DNA from: Onthophagus taurus
Lineage: Eukaryota; Arthropoda; Insecta; Coleoptera; Scarabaeidae
Direction of reading: 5' to 3'
Assembly: GCF_036711975.1 (NCBI RefSeq)
Contig: NC_091972.1
Span: 935,001 to 999,000 of the forward strand
DNA length: 64,000 bases
Program-made: the position numbers and the translations under genes
Part shown: one piece after another, positions 1 to 64,000 of the stretch
Layout of the letters: every line of letters begins with the position of its first letter
How positions within the stretch are numbered: the first letter of the stretch is position 1
Notes under the pieces: generated by a model
The model's database searches: none
What the model was told of the DNA's origin: nothing
Seen by the model: the letters and a program-made list of their open reading frames with translations, nothing else

Positions 1-384
1 ACATCGCTAACTTGATGTAACTCAACATCAGTTTATCAAGGACAGAGCAAACCGATGTACTTATTAATTTCAACAGATGATATCTCGAAGAAGAAAAAAG
101 ATATTTAAGTAATTGAAAAAGAGTTTTAAATGGGAAGGGTAATAATTTCAAAACTTCTAAAAAAAATTGTTTTTTTTAACTCCTAACCACAAATACGACC
201 AGAAACCGCATTTTGAACATATTTTGGCTAAGATATTTTGAAAACCTTACGTGATGAAGCATTTTTGAGGTTAAATTTGGATTTAGAACATGAAAAACCT
301 TCGGGATAGTATAGTCTAGTTGTTGGTTTAGAAAACATTTAAATTTTTGTCGGGCTGTGTTATTTTAGTTATTAATTATTTTAG
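1..384 (+). other. Intron or upstream sequence of the myosin gene
   Basis: I see no convincing coding exon here. The stretch ends in a T-rich tract and an AG acceptor at 383-384, which opens the first recognisable myosin exon. It is therefore most simply the 3' part of an intron whose upstream exons (motor N-terminus with the P-loop) lie outside the window. Confidence 0.6.
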
Positions 385-3300
385 ACGCCAACTTCGTCAC
401 GGTCAGGAAGGTGTAGAAATTGGTTCAGATGTTGAAATTAAGTGGACCTCCCATTTACTCGAAATCTCTACATCCGGACTTCAAAAAGCTTTAACAACTC
501 GTACAACTGATACCCATTTGGATAAAATTTATTCTCCATTAAGTATCGATCAAGCTTTGGACACTCGAGATGCTTTCGCGAAAGCGCTCTATTCCTGTCT
601 TTTTAATTGGCTAGTTCAAAGAATCAATTTAATCATTTTCAAAGAGATCAAAAGGAACGGGAAAAGTTTTGAAAATGAGGAAAAAATTTGTTTGTTGGAT
701 ATTTTTGGGTTTGAAAATTTACCAGAAAACTCTTTCGAACAGCTTTGCATCAATTTCGCCTCGGAATCTTTACAAAATTATTTTAATCGTTACGTTTTTA
801 AATTGGAACAAATGGAGTATGTTAAAGAAAAATTGAAATGGAGTAATTTAACGTATCCGGATAATTCGAACGTTTTAAATTTGCTGGGGAAAAAACCGGT
901 TGGGATTTTGCATTTATTAGATGATGAAAGCAACTTTCCAAAAGCTTCAGACTCGTCATTCTTAGAAAAGTGTCATTATAATCATGTTTTGAATGAAAAT
1001 TATTCACGACCACGTTTAAATCTCAAGGAATTTGGTATAAAACACTTTGCTGGACAAGTTTGGTATTCAACAGAAGGGTTTTTGGATAAAAATCGCGACT
1101 TTTTACGACCGGAAATAATACACTTATTAACCTCCAGTAAAGAACCGTTAATTAAAGCGATATCAACACCTTTATTGAATCAAATTCATTCGAAAACATT
1201 ACCAAAAGGGCAAAACGGAAGATTTGTAACAATTAAACCACGAACCCCAACGATTTCTGCACGGTTTAACGACAGCTTACAAAAACTTTTAGATTCGATG
1301 AGCAAAGCAAATCCTTGGTTTATTCGTTGTATTAAACCTAATAATGAAAAAATTCCATTAAAATTTGATTTAGATGTAGTTTTAGAACAATTAAAAAACA
1401 CCGGAATGGTTGAAATGATTCAAATCCGACGATTAGGTTACCCAAAAAGACTGAAATTTAGTGAATTCGTCGAAAAATACGGTTGTTTAAACCGAAAGAA
1501 AATCCCCAAACACGTTTCTTACCGCGATTTCACTTTAGTTATCCTAAAAGAAGTCTTAAGAAACGACCAATTCGATTTTAATAACGAAACGTTTAATCAA
1601 AACGAACCCAAAAATTTTCCAACCGATTCAAAATCATTTGAAAATGAAGACCTAAGCCGTTTTAAATTCCAATTAGGCGTAACTAAAGTGTTTTTGAACG
1701 AGAATTTATCAAGAAAACTCGATATGGAACTATCAAATAAATTACATCATTCAGCGATAATTATTCAAAAGAATTTCCGACGATTTTTGATCAAAAAAGA
1801 ATTCGAATCAATTAAAAAGAATGTTATTGTGATTCAAAAAATGTTTAGGGGTTATCGCGAGAAGAAGAGATTCAAGACTTTTAAAAATGGCGTTATAAAA
1901 CTTCAAGCTTTAATTCGAATGAAAATTGAAAGAAAGAAATACTTAAAAATGCTTAAAGACATTAAAGCAAAAGAAAAAATGAAAATTGCTCAAGTTTTTA
2001 ATCAAAATCGACAAACTCAACAACAACAACACTCCCAAATCAATAAAATCAATCAAAACCAATCTCATTTTACTCAAATTAATCAAAATTTACATCAAAA
2101 TCAAACCCAAATGAGTACAATGAATCAAAAAGCTTTGAATCATTTAGAAATCCCAGCTGAATTAGCTTTTATTTTTACAAAATTGGAAAATTTCACTCCT
2201 CAACATACAGAAAAGAACTTAATAAAACTTTTAGGCGGTGTAAAAGGAGGACTAAAACCTTTAAATCTTCCAAAAGATTTAGACACATTCGATTTTTCAA
2301 AATTTACTTCTGTTTATTTCAATAAAATCCGTTTTGAACCAAGGAAAGAGCCGATTCCTATCCCGTTCTTATCAAAATCTTCCTCAAAAGATCAAGATTT
2401 TCAAGACTCATTAGCGATATTTAAACTCATTTTGAGATGGATGAATGACCCCCAATTAAATGGGATAAAAGAAAAGGTTTTGGGCGATTTTATTTGTTTA
2501 AAAGGTTTAAATTCAAAAACCTTGAGGGATGAAATTTTTGTTCAGATTATAAATCAAATGAGTTCAAATGAAAAAAATGATCGCTTATGGAACTTGCTTT
2601 CGATTTGTTTGAGTTCGTTCCAACCAAGCCCAGCTTTAAATAAATACCTTTTAAAATTCATCAAAGATAACGCCCCGGAAAGCTTTAAAACACATTTAGA
2701 ACAAAAATTGTTACGATCTATTCAAAAAGCGCCTCATTCGAGACTTTTCCCACCAAGTTTATTAGAGTGGAAAGCAATTAAGCAAAAAATTCATCAAGCT
2801 TTACCATTTACAATGCCAGATAGAACTGTTTTAACAGTTTCGGTTGATTCTTGGACGAGTTGTGAAGAAATTACCCAAAATTTAAGCGATTATAATGAAT
2901 TAAAAGACGTTCAAAATCCTTTGAATGATCAAAATTTGGATGGTTGGACGGTAGTTTTGGATGATTCAGGAATCGTTACGGATGGAAATGGATTGGATTA
3001 TGTATTCGATTTAGTTTCTGAACTCGAATTATGTCCAGCTTTCCCCGTTCAAAGATCTACTTTGTTTAAAAGCGGATCAAGAAGTCGAAATGAAGTGAAA
3101 ATCGATCAATTTCAACCAGAAATTGGTCAATTTCGAAGTGAAACTGAAAAAATTGATCAATTTAAGGGAGATGTTGATGATTTCCAAGAAAATTTAGATT
3201 ATGGAGGAAAATTGAATGAGTTTCGTGCGGAACAAGGAAAAAGAATTTCTCAAATTGACCAAAATGAAGGAAGATTACTTAAAGAGAAAATGGATCGCTA

Positions 3301-4806
3301 TGAAGATAGAAAAGCTGATTTTCAAACTCGCAGGCATTCTCAAGAAAAAACAGATCATCATTTCCAAAGTAAACATCATACTCAGTACAAGCCAAAAACA
3401 TTCCAAGAGACGTTGGATTATCCTGGAATGGAACCAGAGCATTTTAATAAAATTAATAAGACTCCTGATCATTTCAGAAGATACTCTCAAGAAGAATCTA
3501 ATCACTTTCAGTATAAAAATCGTTTTCAATCTAAAGTTGATGAAATAAAAGATCAAAAAATCACTCAAGAACACAAGGAAAATGTTAACATGCAATCTAG
3601 AAAGATGGATCAATTCAAAGGCAATATGAGAAAAGTTAGTGCTTCTCATACAAGTTTCTCTCAAGAATTAGATCATGTTCCATTGGTTCGACCACAAATT
3701 CCACCTCCAGAACCCCCACTAAATTTGAAAAAGATGTCGAGTGGTTCTCGAAGAATTTCCAATCAATTCTCGAAACAAGACGTTGATTTTGATCAAGAAA
3801 CGGAAGATTACGGACGAGGATTAGATATGAGAAGTAGTTTTAAAGAAGATTTTAGAGATGATTTTAGAAACAACGAACGACAAAGTTACGGACAACCCAA
3901 CTTAGATGAAAGTTCTCAATTTCAGCCTTCATCAAATGAGATATTATCGAGAAATTCAGCTTTGAACGAACGTTATTTCGAATTAGAGAAAGTGCGCTCA
4001 AGAAGTTTAGATAATCTTTTATCTGAACCTGAACCAACAACGAATTTATCCGAGTTAGGATTGAGTCAATCAAGACTCAATGATCGTTACCACTCTGTTG
4101 AGCATCTCACGCCGCCCATAAAACCAGTTTTTACTCCAACTCAACCCAAACCTGATATGGATTTTGAGTATCCAGATGCATCAAGTGTTTCTACTTCTCA
4201 TAGAGGCGCTCATCCGCGGTACATCAAATCTCAATTTTCATCAAAAAAAGCTCCAGTTGGTTCTTATCAATCAAGTCGAGCGTACATTGAAAAGAACGAA
4301 TTTAATTCTGGCTCAATGAGTCATCTAAGAAGCTCAGCAATGAGCGATACAAGTGAAGCTCCGAGTTTGGCGAGCCACGTGAGGAGAGTGAGAGTACCAA
4401 GTCAAGCATCGGATGTTGATCAATTTTTAGATGAATTGTTTAGCCCGGTTTTAGATGGAAACTTAGATGAGTTAAGCGACGCTAGATCATTAGCTGCTAG
4501 CATTAAAGGAGGGTTTGAGAAATCTATTGAAAAACCTCCATATTATGGTGATGAACATTGGACTCAAAATGATCAAAAACTATATAAAAGTAATGAAAAA
4601 TATGATGATGTGGAAACGTTTTATACGAGAGAAAATTTGAGATATAAAAGAGGGTTTGAGAAGATTGAAATGTTTCCAGTGGAGGAAGAAATAAATAATC
4701 AAAGTTCTTTAAAGGTTAGTCATAATCAAATAAATATAAAAAAATTATAAACATATATAATTTCAGCTAAAATCTTTAAAAAGTATTCAAAAAAGAATGA
4801 GTTGAA
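385..4806 (+). CDS. Class XV-like unconventional myosin, 5'-partial (motor, IQ, MyTH4)
   Basis: This is an actin-based motor that, by family, works in filopodia or other actin-rich protrusions. The window enters the motor downstream of the P-loop. The relay-helix signature LLDIFGFE is near residue 100 of the visible part, followed by a motor C-terminal half with the FIRCIKPN actin-binding segment. Three IQ-type motifs (about nt 1740-1950, e.g. IIIQKNFRRFLIKK) would bind light chains. A MyTH4 domain follows at about nt 2400-2840, then a long low-complexity linker rich in D, F, Q and H (about nt 3050-4330). A conserved-looking acidic block lies at nt 4416-4515 (DQFLDELFSPVLDGNLDE). Nearly everything is one exon of 4.33 kb (385-4714). 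A 53-nt intron (4715-4767) gives a 13-codon last exon ending at 4806; without splicing the frame stops at 4750. The motor resembles myosin XV/Sisyphus more than VIIA. No SH3, second MyTH4 or FERM domain is seen, so either the isoform is short or later exons are missing. Confidence 0.75.
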
Positions 4807-4879
4807 ACGAATTGGTAACATCATCAAACGACTACAGAATATGGTTCAAAGAAAACCATAAACCAGACGATTATTTATT

Positions 4880-4885
4880 AATAAA
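4880..4885 (+). terminator. Poly(A) signal of the myosin gene
   Basis: AATAAA lies 74 nt after the spliced stop codon, with a second overlapping AATAAA just downstream. It supports the gene ending here. Confidence 0.5.
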
Positions 4886-4890
4886 ATAAA

Positions 4891-5259
4891 TGTGGCGAAA
4901 ATTTGAATTTATCATAATACAATATTGTAGATATCATTTAAATATTAGTAATATGAAATTCTTAACGAAAATGTTTGATATAAAATAGCGGTTTATATTT
5001 TGTTTATGTTAAGCTTGAATTGTTAATGTTTTGACTGTAAGACTTATAAAGTTTGATATTATATTATATATTTTAACATTTATAATGGTGTAATTTTTTA
5101 TTGAAATTCCTGATATACAAATATACAATGAGCTGAACATCCCCATTACAACCAACAATTTATGGATTACCTAAAATCCATAAACCAGATATTGTCAGTG
5201 TCATAATTTCTCCAACTACATACATATTTTGTGGAATCAATCAAAAGTATGAATTTATA
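4891..5259. other. AT-rich 3' flank, no gene seen
   Basis: No coding potential or recognisable repeat is visible between the myosin 3' end and the start of the composite transposon. Confidence 0.6.
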
Positions 5260-5414
5260 TACAGTGTGTCCCCGGATAGGTGAAACGACTCTTATAAAAG
5301 GTAAAATTTTTTAGATATTGTCTTTTTTTGTGGTTTAGTCCTGCTTGATTAAAGACTAATTTTGAACATATTTTCAATTTTTAAAAAAGAAATGAGCCTT
5401 GACAGTGAAAGAAA

Positions 5415-5640
5415 ACCCAGTAAACAAATTTGCGTTTCAGAAACATTTCTGATACATATTATTGAAACATGAAATGTTTCTTCGACATATTTCTGAAACA
5501 TAGTTGAAACGTGCCTGAAACTGCTAATGTCCGGCCCTTCTTATGTTTCATTGAAACGTTTCTATGGAAATGTTTCTGCAACATACAGGTGACAATTACG
5601 GTACATTTCACGAAAATGTCTCTTAGAGATATTCAGCTTT
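5415..5640. mobile_element. Truncated element with CCCAGTAAACAA end
   Basis: It begins with CCCAGTAAACAAATTTGCG and a run of GAAAC/TTTC words. The first ~200 nt match, in inverse orientation, the right end of the element at 8745-9999. No matching second end is seen nearby, so this looks like one end of a related element inserted in the left arm of the composite transposon. Confidence 0.5.
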
Positions 5641-5912
5641 AATTTTTTTCTTTCCATCTTATCTCACATCACACGAACGTAAAACTATATAACTATATAA
5701 TTTTATATGATAGCAGGAGAAAAACACATTTAGCGGGAATCGCGATCAAACCTTATAGGTTATGATTTGACCTACGGAAAACGTAATAGTATATTAAAAA
5801 ACAAGTTTCGTAAGACACGCTTGAAATGCACGAATTCAAGTTGAAAAACGAGTGGCGAAGCCACGAGTTTTTTAATGAATGAGTGCTTTTAGTCTTATGA
5901 AACGTGTTTTTT

Positions 5913-6372
5913 ATGCTATTTTTTGTAATTCGCATTTTTATCCTTCTTTTTTAAGAAAAATAAAATAAATTTTGTCAATGTAGAGAAATAGGTATGTAGC
6001 AGGTGGTAACATCGTAACACTTGAAAATAGAAATTTTATTTGACAATTAGAAACTGTCAAAACACAAAATGTATTCACCTGAAAAAAATTTTTCATATAC
6101 ACCTCCCAAAATAAGAGAAATTGCTCAATGTTCAATGTCCTCATCATTGTGGACCTTGTATTCGATGCTAAGAACGTGTTTAAACATCCATAGACAAAAA
6201 TTGTCATATTGACAACTAGAAAAATTAATGACGCAATGTCACCAACTTGAACTGGTTCCATAAAATGTTACTAAAATCTCATTACAGCATCGGATGCTGT
6301 AAAGAGTGTCATTACAGCACCCGTTAGAGTACTGTAATAGCTTTCATTACCGTCGCGAATTACAAAAAATTC
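5913..6372. repeat. Inverted-repeat-bounded segment, possible MITE
   Basis: A 16-nt word (GCGAATTACAAAAAAT) occurs at the right edge (about 6355) and as its complement at the left edge (about 5916). The interior holds an open minus-strand stretch (5938-6261) rich in hydrophobic codons, discussed under rejected items. The next segment, up to the transposase at 7074, has a mariner-like end (CAGGGTGTTCATTTCAAAAC, about 6447) without a partner, and no gene. Confidence 0.35.
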
Positions 6373-7073
6373 TTTACATAAGCCTTTTTCTTTAAATAGT
6401 GTTCACTAGCCGTATTTTCATTAACCAAATCTAGTGGTGATATACAGGGTGTTCATTTCAAAACTTTCCACCTCAATTTCTGTAAATCCGGAAGTTTAAA
6501 AAGAAAATCGCTGAAGTAGGTAAAGAATAAAACCAAGGGGGACAACTTTTTATTCAAAAATTGACTCACTCACTTCAACCCACCGCCGCCAGAAACCAAC
6601 CCCTTAAAAATCTTAAATGGAAAGGGGTGTCAAGTGATACCTCATTTTAAAGGTCTTTTAAGGTACTACATGTTAGTATTTATTTTTTTTAAATTGATCG
6701 ATTATTAAAAACTTTAATCACCTTCTTAAAAGCAAGAATAAGTAATCTTTTATTATTAATTTATAAAATTAAATTACCATGTTCGTTTTTACAACGACCA
6801 TTAACACAACGACTTTATTATTTCGGAGCAATCCGAAATCTTTGATATTTAGGTTATTTTGACAATGATACACCTACGTTGGCTAGCTTGCCTGGCGTCT
6901 GTCAGAGATATTTAGAAAAAACGATTTCTGTTTCATTTTTCTTTTCTTTTAAGTTTATTTGGTTATTACTTAAACAACTTTTAACTGCTTGAAACGTTCT
7001 ATTTTATTTTCAGTTATTTAATTATGTACAAACACTTTTTGCAGAGAAAATCAACTTAATAATTGTTCAAAGT

Positions 7074-7940
7074 GTTGTCCGTTATTAGCTAAACGTGGCA
7101 ATGGTACAACCGTTGTTCAAAACTACGGCGCACATTTTCAAAAACTTCCCTTTGAATTCCACGGCAAGCTGCAGTAATTCTCTGACGAAGTTCTTCTAAA
7201 TTTTGAGGTTGAGGGGTAAGTACAACAGACTTTAAATGACCCCATAAAAAAAAGTCTAATGGCGTCAAATCTGGTGATCTGGCTGGCCATTCTATAGGAC
7301 CTCTTCGTCCTATCCATCTGTTTGGAAACGTATTATCTAACCACTGCCGTACTAGGAGAACATAGTGAGGAGGAGCTCCGTCTTGTTGAAAATGTAATTC
7401 ATTCTCATCAAATAAGGCATTTTCTTCTCTATCCAACTCATTCTCGAGAGCTTCCGTAATTAGTGGATTGACAGTATTTTCTAACATATCCAAGTACACT
7501 TCGCCGTTTAAATTTCCATCGATAAACACTTGGTCTCCCAAAATGCCGGCCCATACATTAACTTTTTCAGGATATTGTGTATGCCCTTCTACAGTCAGTT
7601 ATGTTTATTTACAAATCCATTTAAAGAAAAAGTGCATTCATCACTAAAGCAGATATTTTTCACAAAAACGTTGTTATTATTAATAATAGTGGTCACTTCT
7701 TCACAAAACTGTATTCTCCTGTCAAAATCGTCTTCAGTTAGCTCTTGATGTATTTTCAATTTATAAGGATGGAATTTGTGAAGTTTTACAACTTTATGAA
7801 CAGAACCCAAGGATATACCAGTTGCACGAGATACCTGACGCAATGAAGTATTGGGGTTGATACCGAAATGACCCAACACTTCCAGTTGAGCGGTTTCATT
7901 CAAAACTCTCGACTCATTATGTTTTATGTTGGCAACGGTT
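7074..7940 (-). pseudogene. Broken mariner-type transposase
   Basis: This would be the DDE transposase that cuts and pastes the surrounding element. Reading on the minus strand, the N-terminal part (7595-7935) contains a helix-turn-helix-like stretch and the first catalytic aspartate in FSDECTFSLNG. The C-terminal part (7089-7580) holds VNVWAGI, the second aspartate in QQDGAPPHY and the third in SPDLTPLDFFLWG. By my count 36 residues lie between the second and third, close to the DD37D (maT) spacing. The two parts are in different frames (break near 7583-7594). Another one-base loss puts a stop just before the usual C-terminal NNGQHFEQL. The N-terminus is cut off where the inverted-repeat element at 7957 begins. 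It is non-functional. Confidence 0.8.
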
Positions 7941-7956
7941 TAAACGCTTTTTGTGG

Positions 7957-8630
7957 CAGGTAAAGTACCTTTTCTGTTTACAGTACGTGAAAGTGTTACT
8001 AAGAAGTTTTGTTCAGAATGAAAAAGCCATATGCAAATTTTCGGAATGATCGGCCTACTTTGAAAAAATCCATATCAAACAATTTTCTTTTTAACAAAGA
8101 CTGCCATGGAAAAACAAAATTGCTTTCCTGTCACTGTTAATCTGTCAAACTGTAATTTAGTAAACTTAAACAGTTTTTTAAGTACAATGTTAACATTAGA
8201 GGAAAAAGTTTACGTGATTTAGTGTTATGGAACCGGGGAAAAACCGATAAATATGATTATTGCTTTATTTAGTGAAAAATTTCCAAATACTGGTATTAAA
8301 AGAAGTATTTGTTGGCGTTTAATCAAAAGATATCTGGCAGCAGGAAGTATTCATTCTAAGAAAAAAAAATTATGATGAAACTGATTAACTGTTTTCTTTT
8401 GTGGGCGAACACACACTTAATTTTTTGTTGTTTGTTTATTTTTCCCGAATAATCTGAATCTCAAAAAAACGAATCTTAATAAAGTACTATTGACGAAAAT
8501 AATAAACAATGGGTTTTATCAAAGTAGGCCGATGATTCCGAAAATTTGCATATGGTCATAACGTTTCATTCTGAATAGAATTTCTTAGTAACATTTTACC
8601 ATACTGTAAATAGAAAAGGTACTTTACCTG
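7957..8630 (+). mobile_element. Small element with ~107-bp imperfect TIRs
   Basis: Its arms 7957-8063 and 8523-8630 are inverted copies starting CAGGTAAAGTACC. The interior carries the first quarter of another transposase at 8187-8375: a helix-turn-helix-like reading (LTLEEKVYVI, then a stop, then EKPINMIIALFSEKFPN and RLIKRYLAAGSIHSKKKK). This looks like an internally deleted derivative that kept the DNA-binding segment and lost the catalytic core. It interrupts the transposase on the opposite strand. Confidence 0.65.
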
Positions 8631-9009
8631 ACACATAAGAAGTTTTCGCTTCAGTGTCAATACACCCTTGTTTTTTAAAATTTGAAAATATGTTCAAAAT
8701 TAGTCTTTAACCAAGCAGGGCTGAACCCCAAAAGATGACAACCCAGTAAACAAGAAACCTCTGTGAAACAATTCACTTTTAATGTACAGTGAATTAAATG
8801 AAACATCTTAGAACTACGTTTCATATACGTGACAGATACGATTTTTACGAAACGTATCTAAAGATATGTATCAAATACATTTCAGTAGAAATATTTATGA
8901 AATATCATTAAAATATGTAGCAGAAACATTTCATTTGAAACATTTCGCTACAAATGTGTCTGAAACATGTCTGGAATATCTTCCGCACCGTCTGTGAACG
9001 TATGTACAA

Positions 9010-9740
9010 ACATTAATTAATGTTTGTAAACAGAACTAACCTAAGGTAACATTCCTTCACGGTTTAATTGACAGTTCAAAAGAAAACTTCACGCTATGAT
9101 TGGCATTACTAATTACTAAAGAAAACTTCACGCTATAATTAATGTTTGTAAACAGAACTAACCTTACGTAACATTCCTTCACGGTTTAATTGGCATTTCA
9201 AAAGAAAACTTCACACTATGATTGGCATTACTAATTACTAAAGAAAACTTCACGCTATAATTAATGTTTGTAAACAGAACTAACCTTACCTAACATTCCT
9301 TCACGGTGTAATTGGCATTTCAAAAGAAAACTTCACGCTATAATTGGCATTACTAATTACTAAAGAAAACTTCACGCTATAATTAATGTTTGTAAACAAA
9401 ACTAACCTTACTTAACATTCCTTCACGGTGTAATTGGCATTTCAAAAGAAAACTTCACGCTATAATTGGCATTACTAATTACTAAAGAAAACTTCACGCT
9501 ATAATTAATGTTTGTAAACAAAACTAACCTTACTTAACATTCCTTCACGGTGTAATTGGCATTTCAAAAGAAAACTTCACGCTATAATTGGCATTACTAA
9601 TTACTAAAGAAAACTTCACGCTATAATTAATGTTTGTAAACAGAACTAACCTTAAGTAACATTCCTTCACGGTTTAATTGACAGTTCAAAAGAAAACTTC
9701 ACGCTATAATTAATGTTTGTAAACAAAACTAACCTTACGT
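9010..9740. repeat. ~122-bp tandem repeat, about six copies
   Basis: Units contain TTAATGTTTGTAAACA, AACATTCCTTCACGGT and two copies of GAAAACTTCACGCTAT. Successive units differ by a few bases, and the last is shortened. The array ends against a perfect 20-nt palindrome at 9741-9760. Confidence 0.8.
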
Positions 9741-9760
9741 AACATTCCTTAAGGAATGTT
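9741..9760. repeat. Perfect 20-nt palindrome
   Basis: AACATTCCTTAAGGAATGTT, formed where the tandem-repeat word AACATTCCTT meets its own complement. It marks the junction at which the repeat array turns round. Confidence 0.85.
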
Positions 9761-10090
9761 AAAACATTTCAGAAATAATTCAAAACCGTTATTGAAACAT
9801 TTTAGTAATGTACCGTAATTGTCAACTGTATGTTGCAGAAACATTTCAATAGAAACGTTTCAATGAAACATAAAAAGGGCCGGACATTAGCAGTTTCAGA
9901 CACGTTTCACCTATGTTTCAGAAATATGTCGAAGAAACATTTCATGTTTCAATAATATGTATCAGAAATGTTTCTGAAACGCAAATTTGTTTACTGGGAA
10001 TTAGTATAGACAAAATTTTACATTTTATAAGAGTCGTTTCACCTATCCGGGGACACACTGTATATTATATTTAGCCGTTGTTTGCAGGTG

Positions 10091-10860
10091 TCCTACATAA
10101 AATGCAACATGTCAATATAAATTTACATTACAGTAAAACCTCGATGTCTTCCCCGTATCAATCCGTTATATTGATACGGGGAAGACAGTGTGCCTTATAG
10201 CTCAATAAAAATATACAATAATCTAGTGATGAATAACAAATAAAACTAGGCTAACACTAGACCTAGAAGTAGAAACATTCCGTTTAGCTGGGCGTCCCTT
10301 AAAACGCCTAAAGCTGAATGTTTCTAGTTCTAATGTTACTTCTAGTGACAGTGGATATCAGATATCACAATGTTGCATATTTTTATTGCACTAAAACTAG
10401 AACTAACACTAGACCTAGTTAAACCCAAACGTTTCTAGTTCTAGGTCTAGTGTTAGGTCTAGTTTTAGACTAGCACTATCACTAGAACTAACACCAGACC
10501 TAGAATCATTCGGGTTTAGCCGTTTTGAAAGACGTTCTAAATGAATTCTAAATTCCAATGTTTCTAGTTCTAGTTTTGCACTAGCACTAGAGCTAACACA
10601 AGACCTAGAACTAAAATCATTCGGGTTTAGCCCTCTTGAGAGACGTGTGGCTAAATCCGAATGTTTCCAGATCTATGTCTAGCGTTAGTTCCAGTTTTAT
10701 TTGTTATTCAGCATTAGATTGTGGTAAACTTTTATTGAACGAAAAATAGAACTAACACTAGAACTAGAAACATTCGGGTTTAGCTGTGCGTCTCTTAAGA
10801 CGGCCGAAAACTCAGGGTTGTCATAAGTACTATTAAGCTATGTTGCATTTTATGTGCACA
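10091..10860. repeat. CTAG-rich hairpin repeat, locus 1
   Basis: It is bounded by inverted 16-nt words ACATAAAATGCAACAT (10095-10110) and its complement (10840-10855). The interior is made of short words such as CTAGTTCTAGGTCTAGTGTT and their complements, with CCCGAATGTTTCTAG blocks, so the strand can fold on itself repeatedly. No coding potential. Confidence 0.7.
10146..10186. repeat. Perfect 17-bp stem-loop
   Basis: Arms 10146-10162 and 10170-10186 (GTCTTCCCCGTATCAAT and complement) are separated by 7 nt. The sequence just before it (CAGTAAAACCTCGA) resembles the ends of pogo/Tigger-type elements, so this may be a tiny pogo-derived relic. Confidence 0.6.
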
Positions 10861-10862
10861 GT

Positions 10863-11848
10863 AGTTTCGTAACGATGCACACAGGCGAATTTTTTAAAAA
10901 TCATGGCCAAAATTGGAAAAATTTAAGGAATAAGATTGAGAAAGATGCCTTGAAACACCTTATTTATAATTATTGTAACAATCGCCGCCAAAATAGTTTA
11001 GTTGTTAATTGATTGTTTAGTAAACAGTTACCACCTAGATAACACGTCGGTAAAAATTGTGGTTTTTAATTAATTTTTTCCTTTACACTTTTTTTTTATA
11101 TATTTCGAAAATTTATCATAGAACCTATTGCTGGTGGTAAGTCGAATTGTATAATATACAGAAAGCAACAATTCGCATATTAGTTTTTTTGTAATATTGT
11201 TTGATTACATCATATGTTTAAATTGGGAAAATAATTCATTTTACGATATTTAGATGGGCAAAAAATAAATTGTTTAACATTGTTCAAAAGTAATATTGTA
11301 TACATGTTGTAGTATAAGGCCTACTATTGTAGATTTTGCTAGAAATTCTTGCGGTATTGTGCGGTTTTACCTCAATAAATTTTTATTATAGTGAGTGTAT
11401 AAAGTTCGAAAAAAAATCATAATTCTGCTATGTGCTGTTTGTTTGGGGAGCGCATTTGCAGTTAGAAAATAAACATAAAGGAACACTTTTTCACCATTAA
11501 ATTGATAATATAGATTTTTATGGACACAAAAAAGTTTCTTACCAAAATTACAATTTATTATCTAAAACACTAATTAATTTTAGTATGAGATGTTAGCGTT
11601 CTAAAGTTAATAATTTTCTAGAAAGAAATTAAAAATTGAATTAACACACTGAGTTTTCTGTAAAATATTGAAAGTTGTTATTGTGTCAATTCAATTTATT
11701 ATTTGTAAGATTTTTTCCTTGAAAAATATTAACCATAAGTCTTATACAGGCTGGTTGGTTACTAATGGGACACAGAGCTTAATATTACGAGCTTAAATTA
11801 TTACGATTTATCCCAATTTACATTAGTCCACTTGTTAATAAGAACGAA
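10863..11848. other. AT-rich intergenic DNA, no gene seen
   Basis: No open frame with recognisable content and no clear repeat structure. Confidence 0.6.
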
Positions 11849-14800
11849 GATACAGATGGGTAAAGTTTTTATAGTAAGTTATTAAGATGGTAAAGTTTAT
11901 TTTCGTTTTTCTATAATAATTTACACTGTCAATTAGCATTAATACTCTAGTGTTAATGCCAATACTCTAGTATTAATGCCAATACTCTAGTATTAATGCC
12001 AATACTCTAGTATTAATGCCAATACACTAGTATTAATGCCAATACTCTAGTATTAATGCCAATACAGATGGGTAAAGTTTTTATAGTAAGTTATTAAGAT
12101 GGTAAAGTTTATTTTCGTTTTTCTATAATAATTTACACTGTCAATTAGCATTAATACTCTAGTATTAATGCCAATACTCTAGTATTAATGCCAATACTCT
12201 AGTATTAATGCCAATACACTAGTATTAATGCCAATACTCTAGTATTAATGCCAATACAGATGGGTAAAGTTTTTATAGTAAGTTATTAAGATGGTAAAGT
12301 TTATTTTCGCTTTTCTATAATAATTTACACTGTCAATTAGCATTAATACTCTAGTATTAATGCCAATACTCTAGTATTAATGCCAATACTCTAGTGTTAA
12401 TGCCAATACTCTAGTATTAATGCCAATACACTAGTATTAATGCCAATACAGATGGGTAAAGTTTTTATAGTAAGTTATTAAGATGGTAAAGTTTATTTTC
12501 GTTTTTCTATAATAATTTACACTGTCAATTAGCATTAATACTCTAGTGTTAATGCCAATACTCTAGTATTAATGCCAATACTCTAGTATTAATGCCAATA
12601 CTCTAGTATTAATGCCAATACACTAGTATTAATGCCAATACTCTAGTATTAATGCCAATACAGATGGGTAAAGTTTTTATAGTAAGCTATTAAGATGGTA
12701 AAGTTTATTTTCGTTTTTCTATAATAATTTACACTGTCAATTAGCATTAATACTCTAGTGTTAATGCCAATACTCTAGTATTAATGCCAATACTCTAGTA
12801 TTAATGCCAATACTCTAGTATTAATGCCAATACACTAGTATTAATGCCAATACAGATGGGTAAAGTTTTTATAGTAAGTTATTAAGATGGTAAAGTTTAT
12901 TTTCGTTTTTCTATAATAATTTACACTGTCAATTAGCATTAATACTCTAGTATTAATGCCAATACTCTAGTATTAATGCCAATACTCTAGTATTAATGCC
13001 AATACACTAGTATTAATGCCAATACTCTAGTATTAATGCCAATACAGATGGGTAAAGTTTTTATAGTAAGTTATTAAGATGGTAAAGTTTATTTTCGCTT
13101 TTCTATAATAATTTACACTGTCAATTAGCATTAATACTCTAGTATTAATGCCAATACTCTAGTATTAATGCCAATACTCTAGTGTTAATGCCAATACTCT
13201 AGTATTAATGCCAATACACTAGTATTAATGCCAATACAGATGGGTAAAGTTTTTATAGTAAGTTATTAAGATGGTAAAGTTTATTTTCGTTTTTCTATAA
13301 TAATTTACACTGTCAATTAGCATTAATACTCTAGTGTTAATGCCAATACTCTAGTATTAATGCCAATACTCTAGTATTAATGCCAATACTCTAGTATTAA
13401 TGCCAATACACTAGTATTAATGCCAATACTCTAGTATTAATGCCAATACAGATGGGTAAAGTTTTTATAGTAAGCTATTAAGATGGTAAAGTTTATTTTC
13501 GTTTTTCTATAATAATTTACACTGTCAATTAGCATTAATACTCTAGTATTAATGCCAATACTCTAGTATTAATGCCAATACTCTAGTATTAATGCCAATA
13601 CACTAGTATTAATGCCAATACAGATGGGTAAAGTTTTTATAGTAAGTTATTAAGATGGTAAAGTTTATTTTCGTTTTTCTATAATAATTTACACTGTCAA
13701 TTAGCATTAATACTCTAGTATTAATGCCAATACTCTAGTATTAATGCCAATACTCTAGTATTAATGCCAATACACTAGTATTAATGCCAATACTCTAGTA
13801 TTAATGCCAATACAGATGGGTAAAGTTTTTATAGTAAGTTATTAAGCTGGTAAAGTTTATTTTCGTTTTTCTATAATAATTTACACTGTCAATTAGCATT
13901 AATACTCTAGTGTTAATGCCAATACTCTAGTATTAATGCCAATACTCTAGTATTAATGCCAATACTCTAGTATTAATGCCAATACACTAGTATTAATGCC
14001 AATACTCTAGTATTAATGCCAATACAGATGGGTAAAGTTTTTATAGTAAGCTATTAAGATGGTAAAGTTTATTTTCGTTTTTCTATAATAATTTACACTG
14101 TCAATTAGCATTAATACTCTAGTATTAATGCCAATACTCTAGTATTAATGCCAATACACTAGTATTAATGCCAATACAGATGGGTAAAGTTTTTATAGTA
14201 AGTTATTAAGATGGTAAAGTTTATTTTCGTTTTTCTATAATAATTTACACTGTCAATTAGCATTAATACTCTAGTATTAATGCCAATACTCTAGTATTAA
14301 TGCCAATACACTAGTATTAATGCCAATACAGATGGGTAAAGTTTTTATAGTAAGTTATTAAGATGGTAAAGTTTATTTTCGTTTTTCTATAATAATTTAC
14401 ACTGTCAATTAGCATTAATACTCTAGTATTAATGCCAATACTCTAGTATTAATGCCAATACACTAGTATTAATGCCAATACAGATGGGTAAAGTTTTTAT
14501 AGTAAGTTATTAAGATGGTAAAGTTTATTTTCGTTTTTCTATAATAATTTACACTGTCAATTAGCATTAATACTCTAGTATTAATGCCAATACTCTAGTA
14601 TTAATGCCAATACACTAGTATTAATGCCAATACAGATGGGTAAAGTTTTTATAGTAAGTTATTAAGATGGTAAAGTTTATTTTCGTTTTTCTATAATAAT
14701 TTACACTGTCAATTAGCATTAATACTCTAGTGTTAATGCCAATACTCTAGTATTAATGCCAATACTCTAGTATTAATGCCAATACTCTAGTATTAATGCC

Positions 14801-15885
14801 AATACACTAGTATTAATGCCAATACTCTAGTATTAATGCCAATACAGATGGGTAAAGTTTTTATAGTAAGTTATTAAGATGGTAAAGTTTATTTTCGTTT
14901 TTCTATAATAATTTACACTGTCAATTAGCATTAATACTCTAGTATTAATGCCAATACTCTAGTATTAATGCCAATACTCTAGTGTTAATGCCAATACTCT
15001 AGTATTAATGCCAATACTCTAGTATTAATGCCAATACACTAGTATTAATGCCAATACTCTAGTATTAATGCCAATACAGATGGGTAAAGTTTTTATAGTA
15101 AGTTATTAAGATGGTAAAGTTTATTTTCGTTTTTCTATAATAATTTACACTGTCAATTAGCATTAATACTCTAGTATTAATGCCAATACTCTAGTATTAA
15201 TGCCAATACTCTAGTGTTAATGCCAATACTCTAGTATTAATGCCAATACACTAGTATTAATGCCAATACACTAGTATTAATGCCAATACAGATGGGTAAA
15301 GTTTTTATAGTAAGTTATTAAGATGGTAAAGTTTATTTTCGTTTTTCTATAATAATTTACACTGTCAATTAGCATTAATACTCTAGTATTAATGCCAATA
15401 CTCTAGTATTAATGCCAATACACTAGTATTAACGCCAATGCTCTAGTATTTATGCCAATACAGATGGGTAAAGTTTTTATAGTAAGTTATTAAGATGGTA
15501 AAGTTTATTTTCGTTTTTCTATAATAATTTACACTGTCAATTAGCATTAATACTCTAGTATTAATGCCTATACTCTAGTATTAATGCCAATACTCTAGTA
15601 TTAATGCCAATACACTAGTATTAACGCCAATGCTCTAGTATTTATGCCAATACAGATGGGTAAAGTTTTTATAGTAAGTTATTAAGATGGTAAAGTTTAT
15701 TTTCGTTTTTCTATAATAATTTACACTGTCAATTAGCATTAATACTCTAGTATTAATGCCTATACTCTAGTATTAATGCCAATACTCTAGTATTAATGCC
15801 AATACTCTAGTGTTAATGCCAATACTCTAGTATTAATGCCAATACTCTAGTATTAATGCCAATACTCTAGTATTAATGCCAATTG
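11849..15885. repeat. Two-level minisatellite: 92-bp spacer plus n x 20 bp
   Basis: The array has 21 copies of a 92-bp block (starting AATACAGATGGGTAAAG), each followed by three to seven copies of a 20-bp unit (AATACTCTAGTATTAATGCC and CACT/TGTT variants). Distances between successive 92-bp blocks are 152, 172, 192, 212 or 232 bp, always 92+20n. Marker variants (CGCTTTT at about 12308 and 13096; AAGCTATTAAG at about 12687 and 13475) recur 788 bp apart, showing a third level of duplication. No coding potential. Confidence 0.95.
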
Positions 15886-16373
15886 ACGGTGTTAGTCTAG
15901 TGTTTGACCAAATAAAATCATTTTCAACGCCAACTAATGTTTACTGAGCATAATCAAATTCTGCAAAGTGCCATTAAACAGTGATTATCTTGGAAATGGA
16001 GAACTTTAGAGAAGATTGGTAGATATACCAAATTTTTGTAAAAATGTCTGAAAAAATGTTTCAAGTTGTGTGAGTTGCAAACATTTTAACGATGAAAAAG
16101 ATATGAAAGATATAAAAATATAGGTAGATACAATTAAATAAAATCGCAGTATATTAAAATACTTCATCCTTGTTAATTGTATAGATATTTTTTAATTTCC
16201 ACCAATATTGAAGTAAAAAATTGACAAAAATATCTTTTTGGCCAAGATTTTTAACTAATTCGCTTCTGTGCGACGTACAAAAACAAGACACAATATTGAG
16301 AGAAACAATATAACTATCTTCTACTAACACATGTGAAAAGAAACTGTCGTTATTGCACAGTGTGTCGCACAAA
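15886..16373. other. Intergenic DNA, no gene seen
   Basis: Unique-looking AT-rich DNA between the minisatellite and the TAF8 3' side. Confidence 0.5.
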
Positions 16374-16522
16374 CCCCATACGCAATGCAATTGATTGCGC
16401 AACTAATTTCAAACAATTTTAAGTTTCTGCAACCAGTTGCGCAACGTATCAACCAACACCATACATTACACAATTTTCGCAAAACAGTGATTGTTGCGTA
16501 ATTTGTTTGCAGGTGTATGGGG
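16374..16522. repeat. Possible short inverted-repeat element
   Basis: AACCCCATAC at the left edge and GTATGGGGCC at the right are near-complements. Between them, GCGCAAC/TTGCGTAA words recur in both orientations. Confidence 0.35.
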
Positions 16523-16612
16523 CCTATAAGAGAAGCAAATAATTATCAACTGTATGTATTAAATAAAAAAAAATAATCGTTTTTAATTTTTAATAAATCT
16601 AACATCAAAATA

Positions 16613-17687
16613 TTATTCTCCTTTTGCTGGAAGTTTGGTGGCAGCCAAATAAGGATTATCAATATCAAAACTTTGTGAACTAGTGTTTTCTTCAACTTTA
16701 GGTTCTTCTCTAACTTCAACAACTTCTTCCTCCGGTTCTGGAGCAACTTCCGAAGGTTTTTGATCCTGTTTGAGCCTCTTTTTCGGGGGAGACTGTTCTT
16801 CTTGTGCTTTTGGATCATATTCTAAATCTTCGGGATCAAAAATTTGATCTTGCGGAAGCAAGGCATTCAAGTAAGGCGGAAATTGTGGTTTACAAGCAAT
16901 CACTAAAATCACATCATTTAACTACAATTTAAACTAGAAAAATAAATTTTATCCTACACGGATACATGTTAGCTTCATCACTATCAAATAGATTATGAAT
17001 TTGACTTGTTTTTGCCAAAAACTTTGTTAAAGCTCTTTCCATATCTTTCTTTTGAACAGCATATTTTTCACGAATTGCTTCATAATCGATTACAGGTTGT
17101 TTATGTGTCTAAAAATATTGAATAATTTTATCAAAAAAAAAATTTAAAAACATTTTACTTACCGGTGTTCTAATATAAGCATGTGGATCTGGAAATTGTG
17201 GGTAATGCTGTGGAATATTATGTGGTAAAGGCAATTTTGTTCCTGCTTGTAACATATTGAATTGTTTTGGAATTTGTTGTGGTTGCAAAGAAGGTAATGG
17301 ATTTATTTTAAGTTTTTTACTAAACTGTTCAAGACCAGACACATCAAAACCTAACACAAATTATTTAAGCAAACAAAACTTAATTTTATATAAAGAAATT
17401 GACATACCCATATCAACAAAGCCTAAAATTACATCTGCTATGGTTGGTTCCGTTCTGCCACAGAGTTCACAGTAATTTTTAGTCAAATAACCAACTTCTA
17501 CTAAAACTAAATAAAGCAATATTAATAAAGGTTACAGTTGAAACGAACCATTTGGTTTCTTACAGCACTGCATCATCTCCGTATAACTTTCCAAAACATC
17601 TCTATCAGCTGCATCAACACCCATGGATAATAAGGTTGTCGAAACCGCAGCTGTTAACATTTTTCTATGTGCATTTGCCGATTCCAT
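16613..17687 (-). CDS. Taf8: TFIID subunit TAF8 (Prodos)
   Basis: TAF8 is a histone-fold subunit of the general transcription factor TFIID that pairs with TAF10 in the nucleus. Five coding exons on the minus strand join to 283 residues: 17564-17687, 17408-17506, 17163-17350, 16958-17108 and 16613-16902, all with GT-AG junctions and consistent phase. The histone fold spans roughly residues 1-75 (MESANAHRKML... EPTIADVILGFVDMGFDV). The TAF8 C-terminal domain covers PDPHAYIRTPTHKQP and the helix with ERALTKFLAKT. PLIACKPQFPPYLNALLP follows, then an acidic tail with a basic PPKKRLKQ patch that could be a nuclear signal. For exon 1/2 I chose the GTAAGA donor and the first AG because this restores the family's spacing in the second histone-fold helix. 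The length is close to other animal TAF8 proteins, and nothing looks broken. Confidence 0.92.
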
Positions 17688-17689
17688 TC

Positions 17690-18372
17690 TTCAAAAAGGA
17701 GACGAAATGGTTTAAATTAATCCAAATTTTCAAGATTAAGAGAAATTTGTAGGTTATATTGTTGTTGACGTTGACGTTGAGTTATGGCTTTAAGAAAAGG
17801 ATGAAAACATCTTTATTTGCATTTGTTAAAAAAAAATAGCAGTATTAGTAACATGAGTTGCCTATATTCCAATGTTGAAAAATATTTAATTTAAAATTTA
17901 ATGTTGGATCATTTTCATTACTTTAGTAAACCAATTTTCTTATTTAAGCACCATTATTTCTTAATTTAATCAGGTTCTTGGTTATAAGGATCAATCATAA
18001 CATAGGGTTTTTGTCGTTACTGCAGCATTGGAGCATATCCATTAAAGAGAGTAACTAATCAATAACTAATAAATAAGGAATAAGATAAATAATAAGTAAT
18101 AAATACTTACACCATTTCTGAGATCAATGATTTTATAGTGTCCTTGAAAAATTTATCCGGATTATATGAAAGTGATAAATAAGAATGTATTGAAACACAA
18201 GGTTACAAAAATCCTGTTTGCTACACTTTCTTTAATAAGAGAATTGATAGGCGTAAATAATAAGAAAATAATATATACAAAAAAAATTGAATAATTTAAT
18301 TTCAAATTTACATATCAGTACATTTTAGTAATGTTTCTCTACTTAATTAGTAAAGTATACAATTATTTATCT
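17690..18372. other. Intergenic DNA between Taf8 and the first CPCFC gene
   Basis: Holds the Taf8 upstream region and the 3' flank of the first cuticle gene. Two short exon-like stretches (about 17960-18160, minus) are discussed under rejected items; otherwise I see nothing. Confidence 0.5.
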
Positions 18373-18373
18373 C

Positions 18374-19159
18374 TTAATGGCAGAAAGGATAATTTGGGCA
18401 ATAACTAGGATCTAAACCTGCTGGAACGTTGTTAGGTTGAGCATGTTCTGGGGCATTGTTGTATCCTTGTTGTTGATATCCAGCAGGGTTATAAGCTGGC
18501 GTTGGTTGATAAGCCATTTGGGGAGCTGGGGTTGCATCATATGATTTTGGATCATCTAAAGAAAATGAATTAAAAAATTTTATTCTGAAGAGACAGTAAA
18601 GAGTTATTTTGCGTTACCAACTGGTCCAAAAGCACCAGATTCAGCTAATCCTTCACCGCGATAATCTCCATCTCCAGTGTATTCCCCACTTAACAAAGCG
18701 TTTTCATTGTGATTTCCCGAATTATATTGATTTTGTTGTGGTTGCTGTTGATATTGTTGTGGTTGGGGTTGATATTGTTGTGGTTGAGATTGATATTGAG
18801 GTTGGGGTTGATATTGTTGTTGAGGTTGGGATTGATATTGTTGTTGAGGTTGGTATTGGGGTTGATGAGATTGATATTGTGGTTGCTGGTATTGAGGTTG
18901 GTACTGTTGATATTGAGATTGAGGTTGAGCAGGAGAATTTGGTTCAACGGCTACACTAGGATTAGTGCAATGCGGATAATTCGGACAAGCAGCTTCACTA
19001 ATTCCTGCTGGGACGGAAGAAGCTGGAGCTCCCCCAGCTAACGGACCATTCCATGCGCAATTGGCAACAGCCAAAACGCAAGCTAATGTGGTCTAAAACA
19101 ATTAAGGAATTAAATTTAAAACTATTTATAATGAAGATTCTTACCAATTTAGTGAACAT
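18374..19159 (-). CDS. CPCFC-family cuticular protein, Q/P/Y-rich (copy 1)
   Basis: This is a secreted structural protein of the exoskeleton. Three minus-strand exons (19145-19159, 18618-19092, 18374-18555) join to 223 residues. The first coding exon is only 15 nt (MFTKL). The signal peptide continues in exon 2 (TTLACVLAVANC), followed by the mature start AWNGPLAGG. The family's C-x5-C motif appears twice: CPNYPHC after PAGISEAA, and CPNYPFC at the very C-terminus after VPAGLDPSY, ending in H-stop. Between them is a long tract of QYQPQ-type repeats and then a conserved GEYTGDGDYRGEGLAESGAFG block. Two such motifs define most insect CPCFC proteins. The tandem Q/P/Y repeat is likely variable in length. 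A TATA box lies 53 nt from the ATG. Confidence 0.87.
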
Positions 19160-19211
19160 ATTGTACTAATGTGTACGAAAATACAACTGTGTTTTTGCGT
19201 GTGGACGTTTT

Positions 19212-19220
19212 CTTTATATA
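19212..19220 (-). promoter_or_regulatory. TATA box of CPCFC copy 1
   Basis: TATATAAAG on the minus strand, 53 nt from the ATG, implying a short 5' leader. The same spacing occurs in the two paralogues. Confidence 0.7.
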
Positions 19221-20030
19221 CTAAAACCACGCCTCTACTTTGGCCCCGGTTACCCAAATTTAATGTTCAATATCATCGGCAGACGCGAAGAATTCGTCGT
19301 CATAAAGTCAAGGTAAAAGAGCGCAATGGCACCAATCCGGACAATCTTCCGGCGGCGTACCAAGGTGAAGACTTCAAGAAACTTATTTCTTGAGAAAAGC
19401 AATAAAATTTTCGTGTTTATTCAATTTACGTAATTTCACCACTCAATTTGTTATCTAAAAAGGCTTACGTTAATAATCATAAATTATCGTATTTATTTAA
19501 TAACCTTATCAACACCCTCCCATATCAGTTCAACCTGAATAAGAAATACAGATTCAAGTCTCCGTGCAGATCGTAACCTTTCAATTTGTATGCACAAAAT
19601 AAACCGTCTCATTTACATATCGGCGCATAAGGTTTTGCCATTTGCACAGTTTTTGCAATGGGCGGGATATAATTATATGGAATTTGTATTAATACATTCT
19701 TGTAGCACGTGTAACGTGAATGGCGCTTAAAATTCGTTTGTGGAAATTAACACGTTATTATCGCTTTTTTAAGTTAATTTCAAAAAACTTCTTTGTTTCT
19801 AGCGCAATTTTATCACTTTTATCTCGATTCTCGTAAATTTTACGGTTTGAAAGATGCCAGTATTCATATGAAGGATCCTGTAAGTGAAGACGGGTTGTTT
19901 GAAAATTTATTCTCTACTTTTTAATTTTTTTGTAACAGATTCTGAGAGTAGCGCAGGAAGTTGTGAAGAATTTAGTGATGAGAGCTTTCCAGTTATCAAA
20001 ATGAATTGGAAACAAAATGCTTTGGATTAA
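19221..20030. other. Upstream region of CPCFC copy 1
   Basis: Probable promoter-side intergenic DNA. No recognisable gene. A short exon-like stretch at about 19938-20030 is rejected below. Confidence 0.5.
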
Positions 20031-20275
20031 TCTTTCTAGTTCTAGGTCTAGTGATAGTTCTAGTTTTGCACTAGCACTATCACTAGAGCTAACACAAGAT
20101 CTAGAACTAGAAATATTCGGGTTTAGCCGTGCGTCTCTTAAGACTTCCGAAAACTCAGGGTTGTCATAAAGGGTAAATTTTCCTTTGCAAAATTACCCAA
20201 TGCCTATACTATTAAGCTATGTTGCATTTTATGTGAGATAATACAAGTGCACAGTAGTTTCGTAACTATGGTTAC
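20031..20275. repeat. CTAG-rich hairpin repeat, locus 2
   Basis: Blocks of CTAGTTCTAGGTCTAGTG and complements, then CGTGCGTCTCTTAAGAC and the terminal word TATGTTGCATTTTATGTGAG (20218-20237) shared with loci 1 and 4. The left end is truncated. Confidence 0.7.
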
Positions 20276-20344
20276 TATACAGGGTAATTCAAATTCGACC
20301 CCCACCATTGGGATCTCAGAAACCATAAGAGATACAGAAATGGT

Positions 20345-22942
20345 AGGGTTCTGGCTTCAGACCCTGAACGACGAATTGGCTTACTAAAAAAGGCTGACGG
20401 TTCTTATACCGACAACCTTTTGGAGAGTCTTCATTTATTAATGGAGGTGCATTTTTCAGGTTCCGGAAGTTCCGTACAAATACAACAGGACACCAACCAT
20501 GAACCTACTGCAGATGATTGGATTTCAGCCGAAGAGATCTGCAGGGAGGATAAAATACGGTGGGCCATCAACAGTTTCTCGCCGTTCAAGACACCAGGAC
20601 CAGATGGTATTATACCAGCCCTTTTACAATGGGGTCTGGAGGATTTAGTACCTCACCTGGTGAAAATCTTCCAGGCATGCCTGGCGCTGCGCTATATACC
20701 CAGTCGGTGGCGTGAGGTCACAGTGAACTTCATACCAAAACCGGGTAAGCTTGATTATTTCACACCGAAATCGTTTAGACCAATCAGTCTCTCCTCCTTT
20801 CTTTTGAAAACTCTGGAGAGACTGTGTGATCGCTATATTAGAGATTTCTGTCTTCCAACTAAACCAGTAAATCCTAATCAACACGCTTACACTCAGGGCA
20901 AGTCCACACTAAAGGCTCTTCACTCAGTAACCAGCTTTGTTGGTGGGGCGCTGGACCTAAAGAAGTCCGCCCTGGGGGTTTTCGTAGATATAGAGGGAGC
21001 TTTTGATAAAACAACTTTCTCTGGTATTAACGATGCCTTGTTAGAGCATAATGTTCCACCGGCTCTTTGTGGTTGGATTGAGAACACTCTTAAACATAGG
21101 ATAGTTAAGCTTAGGGCTGGCGATGTCAGTCTTCAAGGAGGAGTTACTCGAGGCTGTCCACAAGGGGGTGTACTATCCCCACTTTTGTGGAACCTCACCC
21201 TGGATAGCCTCTTGAACCGCCTCGCCGAAGCCAACTTTATCACAGTTGGTTACGCAGATGATTTAACCATTCTCGTCAAAGGCAAGTATATAAACGTGCT
21301 GTTTGACAGGATGCAAGTAGCTCTCAAACTGATAGAGACTTGGTGTGACGAACAAAGACTTTCTGTGAATCCTAAGAAGACAGAGTTGATTCTTTTCACA
21401 CGGATGAGGAAGGTTGGCAATCCCAGAATGCCATCTCTTGCTGATACTCCATTGGTATTGTCAAAAGAAGTTAAATATCTGGGTATCACACTTGACAATA
21501 AAATGACATGGAGAGCCCACCTAGATAATAGAGTAAAAAAAGCGTACGTTGCATTCGGTCAATGCCGGAGGGCTATAGGTAAGACATGGGGTTTGTCACC
21601 CAGAAATGCCCTCTGGATTTACACGGCTGTAATCCGACCTATGCTTACATATGGTGGTCAAAGACCCTACAGTCTACATCCACTACTGCACTTAATAAAG
21701 TACAGAGACTTGCGTGTTTGTACGTTACAGGTGCGCTGCGGACTACCCCCACTGCAGCCATGGAAAACATGTTAAACCTAACGCCACTTCATTTGTTCAT
21801 CCAAGAGGTGGCATTGGTGACCATGACTCGACTGCGAGCAGCAGGAATTCTAATGGGTGAGAGAAATAGTAAAAATGCCAATCTCTGGAATGAAATGGTG
21901 GATTACTCACCAATTCTGGAGTGTGTAACGGACTTTACACCCCTACAACACATTTTTACGAAGAAATATCTCACCCACCCAAGCTCCACAGAAGTAGAGG
22001 TAAAAAAACAGCCTTAAAATCTACACTGATGGTTCAAAGAGACGGGAAGGAGCTGGAGCCGGAGTCTTCTCGTACGATCTCCGACTCCACGTATCTGAAC
22101 CTTTAGATATAAGTACCACCGTCATACAGGCGGAGTTAATCGCCATACAACTTGCCGCTGACGTTATTGTCAGATCTAACTTGGTAGGTAAGACTTTTAC
22201 AATTTATACTGACAGTAGACAAGCTATTTTAGCCCTGAGTAGAATAACAATTACCTCAGGACTTGTTATGGGTTGTCATCTGACATTGGAGAAGGCCGCA
22301 GTGCATAACTGTGTCATACTTCAATGGATAAAAGCACACTCGACTTGTTCAGGTAACAAGCACGCTGATAGGCTTGCCAAAAGGGCTGCCAAGCGAGCGC
22401 CATGTTCGCCTGAACCGATAATCGCTCCGTCCTTATCAACTCAGATTGAGATAATTAAAGATTTTACCCACAAAAAGTTCATGAACTGGTGGGATAGGGT
22501 TAAGGGTTGCCATCTGTCTAAGGAAGTATTACATTATCCTTCAGCAGAGGCAGCCTTGTCTTTCGTAAGGCTTGGTAGAAACGCTCTACGAACTGTAACG
22601 GGACTCGTCACGGGTCACTGTAAGGTAAACAAGCATCTTTATAACCTTAAGCTTGCTGTTAGTCCTCTCTGTCGCCTCTGTAAAGAGAGCGAGGAGACGG
22701 TCCGACACATCTTGTGTGAATGCCCCACTCTGCAAGACCTCAGAATGAGAGACTTCGGAGAGGAATGGCAGACCACAGATGGCATCAGGAACACACCTCT
22801 GAGCTGTATCCTAGCTTTCGGAAATTCCTTAGGCTGGTTGATGTAGCCGGAGACAGTGTAGGAGGATGTACAAGGGGCCCGTTGGGGCCTAGGTGCTGTG
22901 TGCGTTTTAGCATACCCTCCGCTTTCCTACATACATACATAC
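20345..22942 (+). mobile_element. 5'-truncated non-LTR retrotransposon with RNase H (copy 1)
   Basis: A relic of an element that copied itself by target-primed reverse transcription. It starts inside the linker before the reverse transcriptase (RVLASDPERRIG) and covers the whole RT (20420-21660: FKTPGPDGI, RGCPQGGVLSPLLWN, catalytic YADDL). It then has an RNase H domain (YTDGSK, QAEL, YTDSRQA, HADRLAK supplying the acidic residues) and a C-terminal C/H cluster (LCRLCKESEETVRHILCEC). It ends in CATA repeats. Two frameshifts break it: near 21655, and in an A-run near 22003. It is flanked by a 10-13-nt duplication (20332-20344 and 22939-22951). RT with RNase H places it in the I/LOA-like group. 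It sits in an older MITE-like repeat (CAGGGTAATTCAAATTCG, about 20279). Confidence 0.88.
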
Positions 22943-22951
22943 AGAAATGGT

Positions 22952-23290
22952 TAAATGGGGGCAAAGTTGCGTATCTTAGAGCTCATCATTTTTCAACTAA
23001 GATTTTGAATCTAGCCGTTTTAGTTTTTGAAATATGGCCGAAAAACAAAAAAATTAGTTTTTCGTTTCGACAAAAGCTTACTGGAATACAGAGCAAATGC
23101 TGCCCAAAATGACATAGCAGCCCTTTTCCTTCTGGCCATATCATGGTTTTTTTAAACGTGTTCTTATACAGGGCAAGTTAGAAAGAACGAAACACTAATA
23201 GTTGAACTGTGTTTATTGTAAGAAATTAATAGTAAAAATCGATTACATTTAAATTTTTATATTTGTCTTTTCACAGTATCACACATACAT
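22952..23290. other. Remainder of the interrupted repeat and 3' flank of CPCFC copy 2
   Basis: Sequence resuming after the retrotransposon, ending near a mariner-like word (TATACAGGGCAAGTTAG, about 23165). No gene. Confidence 0.4.
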
Positions 23291-23292
23291 AT

Positions 23293-23996
23293 TTAACTAC
23301 AATAAGGATAGTTAGGGCAAGAATGAGGATCTACTCCAGCTGGAACTTGCGCGGCAGGTTGATGTTGTTGAACTGGAGCGTGATGATAACCTTGACTTGG
23401 TTGAATAGCTCGCCCTTGGTGAGAACTATGTTGATCGTAGGCTTGTGGATTATCTAAAACAGACAAACAAGTCTTATATCATGGAAAACTTTAAATTTTA
23501 TACTACTTACCAACTGGGCCAAAAGCACCAGATTCTGCTAAACCTTCACCACGATAATCACCATCTCCAGTATATTCTCCACTTAACAAAGCTTTTTCAT
23601 TACCTTGATTAACTTGATTATATTGTGGTTGATATTGAGGTTGTTGTTGAGGTTGATATTGAGGTTGGTGTTGAGGTTGATATTGTTGAGGTGGTTGATA
23701 TTGCGGTTGATTATATTGTGGTTGTTGGTATTGTTGATTATATCCTTTTACTGGTGTGTTAGGTTCAATAGCAACATTAGGATTTGAACAATCTGGGTAA
23801 TTTGGACAAGCTTCGGGGCTAATTCCTGCGGGGATTGAAGAAGCAGGTTGTCCCCCAGCTAACGGGCCGTTCCATGCTGCAGAGGCAATAGCCAAAGCGC
23901 AAGCTAATACAGCCTTAAAAAATAATAAGATATGAATCAAAAAGTAATCCAAACTATCACTGGAACACGACAATAACTCACCGATTGGATAAACAT
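23293..23996 (-). CDS. CPCFC-family cuticular protein, Q/P/Y-rich (copy 2)
   Basis: A secreted cuticle protein of 192 residues from three minus-strand exons (23982-23996, 23511-23913, 23293-23453). It has the same layout as copy 1: a 15-nt first coding exon (MFIQS), a signal peptide completed in exon 2 (AVLACALAIASA), the mature start AWNGPLAGG, and C-x5-C motifs CPNYPDC and CPNYPYC (the last followed by S-stop). The repeat tract (QYQPQ/QPQYN) is shorter than in copy 1, and the GEYTGDGDYRGEGLAESGAFG block is almost identical. The intron phases match copy 1 exactly. Copies 1 and 2 are the closer pair by repeat type. Confidence 0.88.
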
Positions 23997-24048
23997 GTTA
24001 TTTAGTTGCTACTGATTTTTGCAATGATTTAACAGACGAATTTATGTC

Positions 24049-24056
24049 TATTTATA
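24049..24056 (-). promoter_or_regulatory. TATA box of CPCFC copy 2
   Basis: TATAAATA on the minus strand, 53 nt from the ATG. Confidence 0.7.
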
Positions 24057-24059
24057 TGT

Positions 24060-26160
24060 TACCACACCCAAAAAATATTTGTTACTTTTTCTTATCAAAA
24101 GTGAACTTAAAAGGCTGCTTTACATATCCTTTGTTCTAAACGTTTACTTTTCGACAACCGACCAAGGTTTTGGCGTGTTCATGGCCAGAGAAAATAAAAT
24201 AGCAAAAGTGTTACCTCTTAATAATTATTTTTAACGCTTCTAGCTATTCAAAAATTTCCTAAGCGTAAAGTTTTATTGTAACATTTTTATAAAAATATTT
24301 CTTTTAATTATGAAACGAAACCACAAGAAATATAAAAACAAACTAAGCCATGATGATTTATTAGACAATAAATGGTTCAAGGTGTTCAAAACTAGTCTTT
24401 TTTAGATCACTTAATGAATCGTTAAGATTATGATGTTATTAAACAGTTCTAATTGGTTTTGAAATTAATTTTGAGTAATTATGTTTAACTAATTAATCCA
24501 ATAAATTATCACGTTTTTAAATTTAGTTTTTGCATTTAGATAATAAATCATTTTAATCCTGAAAGAATTCCTAAAAAACGACTTCTTCGTAATTTATTCT
24601 TATTAATTCAGATATGGTTGACCTAACGTTAATAATTCTTGTCTTAAGTAAAAGAAAATCTAAATACCAATATTGTTATTAACTCCTGAGCAATTTGCTC
24701 TTTCCAACTTAAATTACTCCAGAATGGTAACAATTCAAATCTAGACAATAATAACTTCCTCGTTTATTGTTATATTTGGTTATAAAGGGTGTTGGTTCTT
24801 GCACGATTTGACGAACCCATTACGTAAAGCAAATTGTCCTGAAATTAGATCAACGCCTTACTTAATGTCAAGTACCATCGATGATTTAACAGAAAGGCGA
24901 GGCGCTCCTCGGCATGCTTAACATGCACTTTTTTCTATTTTATTTTATTGCCTTTTGCAACCTTTTGCGTCGATCCGCTTCAAGGGAACCGAAGTTAATG
25001 ACGTAAGGATGAAACAATTTTATTACTAGTTTTATTATCAATTAACTCAATGTGTTAATCACATCACCCTCGTGTTCGATTAACTTTAGTTTTAAACAAA
25101 ACGTTTTAATTAGATTAATTAAGATTAAAATCTCTTCAAATTATAACAAATAAGTTTGCTTTTGTGCCAGGTAAAGTTATGGTCGTTTCACGCACCGATG
25201 TAGAACGATATGCATACGCATGAATAAACATAACATTGTAAAATATCGAACAGCTTTCTCGGCATAAGGACAAGTTTGCTTGTCGTTGCGCTTAATTGCG
25301 AGACAACTTTAATTTTTTTCGATGCGAAATGCGCGCGCTTCTAAAAACGCGTTTGCATTGACATTAAACGATTTTCTCCACTATCTTTAATTGTTGTATT
25401 GGATTCCAAAAGAGTTGATTATGCGTAATTTTGTTATTTTATAATATGTCATATTTAATAATTATTAAAAGAAATTATACAATGAAGCGAGGTTGGTTAG
25501 TTTTTTTAATTTTTATTGGGTAAACATTAATCTAGTTTTAAAACTACCGTTTAATGGCGTTTTAAAACATTTTAATTTAATTTGGGTTTCTAATTTGAGT
25601 TAATAACGGTTGTAAATCGATCTAGATTATAGGATAGTTTGTAACCTTGTGAAGAATTACTATTTATTTTAAACGTTTAATTACAAGGAAATGATGTTAT
25701 TAATTTTTAAGAAACAAGTTTGTTGTTGGTATAACTTATCTTAATTGTGATCTGGATTAATCACAAATTTTAATGTTTGGCATGGAATCAATTTGCTTTC
25801 TTTATAAATTTACTATTGGTCTTTTTAAAGTAGATTTATTGGCTATAATTTTTTTACAAAAGCATTTGAACCTCTTCTTGTGCATATTGGATTTATAGGT
25901 AGAGCGTCTTAAATAATAGCGAGTATATATTATATAATAAATGGTAGATTAAGGGATAAACACAGCACCACAAATTTTGTTTTGTCTAATTTTTTTGTAT
26001 AAATAGAATTAATCTATTTGGTCTTTATTGATGTTTTTAAATTTTTTTTAAATACATATATTACAGATCATATGAACACAACAGATATGCTGTGCTTGAT
26101 GATAGGTCTAAAGGTCGCACAGCAAGCGACAACATGTTTAGTCAGCTGGCGTCTGGCTTG
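24060..26160. other. Intergenic DNA between CPCFC copies 2 and 3
   Basis: About 2.1 kb of AT-rich DNA, with no reading frame or repeat I recognise. It would hold the copy 2 promoter-side and copy 3 3'-side sequences. Confidence 0.5.
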
Positions 26161-26162
26161 AC

Positions 26163-27033
26163 TTAGTGACAGAATGGATAGTTGGGGCAGGAGTGACCAT
26201 CGACTCCAGCGGGAACTTGAGCTCCAGCTCCTTGGTTGTAAGCTGGAGCGGCGTTGTTCCATCCTCCGTTCCATCCGCCATTATTGTGTCCACCGTTCCA
26301 TCCTCCATCATTATTGTTCCATTGGCTTTGATCTTGGCTCACTAAGAATTACATTTTTAGAATTAAATAAATTAATTTAAAAAAAAGTTACCATCTCCGT
26401 ATGCTCCAGCTTCTTGAAGACCTTCTCCACGATAATCTCCATCTCCGGTGTATTCTCCAGCATCTAAAGCGTTATTGGGAGTATATCCTCCTTCGTTTCC
26501 TCCGTTCCATCCTCCGTTGTTGCCGCCGTTCCATGCCCCGTTGTTACCGCCGTTCCATGCTCCATTATTACCTCCGTTCCATCCTCCGTTGTGGCCGCCG
26601 TTCCATGCGCCATTGTTTCCACCATTCCATGCGCCATTGTTTCCTCCATTCCATGCACCATTGTTACCTGCGTTCCATCCACCGGCGTGAGCTCCGGCAT
26701 TTGCTTGTACAGCAACGGCTGGATTATTACAGTTGGGGAAATTTGGGCATGATTCGGGGCTCACACCAGCTGGGAATTGATGGGCTGGAACTCCACCAGC
26801 GAGTGGTCCATTCCATGCGGCGGCGGCAAAAGCCAATGAACAAGCGAATACTGCCTAAAAGATTTATAAAAAATAATCACTTTTCTTCACGAAATCCAAT
26901 TAAAACTGTAGGAACCGTTTGGAAACTGATTTAAAACTAATTAGATACCGAAGATGAAAAAACACTTGAGTAGATAAGAGTTAGGAAGAACAAAGGGTGC
27001 GTGAGTTCCTTTGCTTACCAGTTTTACAAACAT
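26163..27033 (-). CDS. CPCFC-family cuticular protein, Gly/Trp/Asn-rich (copy 3)
   Basis: A secreted cuticle protein of 218 residues from three minus-strand exons (27019-27033, 26392-26854, 26163-26341). The first coding exon is again 15 nt (MFVKL) and the signal peptide runs into exon 2 (AVFACSLAFAAA). The mature start is AWNGPLAGG, with C-x5-C motifs CPNFPNC and CPNYPFC. The variable tract is different in kind: about ten copies of a GGNNGAWN unit instead of Q/P/Y, with a few more GGWNGG units in exon 3. The GEYTGDGDYRGEGLQEAGAYG block is kept. The Trp/Gly/Asn repeat should give different sclerotisation and hydration properties; that is inference. Confidence 0.88.
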
Positions 27034-27086
27034 GTTGATGTATTTGCGGTGGATTTCACAGTGACAATTAAATCAAAGGCATTGTG

Positions 27087-27096
27087 TATTTATATA
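27087..27096 (-). promoter_or_regulatory. TATA box of CPCFC copy 3
   Basis: TATATAAATA on the minus strand, 54 nt from the ATG, matching the other two copies. Confidence 0.7.
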
Positions 27097-27099
27097 CCG

Positions 27100-28130
27100 A
27101 AACCACACCCTGCAGAACCGTTCTAGGGAAACGCACTTTAGAAAAAATGTATTTAATCCCACACGTAAAGGGAACCAAGTATAGAGGTGGTAAAGGCGTC
27201 GCCTTACGGCCGTTTTGTTATTAGAAATGCGGCCGCTGCTCAATACTCCATTCCGATAAATTTGTACTCCCTGTCGCATTGGTTCCAAGGTTTCCTGTAA
27301 GATACACTTCATTGCCATGGTAAATATTCAATAAATTTAAAAAAATAGTGTATCGAGCCGGCAGCACCGCAGAGCAAAAACCGCGGCATTCCTATTGTAG
27401 GTGAGGCTTTCCTTGTCCTCTGTACGTCTAATGTAACTACATAAACCTCCGCGCAATGATCCACATCATCATCGTTTACACGGTCAATACACATCGATCC
27501 TTCGACAGCATCTATTTATTTCGCTTAATTATATACGCTTGAGGAAATACGCACCGATACTGAACGCGTCGTGTTAATTGAACAAATTATCTCTATCTTC
27601 GTGTCGAAACTTTAATGGGTTACACCTGCGTCTAGTTGATGACAAGATTTAGAACATAATTAAGATTATAATTACTATCATTAATATTTTATTCGAAATT
27701 GGTTGAAAAGTAGCATCGAATATGGTTCTATGTTCAATTTTATCAATTCATTTACGTTATGTTTTTGTATTAGAATTTCTAAATATTCTAATATTACAAT
27801 TATAACACCAAATTTTTATTATTATTCTATAAAAAGAATAAAAGCCAAACACCTTTCCTCGGTCATTCATAATCGAAACCAACTGTGGACAATTCAAAAA
27901 CATGGAGTGTTGGAAAAAACGTACACGAACGGGTAGATTATAAAGAATGTGGAATAAACTCAGTATGTACACAGTATGCCCAAATCTGAATTCCAAATTT
28001 TTGCTAAAACAATTATTAACTGTTTGTTCTTCGCCCATCAAAATGTTTAAGACTCCACAAAGTTTAACAGCATGAGGATGAGTAAGTAACTCGTTAAAAG
28101 CCATCACATATAACTCGAATTTCATATGAA
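27100..28130. other. Intergenic DNA, no gene seen
   Basis: Upstream of CPCFC copy 3. Open stretches here lack recognisable content. Confidence 0.5.
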
Positions 28131-29756
28131 AGCAATAACCATAGCCAACCCAACCCGAATGTTTCTAGTTCTAGGTCTAGTGTTAGTTCTACTTTTCGTT
28201 CAATAAAAATATACCACAATCTAACGTTGAATAACAATTAGAAACAACTAGAAACATTCGGGCACGTTTCTCAAGACGGCTAAACCCCAATGATTCTAGT
28301 TCTAGATCTTGTGTTAGTTCTAGTGATAGTGCTAGTGCAATACTAGAACAAACACTAGACTGAGAATAAGAAACATTCGGATTTAGCCTCACGTCTCTCA
28401 AGACGGCTAAACCCGAATGATTCTAGTTCTAGGTCTTGTGTTAGTTCTAGTGATAGTGCTAGTGCAACACTAGAACAAACACTAGACTGAGAATAAGAAA
28501 CATTCGGATTTAGCCTCACGTTTCTCAAGACGGCTAAACCCGAATGATTCTAGTTCTAGGTCTTGTGTTAGTTCTAGTGATAGTGCTAGTGCAATACTAG
28601 AACAAACACTAGACTGAGAATAAGAAACATTCGGATTTAGCCTCACGTTTCTCAAGACGGCTAAACCCGAATGATTCTAGTTCTAGGTCTCGTGTTAGTT
28701 CTAGTGATAGTGCTAGTGCAATACTAGAACAAACACTAGACTGAGAATAAGAAACATTCGGATTTAGCCTCACGTCTCTCAAGACGGCTAAACCCGAATG
28801 ATTCTAGTTCTAGGTCTTGTGTTAGTTCTAGTGATAGTGCTAGTGCAATACTAGAACAAACACTAGACTGAGAACTCGAAACATTCGGATTTAGCCTCAC
28901 GTCTCTCAAGACGGCTAAACCCGAATGATTCTAGTTCTAGGTCTTGTGTTAGTTCTAGTGATAGTGCTAGTGCAATACTAGAACAAACACTAGACTGAGA
29001 ATAAGAAACATTCGGATTTAGCCTCACGTCTCTCAAGACGGCTAAACCCGAATGATTCTAGTTCTAGGTCTTGTGTTAGTTCTAGTGATAGTGCTAGTGC
29101 AACACTAGAACAAACACTAGACTGAGAATAAGAAACATTCGGATTTAGCCTCACGTTTCTCAAGACGGCTAAACCCGAATGATTCTAGTTCTAGGTCTTG
29201 TGTTAGTTCTAGTGATAGTGCTAGTGCAATACTAGAACAAACACTAGACTGAGAATAAGAAACATTCGGATTTAGACTCACGTTTCTCAAGACGGCTAAA
29301 CCCGAATGATTCTAGTTCTAGGTCTCGTGTTAGTTCTAGTGATAGTGCTAGTGCAATACTAGAACAAACACTAGACTGAGAATAAGAAACATTCGGATTT
29401 AGCCTCACGTCTCTCAAGACGGCTAAACCCGAATGATTCTAGTTCTAGGTCTTGTGTTAGTTCTAGTGATAGTGCTAGTGCAATACTAGAACAAACACTA
29501 GACTGAGAACTCGAAACATTCGGATTTAGCCTCACGTCTCTCAAGACGGCTAAACCCGAATGATTCTAGTTCTAGGTCTTGTGTTAGTTCTAGTGATAGT
29601 GCTAGTGCAATACTAGAACAAACACTAGACTGAGAATAAGAAACATTCGGATTTAGCCTCACGTCTCTCAAGACGGCTAAACCCGAATGATTCTAGTTCT
29701 AGGTCTTGTGTTAGTTCTAGTGATAGTGCTAGTGCAATACTAGAACTAACACTAGA

Positions 29757-30076
29757 CCTATACTAAGGGAAATTATTCTTGACTTCCAAGAAAAATTTAT
29801 TCTTGAATGTATTTTTTAGAAACAAGTATAAGATATTCATAAAACAAAAATATTTTTTTGTTTTAAGAACAGAAATATTATCGAATGAAGTATCTCATAT
29901 TCTTATCGCATCGAAGAATATCAATTTTTTGTATCAAAAAATTAACTATCACAAGAGATTTAAAAATAAATTGACGACATTCGAGGGTTCCTGAAGATGG
30001 TTCTACTATTGAACCGAAACCGGTAGAATTAAAAACAAATAATCCATTTTTAATAAAATTTTTAGTATTGCTCTAG
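29757..30076 (+). mobile_element. Array-embedded cassette 1 with hammerhead-like core
   Basis: An ~320-bp segment not made of the hairpin unit, repeated nearly identically twice more downstream. It has an open 71-codon stretch of low complexity with no recognisable domain. Near its right end is GAAGATGG...GAACCGAAACCGGT, resembling the long-repeat ends of Penelope-like retroelements. Confidence 0.55.
29986..30030 (+). ncRNA. Hammerhead-ribozyme-like motif, cassette 1
   Basis: CTGAAGA (29991-29997) fits the CUGANGA core. GGTTC/GAACC (29999-30003 and 30011-30015) forms stem II, with one unpaired T before it. GAAA (30016-30019) follows. ACC/GGT gives a minimal stem III, and the A at 30025 is a legal cleavage-site base. 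GGTTC (29986-29990) pairs with GAATT (30026-30030) as stem I. The very short stem III with no loop would need a dimer or be inactive. Confidence 0.45.
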
Positions 30077-30505
30077 CACTATCACTAGTGATAGTGCTAG
30101 TGCAATACTAGAACAAACACTAGACTGAGAATAAGAAACATTCGGATTTAGCCTCACGTTTCTCAAGACGGCTAAACCCGAATGATTCTAGTTCTAGGTC
30201 TCGTGTTAGTTCTAGTGATAGTGCTAGTGCAATACTAGAACAAACACTAGACTGAGAATAAGAAACATTCGGATTTAGCCTCACGTTTCTCAAGACGGCT
30301 AAACCCGAATGATTCTAGTTCTAGGTCTCGTGTTAGTTCTAGTGATAGTGCTAGTGCAATACTAGAACAAACACTAGACTGAGAATAAGAAACATTCGGA
30401 TTTAGCCTCACGTCTCTCAAGACGGCTAAACCCGAATGATTCTAGTTCTAGGTCTTGTGTTAGTTCTAGTGATAGTGCTAGTGCAATACTAGAACTAACA
30501 CTAGA

Positions 30506-30826
30506 CCTATACTAAGGGAAATTATTCTTGACTTCCAAGAAAAATTTATTCTTGAATGTATTTTTTAGAAACAAGTATAAGATATTCATAAAACAAAAAT
30601 ATTTTTTTGTTTTAAGAATAGAAATATTATCGAATGAAGTATCTCATATTCTTATCGCATCGAAGAATATCAATTTTTTGTATCAAAAAATTAACTATCA
30701 CAAGAGATTTAAAAATAAATTGACGACATTCGAGGGTTCCTGAAGATGGTTCTACTATTGAACCGAAACCGGTAGAATTAAAAACAAATAATCCATTTTT
30801 AATAAAATTTTTAGTATTGCTCTAGC
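30506..30826 (+). mobile_element. Array-embedded cassette 2
   Basis: Nearly identical to cassette 1 (one visible coding difference). It is flanked by the same hairpin words on both sides, so it was probably multiplied together with the array rather than inserted independently. Confidence 0.55.
30735..30779 (+). ncRNA. Hammerhead-ribozyme-like motif, cassette 2
   Basis: Same core, stems and cleavage triplet as in cassette 1, with CTGAAGA at 30740-30746. Confidence 0.42.
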
Positions 30827-31127
30827 ACTATCACTAGTGATAGTGCTAGTGCAATACTAGAACAAACACTAGACTGAGAATAAGAAACATTCGGATTTAG
30901 CCTCACGTTTCTCAAGACGGCTAAACCCGAATGATTCTAGTTCTAGATCTTGTGTTAGTTCTAGTGATAATGCTAGTGCAATACTAGAACAAACACTAGA
31001 CTGAGAATAAGAAACATTCGGATTTAGCCTCACGTCTCTCAAGACGGCTAAACCCGAATGATTCTAGTTCTAGATCTTGTGTTAGTTCTAGTGATAGTGC
31101 TAGTGCAATACTAGAACTAACACTAGA

Positions 31128-31448
31128 CCTACACTAAGGGAAATTATTCTTGACTTCCAAGAAAAATTTATTCTTGAATGTATTTTTTAGAAACAAGTAT
31201 AAGATATTCATAAAACAAAAATATTTTTTTGTTTTAAGAACAGAAATATTATCGAATGAAGTATCTCATATTCTTATCGCATCGAAGAATATCAATTTTT
31301 TGTATCAAAAAATTAACTATCACAAGAGATTTAAAAATAAATTGACGACATTCGAGGGTTCCTGAAGATGGTTCTACTATTGAACCGAAACCGGTAGAAT
31401 TAAAAACAAATAATCCATTTTTAATAAAATTTTTAGTATTGCTCTAGC
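31128..31448 (+). mobile_element. Array-embedded cassette 3
   Basis: Third near-identical copy, 622 bp after cassette 2. Confidence 0.55.
31357..31401 (+). ncRNA. Hammerhead-ribozyme-like motif, cassette 3
   Basis: Same motif, with CTGAAGA at 31362-31368. Confidence 0.42.
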
Positions 31449-31883
31449 ACTATCACTAGTGATAGTGCTAGTGCAATACTAGAACAAACACTAGACTGAG
31501 AATAAGAAACATTCGGATTTAGCCTCACGTCTCTCAAGACGGCTAAACCCGAATGATTCTAGTTCTAGATCTTGTGTTAGTTCTAGTGATAGTGCTAGTG
31601 CAATACTAGAACAAACACTAGACTGAGAACTCGAAACATTCGGATTTAGCCTCACGTCTCTCAAGACGGCTAAACCCGAATGTTTCTAGTTCTAGGTCTT
31701 GTGTTAGTTCTAGTGATAGTGCTAGTGCAATACTAGAACAAACACTAGACTGAGAATAAGAAACATTCGGATTTAGCCTCACGTCTCTCAAGACGGCTAA
31801 ACCCGAATGATTCTAGTTCTAGGTCTTGTGTTAGTTCTAGTGATAGTGCTAGTGCAATACTAGAACTAACACTAGACCTACAC

Positions 31884-31966
31884 TAAGGGAAATTATTCTT
31901 GACTTCCAAGAATATGATAAGCTTGTGCCAAGAGTAATAATCTTTGTTCAAGAATATATTTCCCTC
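31884..31966. repeat. Short inverted-repeat element sharing the cassette's left end
   Basis: Starts AAGGGAAATTATTCTTGAC, as the cassettes do, and ends with a near-complement (GTTCAAGAATATATTTCCCT). It may show the simple form of the element that was expanded in the cassettes. Confidence 0.45.
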
Positions 31967-32545
31967 AGTCAATAACAATATACCACAATCTAACACTGAA
32001 TAACAATTAAAACGAGAATTAATACTAGAACTAGAATCATTTGGATTTAGCCGTCTTGACAGACGCACAGCTAAGCCCGAATGGTTTTAGGTCTACTTCT
32101 AGGGATACTTTCTAGTTTTAGGTGTTAGTTCTAGTTTTAGTTCAATAAAAATATACCACAATCTAACGCTGAATCTACTAGACCTAGAACCATTCGGGTT
32201 TAGCTGTGCGTCTGTCAAGAGGGCTAAATCCAAATGATTTTAGTTCTAGCTCTTGATTTAGTTCTAGTGACAGTGCTAGTGCAATACTAAAACTAACACT
32301 AGACCTAGATCTGGAAACATTCGGATTTAGCCGCACGTCTCTCAAGACGGCTAAACCCGAATGTTTCTAGTTCTAGATCTAGTGTTAGTTCTAGTTTTAG
32401 TTCAATAAAAATATATAACACAGTGATATCTAATTCTAACGAGCGCTACCTACCACTGTCACTAGAAAAGTAGGTAGGTACGCCGTAGTTTCTATAGAAA
32501 TATATTGTTGTATATTGCATTTTCAGTGAAATTCACTGCATAGAG

Positions 32546-35540
32546 TGTGAAATACAAAAACGCTAACGCAAAATTTTTAAATCTTTATACACTAAAAGAT
32601 AAAAGTTTAATAACAGCTTTACATTAGGGCGGCGTATAAAACATGCTAGTTTATTCACAAAAAAAAACAAACAAACAAGTGGCTTCTATCAAATAGATAT
32701 TATCAGATACAACAAAGAGATTTGTTTGGCAATTTCATTGGCAAAAAACATAAACACGTCAAATAATTTAAACAATCTGCTAAAATGCGAGTTTAAACCT
32801 TAGAGATCTATCCCTTTATGATATATAAAAGGAAGCTGTTGACGTAATGATCGCTTTAAAGATACTTTGCGTCATTGAAATCCTTTTGAAACAACAGTTG
32901 AAATGATAGACACAACTGCAATGCGGTTTTATTTACGAGGGCATTATCTTTGGACAGATTTTATCTGGATCGACCGCTTTAGATCGGATTTATTACAGAC
33001 GTTGTTAACTGGACGTTAGCATTAAACGCTATTGTTTTGCAATAATTTATTGAAACTTAATACTATAAGATGTGGGTTGAAATGAATTCGCGATTGGGGA
33101 AATATCTACAATTTGACCTTAACACTGAACGTTAAAGTAAACTTTACGGTTTTCTAACCGCGTAAATAGGATTTCAACTGCGTCAATAATTGTTTCAAGG
33201 CGACTTGTAGGGTTTTCACAGAACTTTTTTTGCTTAAAATGTGTTATATTGGAATGCGGAAGAAATTTAGGTTCGTTTTCTTCTATTTTGTTATAGGACA
33301 ATGGATCACGCCCCGGTTCAGTGACAATAAATGGCGCAAGGTGTGAGACTACATAATAAAATATTAAAATAGAACAACTTTTGTACGACCACTACATTGC
33401 TGCGTGCGTATACGTGTGGCATTGGGGCAAATTCACTTTCTACCACCTTCTCACGTTGAAACGGACTCAATTTCCTATCAATAAAATGTCATTAAATATT
33501 TATCTTTGTATGCAAATTGAAACAATTTTTCTTTATCTTAATCGAAATTACTAGTTTTTTTATTTTTATTTTTAACATCGGAAATGTCGCGAGTAAATAT
33601 TTATTTTCTGACATTTCGTTCTTGCCGGTCAATTTCCTCTTGATTCATTGTATATTACTGGCCACGCCGTATTTGCTATTGTAAGACTAAAATAACCTTG
33701 CACTCATTCGCCGCGTGTTATCTTGACCATTACCATAAGCGTGCTACACCTACAAGTCGTTGCGAGGTAATAGAAGCGAAGAAATGTTCCTGCAAATATA
33801 TCTGTATTGAATAAAAGTATTCATTGTGGACATATTTGTATGATTTTTTTCGGTTTACTAAGTTTCTTGGCCTTGTTTAGCAAAATAGGAAAGTTATAGA
33901 TGTATTATCTCCGATTTAAACATTCCATGTTTTAATTTTAATTAATTGAATCCTTGAGATATATGTATGGAGCCATTGTAATTATTACATTTTAAATATC
34001 TTGTTTGAATGTCAACTGGAAGTAACTATTACTGAAGAAATGCCATTAATTGTACACAATTAGATCTACGGAGAGGCTTGAACTTTAGACACATTAATTT
34101 TTTTATTTTATTTTTGATCTTATGCAATTGCAACATATTCTTGTAATTACTCAATTTATTTCTAAATTAAATCATCAATCATTACGCCAGAAACTCAACA
34201 TACTTTATTTACGATTATATACACCATTCCAATTAAGGAATGCGTCCAATATGGTTTTTCTTAAAACACTAATTCAAAGGAGGTTAATTTGTAAAAATCT
34301 ATTTTTAGGAAAAGAATTAATGAGATGCCCACTCAAACGAAAGCAAGTTCCTAAAAGAAATAACGAAAGTTTTTTCAATTACGTAAATGCCATGGTGAAA
34401 TTTTCCACGTCCGCGAATTTAATGTTAAAATACTTAACAATATTCGTTGCATGCACCGATATTATAAGCCATATTACGACCTTGATATTTAACTCTTTGC
34501 TTCACCATGCGACAAAATGTATTCATAAGCCTCTATGGCCAGGCTTGCAATATCGGTCCAAGGAATACTTTCTCACTCATTACAACCATTTTTATGCAAT
34601 TCGTTGTTTTATATCCCATTGGACCCACGCCAATCACCTTTTACAAAGAACGTTGGTGTCGCCAAATCAATACCAGAAATTTTGCTTTACAAATTCTCAA
34701 GTAGCAACAATAAACCCATTAATGAATGACAAGATTTTCGATTCACCTGTTCATGATTTATTCATCGTTGAGTAAACTAAACAGCGTGTCTCGTCTCGAC
34801 CGGCGCGTATAAATCTATCCCATTGAGTGAGCCCACTCAATCTCTTTATCTCTTTCTCTGGGCAAAAGGTTCATGAGCTCGTTGTAACTTTGCCGAAAGG
34901 CGAAACGCGCTCTCCTCCACTTAACAATTAATTACACGTTTGTCAGTGGACGTGGTTGCGACCACACCACCGTTTGTCCTTGAATTCCGCCGATGCAAGA
35001 CTTTAATCAATAATGATACTACATTAACCCAAAGATCTTAAAGGCCGAAGGAAAGGAACCTCCTATAAAATACTTTAACGAACGATTAAAAAAAAAAAAA
35101 TTTGAAATTATATGAATAAAGATTAACATTATTGCAATTCTGAAATTGACCCTAAATTATCACAAGCATAAGCAATAAGGTCGTGTTTTCGAATTTTTCT
35201 TATTGTTTTGTCTGTATCTGGGACAACGTTGGATACAATGTAACAACGCGTGCACATGTATAGATAGTTATGGTCTTGTTGAAAACATGCATGAATAAAT
35301 TCTAAATCTTAACATATTGTATTGTAAACTATAAATTGTATATTTATTGCGTGTGTAATAAGAATTTTAATTTTACTATAATCTTTCTACTGTCTCACAT
35401 AGATATAAAAAATGTAGTGAAAGTATTGTAATTATTAATCATAAAAAAACACTTTAAATAGAGATAGAAAATCTTTAGATATTAAAATGTAACATTGTAG
35501 CTAAGCAATTCACTTCAAGTAGTCAAAAAATGTTATGCCA
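32546..35540. other. 3-kb intergenic region, no gene seen
   Basis: Mostly unique AT-rich DNA. TATA-like words occur at 32822-32832 (TATATAAAAGG) and about 34807, but I find no convincing coding exon behind them. The longest open stretch (34122-34775, plus) has no recognisable content. Confidence 0.45.
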
Positions 35541-35544
35541 GAAA

Positions 35545-36410
35545 TGTATACACTGAATTTCACTTAAAATGCAATATACAAAAATATATTTTCATAGAAA
35601 CCAAGTGCCACCATGTCTAAATGTTTTTGGTTGTAGGTCTAATGTTAATTCTAGTGACAGTGGAAAGTAGAGTTAGTTAACATAAGATATCACTATGTTC
35701 CATATTTTTATTGAACTAAAACTAGAACTAACACAAGACCTACAACTAGAATCATTCGGGATTAGCCGTCTTGAGAGACGTGCGGCTAAGTCCGAACGTT
35801 TCTAGTTCTCGGTCTAATGTTAGTTCTAGCATTGCACTAGCACTACCACTAGAACAAGCACAAGACTTAGAACTAGAATCTTTCGGGTTTAGCCGTTTTG
35901 AAAAACGTGCGGCTAAACCCGAATGTTTCTAGTTCTAGATCTAATGTTAGTTCTAGTGACAGTGGTAGGTAGCGCTAGTTAACATAAGATATCACTATGT
36001 GCATATTTTTATTGCACTAAAACTAGAACTAACACTAGACCTAGAACTAGAAACATTCGGGTTTCTATACTTTCTAATTCTAGGTCTAGTGTTAGTTCTA
36101 GTTTTACACTAGCATTATCCATCTTGAGAGACATGAGGCTAAATCCGAATGTTTGTAGTTCTCGATATGGTGTTATTTCTAGTATTGCACTAGCACTAAC
36201 ACTAGACCTAGAACCAGAAACATTCGGGCTTAGCCGTGCGTCTCTTAAGAAGGCCGAAAAGTCAGGGTTATCATGTTTTTTTAAGCAAAACTTTTTCTTT
36301 GCAAATCTACCCAATGCTTGTGCTATTAAGCTACGTTGCATTTTATGTGAGACAGTGCAAGTGCATAGTCATTTTGTAATTGTGATTACTGCGTTCATAT
36401 ATTGCGAGTT
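35545..36410. repeat. CTAG-rich hairpin repeat, locus 4
   Basis: The left end carries GAATTTCACTTAAAATGCAA (35557-35576). The right end carries the related complement TTGCATTTTATGTGAGACAG (about 36335). The interior has the usual CTAGTTCTAGGTCTAGTG words and CCCGAATG blocks in both orientations. Confidence 0.7.
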
Positions 36411-37049
36411 ATATGAAGTTCCCGTTATACAGTGCGTTTCAAAAGTAACGGATAAATTCGATAAAATCATTACGAACAGTTTATGAAAAGATCGCTGAAA
36501 CGGGTCTAAAGATTTAAATTTTTTGGTGTATATTTTAAATTTTTTCCGCCATTTTTAAACGAGTTATGACGTCATCGAAGTTTTTTTTAAATGGAACACC
36601 CCATTTTTTATATCGGAATTTGAAAGAGAATTTTTTTCTGAATTATGTGCAATAATTATTAATATCGGTTACATAAGAAAATTTTCGAGAAAAATTCATT
36701 TAAAGTTTTATTATTTCTCATTCATTTGATATAGGAAATAGCAGTAGCAGTGCGTAACCATGGCAACCAATTGTTTTGATTTGACATTTTCAAGTGTCAA
36801 AATTCAATTTGAATTGAATTATTTATTTAAATTAATTATTATTACTATTGTACTTGAGATACAAAAGTAGCAATAGCTTGTTGCATCAAACGCATTAAAA
36901 AAAAAAGCAAACAGAAAATAAGATATCAAAAATTAAACATTTTTTTTAAACTTTAAGTTTACAAAAATAACATGAACGATAGAAAACAATAATCATCATT
37001 AATTCAAATGTTCAAATTGCTGCCCGTTAGCGGTAAGGCAATATCTTAA

Positions 37050-37597
37050 TCGGGAGACAAATGCTTCTTGAATTTCTTCTCTAATTTTTTGCTTCAGATC
37101 TTCTAGGTTATCAGGCTTATTAAAAATAATCTAAAGGGCCATTCAATATGTCCGCGTCTGCCAATCCACCGATTGGGAAATTTTTGGTTGAGGTATTCTC
37201 GTACAACTAGAGCATAATGAGGAGGCGCGCAATCTTGCTGTAGCCAAATTCTGGGATGTAGTGAAGATCCAAAATCTTCTGCATTTGGAAAAATTGCAAG
37301 TAAACTTGGAATTACGGTTCCGTTAAAGAAATACGGTCCAATAATTCTGTTCTCCACTATTCCAGCCCACACATTCACCTTTTGGGGATACTGTGTATTT
37401 GCCTCGGCTTTCCAATGGGGATTTTCTACTGCCCAATAACGGCAGTTTTGCTTATGGACGATGCCATTTAAACAAAATGTTGCTTCATCATAGAATGTTT
37501 TTAATAAATTCCGGATTTGCGTAGCATAGTTCCGTCATTGTTTCGCAGAATTGCACGCGTCGATCAAAATCGTCATCGGAAAGCTCATGCACCAAGT
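37050..37597 (-). pseudogene. Mariner transposase, C-terminal part
   Basis: This continues the transposase begun at 40228-40570 after removal of the retrotransposon. It starts HLVHELSDDDFDRRVQF. A one-base frameshift near 37490 separates it from YDEATFCLNG (first aspartate), then VNVWAGI, then QQDCAPPHY (second aspartate, with Gly changed to Cys). After IEWPF the sequence jumps to NKPDNLEDLKQKI, so the block with the third catalytic aspartate (SPDLxPLDFFLWG) is deleted. Catalytically dead. Confidence 0.8.
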
Positions 37598-37610
37598 GTA
37601 CTTTAGTGTA

Positions 37611-40227
37611 TGTATGTATGTATGGATTGGGGAGTGCATGCAAAACCGCCCGCCACACTTTTGGACCCCTTGTGCATCCTCCCATTACACGCTCTGGTCA
37701 CATCAACCAGCCTAAGGATTTACCAAAGGCTAGGACAGCTCCTAGAGGTGCATTCCTGATGTCATCTGTGGTTGGCCATTCCTCCCCGAAGGTCCTCAAT
37801 CTGAGGTCGGTCAGAGAGGGGCAATCACACAAGATGTGTTTAACCGTCTCGTCATCCTGTTCACAGGCTCGACAGAGAGGAGAGTCAGCAAGCTTCATGT
37901 TTTGAAGGTGCTTATTTACTTTACAGTGTCCCGTGAGGAGACCTGTGGCAGTGCGAAGGGCACTTTTACCGAGCCCTACGAAAAACTGGGCTGTTGCGGC
38001 TGAAGGATATTTTAACAATTCCTTAGCGAGATGACAGCCCGGGGTACGGTCCCACCCGTTTAAAAATTTTTTGTGGGTAATGTGCTTTATTAACTCGATA
38101 TGAGTGGCTAAGGAGGGGGTAATTATCGGCTCGGGTGCACAGAGCGCTCTACCGGCAGCACGTTTGGCTAGCCTGTCCGCGTGGTTGTTACCCTTGGAGC
38201 CGGAATGCCCTTTAATCCACTGGATTCTGACAGAATTGTATTTCGCGGCCTCCTCCAGTGCTTTGTGACAATCCATAACTACTGCAGACGTTATAATAAC
38301 TCTGCTTAAAGCTAAAAGAGATTGTTTACGGTCTGTAAAAATAGTAAAACACTTACCCCGCTTGTTGGATTCAACAATGCAGTCAGCAGCAAGTTTAATA
38401 GCAGTTAGTTCCGCTTGTATGACGGTGGTGCTGGACCCTAAAGGTTCTGAGAGGCGAATCAGGGGATCGTGAGAGAATACCCCCGCGCCTGCACCATTTC
38501 GTCCTTTTGAACCATCAGTGTAGATCTTTAAGGTTCTATGTACATCTACAACTGCGGGACTGACGTGGGTGAGGTACTTCCTTGAGAAAACATATTTTGC
38601 TGGTCTGTGATCAGTCTTACACTCGAGTAGGGGTGTGTCTAGCACTGCTTCCCTCCAGAGTGTTGAACTGCTGCCAGCGTCCTCATCCTTCATAGTTCCT
38701 ACTGATTGTAGTCGTTTCATGGTTACCAACGCCACTTCTTGGATATGTAGGTTGAGTGGACAGACCCCAAGTCCTCCCGACAGCCCTCCGGCACTGGCCG
38801 AAGGCGACACAAGCTTTATTAACTCTATTGTCTAGGTGGGATTTCCACGTTGGCTTACTGTCTATTATTAAGCCCAAGTACTTGACTTCTGTAGACAGTT
38901 TAAGTGGAATTTTAGCGAGCGTTGGCAGTCTAGGATTGCCAATGTTGCGCTTGCGTGTAAAAAGAACCATCTCTGTCTTTTTGGGATTGACGGAAAGGCA
39001 TTGTTTATTACACCAGTTCTCAATTAGATTGAGTGCTTCCTGCATCCTGTCGAGGAGTACATTAGCGTACTTGCCTCTTATGAGGATTGTCAGGTCATCT
39101 GCGTAGCCAACGGTTTTAAAACCGGCTAGATTTAGGCGTTTCATGAGGCTATCGAGGGTGAGATTCCACAAAAGTGGAGAAAGTACTCCCCCTTGCGGAC
39201 AGCCTCTAGTAACAGCCCCTTGAAGAGTGGCCTGGCCAGCTCTTAATTTGACGACCCTATGTCTTAGAGTGCTCTCAATCCAGCCGCACAGGGCCAGAGG
39301 AACGTTATGCTCTAGCAAGGCGTCGTTAATTCCGGAGAAGGTAGTTTTATCAAAAGCTCCTTCCACGTCAATAAAAACCCCGAGGGCGGACTCCTTGTGG
39401 TCCAGCGCACCACCGACGAAACTGATCACTGAGTGAAGAGCCGTCAGCGTGGACTTTCTCTGGGTGTAAGCATGTTGATTAGAGTCTAGTGGCCTGCTGC
39501 GCAGACAAGAGTCTCTAATGTAACGGTCGCAAAGCCTCTCCAACGTTTTCAATAGAAAGGAGGAGAGGCTAATTGGTCTATAGGACTTCGGAAGGAAGTA
39601 ATCTTGCTTACCCGGTTTAGGTATAAAGTTGACCGTGACTTCACGCCAACTACCCGGTACATAGCGAAATGCCAGACATCCCTGGAAAATACTCTTCAGG
39701 TGCGGTAGCAGGTCATCCAGTCCTCATTGTAAGAGGGCCGGTGTAATCCCGTCCGGTCCTGGAGTTTTGAACGGCGAGAACGTATTCACAGCCCATCGTA
39801 TTTTCTCCTCGTCGCAGATGACTTTGGCCAAGAGCCATTCATCCGCAGTTGGTACATGAATTATCTCTTGTTGGACATCGTTAAAGTTGTCCGAACCTGA
39901 GAAATGAACAGTCATTAAAAGCTGTAAACTGTCTTGAAGGTTGTCGGTATAAGAACCGTCTTCGTTCTTTAGTATACCAATACGTTGAACAGGGCTCGAA
40001 GCAAGCACCTTTTTTAGGCGGGAGACCTCTGTAGAGGAAGTAATTTCCTCACAGAAGTTCTTCCATGCTTCTCGCTTTTTTCGACGAATGGTTTTTTTTA
40101 AAATCTGACAGCTTCCTCTTATAGAGGTGCCAGTCAGAGTCGATCCTGGAGTCCTTAGCTTTGTTGAAGGCAGTCCGCACCTCTCGTTTTAGTGAGGCAA
40201 GCTCGGGGCACCACCAGATGGTAGCGC
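37611..40227 (-). mobile_element. 5'-truncated non-LTR retrotransposon with RNase H (copy 2)
   Basis: Same family as the copy at 20345-22942, on the minus strand. Reading from 40227: linker with WWCPELASLKREVRTAFNKA, then RT (FKTPGPDGI, RGCPQGGVLSPLLWN, catalytic YADDL), RNase H (YTDGSKGRNGAGAG, QAELTAIKLAADC, HADRLAKRAAG) and the C/H cluster (LCRACEQDDETVKHILCDC), ending in CATA repeats at 37611-37624. Defects: a TGA in place of the Trp codon after PALLQ (about 39724), a frameshift near 40085, and a deletion after GRTWGLS (about 38800) removing part of the RT C-terminal side. It is flanked by a 13-nt duplication (37598-37610 and 40228-40240). Confidence 0.9.
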
Positions 40228-40570
40228 GTACTTTAGTGTACGGGTGACATTTTTTTTTCTTAAGAAATCTTGATACTGTGCTTCTAAATGTATTTAAATT
40301 TACAGCAATATTGGAGATGTTTGAATGCGGATTTTCCTCTACACTTAACAGGACATCCAATTGACGGTCTTCATTTAAGGCCAATGGACGTCCGGTCTTA
40401 GGTTTATCTCGTACATGACCAAGTTCGCGAAATTTACTCTCAATTCGACTTATTGTCGATAGTGATATTGGAGTACGGTTTGGATGTTTTTCGTTAAACA
40501 ACGTTCGGACTCTATTTCCGAAACCAATCATCATAAGAATCTCGATTCTTTCAGTTTCAGTAAGCGTCAT
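40228..40570 (-). pseudogene. Mariner transposase, N-terminal part
   Basis: Starts MTLTETERIEILMM and contains two helix-turn-helix units (about residues 10-60, ISLSTISRIESKF, and 70-110, NISNIAVNLNTFRSTVSRFL), the usual paired DNA-binding domain of mariner transposases. The frame runs intact to HPYTKV, where the retrotransposon inserted. Confidence 0.82.
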
Positions 40571-40896
40571 TATTAATTTCTTACTTATCGAACAGTCAAT
40601 AAATAAAAAATAACCAATAATAGATAAACAATAAGATCAAATAACAACGAATAACAATGAATAACAACAATTAACACAAGAAACTCCATAATACTACTCA
40701 AAATAATCTCATTAACGCACAATACACTGTTTCCAATCGAATTTTGACACTTGGAAATTTTAAATCAAAACATTTGGTTACCATGATTACGCACGGCTAC
40801 TACTATTTTTTATATCAAATGAATGGGAAATAATGAAACTTTAAATTAATTTTTCTCGAAAATTTTCTTATGTAACCGATATTAATATTTATTGTA

Positions 40897-42069
40897 CAGG
40901 GTGGTTCAAATTCGATGTCCGAATAGGCTAACTCGAAAACTATAAGAGTTAGAAGAAAAGTAGCTGACATGTCATGATCTCGTTTTTCGAGAAACTGCTA
41001 ATGCCGAAAACCTCATAGCGCTATCGTCTTTTGTTTTTCCGCTAGAGGCCAAAATTGAAAATATCGTAAAACCTGCAAATGTAATTATCTTGGTTATTAT
41101 TATAGGTGGAGTATTATAACTAAGACATTATATGGACACTTTTTTACAGAGAATTTGATGACGTAGTCAAAAAAAAATTTTCTGGTTTAGATTTTGAGAT
41201 ATCATCACAAATTTCGTTTTTTTAAATGGAAACAACCACTGATTATTCGCTTAATAAATTCGTTATTTTTTTCTGATTACAAAAATATAGGGTTTGACAG
41301 GTTTATTTCTTATTGTTTTAGAATAAAACTAAAAATAAACTTTTCTTTTAGTGTCGTCCAAGACATTAAATTTACAGTTTCCTGTAAATTACTGTTCTAT
41401 AACTAAAAATTAAAAAAAACATATTTCTGATATTTGAAACAAATATATTTGTTGAACTATTTAATTTATCTATGTTTTACACAAAAGTTGGAATAGATTG
41501 CATTATTTCACATTTTTTATTACGATTTAATATTATTTTTAAATGACTTAATAAATTATCGATAGATGGCATGTTTTTTTTAATTCAAATAAACATAGCA
41601 ACATTTGTTTGTATTAAAAAATTTTCTGAAGTGTCACTTTAAAAATCCTGTTTTTAAGATCAATTTCGAAAATTTTGAAAAGTTTGACATGTTAGAATGT
41701 TACATATTAAAAAATTATTTGTTTTTAAATACCAGAAGTTATCTTAGTATTTAATTGTTAACTTTTTAGATTTTACCTACCGCCCCGTAACTTACAGGAT
41801 ACTGTAAATTTAATTTCCTCGACAACACTAGATGGAAATTTTATAAAAAAGTTTATTTTTAGCTTTATTCTAAAACAATAACAAATAGACCTGTCGAACC
41901 CTATATTTTTGTAATCAGAAAAAAATAACGAATTTAATAAGCGAATAATCAGTGGTTGTTTCCATTTAAAAAAACGAAAATTCTCATGATATCTCAAAAT
42001 CTAAAACCGATAACTTTTTTTTTTACTACGTCATGAAATTCTCTGTAAAAAAGTACCCTAAAAACCCTG
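40897..42069. mobile_element. Foldback element A
   Basis: Ends CAGGGTGG... and ...ACCCTG with TA on both sides. The left arm (40897-41400) is partly repeated inverted at about 41773-42069; the right arm is truncated, lacking the outermost ~150 nt. No transposase; presumably moved by a mariner-type enzyme. Confidence 0.75.
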
Positions 42070-42071
42070 TA

Positions 42072-43480
42072 CAGGGTGGTTCAAATTCGATGAACCGAAT
42101 AGGCTAACTCGAAAACTATAAGAGTTAGAAGAAAAGTAGCTGACATGTCATGATCTCGTTTTTCGAGAAACTGCTAATGCCGAAAACCTCATAGCGCTAT
42201 CGTCTTTTGTTTTTCCGCTAGAGGCCAAAATTGAAAATATCGTAAAACCAATAAGTGCAATTATCTTGGTTATTATTATAGGTGGAGTATTATAACTAAG
42301 ACATTATATGGACACTTTTTTACAGAGAATTTCATGACGTAGTCAAAAAAAAGTTATCGGTTTTAGATTTTGAGATATCATGAGAATTTTCGTTTTTTTA
42401 AATGGAAACAACCACTGATTATTCGCTTAATAAATTCGTTATTTCTTTCTGATTACAAAAATATAGGGTTTGACAGGTCTATTTCTTATTGTTTTAGAAT
42501 AAAACTAAAAATAAACTTTTCTTTTAGTGTCGTGGAAGAAATTAAATTTACAGTTTCCTGTAAATTACGGTTCTATAACTAAAAATTAAAAAAACATATT
42601 TCTGATATTTGAAACAAATATATTTGTTAAACTGTTTAATTTATATATGTTTTACACAAAAGTTGGAATAGATTGCATTATTTCACATTTTTTATTACGA
42701 TTTAATATTATTTTTAAATGACTTAATAAATTATCGATAGATGGCGCTCATATGTTTTTTTTTTTTTAATTCAAATAAACATAGCAACATTTGTTTGTAT
42801 TCAAAAATTTTCTGAAATGACACTTTAAAAATCCTGTTTTTAAGGTCAATTACGAAAATTTTGAAAAGTTTGACATGTTAGAATGTTACATATTAAAAAA
42901 TTATTTGTTTTTAAATACCAGAAGTTATCTTCGTATTTAATTGTTAACTTTTTAGATTTTACCTACCGCCCCGTAACTTACAGGAAACTGTAAATTTAAT
43001 TTCCTCGACGACACTAGATGGAAATTTTATAAAAAAAGTTTATTTTTAGCTTTATTCTAAAACAATAAGAAATAGACCTGTCGAACCCTATATTTTTGTA
43101 ATCAGAAAAAAATAACGAATTTAATAAGCGAATAATCAGTGGTTGTTTCCATTTAAAAAAACGAAAATTCTCATGATATCTCAAAATCTAAAACCGAAAA
43201 ATTTTTTTTGACTCCGTCATAAAATTCTCTGTAAAAAAGTGTCCATATAATGTCGTAGTTATAATACTCCACCTATAATAATAACCAAGATAATTGCACT
43301 TATTGGTTTTACGATATTTTCAATTTTGGCCTCTAGGGGAAAAACAAAAGACGGTAGCGCTATGAGTTTTCGGCATTAGCAGTTTCTCGAAAAACGAGAT
43401 CATGACATGTAAGCTACTTTTTTTCTAACTCTTATAGTTTCCGAGTGAGCCTATTCGGACATCGAATTTGAACCACCCTG
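42072..43480. mobile_element. Foldback element B
   Basis: A full-length relative of element A, with long inverted arms (about 42072-42590 and 42960-43480) around a ~370-nt centre. It shares a single TA (42070-42071) with element A, so one inserted exactly at the other's edge, or the pair arose by a tandem event. Confidence 0.8.
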
Positions 43481-43702
43481 TACATAATTCAGAAAGAAAT
43501 TCTCTTTCAAATTCCGATATAAAAAATGGGGTATTCCATTTAAAAAAAACTTCGATGACGTCATAACTCGTCTAAAAATGGCGGAAAAAATTTAAAATAT
43601 ACACGAAAAAATTGTAAAAAATTTAAATCTTTAGTCGATTTCTTCATAAATTGTTTATAATAATTTTATCGAATTTATCCGTTACTTTTGAAAGGCACTG
43701 TA

Positions 43703-44372
43703 TATAATTTCCTTTGTTATCGCGAGTTGGTCATAAAACAACGTTAATCCGGATCTAATATATTCTTTCTCTCGACTTTAATGCTTTGTTTATTTTTTTG
43801 TTTATATGAGTAAGTCGAATGGTATCCGGAACAAAAGCAATAATTTTTAATATTTAGTGTTCAAAAAAAATGTATTTAATAGATTTTTAAAAATTTACAA
43901 TTTTTATATTTATTCTCTGCAATATAGGCAACTCAAAATACACACATACAAAGCAATTCAGTTACCAAATATGGAATTCATTTCGAAATAAATTTTCTCA
44001 CTATACATATTACAGCAAGATCTCTTTCGACTTCTCCACAAGTTGAAACCGATCTATTTTATATGTACATCTATTTCTGGATAATTACACAAACAATGTC
44101 TGGAAAATCGCTACACAAAGTTCATTTACAGTCTCCTTTTTGAGCCGTAGACGCTGTTTATGTTTTCTAAAAAATGTTTTCATCTAAAGTTCTATCTTTA
44201 GTAAAACTATTTCAAACCGATCGAAAAGGGTTTCTCATCCCGATTTTATTTTTAACTTTACTCCCGTCCGGGGTATTTAAACTTCCCGCGGATTCACGCT
44301 AACCGCATTCAAATCGACTCACGTCACCCGTGCCAAGTATTATTTGACAGTTGGATAGTTGCTTCGTACACA
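43703..44372. other. Upstream region of Mlc-c
   Basis: Presumed promoter and 5' leader. A TATA-like TATTTAAA lies near 44275, about 100 nt before the ATG. No other gene. Confidence 0.45.
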
Positions 44373-45974
44373 ATGGTGAGTCTAATAAAGTTGTTTTTAT
44401 TAAATAAATCGCGTTATTTTACGTTAAATTTAACTGAATTCGTGATAAAATTCATTAAAATCTTTCCTCTTTGTTGCAGGCTAACTACACTGAGGACCAG
44501 ATGGCCGGTAAGTGACGTTTTATGTTAAAATCTAGGTTAAGTTACCCCGCCTATATTGACAAAAAACCGACACGTATGATAATTTACTTTTATTTATATT
44601 CTTTTAATAATATTTAATATAAAAACATTAAAAACTATAAATGATGTAATTATGTACAGATTTATAGACAACACTTTTTTTAACTCTTATCATGTTTTAT
44701 TTTCTTTTTTTAAAGTAGTGGGAGATAGATAAAGTCCTGTTTACACGATCATTACATTGAGGAAAATTATTTATGCATTGTGTGCTGAAAAGTAGATTAA
44801 TAAAATATTTGGCAAAGATTTTGATGTTTATGTTCAGTTCTATTGTTAAAAAGAGTCAAAAATGTATCAAATCAATAAAATTAATTGTAAAAATTTCGTT
44901 GCTTTATCAAAAAGTATTCCTTAAATGAGCTGATAAAACATTTATGACTCATCCTGTGATGAAGTAATTTCTAAGAATATCTAGGGTTTGCTTATACAAA
45001 CATCTTCTGGCATTCCATGCATGTTTTGATAAATTTCCTAATTTAAGGGAAGCACAACAAATAGCTATAGAAAGGTTTATGAATGATTGATGTAGAGAAT
45101 TTGGTAGGCTAATAAAATATGGGATGCTTCATTTAAAATTTTCGAATTTCTTGCCATTGATTGAGGACTCCACCTATATTTATCATAAAATTTTCTTATC
45201 TTTTATACAAACCAGTTGTGTAAACCAAACCTGAACGATATCCCCACAATGAATCACCCAGTTACTTACAGACCATATATGGTCAGATTTTGAAAGTGGG
45301 CACTTGGAAGTAGGTCTTCCAAGACCAGATGACCATCACACTCAGTATTATTCTTAACACTCATTGGTAAATTTCAAAAATGTATCTTTACGAACGTCCA
45401 AGTAAATTATCTTTAACTTCAGTAGAAGGTGGAGCTATTTATAATTTTATTTTCCTATTATTCTCCGTTTTGTTGTATTTGATTTATTTATTTTTTGTTT
45501 TTGATAGAATTCCAAGAGGCTTTTCAATTATTTGATAATCGTGGGGATGGAAAAATTCATGTTGGACAAATTGGCGACGCTTTGAGAGCTTTGGGACAAA
45601 ACCCAACAGAATCTGATGTTAAAAAATATACACATCAACATAAATCTAGTGAGAGGGTTTCTTTTGAAGTTTTCTTACCAATTTATCAAGTAAGTAAAGT
45701 GTATTTTTCATCATAATTTTCTTGTAATGATTTTTTTTCATAGCAAATTTCTAAGTCAAGAAGCGCTGACACCGCGGATGATTTTATTGAAGGTTTACGT
45801 CACTTTGATAAAGATGGAAACGGTTATATCAGTTCAGCTGAATTAAGACATTTACTAACGACTTTGGGAGAAAAATTAACTGATGATGAAGTTGAACAAT
45901 TATTGCAAGGTCAAGAGGATTCTCAGGGAAATGTAAACTATGAAGATTTCGTTCGTTTAATTATGTCAGGGTAG
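44373..45974 (+). CDS. Mlc-c: Cytoplasmic myosin essential light chain Mlc-c
   Basis: This is the EF-hand light chain that binds the first IQ motif of non-muscle myosin II and other unconventional myosins. Four exons join to 147 residues: 44373-44375 (the ATG alone), 44480-44507, 45508-45689 and 45744-45974. The protein starts [20 protein letters not shown] and ends VRLIMSG, the length and layout expected of the family. The first EF-hand loop ([12 protein letters not shown]) lacks the final acidic ligand and is probably inactive. The third ([12 protein letters not shown]) keeps all canonical ligand positions, which is fuller than is usual for essential light chains. An exon made of nothing but the start codon, followed by a 104-nt intron, is a neat check on the gene model. 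The 1-kb second intron holds nothing I recognise. Confidence 0.93.
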
Positions 45975-46164
45975 ATGCTTTTGTTTCTTAAATTTTATTG
46001 ATTTAAAAGCATTTATTTATTTACGTGGTCAATTTATTTTCTTTTTTAAACATCTAATAGAGTATGTTAATTTAGAAGTGCCTTCCATTCCATTTTATAT
46101 TCTTTTTGTTTTACTAATCTAACTGGTACTGTAATTATTAGTGGACATACTATAGTTGTGTACA

Positions 46165-46320
46165 CAATAAATAATTTAAATAAGTAAAGTCGCGTTGTTT
46201 TCTTAGATATTTTTGATATAAACCAAGCCAGTATAATTTAACCAATATCTATCTTTCTCATGATGCCAAGACAAACTCTGCGCATGACTTTGACATTTCT
46301 TTATCTAATTCTGGGAGATG
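46165..46320. repeat. Mlc-c 3' flank, copy duplicated at 52196-52400
   Basis: CACAATAAATAATTTAAATA and the following ~150 nt (including GCCAAGACAAACTCTGCGCA) reappear, diverged, at 52196-52400. Confidence 0.65.
46166..46171 (+). terminator. Poly(A) signal of Mlc-c
   Basis: AATAAA 192 nt after the stop codon, in a word that recurs 6 kb downstream (see the duplicated flank). Confidence 0.6.
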
Positions 46321-46328
46321 ACTCTCTA

Positions 46329-46918
46329 CAGGATGATTCAAAAAACCGTTGACAGACTTCTAGGGCAGGTAATACATCAAAAATTAAGATGAAAAGTCTT
46401 AATATACATGGGGTCGCAAATGTCTCCTTAACGAGATATAGCGGGTCAGTATCTTTAAAATTAAACATTATCTGCAATAAAAAGCCCTTTTTTAAAAATA
46501 TTTTCAACTCCACTGCTAATTTTGTCAAACGGGCAGTATTTTCGTGTAAAGTGATCAATTATCTATCAATTGGTTTCTTAGGTCTCTTACAAAACTTTGA
46601 TTAAAGCAACAGTTTTTGACTGAATTAACAAATTTTCTACAAACGTGTTTTTCTTAAAAACTATTGCTTTGATCAAGTTTTGTAAGAAACCAATTGATAG
46701 ATAATTGATCACTTTACACGCGTAGAGAGCAATGGCGTAGACAATATATTTAAAAAATTGCTTTTTATAGCAGATAATGTTTAATTTTAAAGAAACTTTG
46801 ATCTGCTATATCTCGCCAACGAGGCATTTGCGACCCCATGTATATTAAGACTATTCATCTTAATTTTTCATGTATTATCTACTCTAGAAGTATGTCAGCG
46901 GTTTTTTGAATCACCCTG
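46329..46918. mobile_element. Foldback element, ~590 bp
   Basis: Inverted arms (CAGGATGATTCAAAAAACCG and the matching complement near 46895) extend over most of the length, including TATACATGGGGTCGCAAATG on the left and its complement on the right. TA flanks both ends. Non-coding. Confidence 0.75.
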
Positions 46919-47560
46919 TATACAGTGAATTTCACTTAAAAGGCAATATGCAAGAATATATTTCCATAGAAACCAGGGTGTATCTACTAACTTTGTACCA
47001 CATAAATGCAACATGGCTGAATATTTCTGGTTGTAGTGCTAATGCTAGTTCTTGTGACAGTGGTAGGTAGCGCTAGTTAATATAAGATATCTATAAGAGA
47101 TTTAGCACTAGAAACAGCGTATGAAGACGCACAGCTAAACCCGAATGTTTCTAGGTCTAACTCTAGTGTTAGTTCTAGATTTACACTAACATTAGAACTA
47201 ACACAAGACCTAGAATTAGAATCGTTCTGGTTTGTCGTCTTGAGAGACGTGCTGCAAAATCCGAATGTTTCTAATTCTCGGTCTAGTGTTAGTTCTAGTA
47301 TTGCACCTGCACTATCACTAAAACTAACACAAGACCTAGAACTAAAATCATTCGGGTTTAGCCGTCTTGAGAGACGTGCGGCTAAATCCGAATGTTTTTA
47401 GTTCTAGGTCTACTGTTAGTTCTAGTGACGGTGGTAAGTAACGCTAGTTAGCACAAGATATCACTATATTGCATATTTTTATCCCACTAAAACTAGAACT
47501 AACACTAGACCTAGAACTAGAAACATTCTAGTTCTATAATACCTTATGTTCTATAAACCT
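46919..47560. repeat. CTAG-rich hairpin repeat, locus 5
   Basis: The left end has CAGTGAATTTCACTTAAAAG (shared with locus 4), then CCACATAAATGCAACATGGC (shared with loci 1 and 2), then CTAG-type hairpin words up to about 47540. The following ~440 nt (47561-48000) have no gene. Confidence 0.65.
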
Positions 47561-48003
47561 TGTGTTAGGTTAGTAATGGAGGTTATAATATGTCAAACAT
47601 TGTCAAATTTAGGATAGGTTAAGCAGCGAAAAATCGTTAATATTTATTTATAATAAAATTTATGTAATTATTTATTTATTTATCGAATACTTTAAAAGGT
47701 TATTTACAGGTCGTAAGGGATTAACCCTTTGTGTCCCGACGGCACTTTAAAGTACCGGTAATTTTAAACTGTAGTTATCTATTCGGCGCATTTAAAGCTG
47801 TCGGTACTTTCTACTATACAAGTGTATACAAGAGAGAATCTGTATAAAAAACGTCGCAATCCGCACTGTAGGATTTTCAGGTACACTTTAAACTTATTCA
47901 TCCAGATGTGAGGTTAGAAGTTTAGTGAAAAGTGGTGCTGTTGAATTTTGTTGTTCAAAAAGGTATTTCTTTGATAAATGGTTACTAGGTGTGATTATTA
48001 CAG

Positions 48004-50030
48004 ATCATTTTAAAAAGAAAGCTTTGAGCTTTAATTTAAAATAAGTTTCATTCTTTAATTTCAATAAATACGGCTTCCAGGAATTTTTAAATTAGCATCT
48101 TTTTTGACACTCTTAGGTTATACGAAAATGTAAGTTTTATTTCAACTTTTTTTTCTCTATATTTTTACAAATCAACCCAACAATTATTATACATCATTTT
48201 AAAGAGAAAGCTTTGAGCTTTAATTTAAAATAAGTTTCATTCTTTAATTTTAATAAATACGGCTTCCAGGAATTTTTAAATTAGCACCTTTTTTGACACT
48301 CTTAGGTTATACGAAAATGTAAGTTTTATTTCAACTTTTCTTTTCTCTATATTTTTCCAATCCAACCCAACAATTATTATACATCATTTTAAAGAGAAAG
48401 CTTTGAGCTTTAATTTAAAATAAGTTTCATTTTTTAATTTCAATAAATACGGCTTCCAGGAATTTTTAAATTAGCATCTTTTTTGACACTCTTAGGTTAT
48501 ATGAAAATGTAAGTTTTATTTCAACTTTTTTTTTCTCTATATTTTTCCAATCCAACCCAACAATTATTATACATCATTTTAAAGAGAAAGCTTTGAGCTT
48601 TAATTTAAAATAAGTTTCATTCTTTAATTTCAATAAATACGGCTTCTAGGAATTTTTAAATTAGCATCTTTTTTGACACTTTTAGGTTATTCGAAAATGT
48701 AAGTTTTGTTTCAACATTTTTTTTCTCTATATTTTTTCAATCCAACCCAACAATTATTATACATCTTTTTAAAGAGAAAGCTTTGAGCTTTAATTTAAAA
48801 TAAGTTTCATTCTTTAATTTCAATAAATACGGCTTCCAGGAATTTTTAAATTAGCATCTTTTTTGACACTCTTAGGTTATACGAAAATGTAAGTTTTATT
48901 TCAACTTTTTTTTTCTCTATATTTTTCGAATCCAACCCAACAATTATTATACATCATTTTAAAGAGAAAGCTTTGAGCTTTAATTTAAAATAAGTTTCAT
49001 TCTTTAATTTCAATAAATACGGCTTCCAGGAATTTTTAAATTAGCATCTTTTTTGACACTCTTAGGTTATACGAAAATGTAAGTTTTATTTCAACTTTTT
49101 TTTTCTCTATATTTTTCCAATTCAACCCAACAATTATTATACATCATTTTAAAGAGAAAGCTTTGAGCTTTAATTTAAAATAAGTTTCACTCTTTAATTT
49201 CAATAAATACGGCTTCCAGGAATTTTTAAATTAGCATCTTTTTTGACACTCTTAGGTTATACGAAAATGTAAGTTTTATTTCAACTTTTTTTTTCTCTAT
49301 ATTTTTCCAATCCAACCCATCAATTATTATACATCATTTTAAAGAGAAAGCTTTGAGCTTTAATTTAAAATAAGTTTCATTCTTTAATTTCAATAAATAC
49401 GGCTTCCAGGAATTTTTAAATTAGCATCTTTTTTGACACTTTTAGGTTATTCGAAAATGTAAGTTTTGTTTCAACATTTTTTTTCTCTATATTTTTTCAA
49501 TCCAACCCAACAATTATTATACATCTTTTTAAAGAGAAAGCTTTGAGCTTTAATTTAAAATAAGTTTTATTCCTTATTTTCAATAAAAATGGCTTCCAGG
49601 AATTTTTAAATTAGCATCTTTTTTGGTATTCTTAGGTTATATGAAAATGTATTTTTTATTTCAAAATTTTTTAAAAATATTTTTCCAATTCTACCCAACA
49701 ATTATTATACATCATTTTAAAGAGAAAGCTTTGAGCTTTAATATAGAATACGTCTCATTCTTTAATTTCAATAAATACGGCTTCCAGGAATTTTTAAATT
49801 AGCTTCTTTTTTGATACTTTTAGGTTATACGAAAATGTTTAGTTTTAACTCAATACTCTTTTTCTCAATATTTTCTAATTCAACCCATCGATTGTTATAC
49901 ATCGATTTAAACAGAAAGCTTTAAGCTTCAATTTAAAATAAGTTTTATTTCTTAATTTCAATAAACACGGTTTCCAGGAATTTTTGAATTAGCATCTTTT
50001 TTGACATTTAGACTATGCGAAAATAGGGGG
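48004..50030. repeat. 190-bp satellite, about 11 copies
   Basis: Units start near 48004, 48193, 48383, 48573, 48763, 48953, 49143, 49333, 49523, 49711 and 49901. Each contains AAAGAGAAAGCTTTGAGC, TACGGCTTCCAGGAATTTTT and TTCTCTATATTTTT. The outer copies are the most diverged, as expected if central copies are homogenised. A variant unit (GGTTATTCGAAAATG, CTTTTTAAAG) recurs 760 bp apart, i.e. every four units. Confidence 0.93.
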
Positions 50031-50099
50031 ATTGCATATTTTGCTAAAATTTTATTCCAAAGGCCTTTACTGAGTGTATTTTGATAGCGTTTTAATTCT

Positions 50100-51394
50100 G
50101 TCTGATTCTGTCACAAAGTTTCAAAATGTTTGACTTCATGGGACACATTGTTTGGTGTAGATTTTAAATTTCTTCCGCCATTTTTAAGCGAGTTATGACG
50201 TCATCGCTATTTTTTCAAATGACAATCCTTCATTTTTATTACGGAATATGAAAGAAGATTTTTTTCTGAATCTAATACAGTCAATATTAATATTGCTTAC
50301 ATAAGAAAATTTACTTTAAAGTTTAACTACTTCAGATTTGTTGACATGATGAGAATAGCAGTAGCCATGAGTAACTATGGTAACCAATTATTTTAAACAA
50401 TTTCCTAAGTGTCAAAAACTGATGTAGTAAGTAGTTGACCTCTTTAATACAACATATCTTGATCGCCAACTCATTAGCCAAAGTATGGTGAGCCTAGCTG
50501 TAACTAAATTTGACAGCATGGCCATCTCTCGAAGCATTTCTCGAAGTCTGGCCTACTAAATGTTGCAAGGGAAGTTCAACAAATCGTGGTTTTGGCTGGG
50601 CAAGAAAACCCTCATGTTACTGGGTCTAATTTCGGCATTAGTAAATCAACGGTTCATAAAATTTTAAAACCCGCAAAATGTCATTCCCATAAAGTAAACC
50701 TGATTCACGAGCAATGAATCGTAGTTTTTGCAACGATGACGAAGACTTTGTCAAAAACATAATTTTTTCGACGAAGGGGCATTTAAATTGAGTAGACAAG
50801 TAAATAGACAAAATTGTCGGTATTGCGCTACCCAAAATCCAAATTAACCAAGAAAGTCGCACACTCAATATCCGCCAAAGATTTGAGGAAACCTTAAGTG
50901 GAAAGAGATGTTTAAATTTTTTCAAAGCGATGTCATTCCTTCCATCCCGATAATGTTGACACAACTCAATTCCAACGGCAGTTATTCCAACAAGATGGCG
51001 TGCCACTACACTTCAAGAAGCTTTACGAAAGCAGTTTTTAATACTCAGGGAATTGTTTAGAATAATTGGTTACCATAGTTACTCATCGCTACTGCTATTT
51101 TTATCATTATACAAATTTGAAGTAATTAAACTTTAAAGTAATTTTTCTCGAAAATTTTCTTATGTAACCAATATTAATATTGACTGTAAGTAAATCCTAT
51201 TTCATATTCCGCAATAAAAATGGAGCATTGCCACTTAAAAAAATTTCGATGACGCCATAACTCGTTTAAAAATGGCGGAAAAAGTTTGAAATCTACACCA
51301 AAAAATTTAAATCTTTAGACCCGTTTCAGGGATTTTTCCATAAACCGTTTATTATGATTTTATCGCCTATATCCATTACTTTATGGACACACTG
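50100..51394 (+). mobile_element. Decayed mariner-type element
   Basis: Left and right parts are inverted relative to each other (CGCCATTTTTAAGCGAG near 50177; complement near 51270) and related to the subterminal sequence of the element at 36430-43700. The right end reads GGACACACTG followed by TA. The left end is uncertain. Confidence 0.65.
50560..51050 (+). pseudogene. Remnant of a mariner transposase
   Basis: Fragments in shifting frames read NFGISKSTVHKILK (helix-turn-helix), FFDEGAFKLSRQVNRQNCRY (first aspartate) and QQDGVPLHF (second aspartate). Stops and frameshifts throughout; the third aspartate region is not found. Confidence 0.65.
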
Positions 51395-52195
51395 TATATT
51401 TAATTTTATCATTTTATTTGAAGATCGTTTCGCAAAATTCATGAATGAAATGACAAGTAAACTCACGTTGCTATAGTAACTAAATAGCATTTAGCGTTTT
51501 CCTCGCCTACTATAATTAAAAATTTGAATTTTAATCTTTAATATTTTAGAATTGAAAAATAACGCTTATTTTATGCAGATACATCAATGCGTGTGATACA
51601 TCATTGGAGAGCTAAAAATATGCTCTTTTCAGTAACATCATAATCAACTATAGTTTGTATTAAAAAAAATACAACTTTATGTTATATCTCAAAAATTATC
51701 AGCTATGTTTTTTTTAAAATTTTTCAACAGCAGTATATTCTACTCAAAAATGTGTCTTAAGAACGTATTAACCCCATTTCTCTAATTTCCAAAATAAACG
51801 ATATATCAACATTTTTTTAAATCGCTCAAATTTGACTTTTTGGTTATAACTTAAAAATAAAAGAAGATAGAGATTTGGTTTTTGCGGAATTGGATTAGTC
51901 TCGGAAAAAGAGACCGAGACATGGCACCTACTTTTTTCGTATCTCTTATAGTTTCTAAGATAGCCTATAATAACACCCAAATTTGACCACCTGTACAGCC
52001 GAGATACAGGATGTGTCTGAAAATCGTAAATTTCAAACACTCCCTGTATATCAAAAACGAAGAGGGCTATGAAAATTTGGTTTGCGCCATTGTAAGTTTT
52101 ACAAAAAAGTAGCTCAGGTTCGCGAATGTCGCAACTTTCTATCTTTCATAATAACGGAGAGACACCCTGTACATTAAGTAGAACTAAATTATTTG
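51395..52195. other. Repeat-derived intergenic DNA
   Basis: Contains mariner/MITE-like words (CACCTGTACAG near 51989, CACCCTGTACATT near 52162) without clear partners. No gene. Confidence 0.4.
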
Positions 52196-52400
52196 CACAA
52201 TAAATAATTTAAATAAGTAAAGTCGAGTTGTTTGCTTAGACATTTATTGATTTATAGACGACAGTATAATTTAACACCAATATAATTTTTTAAATATATC
52301 TGATATGTATAGTATGATATGTATCTTTCTCGTGACGCCGAGACAAACTCTGCGCAGGAGTTTCTTTAACTTTTCTTTATCCAATTCTTAACCGTAATTT
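52196..52400. repeat. Second copy of the Mlc-c 3' flank
   Basis: A diverged direct repeat of 46165-46320, including the poly(A)-signal word. It shows an old duplication, now separated by about 5.9 kb of repeats. Confidence 0.65.
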
Positions 52401-53093
52401 ATACGCTGTCGATCCGTTAACTTTTTTCTTTTGGGGGATGATTCCAAGTTCATTTTTCAATGTGCGTGTGTTTATTTATTTTTTTTTTGATTAGCTCGAA
52501 CAAACGCTTTGCATTACGCAAACAGACATAGTACATCACAGATAGACGGTTAAATCTGAAACACATATGCGTCCTATAGACGCATACACATACAACAGAG
52601 CATATGCGAGAATCGCAATATTTGTGCCTAGCTCCTATTTTTTTAGATATGTTTCCGCGTACTTCGTTCTTCCGGAGTATATTATTTATATGTATTTATA
52701 ATTTTCTTAAAATCTCCGGGAAATACAAATTCATTTTTTTTAAGTTTTTGTTACTTGTATTATGTATTCTCTAATCTAGGCCAGAGATTTTATGGTTTTA
52801 AAACTCGTCGAAAAAGATCTTACGCACGAATATACTATATAAATGCCTCAGCCAAATAGAGTTTTACTTTAACACTAATACGTCGGTTCGATTTACACTT
52901 TTTAGGATCTAAGAGGGGGATTTACGGGAGCAAGCTGGACGAGAAAATGGGGCACCGATTGACATGAAACTTTGTAAACTACGAAGGTACATTGTAGATG
53001 TTTTTTTGGGGGTTTGTTTGGGCAGCTTACTCCGGATTATTTCAAGATTCAGGGACTGATGGGACGCTTTCTTATTTTTTATTCCTCTTCTGC
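52401..53093. other. 3' flank of the neuropeptide gene, no gene seen
   Basis: An AATAAA for the minus-strand gene is at 53078-53083, only 11 nt past its stop. The rest is unique AT-rich DNA. Confidence 0.45.
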
Positions 53094-56000
53094 TTAATGC
53101 ATTTGCCTCTTGAAAGAAGCGATTCCAGTTAGACGCTTTTCACCAGCGGTATGTTGAACTACGTTCTTTATTTGATCAGCTGCCACAGGTCCTATGCACA
53201 CCAAAGGATCTTTGAAGTAAGAACATACCTGCAAAACAACACAAAAATAAAGATAATATAGATATTTAGTCACATATTGACCTAACATTGAATATTCCAA
53301 CGCAACCTCATTGTTATCAAAACAATAAAATTAATTAGTTGTGTTACATGTAACTGGTATTCATTACTGTTACACTGTATAAAAGTAATCAATAGGTTGA
53401 CGAGTTCATTAACAAGTTTAATGGAGATATTTTCCGTAAATTTGGAATTCATGTTGTTATAACATGCTTGGTAATAATAATATCTTTGTAATTCATCAAT
53501 TAATTACACCAGCAGTTTATTTTAATAACATACTATGCAAATTAAATATACAAACTAAATCAGGTTTAATATACAATATTCGCACATATACCTATTCATC
53601 ATATATTAGTAGTAATAATATAGAGCTCGAAAATAAATAAACGATTTCTTGTAAAAAGATAGAACTGAAATTTTTTATCTAAATTCGTTGCTGCGCTGAC
53701 AAAGTCGACGTTGTAGCTAGAGATGAAAGAGAAGAATATTCTCGTTTTCGAACATATTCTCCACTAGAACATTCTCCGAGGTAATTTTCTCATCGAGGTT
53801 CACACCTATTAGTTTGGGGTGTTAAAAATAATCATTGGCAATCATTTTTCAAACATTTGAGACCATCTTTCAAAATACCTACACGTTATGTATTATCAAG
53901 TAAATTACTGGACGAGTATGAAAAAGTTGATGCAGACATTAAAATGAAAATTGGAGAAGCGAATGCTCTTAGCTTACAGTGTGATGGTAGGAGCAACCAA
54001 AGGAACGAATCTATACTTAACTTCATTATTACTATACCAAACCTTGTGTTTTATAAAACTTTGCTAACAAAAATTTGTTGATAAGAATATATTGCTGAAA
54101 AAATCAATGAAATTTTGAGAGAAGTTGGTACTGAAAAATTCTTTGGTATAGTAACCGATAATGCTAGTGAAATGGTTAAAGCAAGAAATATACTTCATGA
54201 AAAGTACAAAGATATTTCTGTTTATGGATGTATTGCTCATACGTTAAATTTGTTAATTGTAGACATTTCAAAAATGAAAACCATGTCTACTATTATGTCA
54301 TCTTCTTTTAAAATTTAAATTCTTCCCTTCTTTTAAACTCACACCATGTCGATCTTCTTGATACAAAATATGTATTAAAAACAAGTTTGTGAAACAGTTG
54401 AAGATATACTCAGTAAACGAGTTGCAAAGTTGGATGAGGATTTTTTATGGGTAACCAGTAACCCTATTGTTAACTACATAACCCAACTGGAAGGAGATAA
54501 ACCAAGGTTAAGCCAAGTAACTGAATGCTTTGATGAATTGGAAGGTCATTTTGAAACAACCCTTACTTTAAGCCCTTTGCTTAACCAAGAGGAAATGGAA
54601 CTAAAAAAATTTTTAGTTAACAGAAAGCTAATGGCAATAAATCCAATCCATATTGCTGCAAATATTTCTGTAACAAGTCCAGACGAGTGTGCAGAGGTAA
54701 TGACAGAATTGCCCTTTTATCGATCTGAAGAAGGGTTATTTGGAAAACCATATGTTTTAAAATCCGTGCGAAAACTACATCCCGTTGTATGGTGGAAGGG
54801 AACTTGTTTTGCGTCGAGTGCAGTAACAGAAAAAAGCTTCAGCTTTATTCACACTGCGAAAAGAAATCGGCTTACGGCTGAACGAGCTGATAAAATAACT
54901 GTCATTCCTCATAATTTAAAATTATTAGATTCTGCCACCAATGTGGAGGTTAATGAAGGCAATGAAGACCTTTCTGATATTGAAGTGATTGAATGCAGTG
55001 ATTTGGAAACTTTGTCAGAGCTGTCTGAAAATTCATTAGATTCGATCTAATAATTGTTTAATTTTTCTTAAAATAATACTCGTTTTTGTTGTTTTTTTTT
55101 TGTTATTTGTTTCAAAGAATAAATTGTTTTCTACAATTACCAAACTTACAGTTGTGTTTGCTTAGTTTTGAATGACGAGAAAGGAAAGATGGATGAAGTA
55201 GCACACATCCAATGGTTATCGACGAGCTACAGACCGTTTTACAGACAATTTCGACTAAGTAGATCTAAGCAGTTTTCTTGTTTTTATAATGTTGTAGGAG
55301 CTCCACAACCCTAATATATTCAATGGTTACAAGCCCTTATTGTTGCCTTATTTGTACCTTTAATTCAAAAGCTCCGACATATTCTATTTAAAATCCCAGT
55401 TTAAATATTAATTATAAAAATTTAAAAACAACTTTAAAATGAGCATAAAACTTTTTTGCACTTTAAATAACATTTTAATTAATGCTAAAAATCATAGTTT
55501 ATTATCTCTTAGTTTTATCTAAGTTAATGAAAAACAAACATAACAGCATTCGTTAATAGTATATTATTATATGAGCATATAATGCTCATATATGCTCATT
55601 ATATGCGAGTAGAATACTATACTTTGTCTACGACTATTGAAATTGATTCCATAAATTTATTTTGCCCAAGACTACCTTATAATATATACCTTATGAATGA
55701 GTTTTCTAAAACAAAATGGTAGTCATTTTTCACGGAGTGAATAATAGCGGTGAATAATAATCATTATTCACGGGTAGCCATCTTGACCAGACTAATAATA
55801 GTTATTTGAAACGTTAAATGTTCAAAAAATGTCAATTTAATTCAATTTTTTAGGAGTTTCTAAATGTTTGACATTAAAAAAACCGATTTAAGCATAAATT
55901 AATTAATTTTCGTAAAGAAAACGACGTTTTATAAAACTGACACTTAATTTTGACAAATTATTGTGAAGTTGGTTACAGTTAGTAACATTGAATTTGTGTC

Positions 56001-57751
56001 ACATTGACGTTTAACCTCTATTCAAAAATTTATTTAAAAAATAAATTTATGGAATCAATTTCAATAGTCGTGGACAAAGTATAGTATTCTACTCGCATAT
56101 AATGAGCAATTATTCACTCAGGTTAATTATGCCACTCGCTACGCTCGTGACATAAACTTAACCTTCGTGAATAATAGCCCTCATTATATGCTCATATAAT
56201 AATATACTATTTTAAATAAATTTTTGGATAAAGGTTAAACGTCAATGTGACACAAATTCAATGTTACTAACTGTAACCAACTTCACAACAATTTGTCAAA
56301 ATTAAATAATCAGTTTTATAAAACGTCGTTTTCTTTAGGAAAATTAATTAATTTATGCTTAAATCATACGAAAAAAGGAATTTGTTTAGGTTTTTTTAAT
56401 GTCAAACATTTAGAAACTCCTAAAAAATTGAATTAAATTCACGTTTTTTGAACTTTTAACGTTTCAAATAATTATTATTATGGTCAAGATGGCTACCCGT
56501 GGATAATGATTATTATTCACCGCTATTATTCACTCCGTGAAAAATGACTACCATTATTATAAGGTAGTCGTGGACAAAATTCATTAAATAATTAACTTTT
56601 AATTGTTTGATGAAAATTGTATTTACCTTTCTGGGAGCTTGTCTATGACGTCTTTGTAATTGGCAACAAAGTCCCCTGGAAATATCGCATTCGCTAGACA
56701 TGTTGCATAATTCGGCGTACTGTTTGTCTTGTTGTACCGGAGGTCTACATACTCGAGTAGAAACTCCCTGTTCATTATCGGCGCAAACTAATCCAGATTC
56801 GCAATCGCTATCTCTACGGCACAATTCACCCACACGTCGTCCGTAGGCGAACAAGCAGGATCCGATCACTGAAATTGAAATGTAAGATGAGATTGAATTG
56901 ACACAAAAAGACAGCTCCGGGAAATTGGAATTTTGAATCATGAAAAATATATCTGAGAAAATGAAAGAGGAAAATTGTAAACATTTCGAATATGATGGAA
57001 TGAAATATTTTACTAGAGGCGCAATTTTTTGAAAGCGTAAAATAACGTTTGAAAATGCTGATTTACCTCCATCAACGTCGACGCAAACGGATCCTGGACA
57101 ACAGTGTTCGTTTGAAGTACACCGCCTTCCGTAACAAGGTTCGTCATCGCTTTCCACCTCGAATTCTTCGATAGTGTTGTCGTCGCCGGTTCTCTGAAAT
57201 CGATAAAGCAAGACCAAACCATTAAGTTGTGGCTGCATTATGTTCTATTTTTGCTCGACCGAAATCAATGGGAGAGTATTCGTGGCGCTTTCAAAGGCAG
57301 TCAGGTATTTTGTCCTTTATTCCATCAATCGATTTTTTACTTTTTAGTTATTTTTAGATAAAAACCAATTTTTCATTCAAAATTATCGTTACTTGAAATA
57401 TACAGATAATTTTAATTGGAAAATTAATATTCCCGCGACTCAATTCACAGTTCAATAATTTATAACGTGCTTAATTAGTATAAATGTTAGTTCGATTTGT
57501 GGTAGTGGAGAAAGCCGTTTATAACGTCGTAATAGAATTCGATAATAAATAGGGCCATTTTTATTTATAGATTTATTGTTTTGATAAATTTGTATTAATT
57601 GTAATTAATTACTTACCGGAATGAAATTGCCGTGGCCTCCGTATCCCATGTTCGCTAACATTTCCGGGGAAAATCTATTGAAAAGCCCTCCCCATGCGTC
57701 AACCTGTCTCCCAACCAAACAAATGGCTATAAGTGCTATTAATGCCCTCAT
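53094..57751 (-). CDS. ITG-like neuropeptide precursor (prohormone-3 type)
   Basis: A secreted precursor of 212 residues from four minus-strand coding exons: 57617-57751, 57067-57193, 56627-56868 and 53094-53228, all with GT-AG junctions and matching phase. The N-terminal signal peptide is MRALIALIAICLVGRQVDA, followed by WGGLFNRFSPEMLANMGYGG, a hallmark of this family. The central part is cysteine-rich (EPCYGRRCTSNEHCCPGSVC, GSCLFAYGRRVGELCRR, CNMSSECDISRGLCCQLQRR). The last exon has VCSYFKDPLVCIGPVAADQI and then a dibasic-bounded stretch KR-LTGIASF-KR before a QMH end. By analogy the predicted mature peptide is LTGIASF. An acceptor at 57762-57763 just before the ATG implies an upstream noncoding exon. 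The last intron (53229-56626) has swollen with a hAT fragment and foldback DNA. Confidence 0.9.
53812..55050 (+). pseudogene. hAT-type transposase fragment
   Basis: A relic of a DUF659/hAT-like transposase inside an intron, antisense to the host gene. Three segments lie in one frame: LRPSFKIPTRYVLSSKLLDEY to QCDGRSNQRNESILNF (DUF659-like), then FGIVTDNASEMVKARNIL with YGCIAHTLNLLI, then a segment from about 54380 to the C-terminus (FSFIHTAKRNRLTAERADKI). TGA near 54079 and TAA near 54316 interrupt the frame. Part of the catalytic middle is missing near 54320-54380, as is the N-terminal BED finger. Confidence 0.8.
55548..56575. mobile_element. Nested foldback elements in the neuropeptide intron
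   Basis: Outer arms about 55716-56060 and 56200-56572 are inverted copies (GGTGAATAATAATCATTATT and GGGTAGCCATCTTGACCA on the left, with complements on the right). A further pair, about 55560-55660 and 56040-56215, holds ATATGAGCATATAATGCTCA-type palindromes and CACTCGCTACGCTCGTG. The right arm runs to within ~50 nt of the exon at 56627. Confidence 0.7.
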
Positions 57752-57769
57752 TTTGTTGACGCTGAAATA

Positions 57770-58320
57770 AATATTAATGAATATATATTAATTTATGGAT
57801 AAATAATAATTACATTTTCATTTTTAGAATATTCTCCAATAAGTTTTTGATTTTATCGACACCTACTTAAGCTTAGTTATAAGGTAATGTGATTTGAATA
57901 TTGATTGATTCTACCACGAAGGTGAATATACTGTTAATTTTGGTTTAGTTCAACTTGATAATTAACTACTCGTATTACGCGTGGTTATAGCATTGATAGA
58001 TATTGTTGTAAGTTCAAATACCAGATTTATTTGATCTTTCATTCAAGGAATGCTGTTATAATAATTTTACCCAACATTTTGCACGTATGGAGATTTTACC
58101 AATTTGGAGTTATTATTAACTAGTATAGAGTGTTTTCATAATAAAGTTTTTTGATAGCAATAAAAATGTGAATTTTCGAGATGAATTTCAAGATTATATG
58201 TATCCATTAGATTGATCTAAGGCAATCATTTCTTGTTATGCTCTGTCTTAATATTTAGATTTAGACATCAAATTTAAGACGCATATAACCCGAAAAACCA
58301 ACGAAGCGTATCTAGTATTG
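57770..58320. other. Upstream intron or flank of the neuropeptide gene
   Basis: AT-rich DNA without coding potential, probably part of the intron separating the ATG exon from an upstream leader exon. Confidence 0.45.
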
Positions 58321-58329
58321 AGTATAGTG

Positions 58330-59905
58330 CAAGTATATATACACTTGCACTGTCCCACATAAAATGTAACATAACTAAATAGTAAAGGTATTGGGTGGAA
58401 AAGGAAAAGTTTTGCTTGAAAAAGGTGGCGTCCTTATGATAACTCTGAGTTTCCGTCTTAAGAAACGCACGGCTAAACCCGAATGATTCTAGTTATTGGT
58501 CTAGTGTTAGTTCTACTCTTTGTTCAATAAAACCATACAACAATCTAGCGCTGCATAACAATTAAAACTAGAACCTAGAACTGCTTTAGACGCCGGGCTA
58601 AACCCGAATGTTGTTTGCATAGTAAAAGTGTTAGTGTAAAACTAGCACTAACACTAGACCTAGAACTAGAATCATTTGGGTTTAGCCGCACGTCTCTAAA
58701 GACGGCTAAACCCGAATGTTTCTAGTTCTAGGTGTAGTGTTAGTTCTAGTTTTACACTTGCACTGTCACTAGAACTAATATTAGACCTAGAACTAGAAAC
58801 ATTCGGGTTTTGCCGTGCGTCTCATAAGACGGCTAAACCCGAATGATTCTAGTTATTGGTCTAGTGTTAGTTCTACACTTTGTTCAATAAAACCATACAA
58901 CAATCTAGCGCTGCATAACAATTAAAACTAGAACCTAGAACTGCTTTAGACGCCGGGCTAAACCCGAATGTTTCTGCAGAGTAAAAGTGTTAGTGTAAAA
59001 CTAGCACTAACACTAGACCTAGTACTAGAATCATTTGGGTTTAGCCGCACGTCTCTAAAGACGGCTAAACCCGAATGTTTCTAGTTCTAGGTGTAGTGTT
59101 AGTTCTAGTTTTACACTTGCACTGTCACTAGAACTAATATTAGACCTAGAACTAGAAACATTCGGGTTTTGCCGTGCGTCTCATAAGACGGCTAAACCCG
59201 AATGATTCTAGTTATTGGTCTAGTATTAGTTCTACTCTTTGTTCAATAAAACCATACAACAATCTAGCGCTGCATAACAATTAAAACTAGAACTGCTTTA
59301 GACGCCGGGCTAAACCCGAATGTTTCTGCATAGTAAAAGTGTTAGTGTAAAACTAGTACTAACACTAGACCTAGAACTAGAATCATTTGGGTTTAGCCGC
59401 ACGTCTCTAAAGACGGCTAAACCCGAATGTTTCTAGTTCTAGGTGTAGTGTTAGTTCTAGTTTTACACTTGCACTGTCACTAGAACTAATATTAGACCTA
59501 GAACTAGAAACATTCGGGTTTTGCCGTGCGTCTCATAAGACGGCTAAAGCCGAATTCTACTTCGAATTCTAGCTCTTGGTCTAATGTTTGTTCTACTTTT
59601 AGTTCAATAAAAATATACAACAATCTAGCGCCGCATAACAATTAAAACTAGAACTAACACTAGACCTAGAGCTAGAAAGTTTCTGAAGGCGCACGGCTAA
59701 ACCCGAATGTTTCTAGGTATTTTATGCTAACTAGCGCTACCTACCATCTACCAGCCGTCTTAAAAGGGGTACGGCTAAACGGAATGCTTCTAGTTCTAGG
59801 TCTAGTGTTAGTTCTAGTGCTAGTGTTGGTCTACTTTTATTTGTTTTTCAGCGCTAGACTGTTGGATATTTTTATCCAGATGAGAGATGCTCCAAAAGTT
59901 TTACA
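58330..59905. repeat. CTAG-rich hairpin repeat, locus 6
   Basis: The left end carries CACTTGCACTGTCCCACATA with AAATGTAACAT (about 58340-58375), matching the ends of loci 1, 2 and 4. The interior has about three tandem units of ~360 bp (GGGTTTTGCCGTGCGTCTCA near 58803, 59164 and 59517), each built of paired hairpin words. Confidence 0.8.
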
Positions 59906-61080
59906 CTGACCGTTTGGACATCTCTATTTTCTGATGTTTGTAGGAAAGTAGTTTGGCAACAATATTATAACCATCAGGTTTCTAATGGAATAGATAATAT
60001 GTCTGCATATATTTCTGCAACATATCGTATTTTACCTACAAAGCAGATATTCTAATCGCTATAATCTAGTTATTAGATATTTTCAAAGAAGAGCTTTGAA
60101 CTACGATTTCCTTTTAAGTCCCTATTACGCATTCTGTTATAACATCCTGCTATGGGGACATATAGCTATGGACGAAGGAATGTTTAAAGCACTTAAACGA
60201 ATTATAAGACTTTTTTTAGTACTTCTTGCTATCAAATCACATAGTTTTTATGATTCGTCATAAAATAGAGTGTTTTAGCTTTAATTTAAAATATATATCA
60301 TCGATTAATAATTTTGTTGAAATAATTCTTTAAAGGTTATATTTTTTTTGAGAATACGAAAATAACATCTTTTATTAATTTGATGTTTAGGATTTTTTTC
60401 TTGTGCTTCTTGCTATCAAACCTTACAGTGTTTGTAGTTCATCATAAAATAGAAAGACTCTATTTGACTCTACTCTTTTGATTTAAGATAAGAAAATGAA
60501 CATCTATTAAGAGTCAAAAAATAAACTTAAAAAAAAATTTAAAAAAAAGGGTATTTTGGTTGGATGAAAAAGGCGAAGTAAACCTAAAAAATAAAGAAAA
60601 AGTAAGGCAGATTATGATGTAACTAACATTATTAAGCTTAATTAAAATTCTAAAAAGTCAAAAAAAAATTTTAATCTATTTAAAAATGTATTAAGGTCAT
60701 CATGAAAGGTCGTAGGTAAAATGAATTCAAGTAAAATTTTTCAAGTGGAATTATTTGGTGGTTACCTTCCTAGAAATGTGCATATATTGCGTCGGGACGC
60801 GACGTTCAACAAATAACGTACAATTTGTATGAATTTCATCACGCCCCTTGTACTTGTACCACGCACATTTACATACGCGAACACGAAGTATTTGCACTGT
60901 AAATACTACTAATTTACATTTAAAAACCCTATCGTTATCTACCTAAATAGTTATAATTGACATCACTTTATTTTAATATATTTTATTTAAAACTTCAACA
61001 TAAAAGTGTTTAAGAACATATAAGTTTCAATGAAATCTTTAAATAACGCATGAAAAATTCAAAGAAATATAATAATTAAC
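59906..61080. other. AT-rich DNA, no gene seen
   Basis: No recognisable coding or repeat structure. Possibly intronic if the leader exon at about 61.1 kb is real. Confidence 0.45.
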
Positions 61081-61084
61081 TTAC

Positions 61085-61250
61085 CTTTTCTTATTGATAA
61101 GCGATTAATTTATTGTTACACAAATTTTCACCGAATATAGCTTTAAAGCGCGATAGTTGTAGGAATGAGCTTTACCCGACGACGCTGTGTTGCAGTAGAC
61201 TCGATCTATATGGCAGCTTTCGGTTATATTGGACAATGCTCGGCTGAAAT
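61085..61250 (-). other. Candidate noncoding first exon of the neuropeptide gene
   Basis: A strong donor (AAAAG|GTAAGT) lies at 61084/61085 on the minus strand. It would splice to the acceptor just upstream of the ITG-like ATG at 57751. The 5' boundary is a guess. It rests only on the donor and on the need for an upstream leader. Confidence 0.3.
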
Positions 61251-61429
61251 CGGTAAGCTTCGCCCTGAAACGAACTGAAAACCGTGGGTGGTCGTATTCG
61301 AAATATTTCACATGCTGAAGGAGCTTTTCTAAGCTTTGAATATGATTTACAGGCTTCCAAACTTGTTGCTTATAGCAAATACCGAGATAATTTTCATAAA
61401 GTATTTGTAATTTGCTCAATATATTGTTA

Positions 61430-62340
61430 TTATACCGGAAACTACTAAGTAAGCCGTAATGATGTCATATTATCTAGGGAAAATATTTGCAAGCGTCAGT
61501 TTTCGCTTCAAATATGAGGAGCTTTGCGGAGTTTGCTTAATTCATGCAAGAGTTAACCCAGACCTATTTAATTCCTGGCACATATTTAAAATTTAAATAA
61601 GAAAAAGAATGTTATGTGTGCTTGTAATTATAGAGTCAAGGAGATTTTTTGCGTTTAACATACGGGACAATTCAGTTTGAATTTAATTTTTCTCGTAAAT
61701 TCTGAACAAAATCGACCTCCTCATTTTCCTTGACGCAGTATTGTTACGCGTAGGTAAATGTGGGAGGGAGACAAGGACGTAAACGCATATGTAAAGGATA
61801 GAATTAGTCCTCCTGGGGGTAATTAATTATTCAGGTGGAGATTTTTTTTAATTTTTACATCCCTTCTATCTTTTGGGATTAGCTCACAGTCTACTGATCG
61901 AAAGATAATTAAAACTAGCTTTTCATAATTCCCATGTCCCATCAAAAACACTATTTCAATGTTTTTATTAAAAAAAAAGTTATTAACAGTTATAATTATT
62001 TAGTTATTAATTATTTAATGTAAAGTAATATGTTAGAAAAAAAAAAGGATTTTATTTGAATTAACTTATTTAGGTCGTTTTTTTTACATTTTTCATTCAT
62101 TTATTCCATAATTATTTTTCTTTCTTTTTGACGTATGACACGTCAGCGAGCACAAAGTCCACAACTTTCAGCATAAATTACGAGTTGACTGAGATTATGG
62201 AAATTAAGGTGTAATTTTTATATTTATTAAATTTTTCCCGGCGCCTTCACCATTGTTATAATTATGATAGAAAGGAATAATATGATTGTTTAAAAATTTG
62301 AAATGGTGAACATTGTTATCTTATCGTTTAGTTGAGTGTA
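61430..62340. other. Intergenic DNA, no gene seen
   Basis: AT-rich, with poly-A/T runs. No feature recognised. Confidence 0.45.
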
Positions 62341-62344
62341 GTAT

Positions 62345-64000
62345 CGTTTAGTTAACTGAAAGTAGAACTAACACTAGATCTAGAACTAGAAAAAATCGGA
62401 TTTAGTTGTACATCGCTTAGGACGGTTAAGCCCAAATGATTCTTGTTCTACTATATAATCTAATCTACGAACTTTTCTAATACGTATATTTAACCTTTCA
62501 ACTTCTCCAATAAAAATATACAACAATCTAGCGCTAAATAACAATTAAAACTAGAACTAACACTAGACCTAGCACTAGAAACATTTTTTCGTGTCTAGTG
62601 TTAGTTCTAGTTTTACTGTTACTATGTAAAACTAACACTATACCTAGAACTTAAATCATTTGGGTTTAGCCGCACGTCTCTAAAGACGGCTAAACCCGAA
62701 TGATTCTAGTACTAGGTATAGTGTTAGTTCTAGTTTTACACTAGCACTGCTACTATGTAGAACTAACACTATACCTAGAACTAGAATGATTTGGGTTTAG
62801 CCGCACATCTCTAAAGACGGCTAAACCCGAATGATTCTAGTACTAGGTATAGTCTTAGTTCTAGTTTTACACTAGCACTGCTACTATGTAGAACTAACAC
62901 TATACCTAGAACTAGAATCATTTGGGTTTAGCCGCACGTCTCTAAAGACGGCTAAACCCGAATGATTCTTGTACTAGGTATGGTGTTAGTTCTAGTTTTA
63001 TACTAGCACTGCTACTATGTAGAACTAACACTATACCTAGAACTAGAATCATTTGGGTTTAGCCGCACATCTCTAAAGACGGCTAAACCCGAATGATTCT
63101 AGTACTAGGTATAGTCTTAGTTCTAGTTTTACACTAGCACTGCTACTATGTAGAACTAACACTATACCTAGAACTAGAATCATTTGAGTTTAGCCGCACG
63201 TCTCTAAAGACGGCTAAACCCGAATGATTCTAGTACTAGGTATAGTGTTAGTTCTAGTTTTACACTAACACTGATACTATGTAGAACTAACACTATACCT
63301 ACAACTAGAATCATTTGGGTTTAGCCGCACGTCTCTAAAGACGGCTAAACCCGAATGATTCTACTACTAGGTATAGTGTTAGTTCTAGTTTTACACTACC
63401 ACTGCTATTATGTAGAACTAACACTATACCTAGAACTAGAATCATTTAGGTTTAGCCGCACGTCTCTAAAGACGGCTAAACCCGAATGATTCTAGTACTA
63501 GGTATAGTGTTAGTTCTAGTTTTACACTACCACTGCTACTATGTAAAACTAACACTATACCTAGAACTAGAATCATTTGGGTTTAGCCGCACGTCTCTAA
63601 AGACGGCTAAACCCGAATGATTCTAGTACTAGGTATGGTGTTAGTTCTAGTTTTACACTAGCACTGCTACTATGTAGAACTAACACTATACCTAGAACTA
63701 GAATCATTTGGGTTTAGCCGCACGTCTCTAAAGACGGCTAAACCCGAATGATTCTTGTACTAGGTATGGTGTTAGTTCTAGTTTTACACTAGCACTGCTA
63801 CTATGTAGAACTAACACTATACCTACAACTAGAATCATTTGGGTTTAGCCGCACGCCTCTAAAGACGGCTAAACCCAAATAATTCTAGTTCTAGGTATAG
63901 TGTACTTCTAGTTTTACTCTTGCACTCTCACTAGAACTAATATTAGACCTAGAACTAGAAATATTTGGGCTTAGCCGTACATCTTTTAAGACGGCTAGAC
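62345..64000. repeat. CTAG-rich hairpin repeat, locus 7 (runs off the window)
   Basis: A tandem array of ~131-bp units (about ten, from 62640), each with GTTTAGCCGCACGTCTCTAA, AGACGGCTAAACCCGAATGA, CTAGTACTAGGTATAGTGTT and complements. This subfamily differs from locus 3 by the TACTATGTAGAAC loop. Confidence 0.88.

Follow-up and report, generated by a model that had tools for sequence, protein, structure and literature searches.

A palindromic satellite array in Onthophagus taurus and its probable relic of a Penelope-like hammerhead

A dispersed hairpin satellite of Onthophagus taurus in all likelihood (probability about 0.85) holds a trapped chimeric relic, made up of the end of one transposable element and the hammerhead-bearing pseudo-LTR (pLTR) of a Penelope-like element (PLE). 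The PLE fragment was most likely trapped first and then multiplied with the satellite by unequal exchange, and the combination of the motif with a hairpin satellite looks like ordinary repeat turnover. PLEs are already known to carry such hammerhead motifs, and we found no sign of a function at the array. The window that we analysed comprises 64,000 nt (GCF_036711975.1, NC_091972.1, forward strand, 935,001-999,000), and all positions below are relative to it. The window also has a Pfam match to a CPCFC cuticle protein.

The satellite array and its cassettes

Unit matches and folding place the palindromic array at about 28150-32403 (no strand assigned), with diverged palindromic copies at both edges. 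Counting the reference copy, it contains 16 full-length units of 127 bp, which are 96.9-100% identical to that copy (one aligns over 124 bp), as well as four 98-bp and three 70-bp unit pieces. Eleven full units and one 98-bp piece form an uninterrupted block (28263..29757, plus strand). The unit folds into a long hairpin with a minimum free energy (MFE) of -59.1 kcal/mol, compared with a mean of -24.9 kcal/mol for 200 dinucleotide shuffles (z -10.06), none of which was as good (0/200). The unit is dispersed, with matches at many further places, and PLE copies lay within the satellite at 3 of 20 loci elsewhere. An Rfam search of the array at E<=10 returned 67 matches, every one of them to a microRNA precursor model and below its gathering score; they sit on the hairpin unit and its junctions, and we read them as an effect of the long hairpin.

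The gaps left between the unit matches define three plus-strand cassettes of 327 bp each (29758..30084, 30507..30833, and 31129..31455). Over 323 bp they show 0-1 base differences: cassettes 1 and 3 are identical, and cassette 2 deviates by one substitution. They are spaced 749 and 622 bp apart with satellite units between them, and the difference between the spacings is exactly one 127-bp unit. Judged from these sequences, the three cassettes are one recent event and count as one independent event. The preliminary description had already taken the unit for a hairpin and reported three near-identical cassettes of ~320 bp, both of which hold.

Each cassette is a chimera of ~180 bp from the end of a dispersed element and 117 bp of a PLE pLTR. 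Part A (29761..29943, plus strand, and likewise in cassettes 2 and 3) is the left end of the dispersed element, with the terminus CACTGAGGGAAAT; it recurred at 37 other places among the 40 scored of 225 candidates, and five copies were read. The element behind it starts CACTGAGGG. The whole cassette was found only at the array among the same 40 scored of 225 candidates. Part B (29942..30058, plus strand; also 30691-30807 and 31313-31429) was recognised from pLTR copies elsewhere, and the right junction of cassette 1 carries an inverted 29-bp piece of the satellite unit identified by unit matches (30060..30088, minus strand; also 30809-30837 and 31431-31459). By sequence comparison, a fourth junction with the cassettes' left border (31878..31965, plus strand) holds a short, two-ended element (GGGAAATTATTCTTGA...TTCAAGAATATATTTCCC) and lacks a hammerhead.

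The assignment of part B to a PLE pLTR is based on both the anatomy of its copies and the associated open reading frames (ORFs). Copies lay in both orientations at 15 of 20 loci, short inverted pairs measured 245-517 bp, and one locus (L069) has direct pLTRs. A short tail at one end together with target site duplications (TSDs) of 11-13 bp was found at 9 of the 10 part-B loci examined, counted without a null run (L052 was the miss); PLEs are expected to have inverted or direct pLTRs, a one-sided short tail, and TSDs of around 10 bp. The pLTR copy in L067 lies 5' of ORF pieces, and L068 is 88% identical to the L067 ORF region over 480 bp. The L068 ORF matched RVT_1 (E 1e-5) and had a GIY-YIG-like C-terminus (PF01541, E 7e-4), both below the Pfam cut-off, while the L069 ORF (47% identical) passed both cut-offs. 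The GIY-YIG match appeared only when the C-terminal piece was scanned alone, as whole ORFs gave RVT_1 only. An ORF with reverse transcriptase and GIY-YIG domains can thus be tied to the pLTR, pieced together from L067, L068, and L069, with the pLTR and the whole ORF of the part-B family always read from separate copies. Pfam found nothing above cut-off on the N-terminal ORF pieces, and PDB sequence searches with both PLE ORFs gave no match at E<=0.01. We rejected a DNA transposon as the source of the part-B inverted repeats because of the tail at one end only, the TSDs, and the ORF of the PLE. We likewise rejected L047, with part-B repeats 5.2 kb apart, as an autonomous element; by eye, its interior consists of pieces of a copia-like gag and a LINE fragment.

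The hammerhead motif in the cassettes

The 117-bp pLTR piece contains the PLE's minimal type I hammerhead in full. The motif lies on the plus strand at 29986..30030, 30735..30779, and 31357..31401, with predicted cuts after 30025, 30774, and 31396; the first copy was identified by descriptor and family comparison and the others by descriptor. Each cassette contains, in order, CUGAAGA, stem II, GAAA, the palindromic arm ACCGGU, an A, and stem I, with the core CTGAAGA...GAAA at 29991, 30740, and 31362. Stem I has 5 bp, including two G-U pairs, stem II has 5 bp after one unpaired U, and GUA is the predicted cleavage triplet. The only stem III is the palindromic arm, which can form no more than 2 bp around a 2-nt loop in the monomer and 6 bp between two copies. 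The closed stem III of a canonical type I hammerhead was therefore not found in the monomer; the motif agrees in its CUGANGA/GAAA core and its stems I and II with the minimal PLE type, in which stem III is absent or reduced to a palindrome that can pair between two copies. In the textbook hammerhead, unlike here, there is no single unpaired base between CUGANGA and stem II.

These results bear out much of the preliminary description, which had proposed a CUGANGA/GAAA core with three possible stems and a legal cleavage base. The core, stems I and II, and the cleavage base (GUA in all three motifs) were confirmed, but the third stem is only a palindromic arm. Its hammerhead reading and its hint at Penelope were both correct, given that the motif matches the minimal hammerhead of a PLE pLTR.

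The PLE hammerhead is arranged as stem I, CUGANGA, an unpaired A or U, stem II, GAAA, the palindromic arm, and the cleaved base. Within a PLE, RNA may be cut as a double hammerhead in which two palindromic arms pair to form stem III. At the array, the motif is probably a passenger amplified as satellite units underwent unequal exchange. Transcription of the plus strand would in principle allow two copies to pair and cut, and self-cleavage of array RNA is possible.

An improbable extension of this is that array RNA would be cut through neighbouring palindromic arms into hairpin chains of 749 and 622 nt that feed small-RNA or heterochromatin pathways. In its favour, three identical motifs lie in tandem on one strand and are separated by hairpin units, and dimeric hammerheads require a tandem layout and palindromic arms (PMC6466107). 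However, the whole cassette is confined to this locus in the sample given above, its copies are too alike to reveal selection, and the fourth junction shares their left border but lacks the motif. The purpose suggested in the preliminary description, the making of discrete structured or double-stranded RNAs, is left without support because the cassette is single-locus among those 40 scored candidates, its three copies are one recent event, and the satellite unit is widespread. Still more doubtful is a satellite already working in this way, with ACCGGU-paired double hammerheads that would release the 749- and 622-nt chains; if true, a PLE ribozyme would have become a processing element of satellite RNA. 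The trapped passenger remains our preferred reading.

The motif across PLE copies and families

We also considered whether CUGANGA and GAAA might resemble a hammerhead by chance in an AT-rich repeat that holds no ribozyme. A descriptor, written after the motif had been seen and run on both strands of the window, matched exactly the three cassette motifs, which amount to one independent event; of 100 Markov-shuffled versions of the window, one had a match. Folding speaks against a PLE hammerhead: the monomer motif is of ordinary stability (z 0.16), a structure with stems I and II reaches -6.4 kcal/mol, short of the -9.8 kcal/mol of the MFE fold, and the latter occupies the core bases CUG.

Conservation argues for the motif. 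Among 27 part-B copies, core positions differed from the subfamily consensus in 2 of 432 cells, compared with 135 of 3078 outside the motif, and the two subfamily consensuses differed at 0/16 core positions and 17/114 positions outside the motif (Fisher 4e-6 for core conservation, counting related copies and gaps as independent changes). Against this, the subfamilies differ at 7 of 30 motif positions outside the core. Covariation within the family is thin, with one pair changed on both sides where shuffles average 1.0, and a score of 0.082 compared with 0.063 when shuffled but 0.083 when slid by -1. The descriptor passed 22 of 31 other part-B rows and failed nine, including L052-L054 and L057/L067; the last, the ORF-tied copy, is one base short in stem I.

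Across nine sequences from about five families, each divided by hand according to the architecture and with arm length hand-chosen as 4 or 6, the first three stem I pairs were Watson-Crick in all nine (two types each), stem II paired in 42 of 45 cells with several pair types, and the arm was palindromic in all nine. A PLE-type descriptor found 18 distinct motifs in 56 loci (220 kb) and the window, in each of which one unpaired A or U follows CUGANGA, and none when the 220 kb was Markov-2 shuffled 30 times. Of 12 regions upstream of other PLE ORFs, 7 had no CTGANGA on the sense strand, one of which (L072) had the motif on the opposite strand, and L079 failed the descriptor with a stem II mismatch. 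Because other PLE families share the architecture while their stems differ yet pair, we identify the motif as the known minimal PLE hammerhead.

The covariance-model check proposed in the preliminary description was negative: no Rfam hammerhead model, including the canonical type I model RF00163, matched the cassette motif. Rfam cannot decide on the PLE variant, however, because it also found no hammerhead in the pLTRs of L069 and L048 (a PLE with an 864-aa open frame and a further pLTR copy of the same family). The absence of an Rfam match, the ordinary folding energy, and the single independent event would fit a chance resemblance, but the rarity of matches in shuffled windows, the conserved core, and the recurrence of the architecture in other PLE pLTRs, where the pairing stems differ, make this very unlikely.

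The least credible alternative is a non-LTR retrozyme array: metazoan retrozymes consist of repeats of 150-450 bp in tandem, carry type I hammerheads, and have circRNA intermediates, and the array is likewise tandem, hammerhead-bearing, and AT-rich with cassettes in that size range (PMC7229834), but the spacings of 749 and 622 bp are not one monomer length and tandem monomers were not found, the cassette combines parts of two other mobile elements, and the motif without a closed stem III is PLE-like rather than canonical.

The preferred reading, a trapped PLE relic, outlines a route for ribozymes into satellite DNA, in which PLE copies land, rearrange, and are copied along. Such capture could be one concrete origin of ribozyme-bearing satellites, and several PLE hammerhead variants are available within one genome. 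The Rfam hammerhead models missed the PLE variants tried, and a simple descriptor is enough to tell such motifs from shuffles.

Comparison with known systems

Cervera and de la Pena (2014) and Lunse et al. (2017) reportedly described minimal type I hammerheads in Penelope-like elements. Among the papers that we searched, none joined Penelope, hammerhead, satellite, and beetle. The motif has in common with minimal type I PLE hammerheads the core, stems I and II, a palindromic arm without a proper stem III, and the position in the pLTR (PMC7761336, PMC6155905, PMC6466107), but the fragment here lies outside any PLE, in a satellite array. The unpaired A or U after CUGANGA in our 18 motifs may be a further difference.

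In PAc, a Poseidon element of Anolis carolinensis, C3 and G8 similarly precede an ATG and the cut lies 26 nt after it; the PAc ORF begins at that ATG, whereas the corresponding frame here stops after 9 codons (PMC11167929). The PAc hammerhead cleaved only with protein present, and its mutants left insertion unaffected (PMC11167929). The pDo500 satellite of Dolichopoda cave crickets is likewise an insect satellite hammerhead with the core most conserved, but it has a ribozyme in each repeat, whereas here the motif is in three inserts between hairpin units (PMC2837043). Dyad-symmetric beetle satellites, such as that of Tribolium madens, are symmetric over tens of kilobases, whereas here each 127-bp unit is palindromic (PMC13081366). 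The part-B loci share their anatomy with Penelope of Adineta vaga, which has a 31-bp tail at one inverted pLTR, TSDs of 8-10 bp (11-13 bp here, with inverted pairs of 245-517 bp), and unrelated DNA captured between inverted pLTRs (PMC3846280).

The hairpin satellite and its cassettes

The array at 28150–32403 consists of 127-bp palindromic units, as the preliminary description had proposed; 16 units are full, with 96.9–100% identity to the reference copy among them, partial units flank three interruptions, and diverged palindromic copies lie at both array edges. Each unit is likewise the long hairpin it was taken for, at −59.1 kcal/mol compared with −24.9 for shuffles (z −10). The unit is widespread: a genome search (290.8 Mb, 33 contigs) gave at least 305 matches from 40 scored of 1173 first-look candidates, lying on at least nine contigs among the matches listed, and arrays or short runs of it were found in 16 loci fetched around satellite matches. 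Contig C4 (2.7 Mb) has the satellite repeatedly, as part of large segments with matches from 1948544 to 2509844; the loci L035, L045, and L046 there are about 99% identical over 4.7–5.1 kb, which suggests segmental duplication.

Other repeats in the window include another palindromic array, built of a 131-bp unit (62615–63997, reaching the window's right end), and tandem arrays of a 20-bp unit nested in 152–232 bp periods (11961–15883), a 190-bp unit (10.7 copies; 47994–50024), and a 122-bp unit (5.7 copies; 9014–9711). By eye, a stretch like AACTCAGGGTTGTCAT is shared near the ends of diverged palindromic repeats at 10800–10820, 20130–20160, 36230–36280, and 58420–58460, the last in inverted orientation; it is possibly the terminus of a mobile element spreading the hairpin satellite. 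Three similar minus-strand ORFs lie at 26372–26854, 23503–23997, and 18604–19092. The first matches the cuticle protein family CPCFC, which points to an insect genome; the others are alike by eye, and the satellite array begins about 1.3 kb upstream of the CPCFC ORF.

The cassettes (29758–30084, 30507–30833, and 31129–31455) are as near-identical as first described, each 327 bp long and differing by one base or none across 323 bp, and each is a chimera of two elements. The first ~176 bp (part A) recur at 37 other places at 91–95% identity, the scored set being 40 of 225 candidates and including the three cassettes. All five part-A copies read start with CACTGAGGGAAAT, and part A is the end of a dispersed element, judging by this terminus probably a DNA transposon. 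The next 117 bp (part B) match other places at 83–99% (47 matches from 40 scored of 101 candidates), none of those listed extending beyond positions 3–131 of the 141-base query. The whole cassette was not found elsewhere among the 40 scored of 225 candidates. A fourth junction (31878–31965) has the cassettes' left border and a short two-ended element without the hammerhead motif. Between the two cassette spacings (749 and 622 bp) the difference is precisely one 127-bp unit, which fits a history in which one captured insert bearing a fragment of a Penelope-like element (PLE) would have become three cassettes through unequal exchange of the satellite.

Part B and Penelope-like elements

Part B is a fragment of the pseudo-LTR (pLTR) of a PLE. 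It is present in both orientations in 15 of the 20 loci fetched around its relatives. Short elements of 245–517 bp start with an inverted copy (in some, its outer 40–50 bp alone) and carry a second one at the far end, beyond which comes a tail of about 36 bp; target duplications of 11–13 bp flank them in nine of the 10 loci examined, all but L052, a count taken without a null. The PLEs described in PMC3846280 likewise have inverted pLTRs, a one-sided tail, and target duplications, with a tail of 31 rather than about 36 bp and duplications of 8–10 rather than 11–13 bp. A MITE-like, non-autonomous PLE form, with two inverted pLTRs, one often shortened, and 11–13 bp duplications, occurs at L048, L049, L050, L051, L053, L054, L055, L056, and L064.

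At L067, pieces of an ORF, in two frames, come after a part-B copy, and this ORF region is 88% identical to that of L068 over 480 bp. In the L068 ORF, a match to RVT_1 (E 1e-5) and a GIY-YIG-like match at the C-terminus (E 7e-4) both fall short of the Pfam cut-off. The 47% identical ORF of L069, between two direct pLTRs, matches RVT_1 (9e-10) and GIY-YIG (3.3e-5), both passing the cut-offs, the GIY-YIG matches having been obtained solely by scanning the C-terminal piece alone. Because no part-B family copy among those read joins a pLTR to an entire ORF, the link from part B to a PLE ORF rests on the L067/L068 overlap. Three of the 20 PLE loci have their PLE copy within the satellite, which adjoins it directly in L048 and L054 and comes within about 80 bp of it in L052; it is therefore nothing out of the ordinary for this satellite to capture a PLE.

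The hammerhead motif and its conservation

Each cassette carries the CUGANGA/GAAA core previously noted, in the order CTGAAGA, 5-bp stem II, GAAA, palindrome ACCGGT, A, and 5-bp stem I, two of whose pairs are G-U. The hammerhead-like reading with its Penelope-like hint holds up: the motif is the minimal hammerhead of a PLE pLTR, with a palindromic arm at stem III. According to the reviews PMC7761336, PMC6155905, and PMC6466107, minimal type I hammerheads without helix III occur in PLE pLTRs and may cut as dimers, for which the copies must be in tandem and stem III must offer a palindrome. A pattern of this architecture, composed after the motif had been seen, matched the three cassettes alone in the window and one of 100 Markov shuffles.

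The Rfam hammerhead match that the preliminary description proposed to look for was absent at E ≤ 10 whether the scan took in 4.7 kb or just the 116 bp surrounding the motif, and no hammerhead family reached its gathering threshold in the 64-kb window. Two PLE pLTRs also gave no match, so the Rfam negative cannot separate PLE-type hammerheads from non-hammerheads. It does set the cassette motif apart from the canonical type I hammerhead of Rfam.

Across 33 part-B copies (30 distinct), the predicted structure pairs in 93.7% of cells compared with 6.8–61% when slid. Ten cells changed on both sides, where shuffles averaged 5.0 and none of 500 reached as many, and one stem II pair did so (shuffles, 1.0 on average). 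The covariation score was 0.082 (shuffled mean 0.063) and a slide by −1 gives 0.083; within-family covariation is thus thin. Core deviations numbered 2 of 432 cells compared with 135 of 3078 outside the motif (27 copies), with a Fisher value of 4e-6 that is a guide only, since gaps count and copies are related. Subfamily consensuses differ at 0 of 16 core, 7 of 30 other motif, and 17 of 114 outside positions. The descriptor was passed by 22 of 31 part-B rows (window and L012 left out); L052–L054 and L057/L067, the ORF-tied copy, have lost a stem I base and fail. Among the short elements, L048, L049, and L051 gave a descriptor hit in each arm; L050, L055, L056, and L064 gave one in a single arm; and L053 and L054 gave none.

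Beyond this family, CTGANGA lies in the sense strand about 600 nt upstream of the conserved PLE ORF stretch in five of 12 fetched regions; another of them, L072, carries the motif on the opposite strand. Nine sequences (three of the part-B family, three near-identical, L069, L077, and L079) were split by hand. In all nine the first three stem I pairs are C-G or U-A, C-G or U-A, and G-C or U-A; stem II is paired in 42 of 45 cells with several pair types; and all nine have a palindromic arm (ACCGGU, AUAU, AGCU), its length of 4 or 6 being picked by hand, which leans towards palindromes. A PLE-type descriptor, itself demanding pairing stems and a palindromic arm, found 18 distinct motifs in the window and 56 loci (220 kb), many selected for holding PLEs; counted by stem and arm they make 12, of which three are part-B variants. 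Thirty Markov-2 shuffles of the 220 kb yielded no motif, and L079 fails the descriptor. One unpaired A or U stands between CUGANGA and stem II in all 18, where 0, 1, or 2 were permitted (window cassettes, L007, L042, L043, L047–L051, L055, L056, L058–L067, L069–L073, and L077). Extra hammerhead-like motifs lie on the minus strands of L050 and L043 (positions 2511 and 5530 of those strands), the arms being ACTAGT and ACGT.

A probable passenger ribozyme and its known relatives

The best explanation of the whole, with a probability of roughly 0.85, is a PLE fragment caught in a hairpin satellite, with the ribozyme motif as passenger; the defective stem I of the ORF-tied copy and the dependence of PAc, a PLE of Anolis, on protein lower these odds slightly. 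Within a PLE, going by the reviews, two motifs would meet, their palindromic arms would pair into stem III, and the RNA would then be cut after H17; here it is most likely just carried along by the array. A plus-strand transcript would hold three identical copies spaced 749 and 622 nt apart and so might conceivably be cut, but taken by itself the motif has no special stability (z 0.16) and its best predicted fold occupies core bases. We consider a transcribed array whose RNA is cut by the predicted hammerheads very improbable. Slightly less credible still is a working ribozyme-punctuated hairpin satellite in which the PLE ribozyme serves as a satellite-RNA processing element. The locus looks striking because a hairpin satellite has met a second repeat family, a PLE present as a fragment that brings the kind of ribozyme known from such elements. 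The locus illustrates a route for ribozymes into satellites, and the PLE hammerheads of this genome are material for activity testing.

In PAc, PMC11167929 places the ORF start at stem II, C3 and G8 before the start codon, and the cut 26 bp downstream; it reports that no cleavage was seen without protein and that insertion was unaffected in hammerhead mutants. The cassette is alike in start-codon placement, with CTGAAG-ATG and then 26 nt to the predicted cut after GTA. Whereas the PAc ORF begins at the stem II ATG, the cassette frame from its ATG closes after nine codons.
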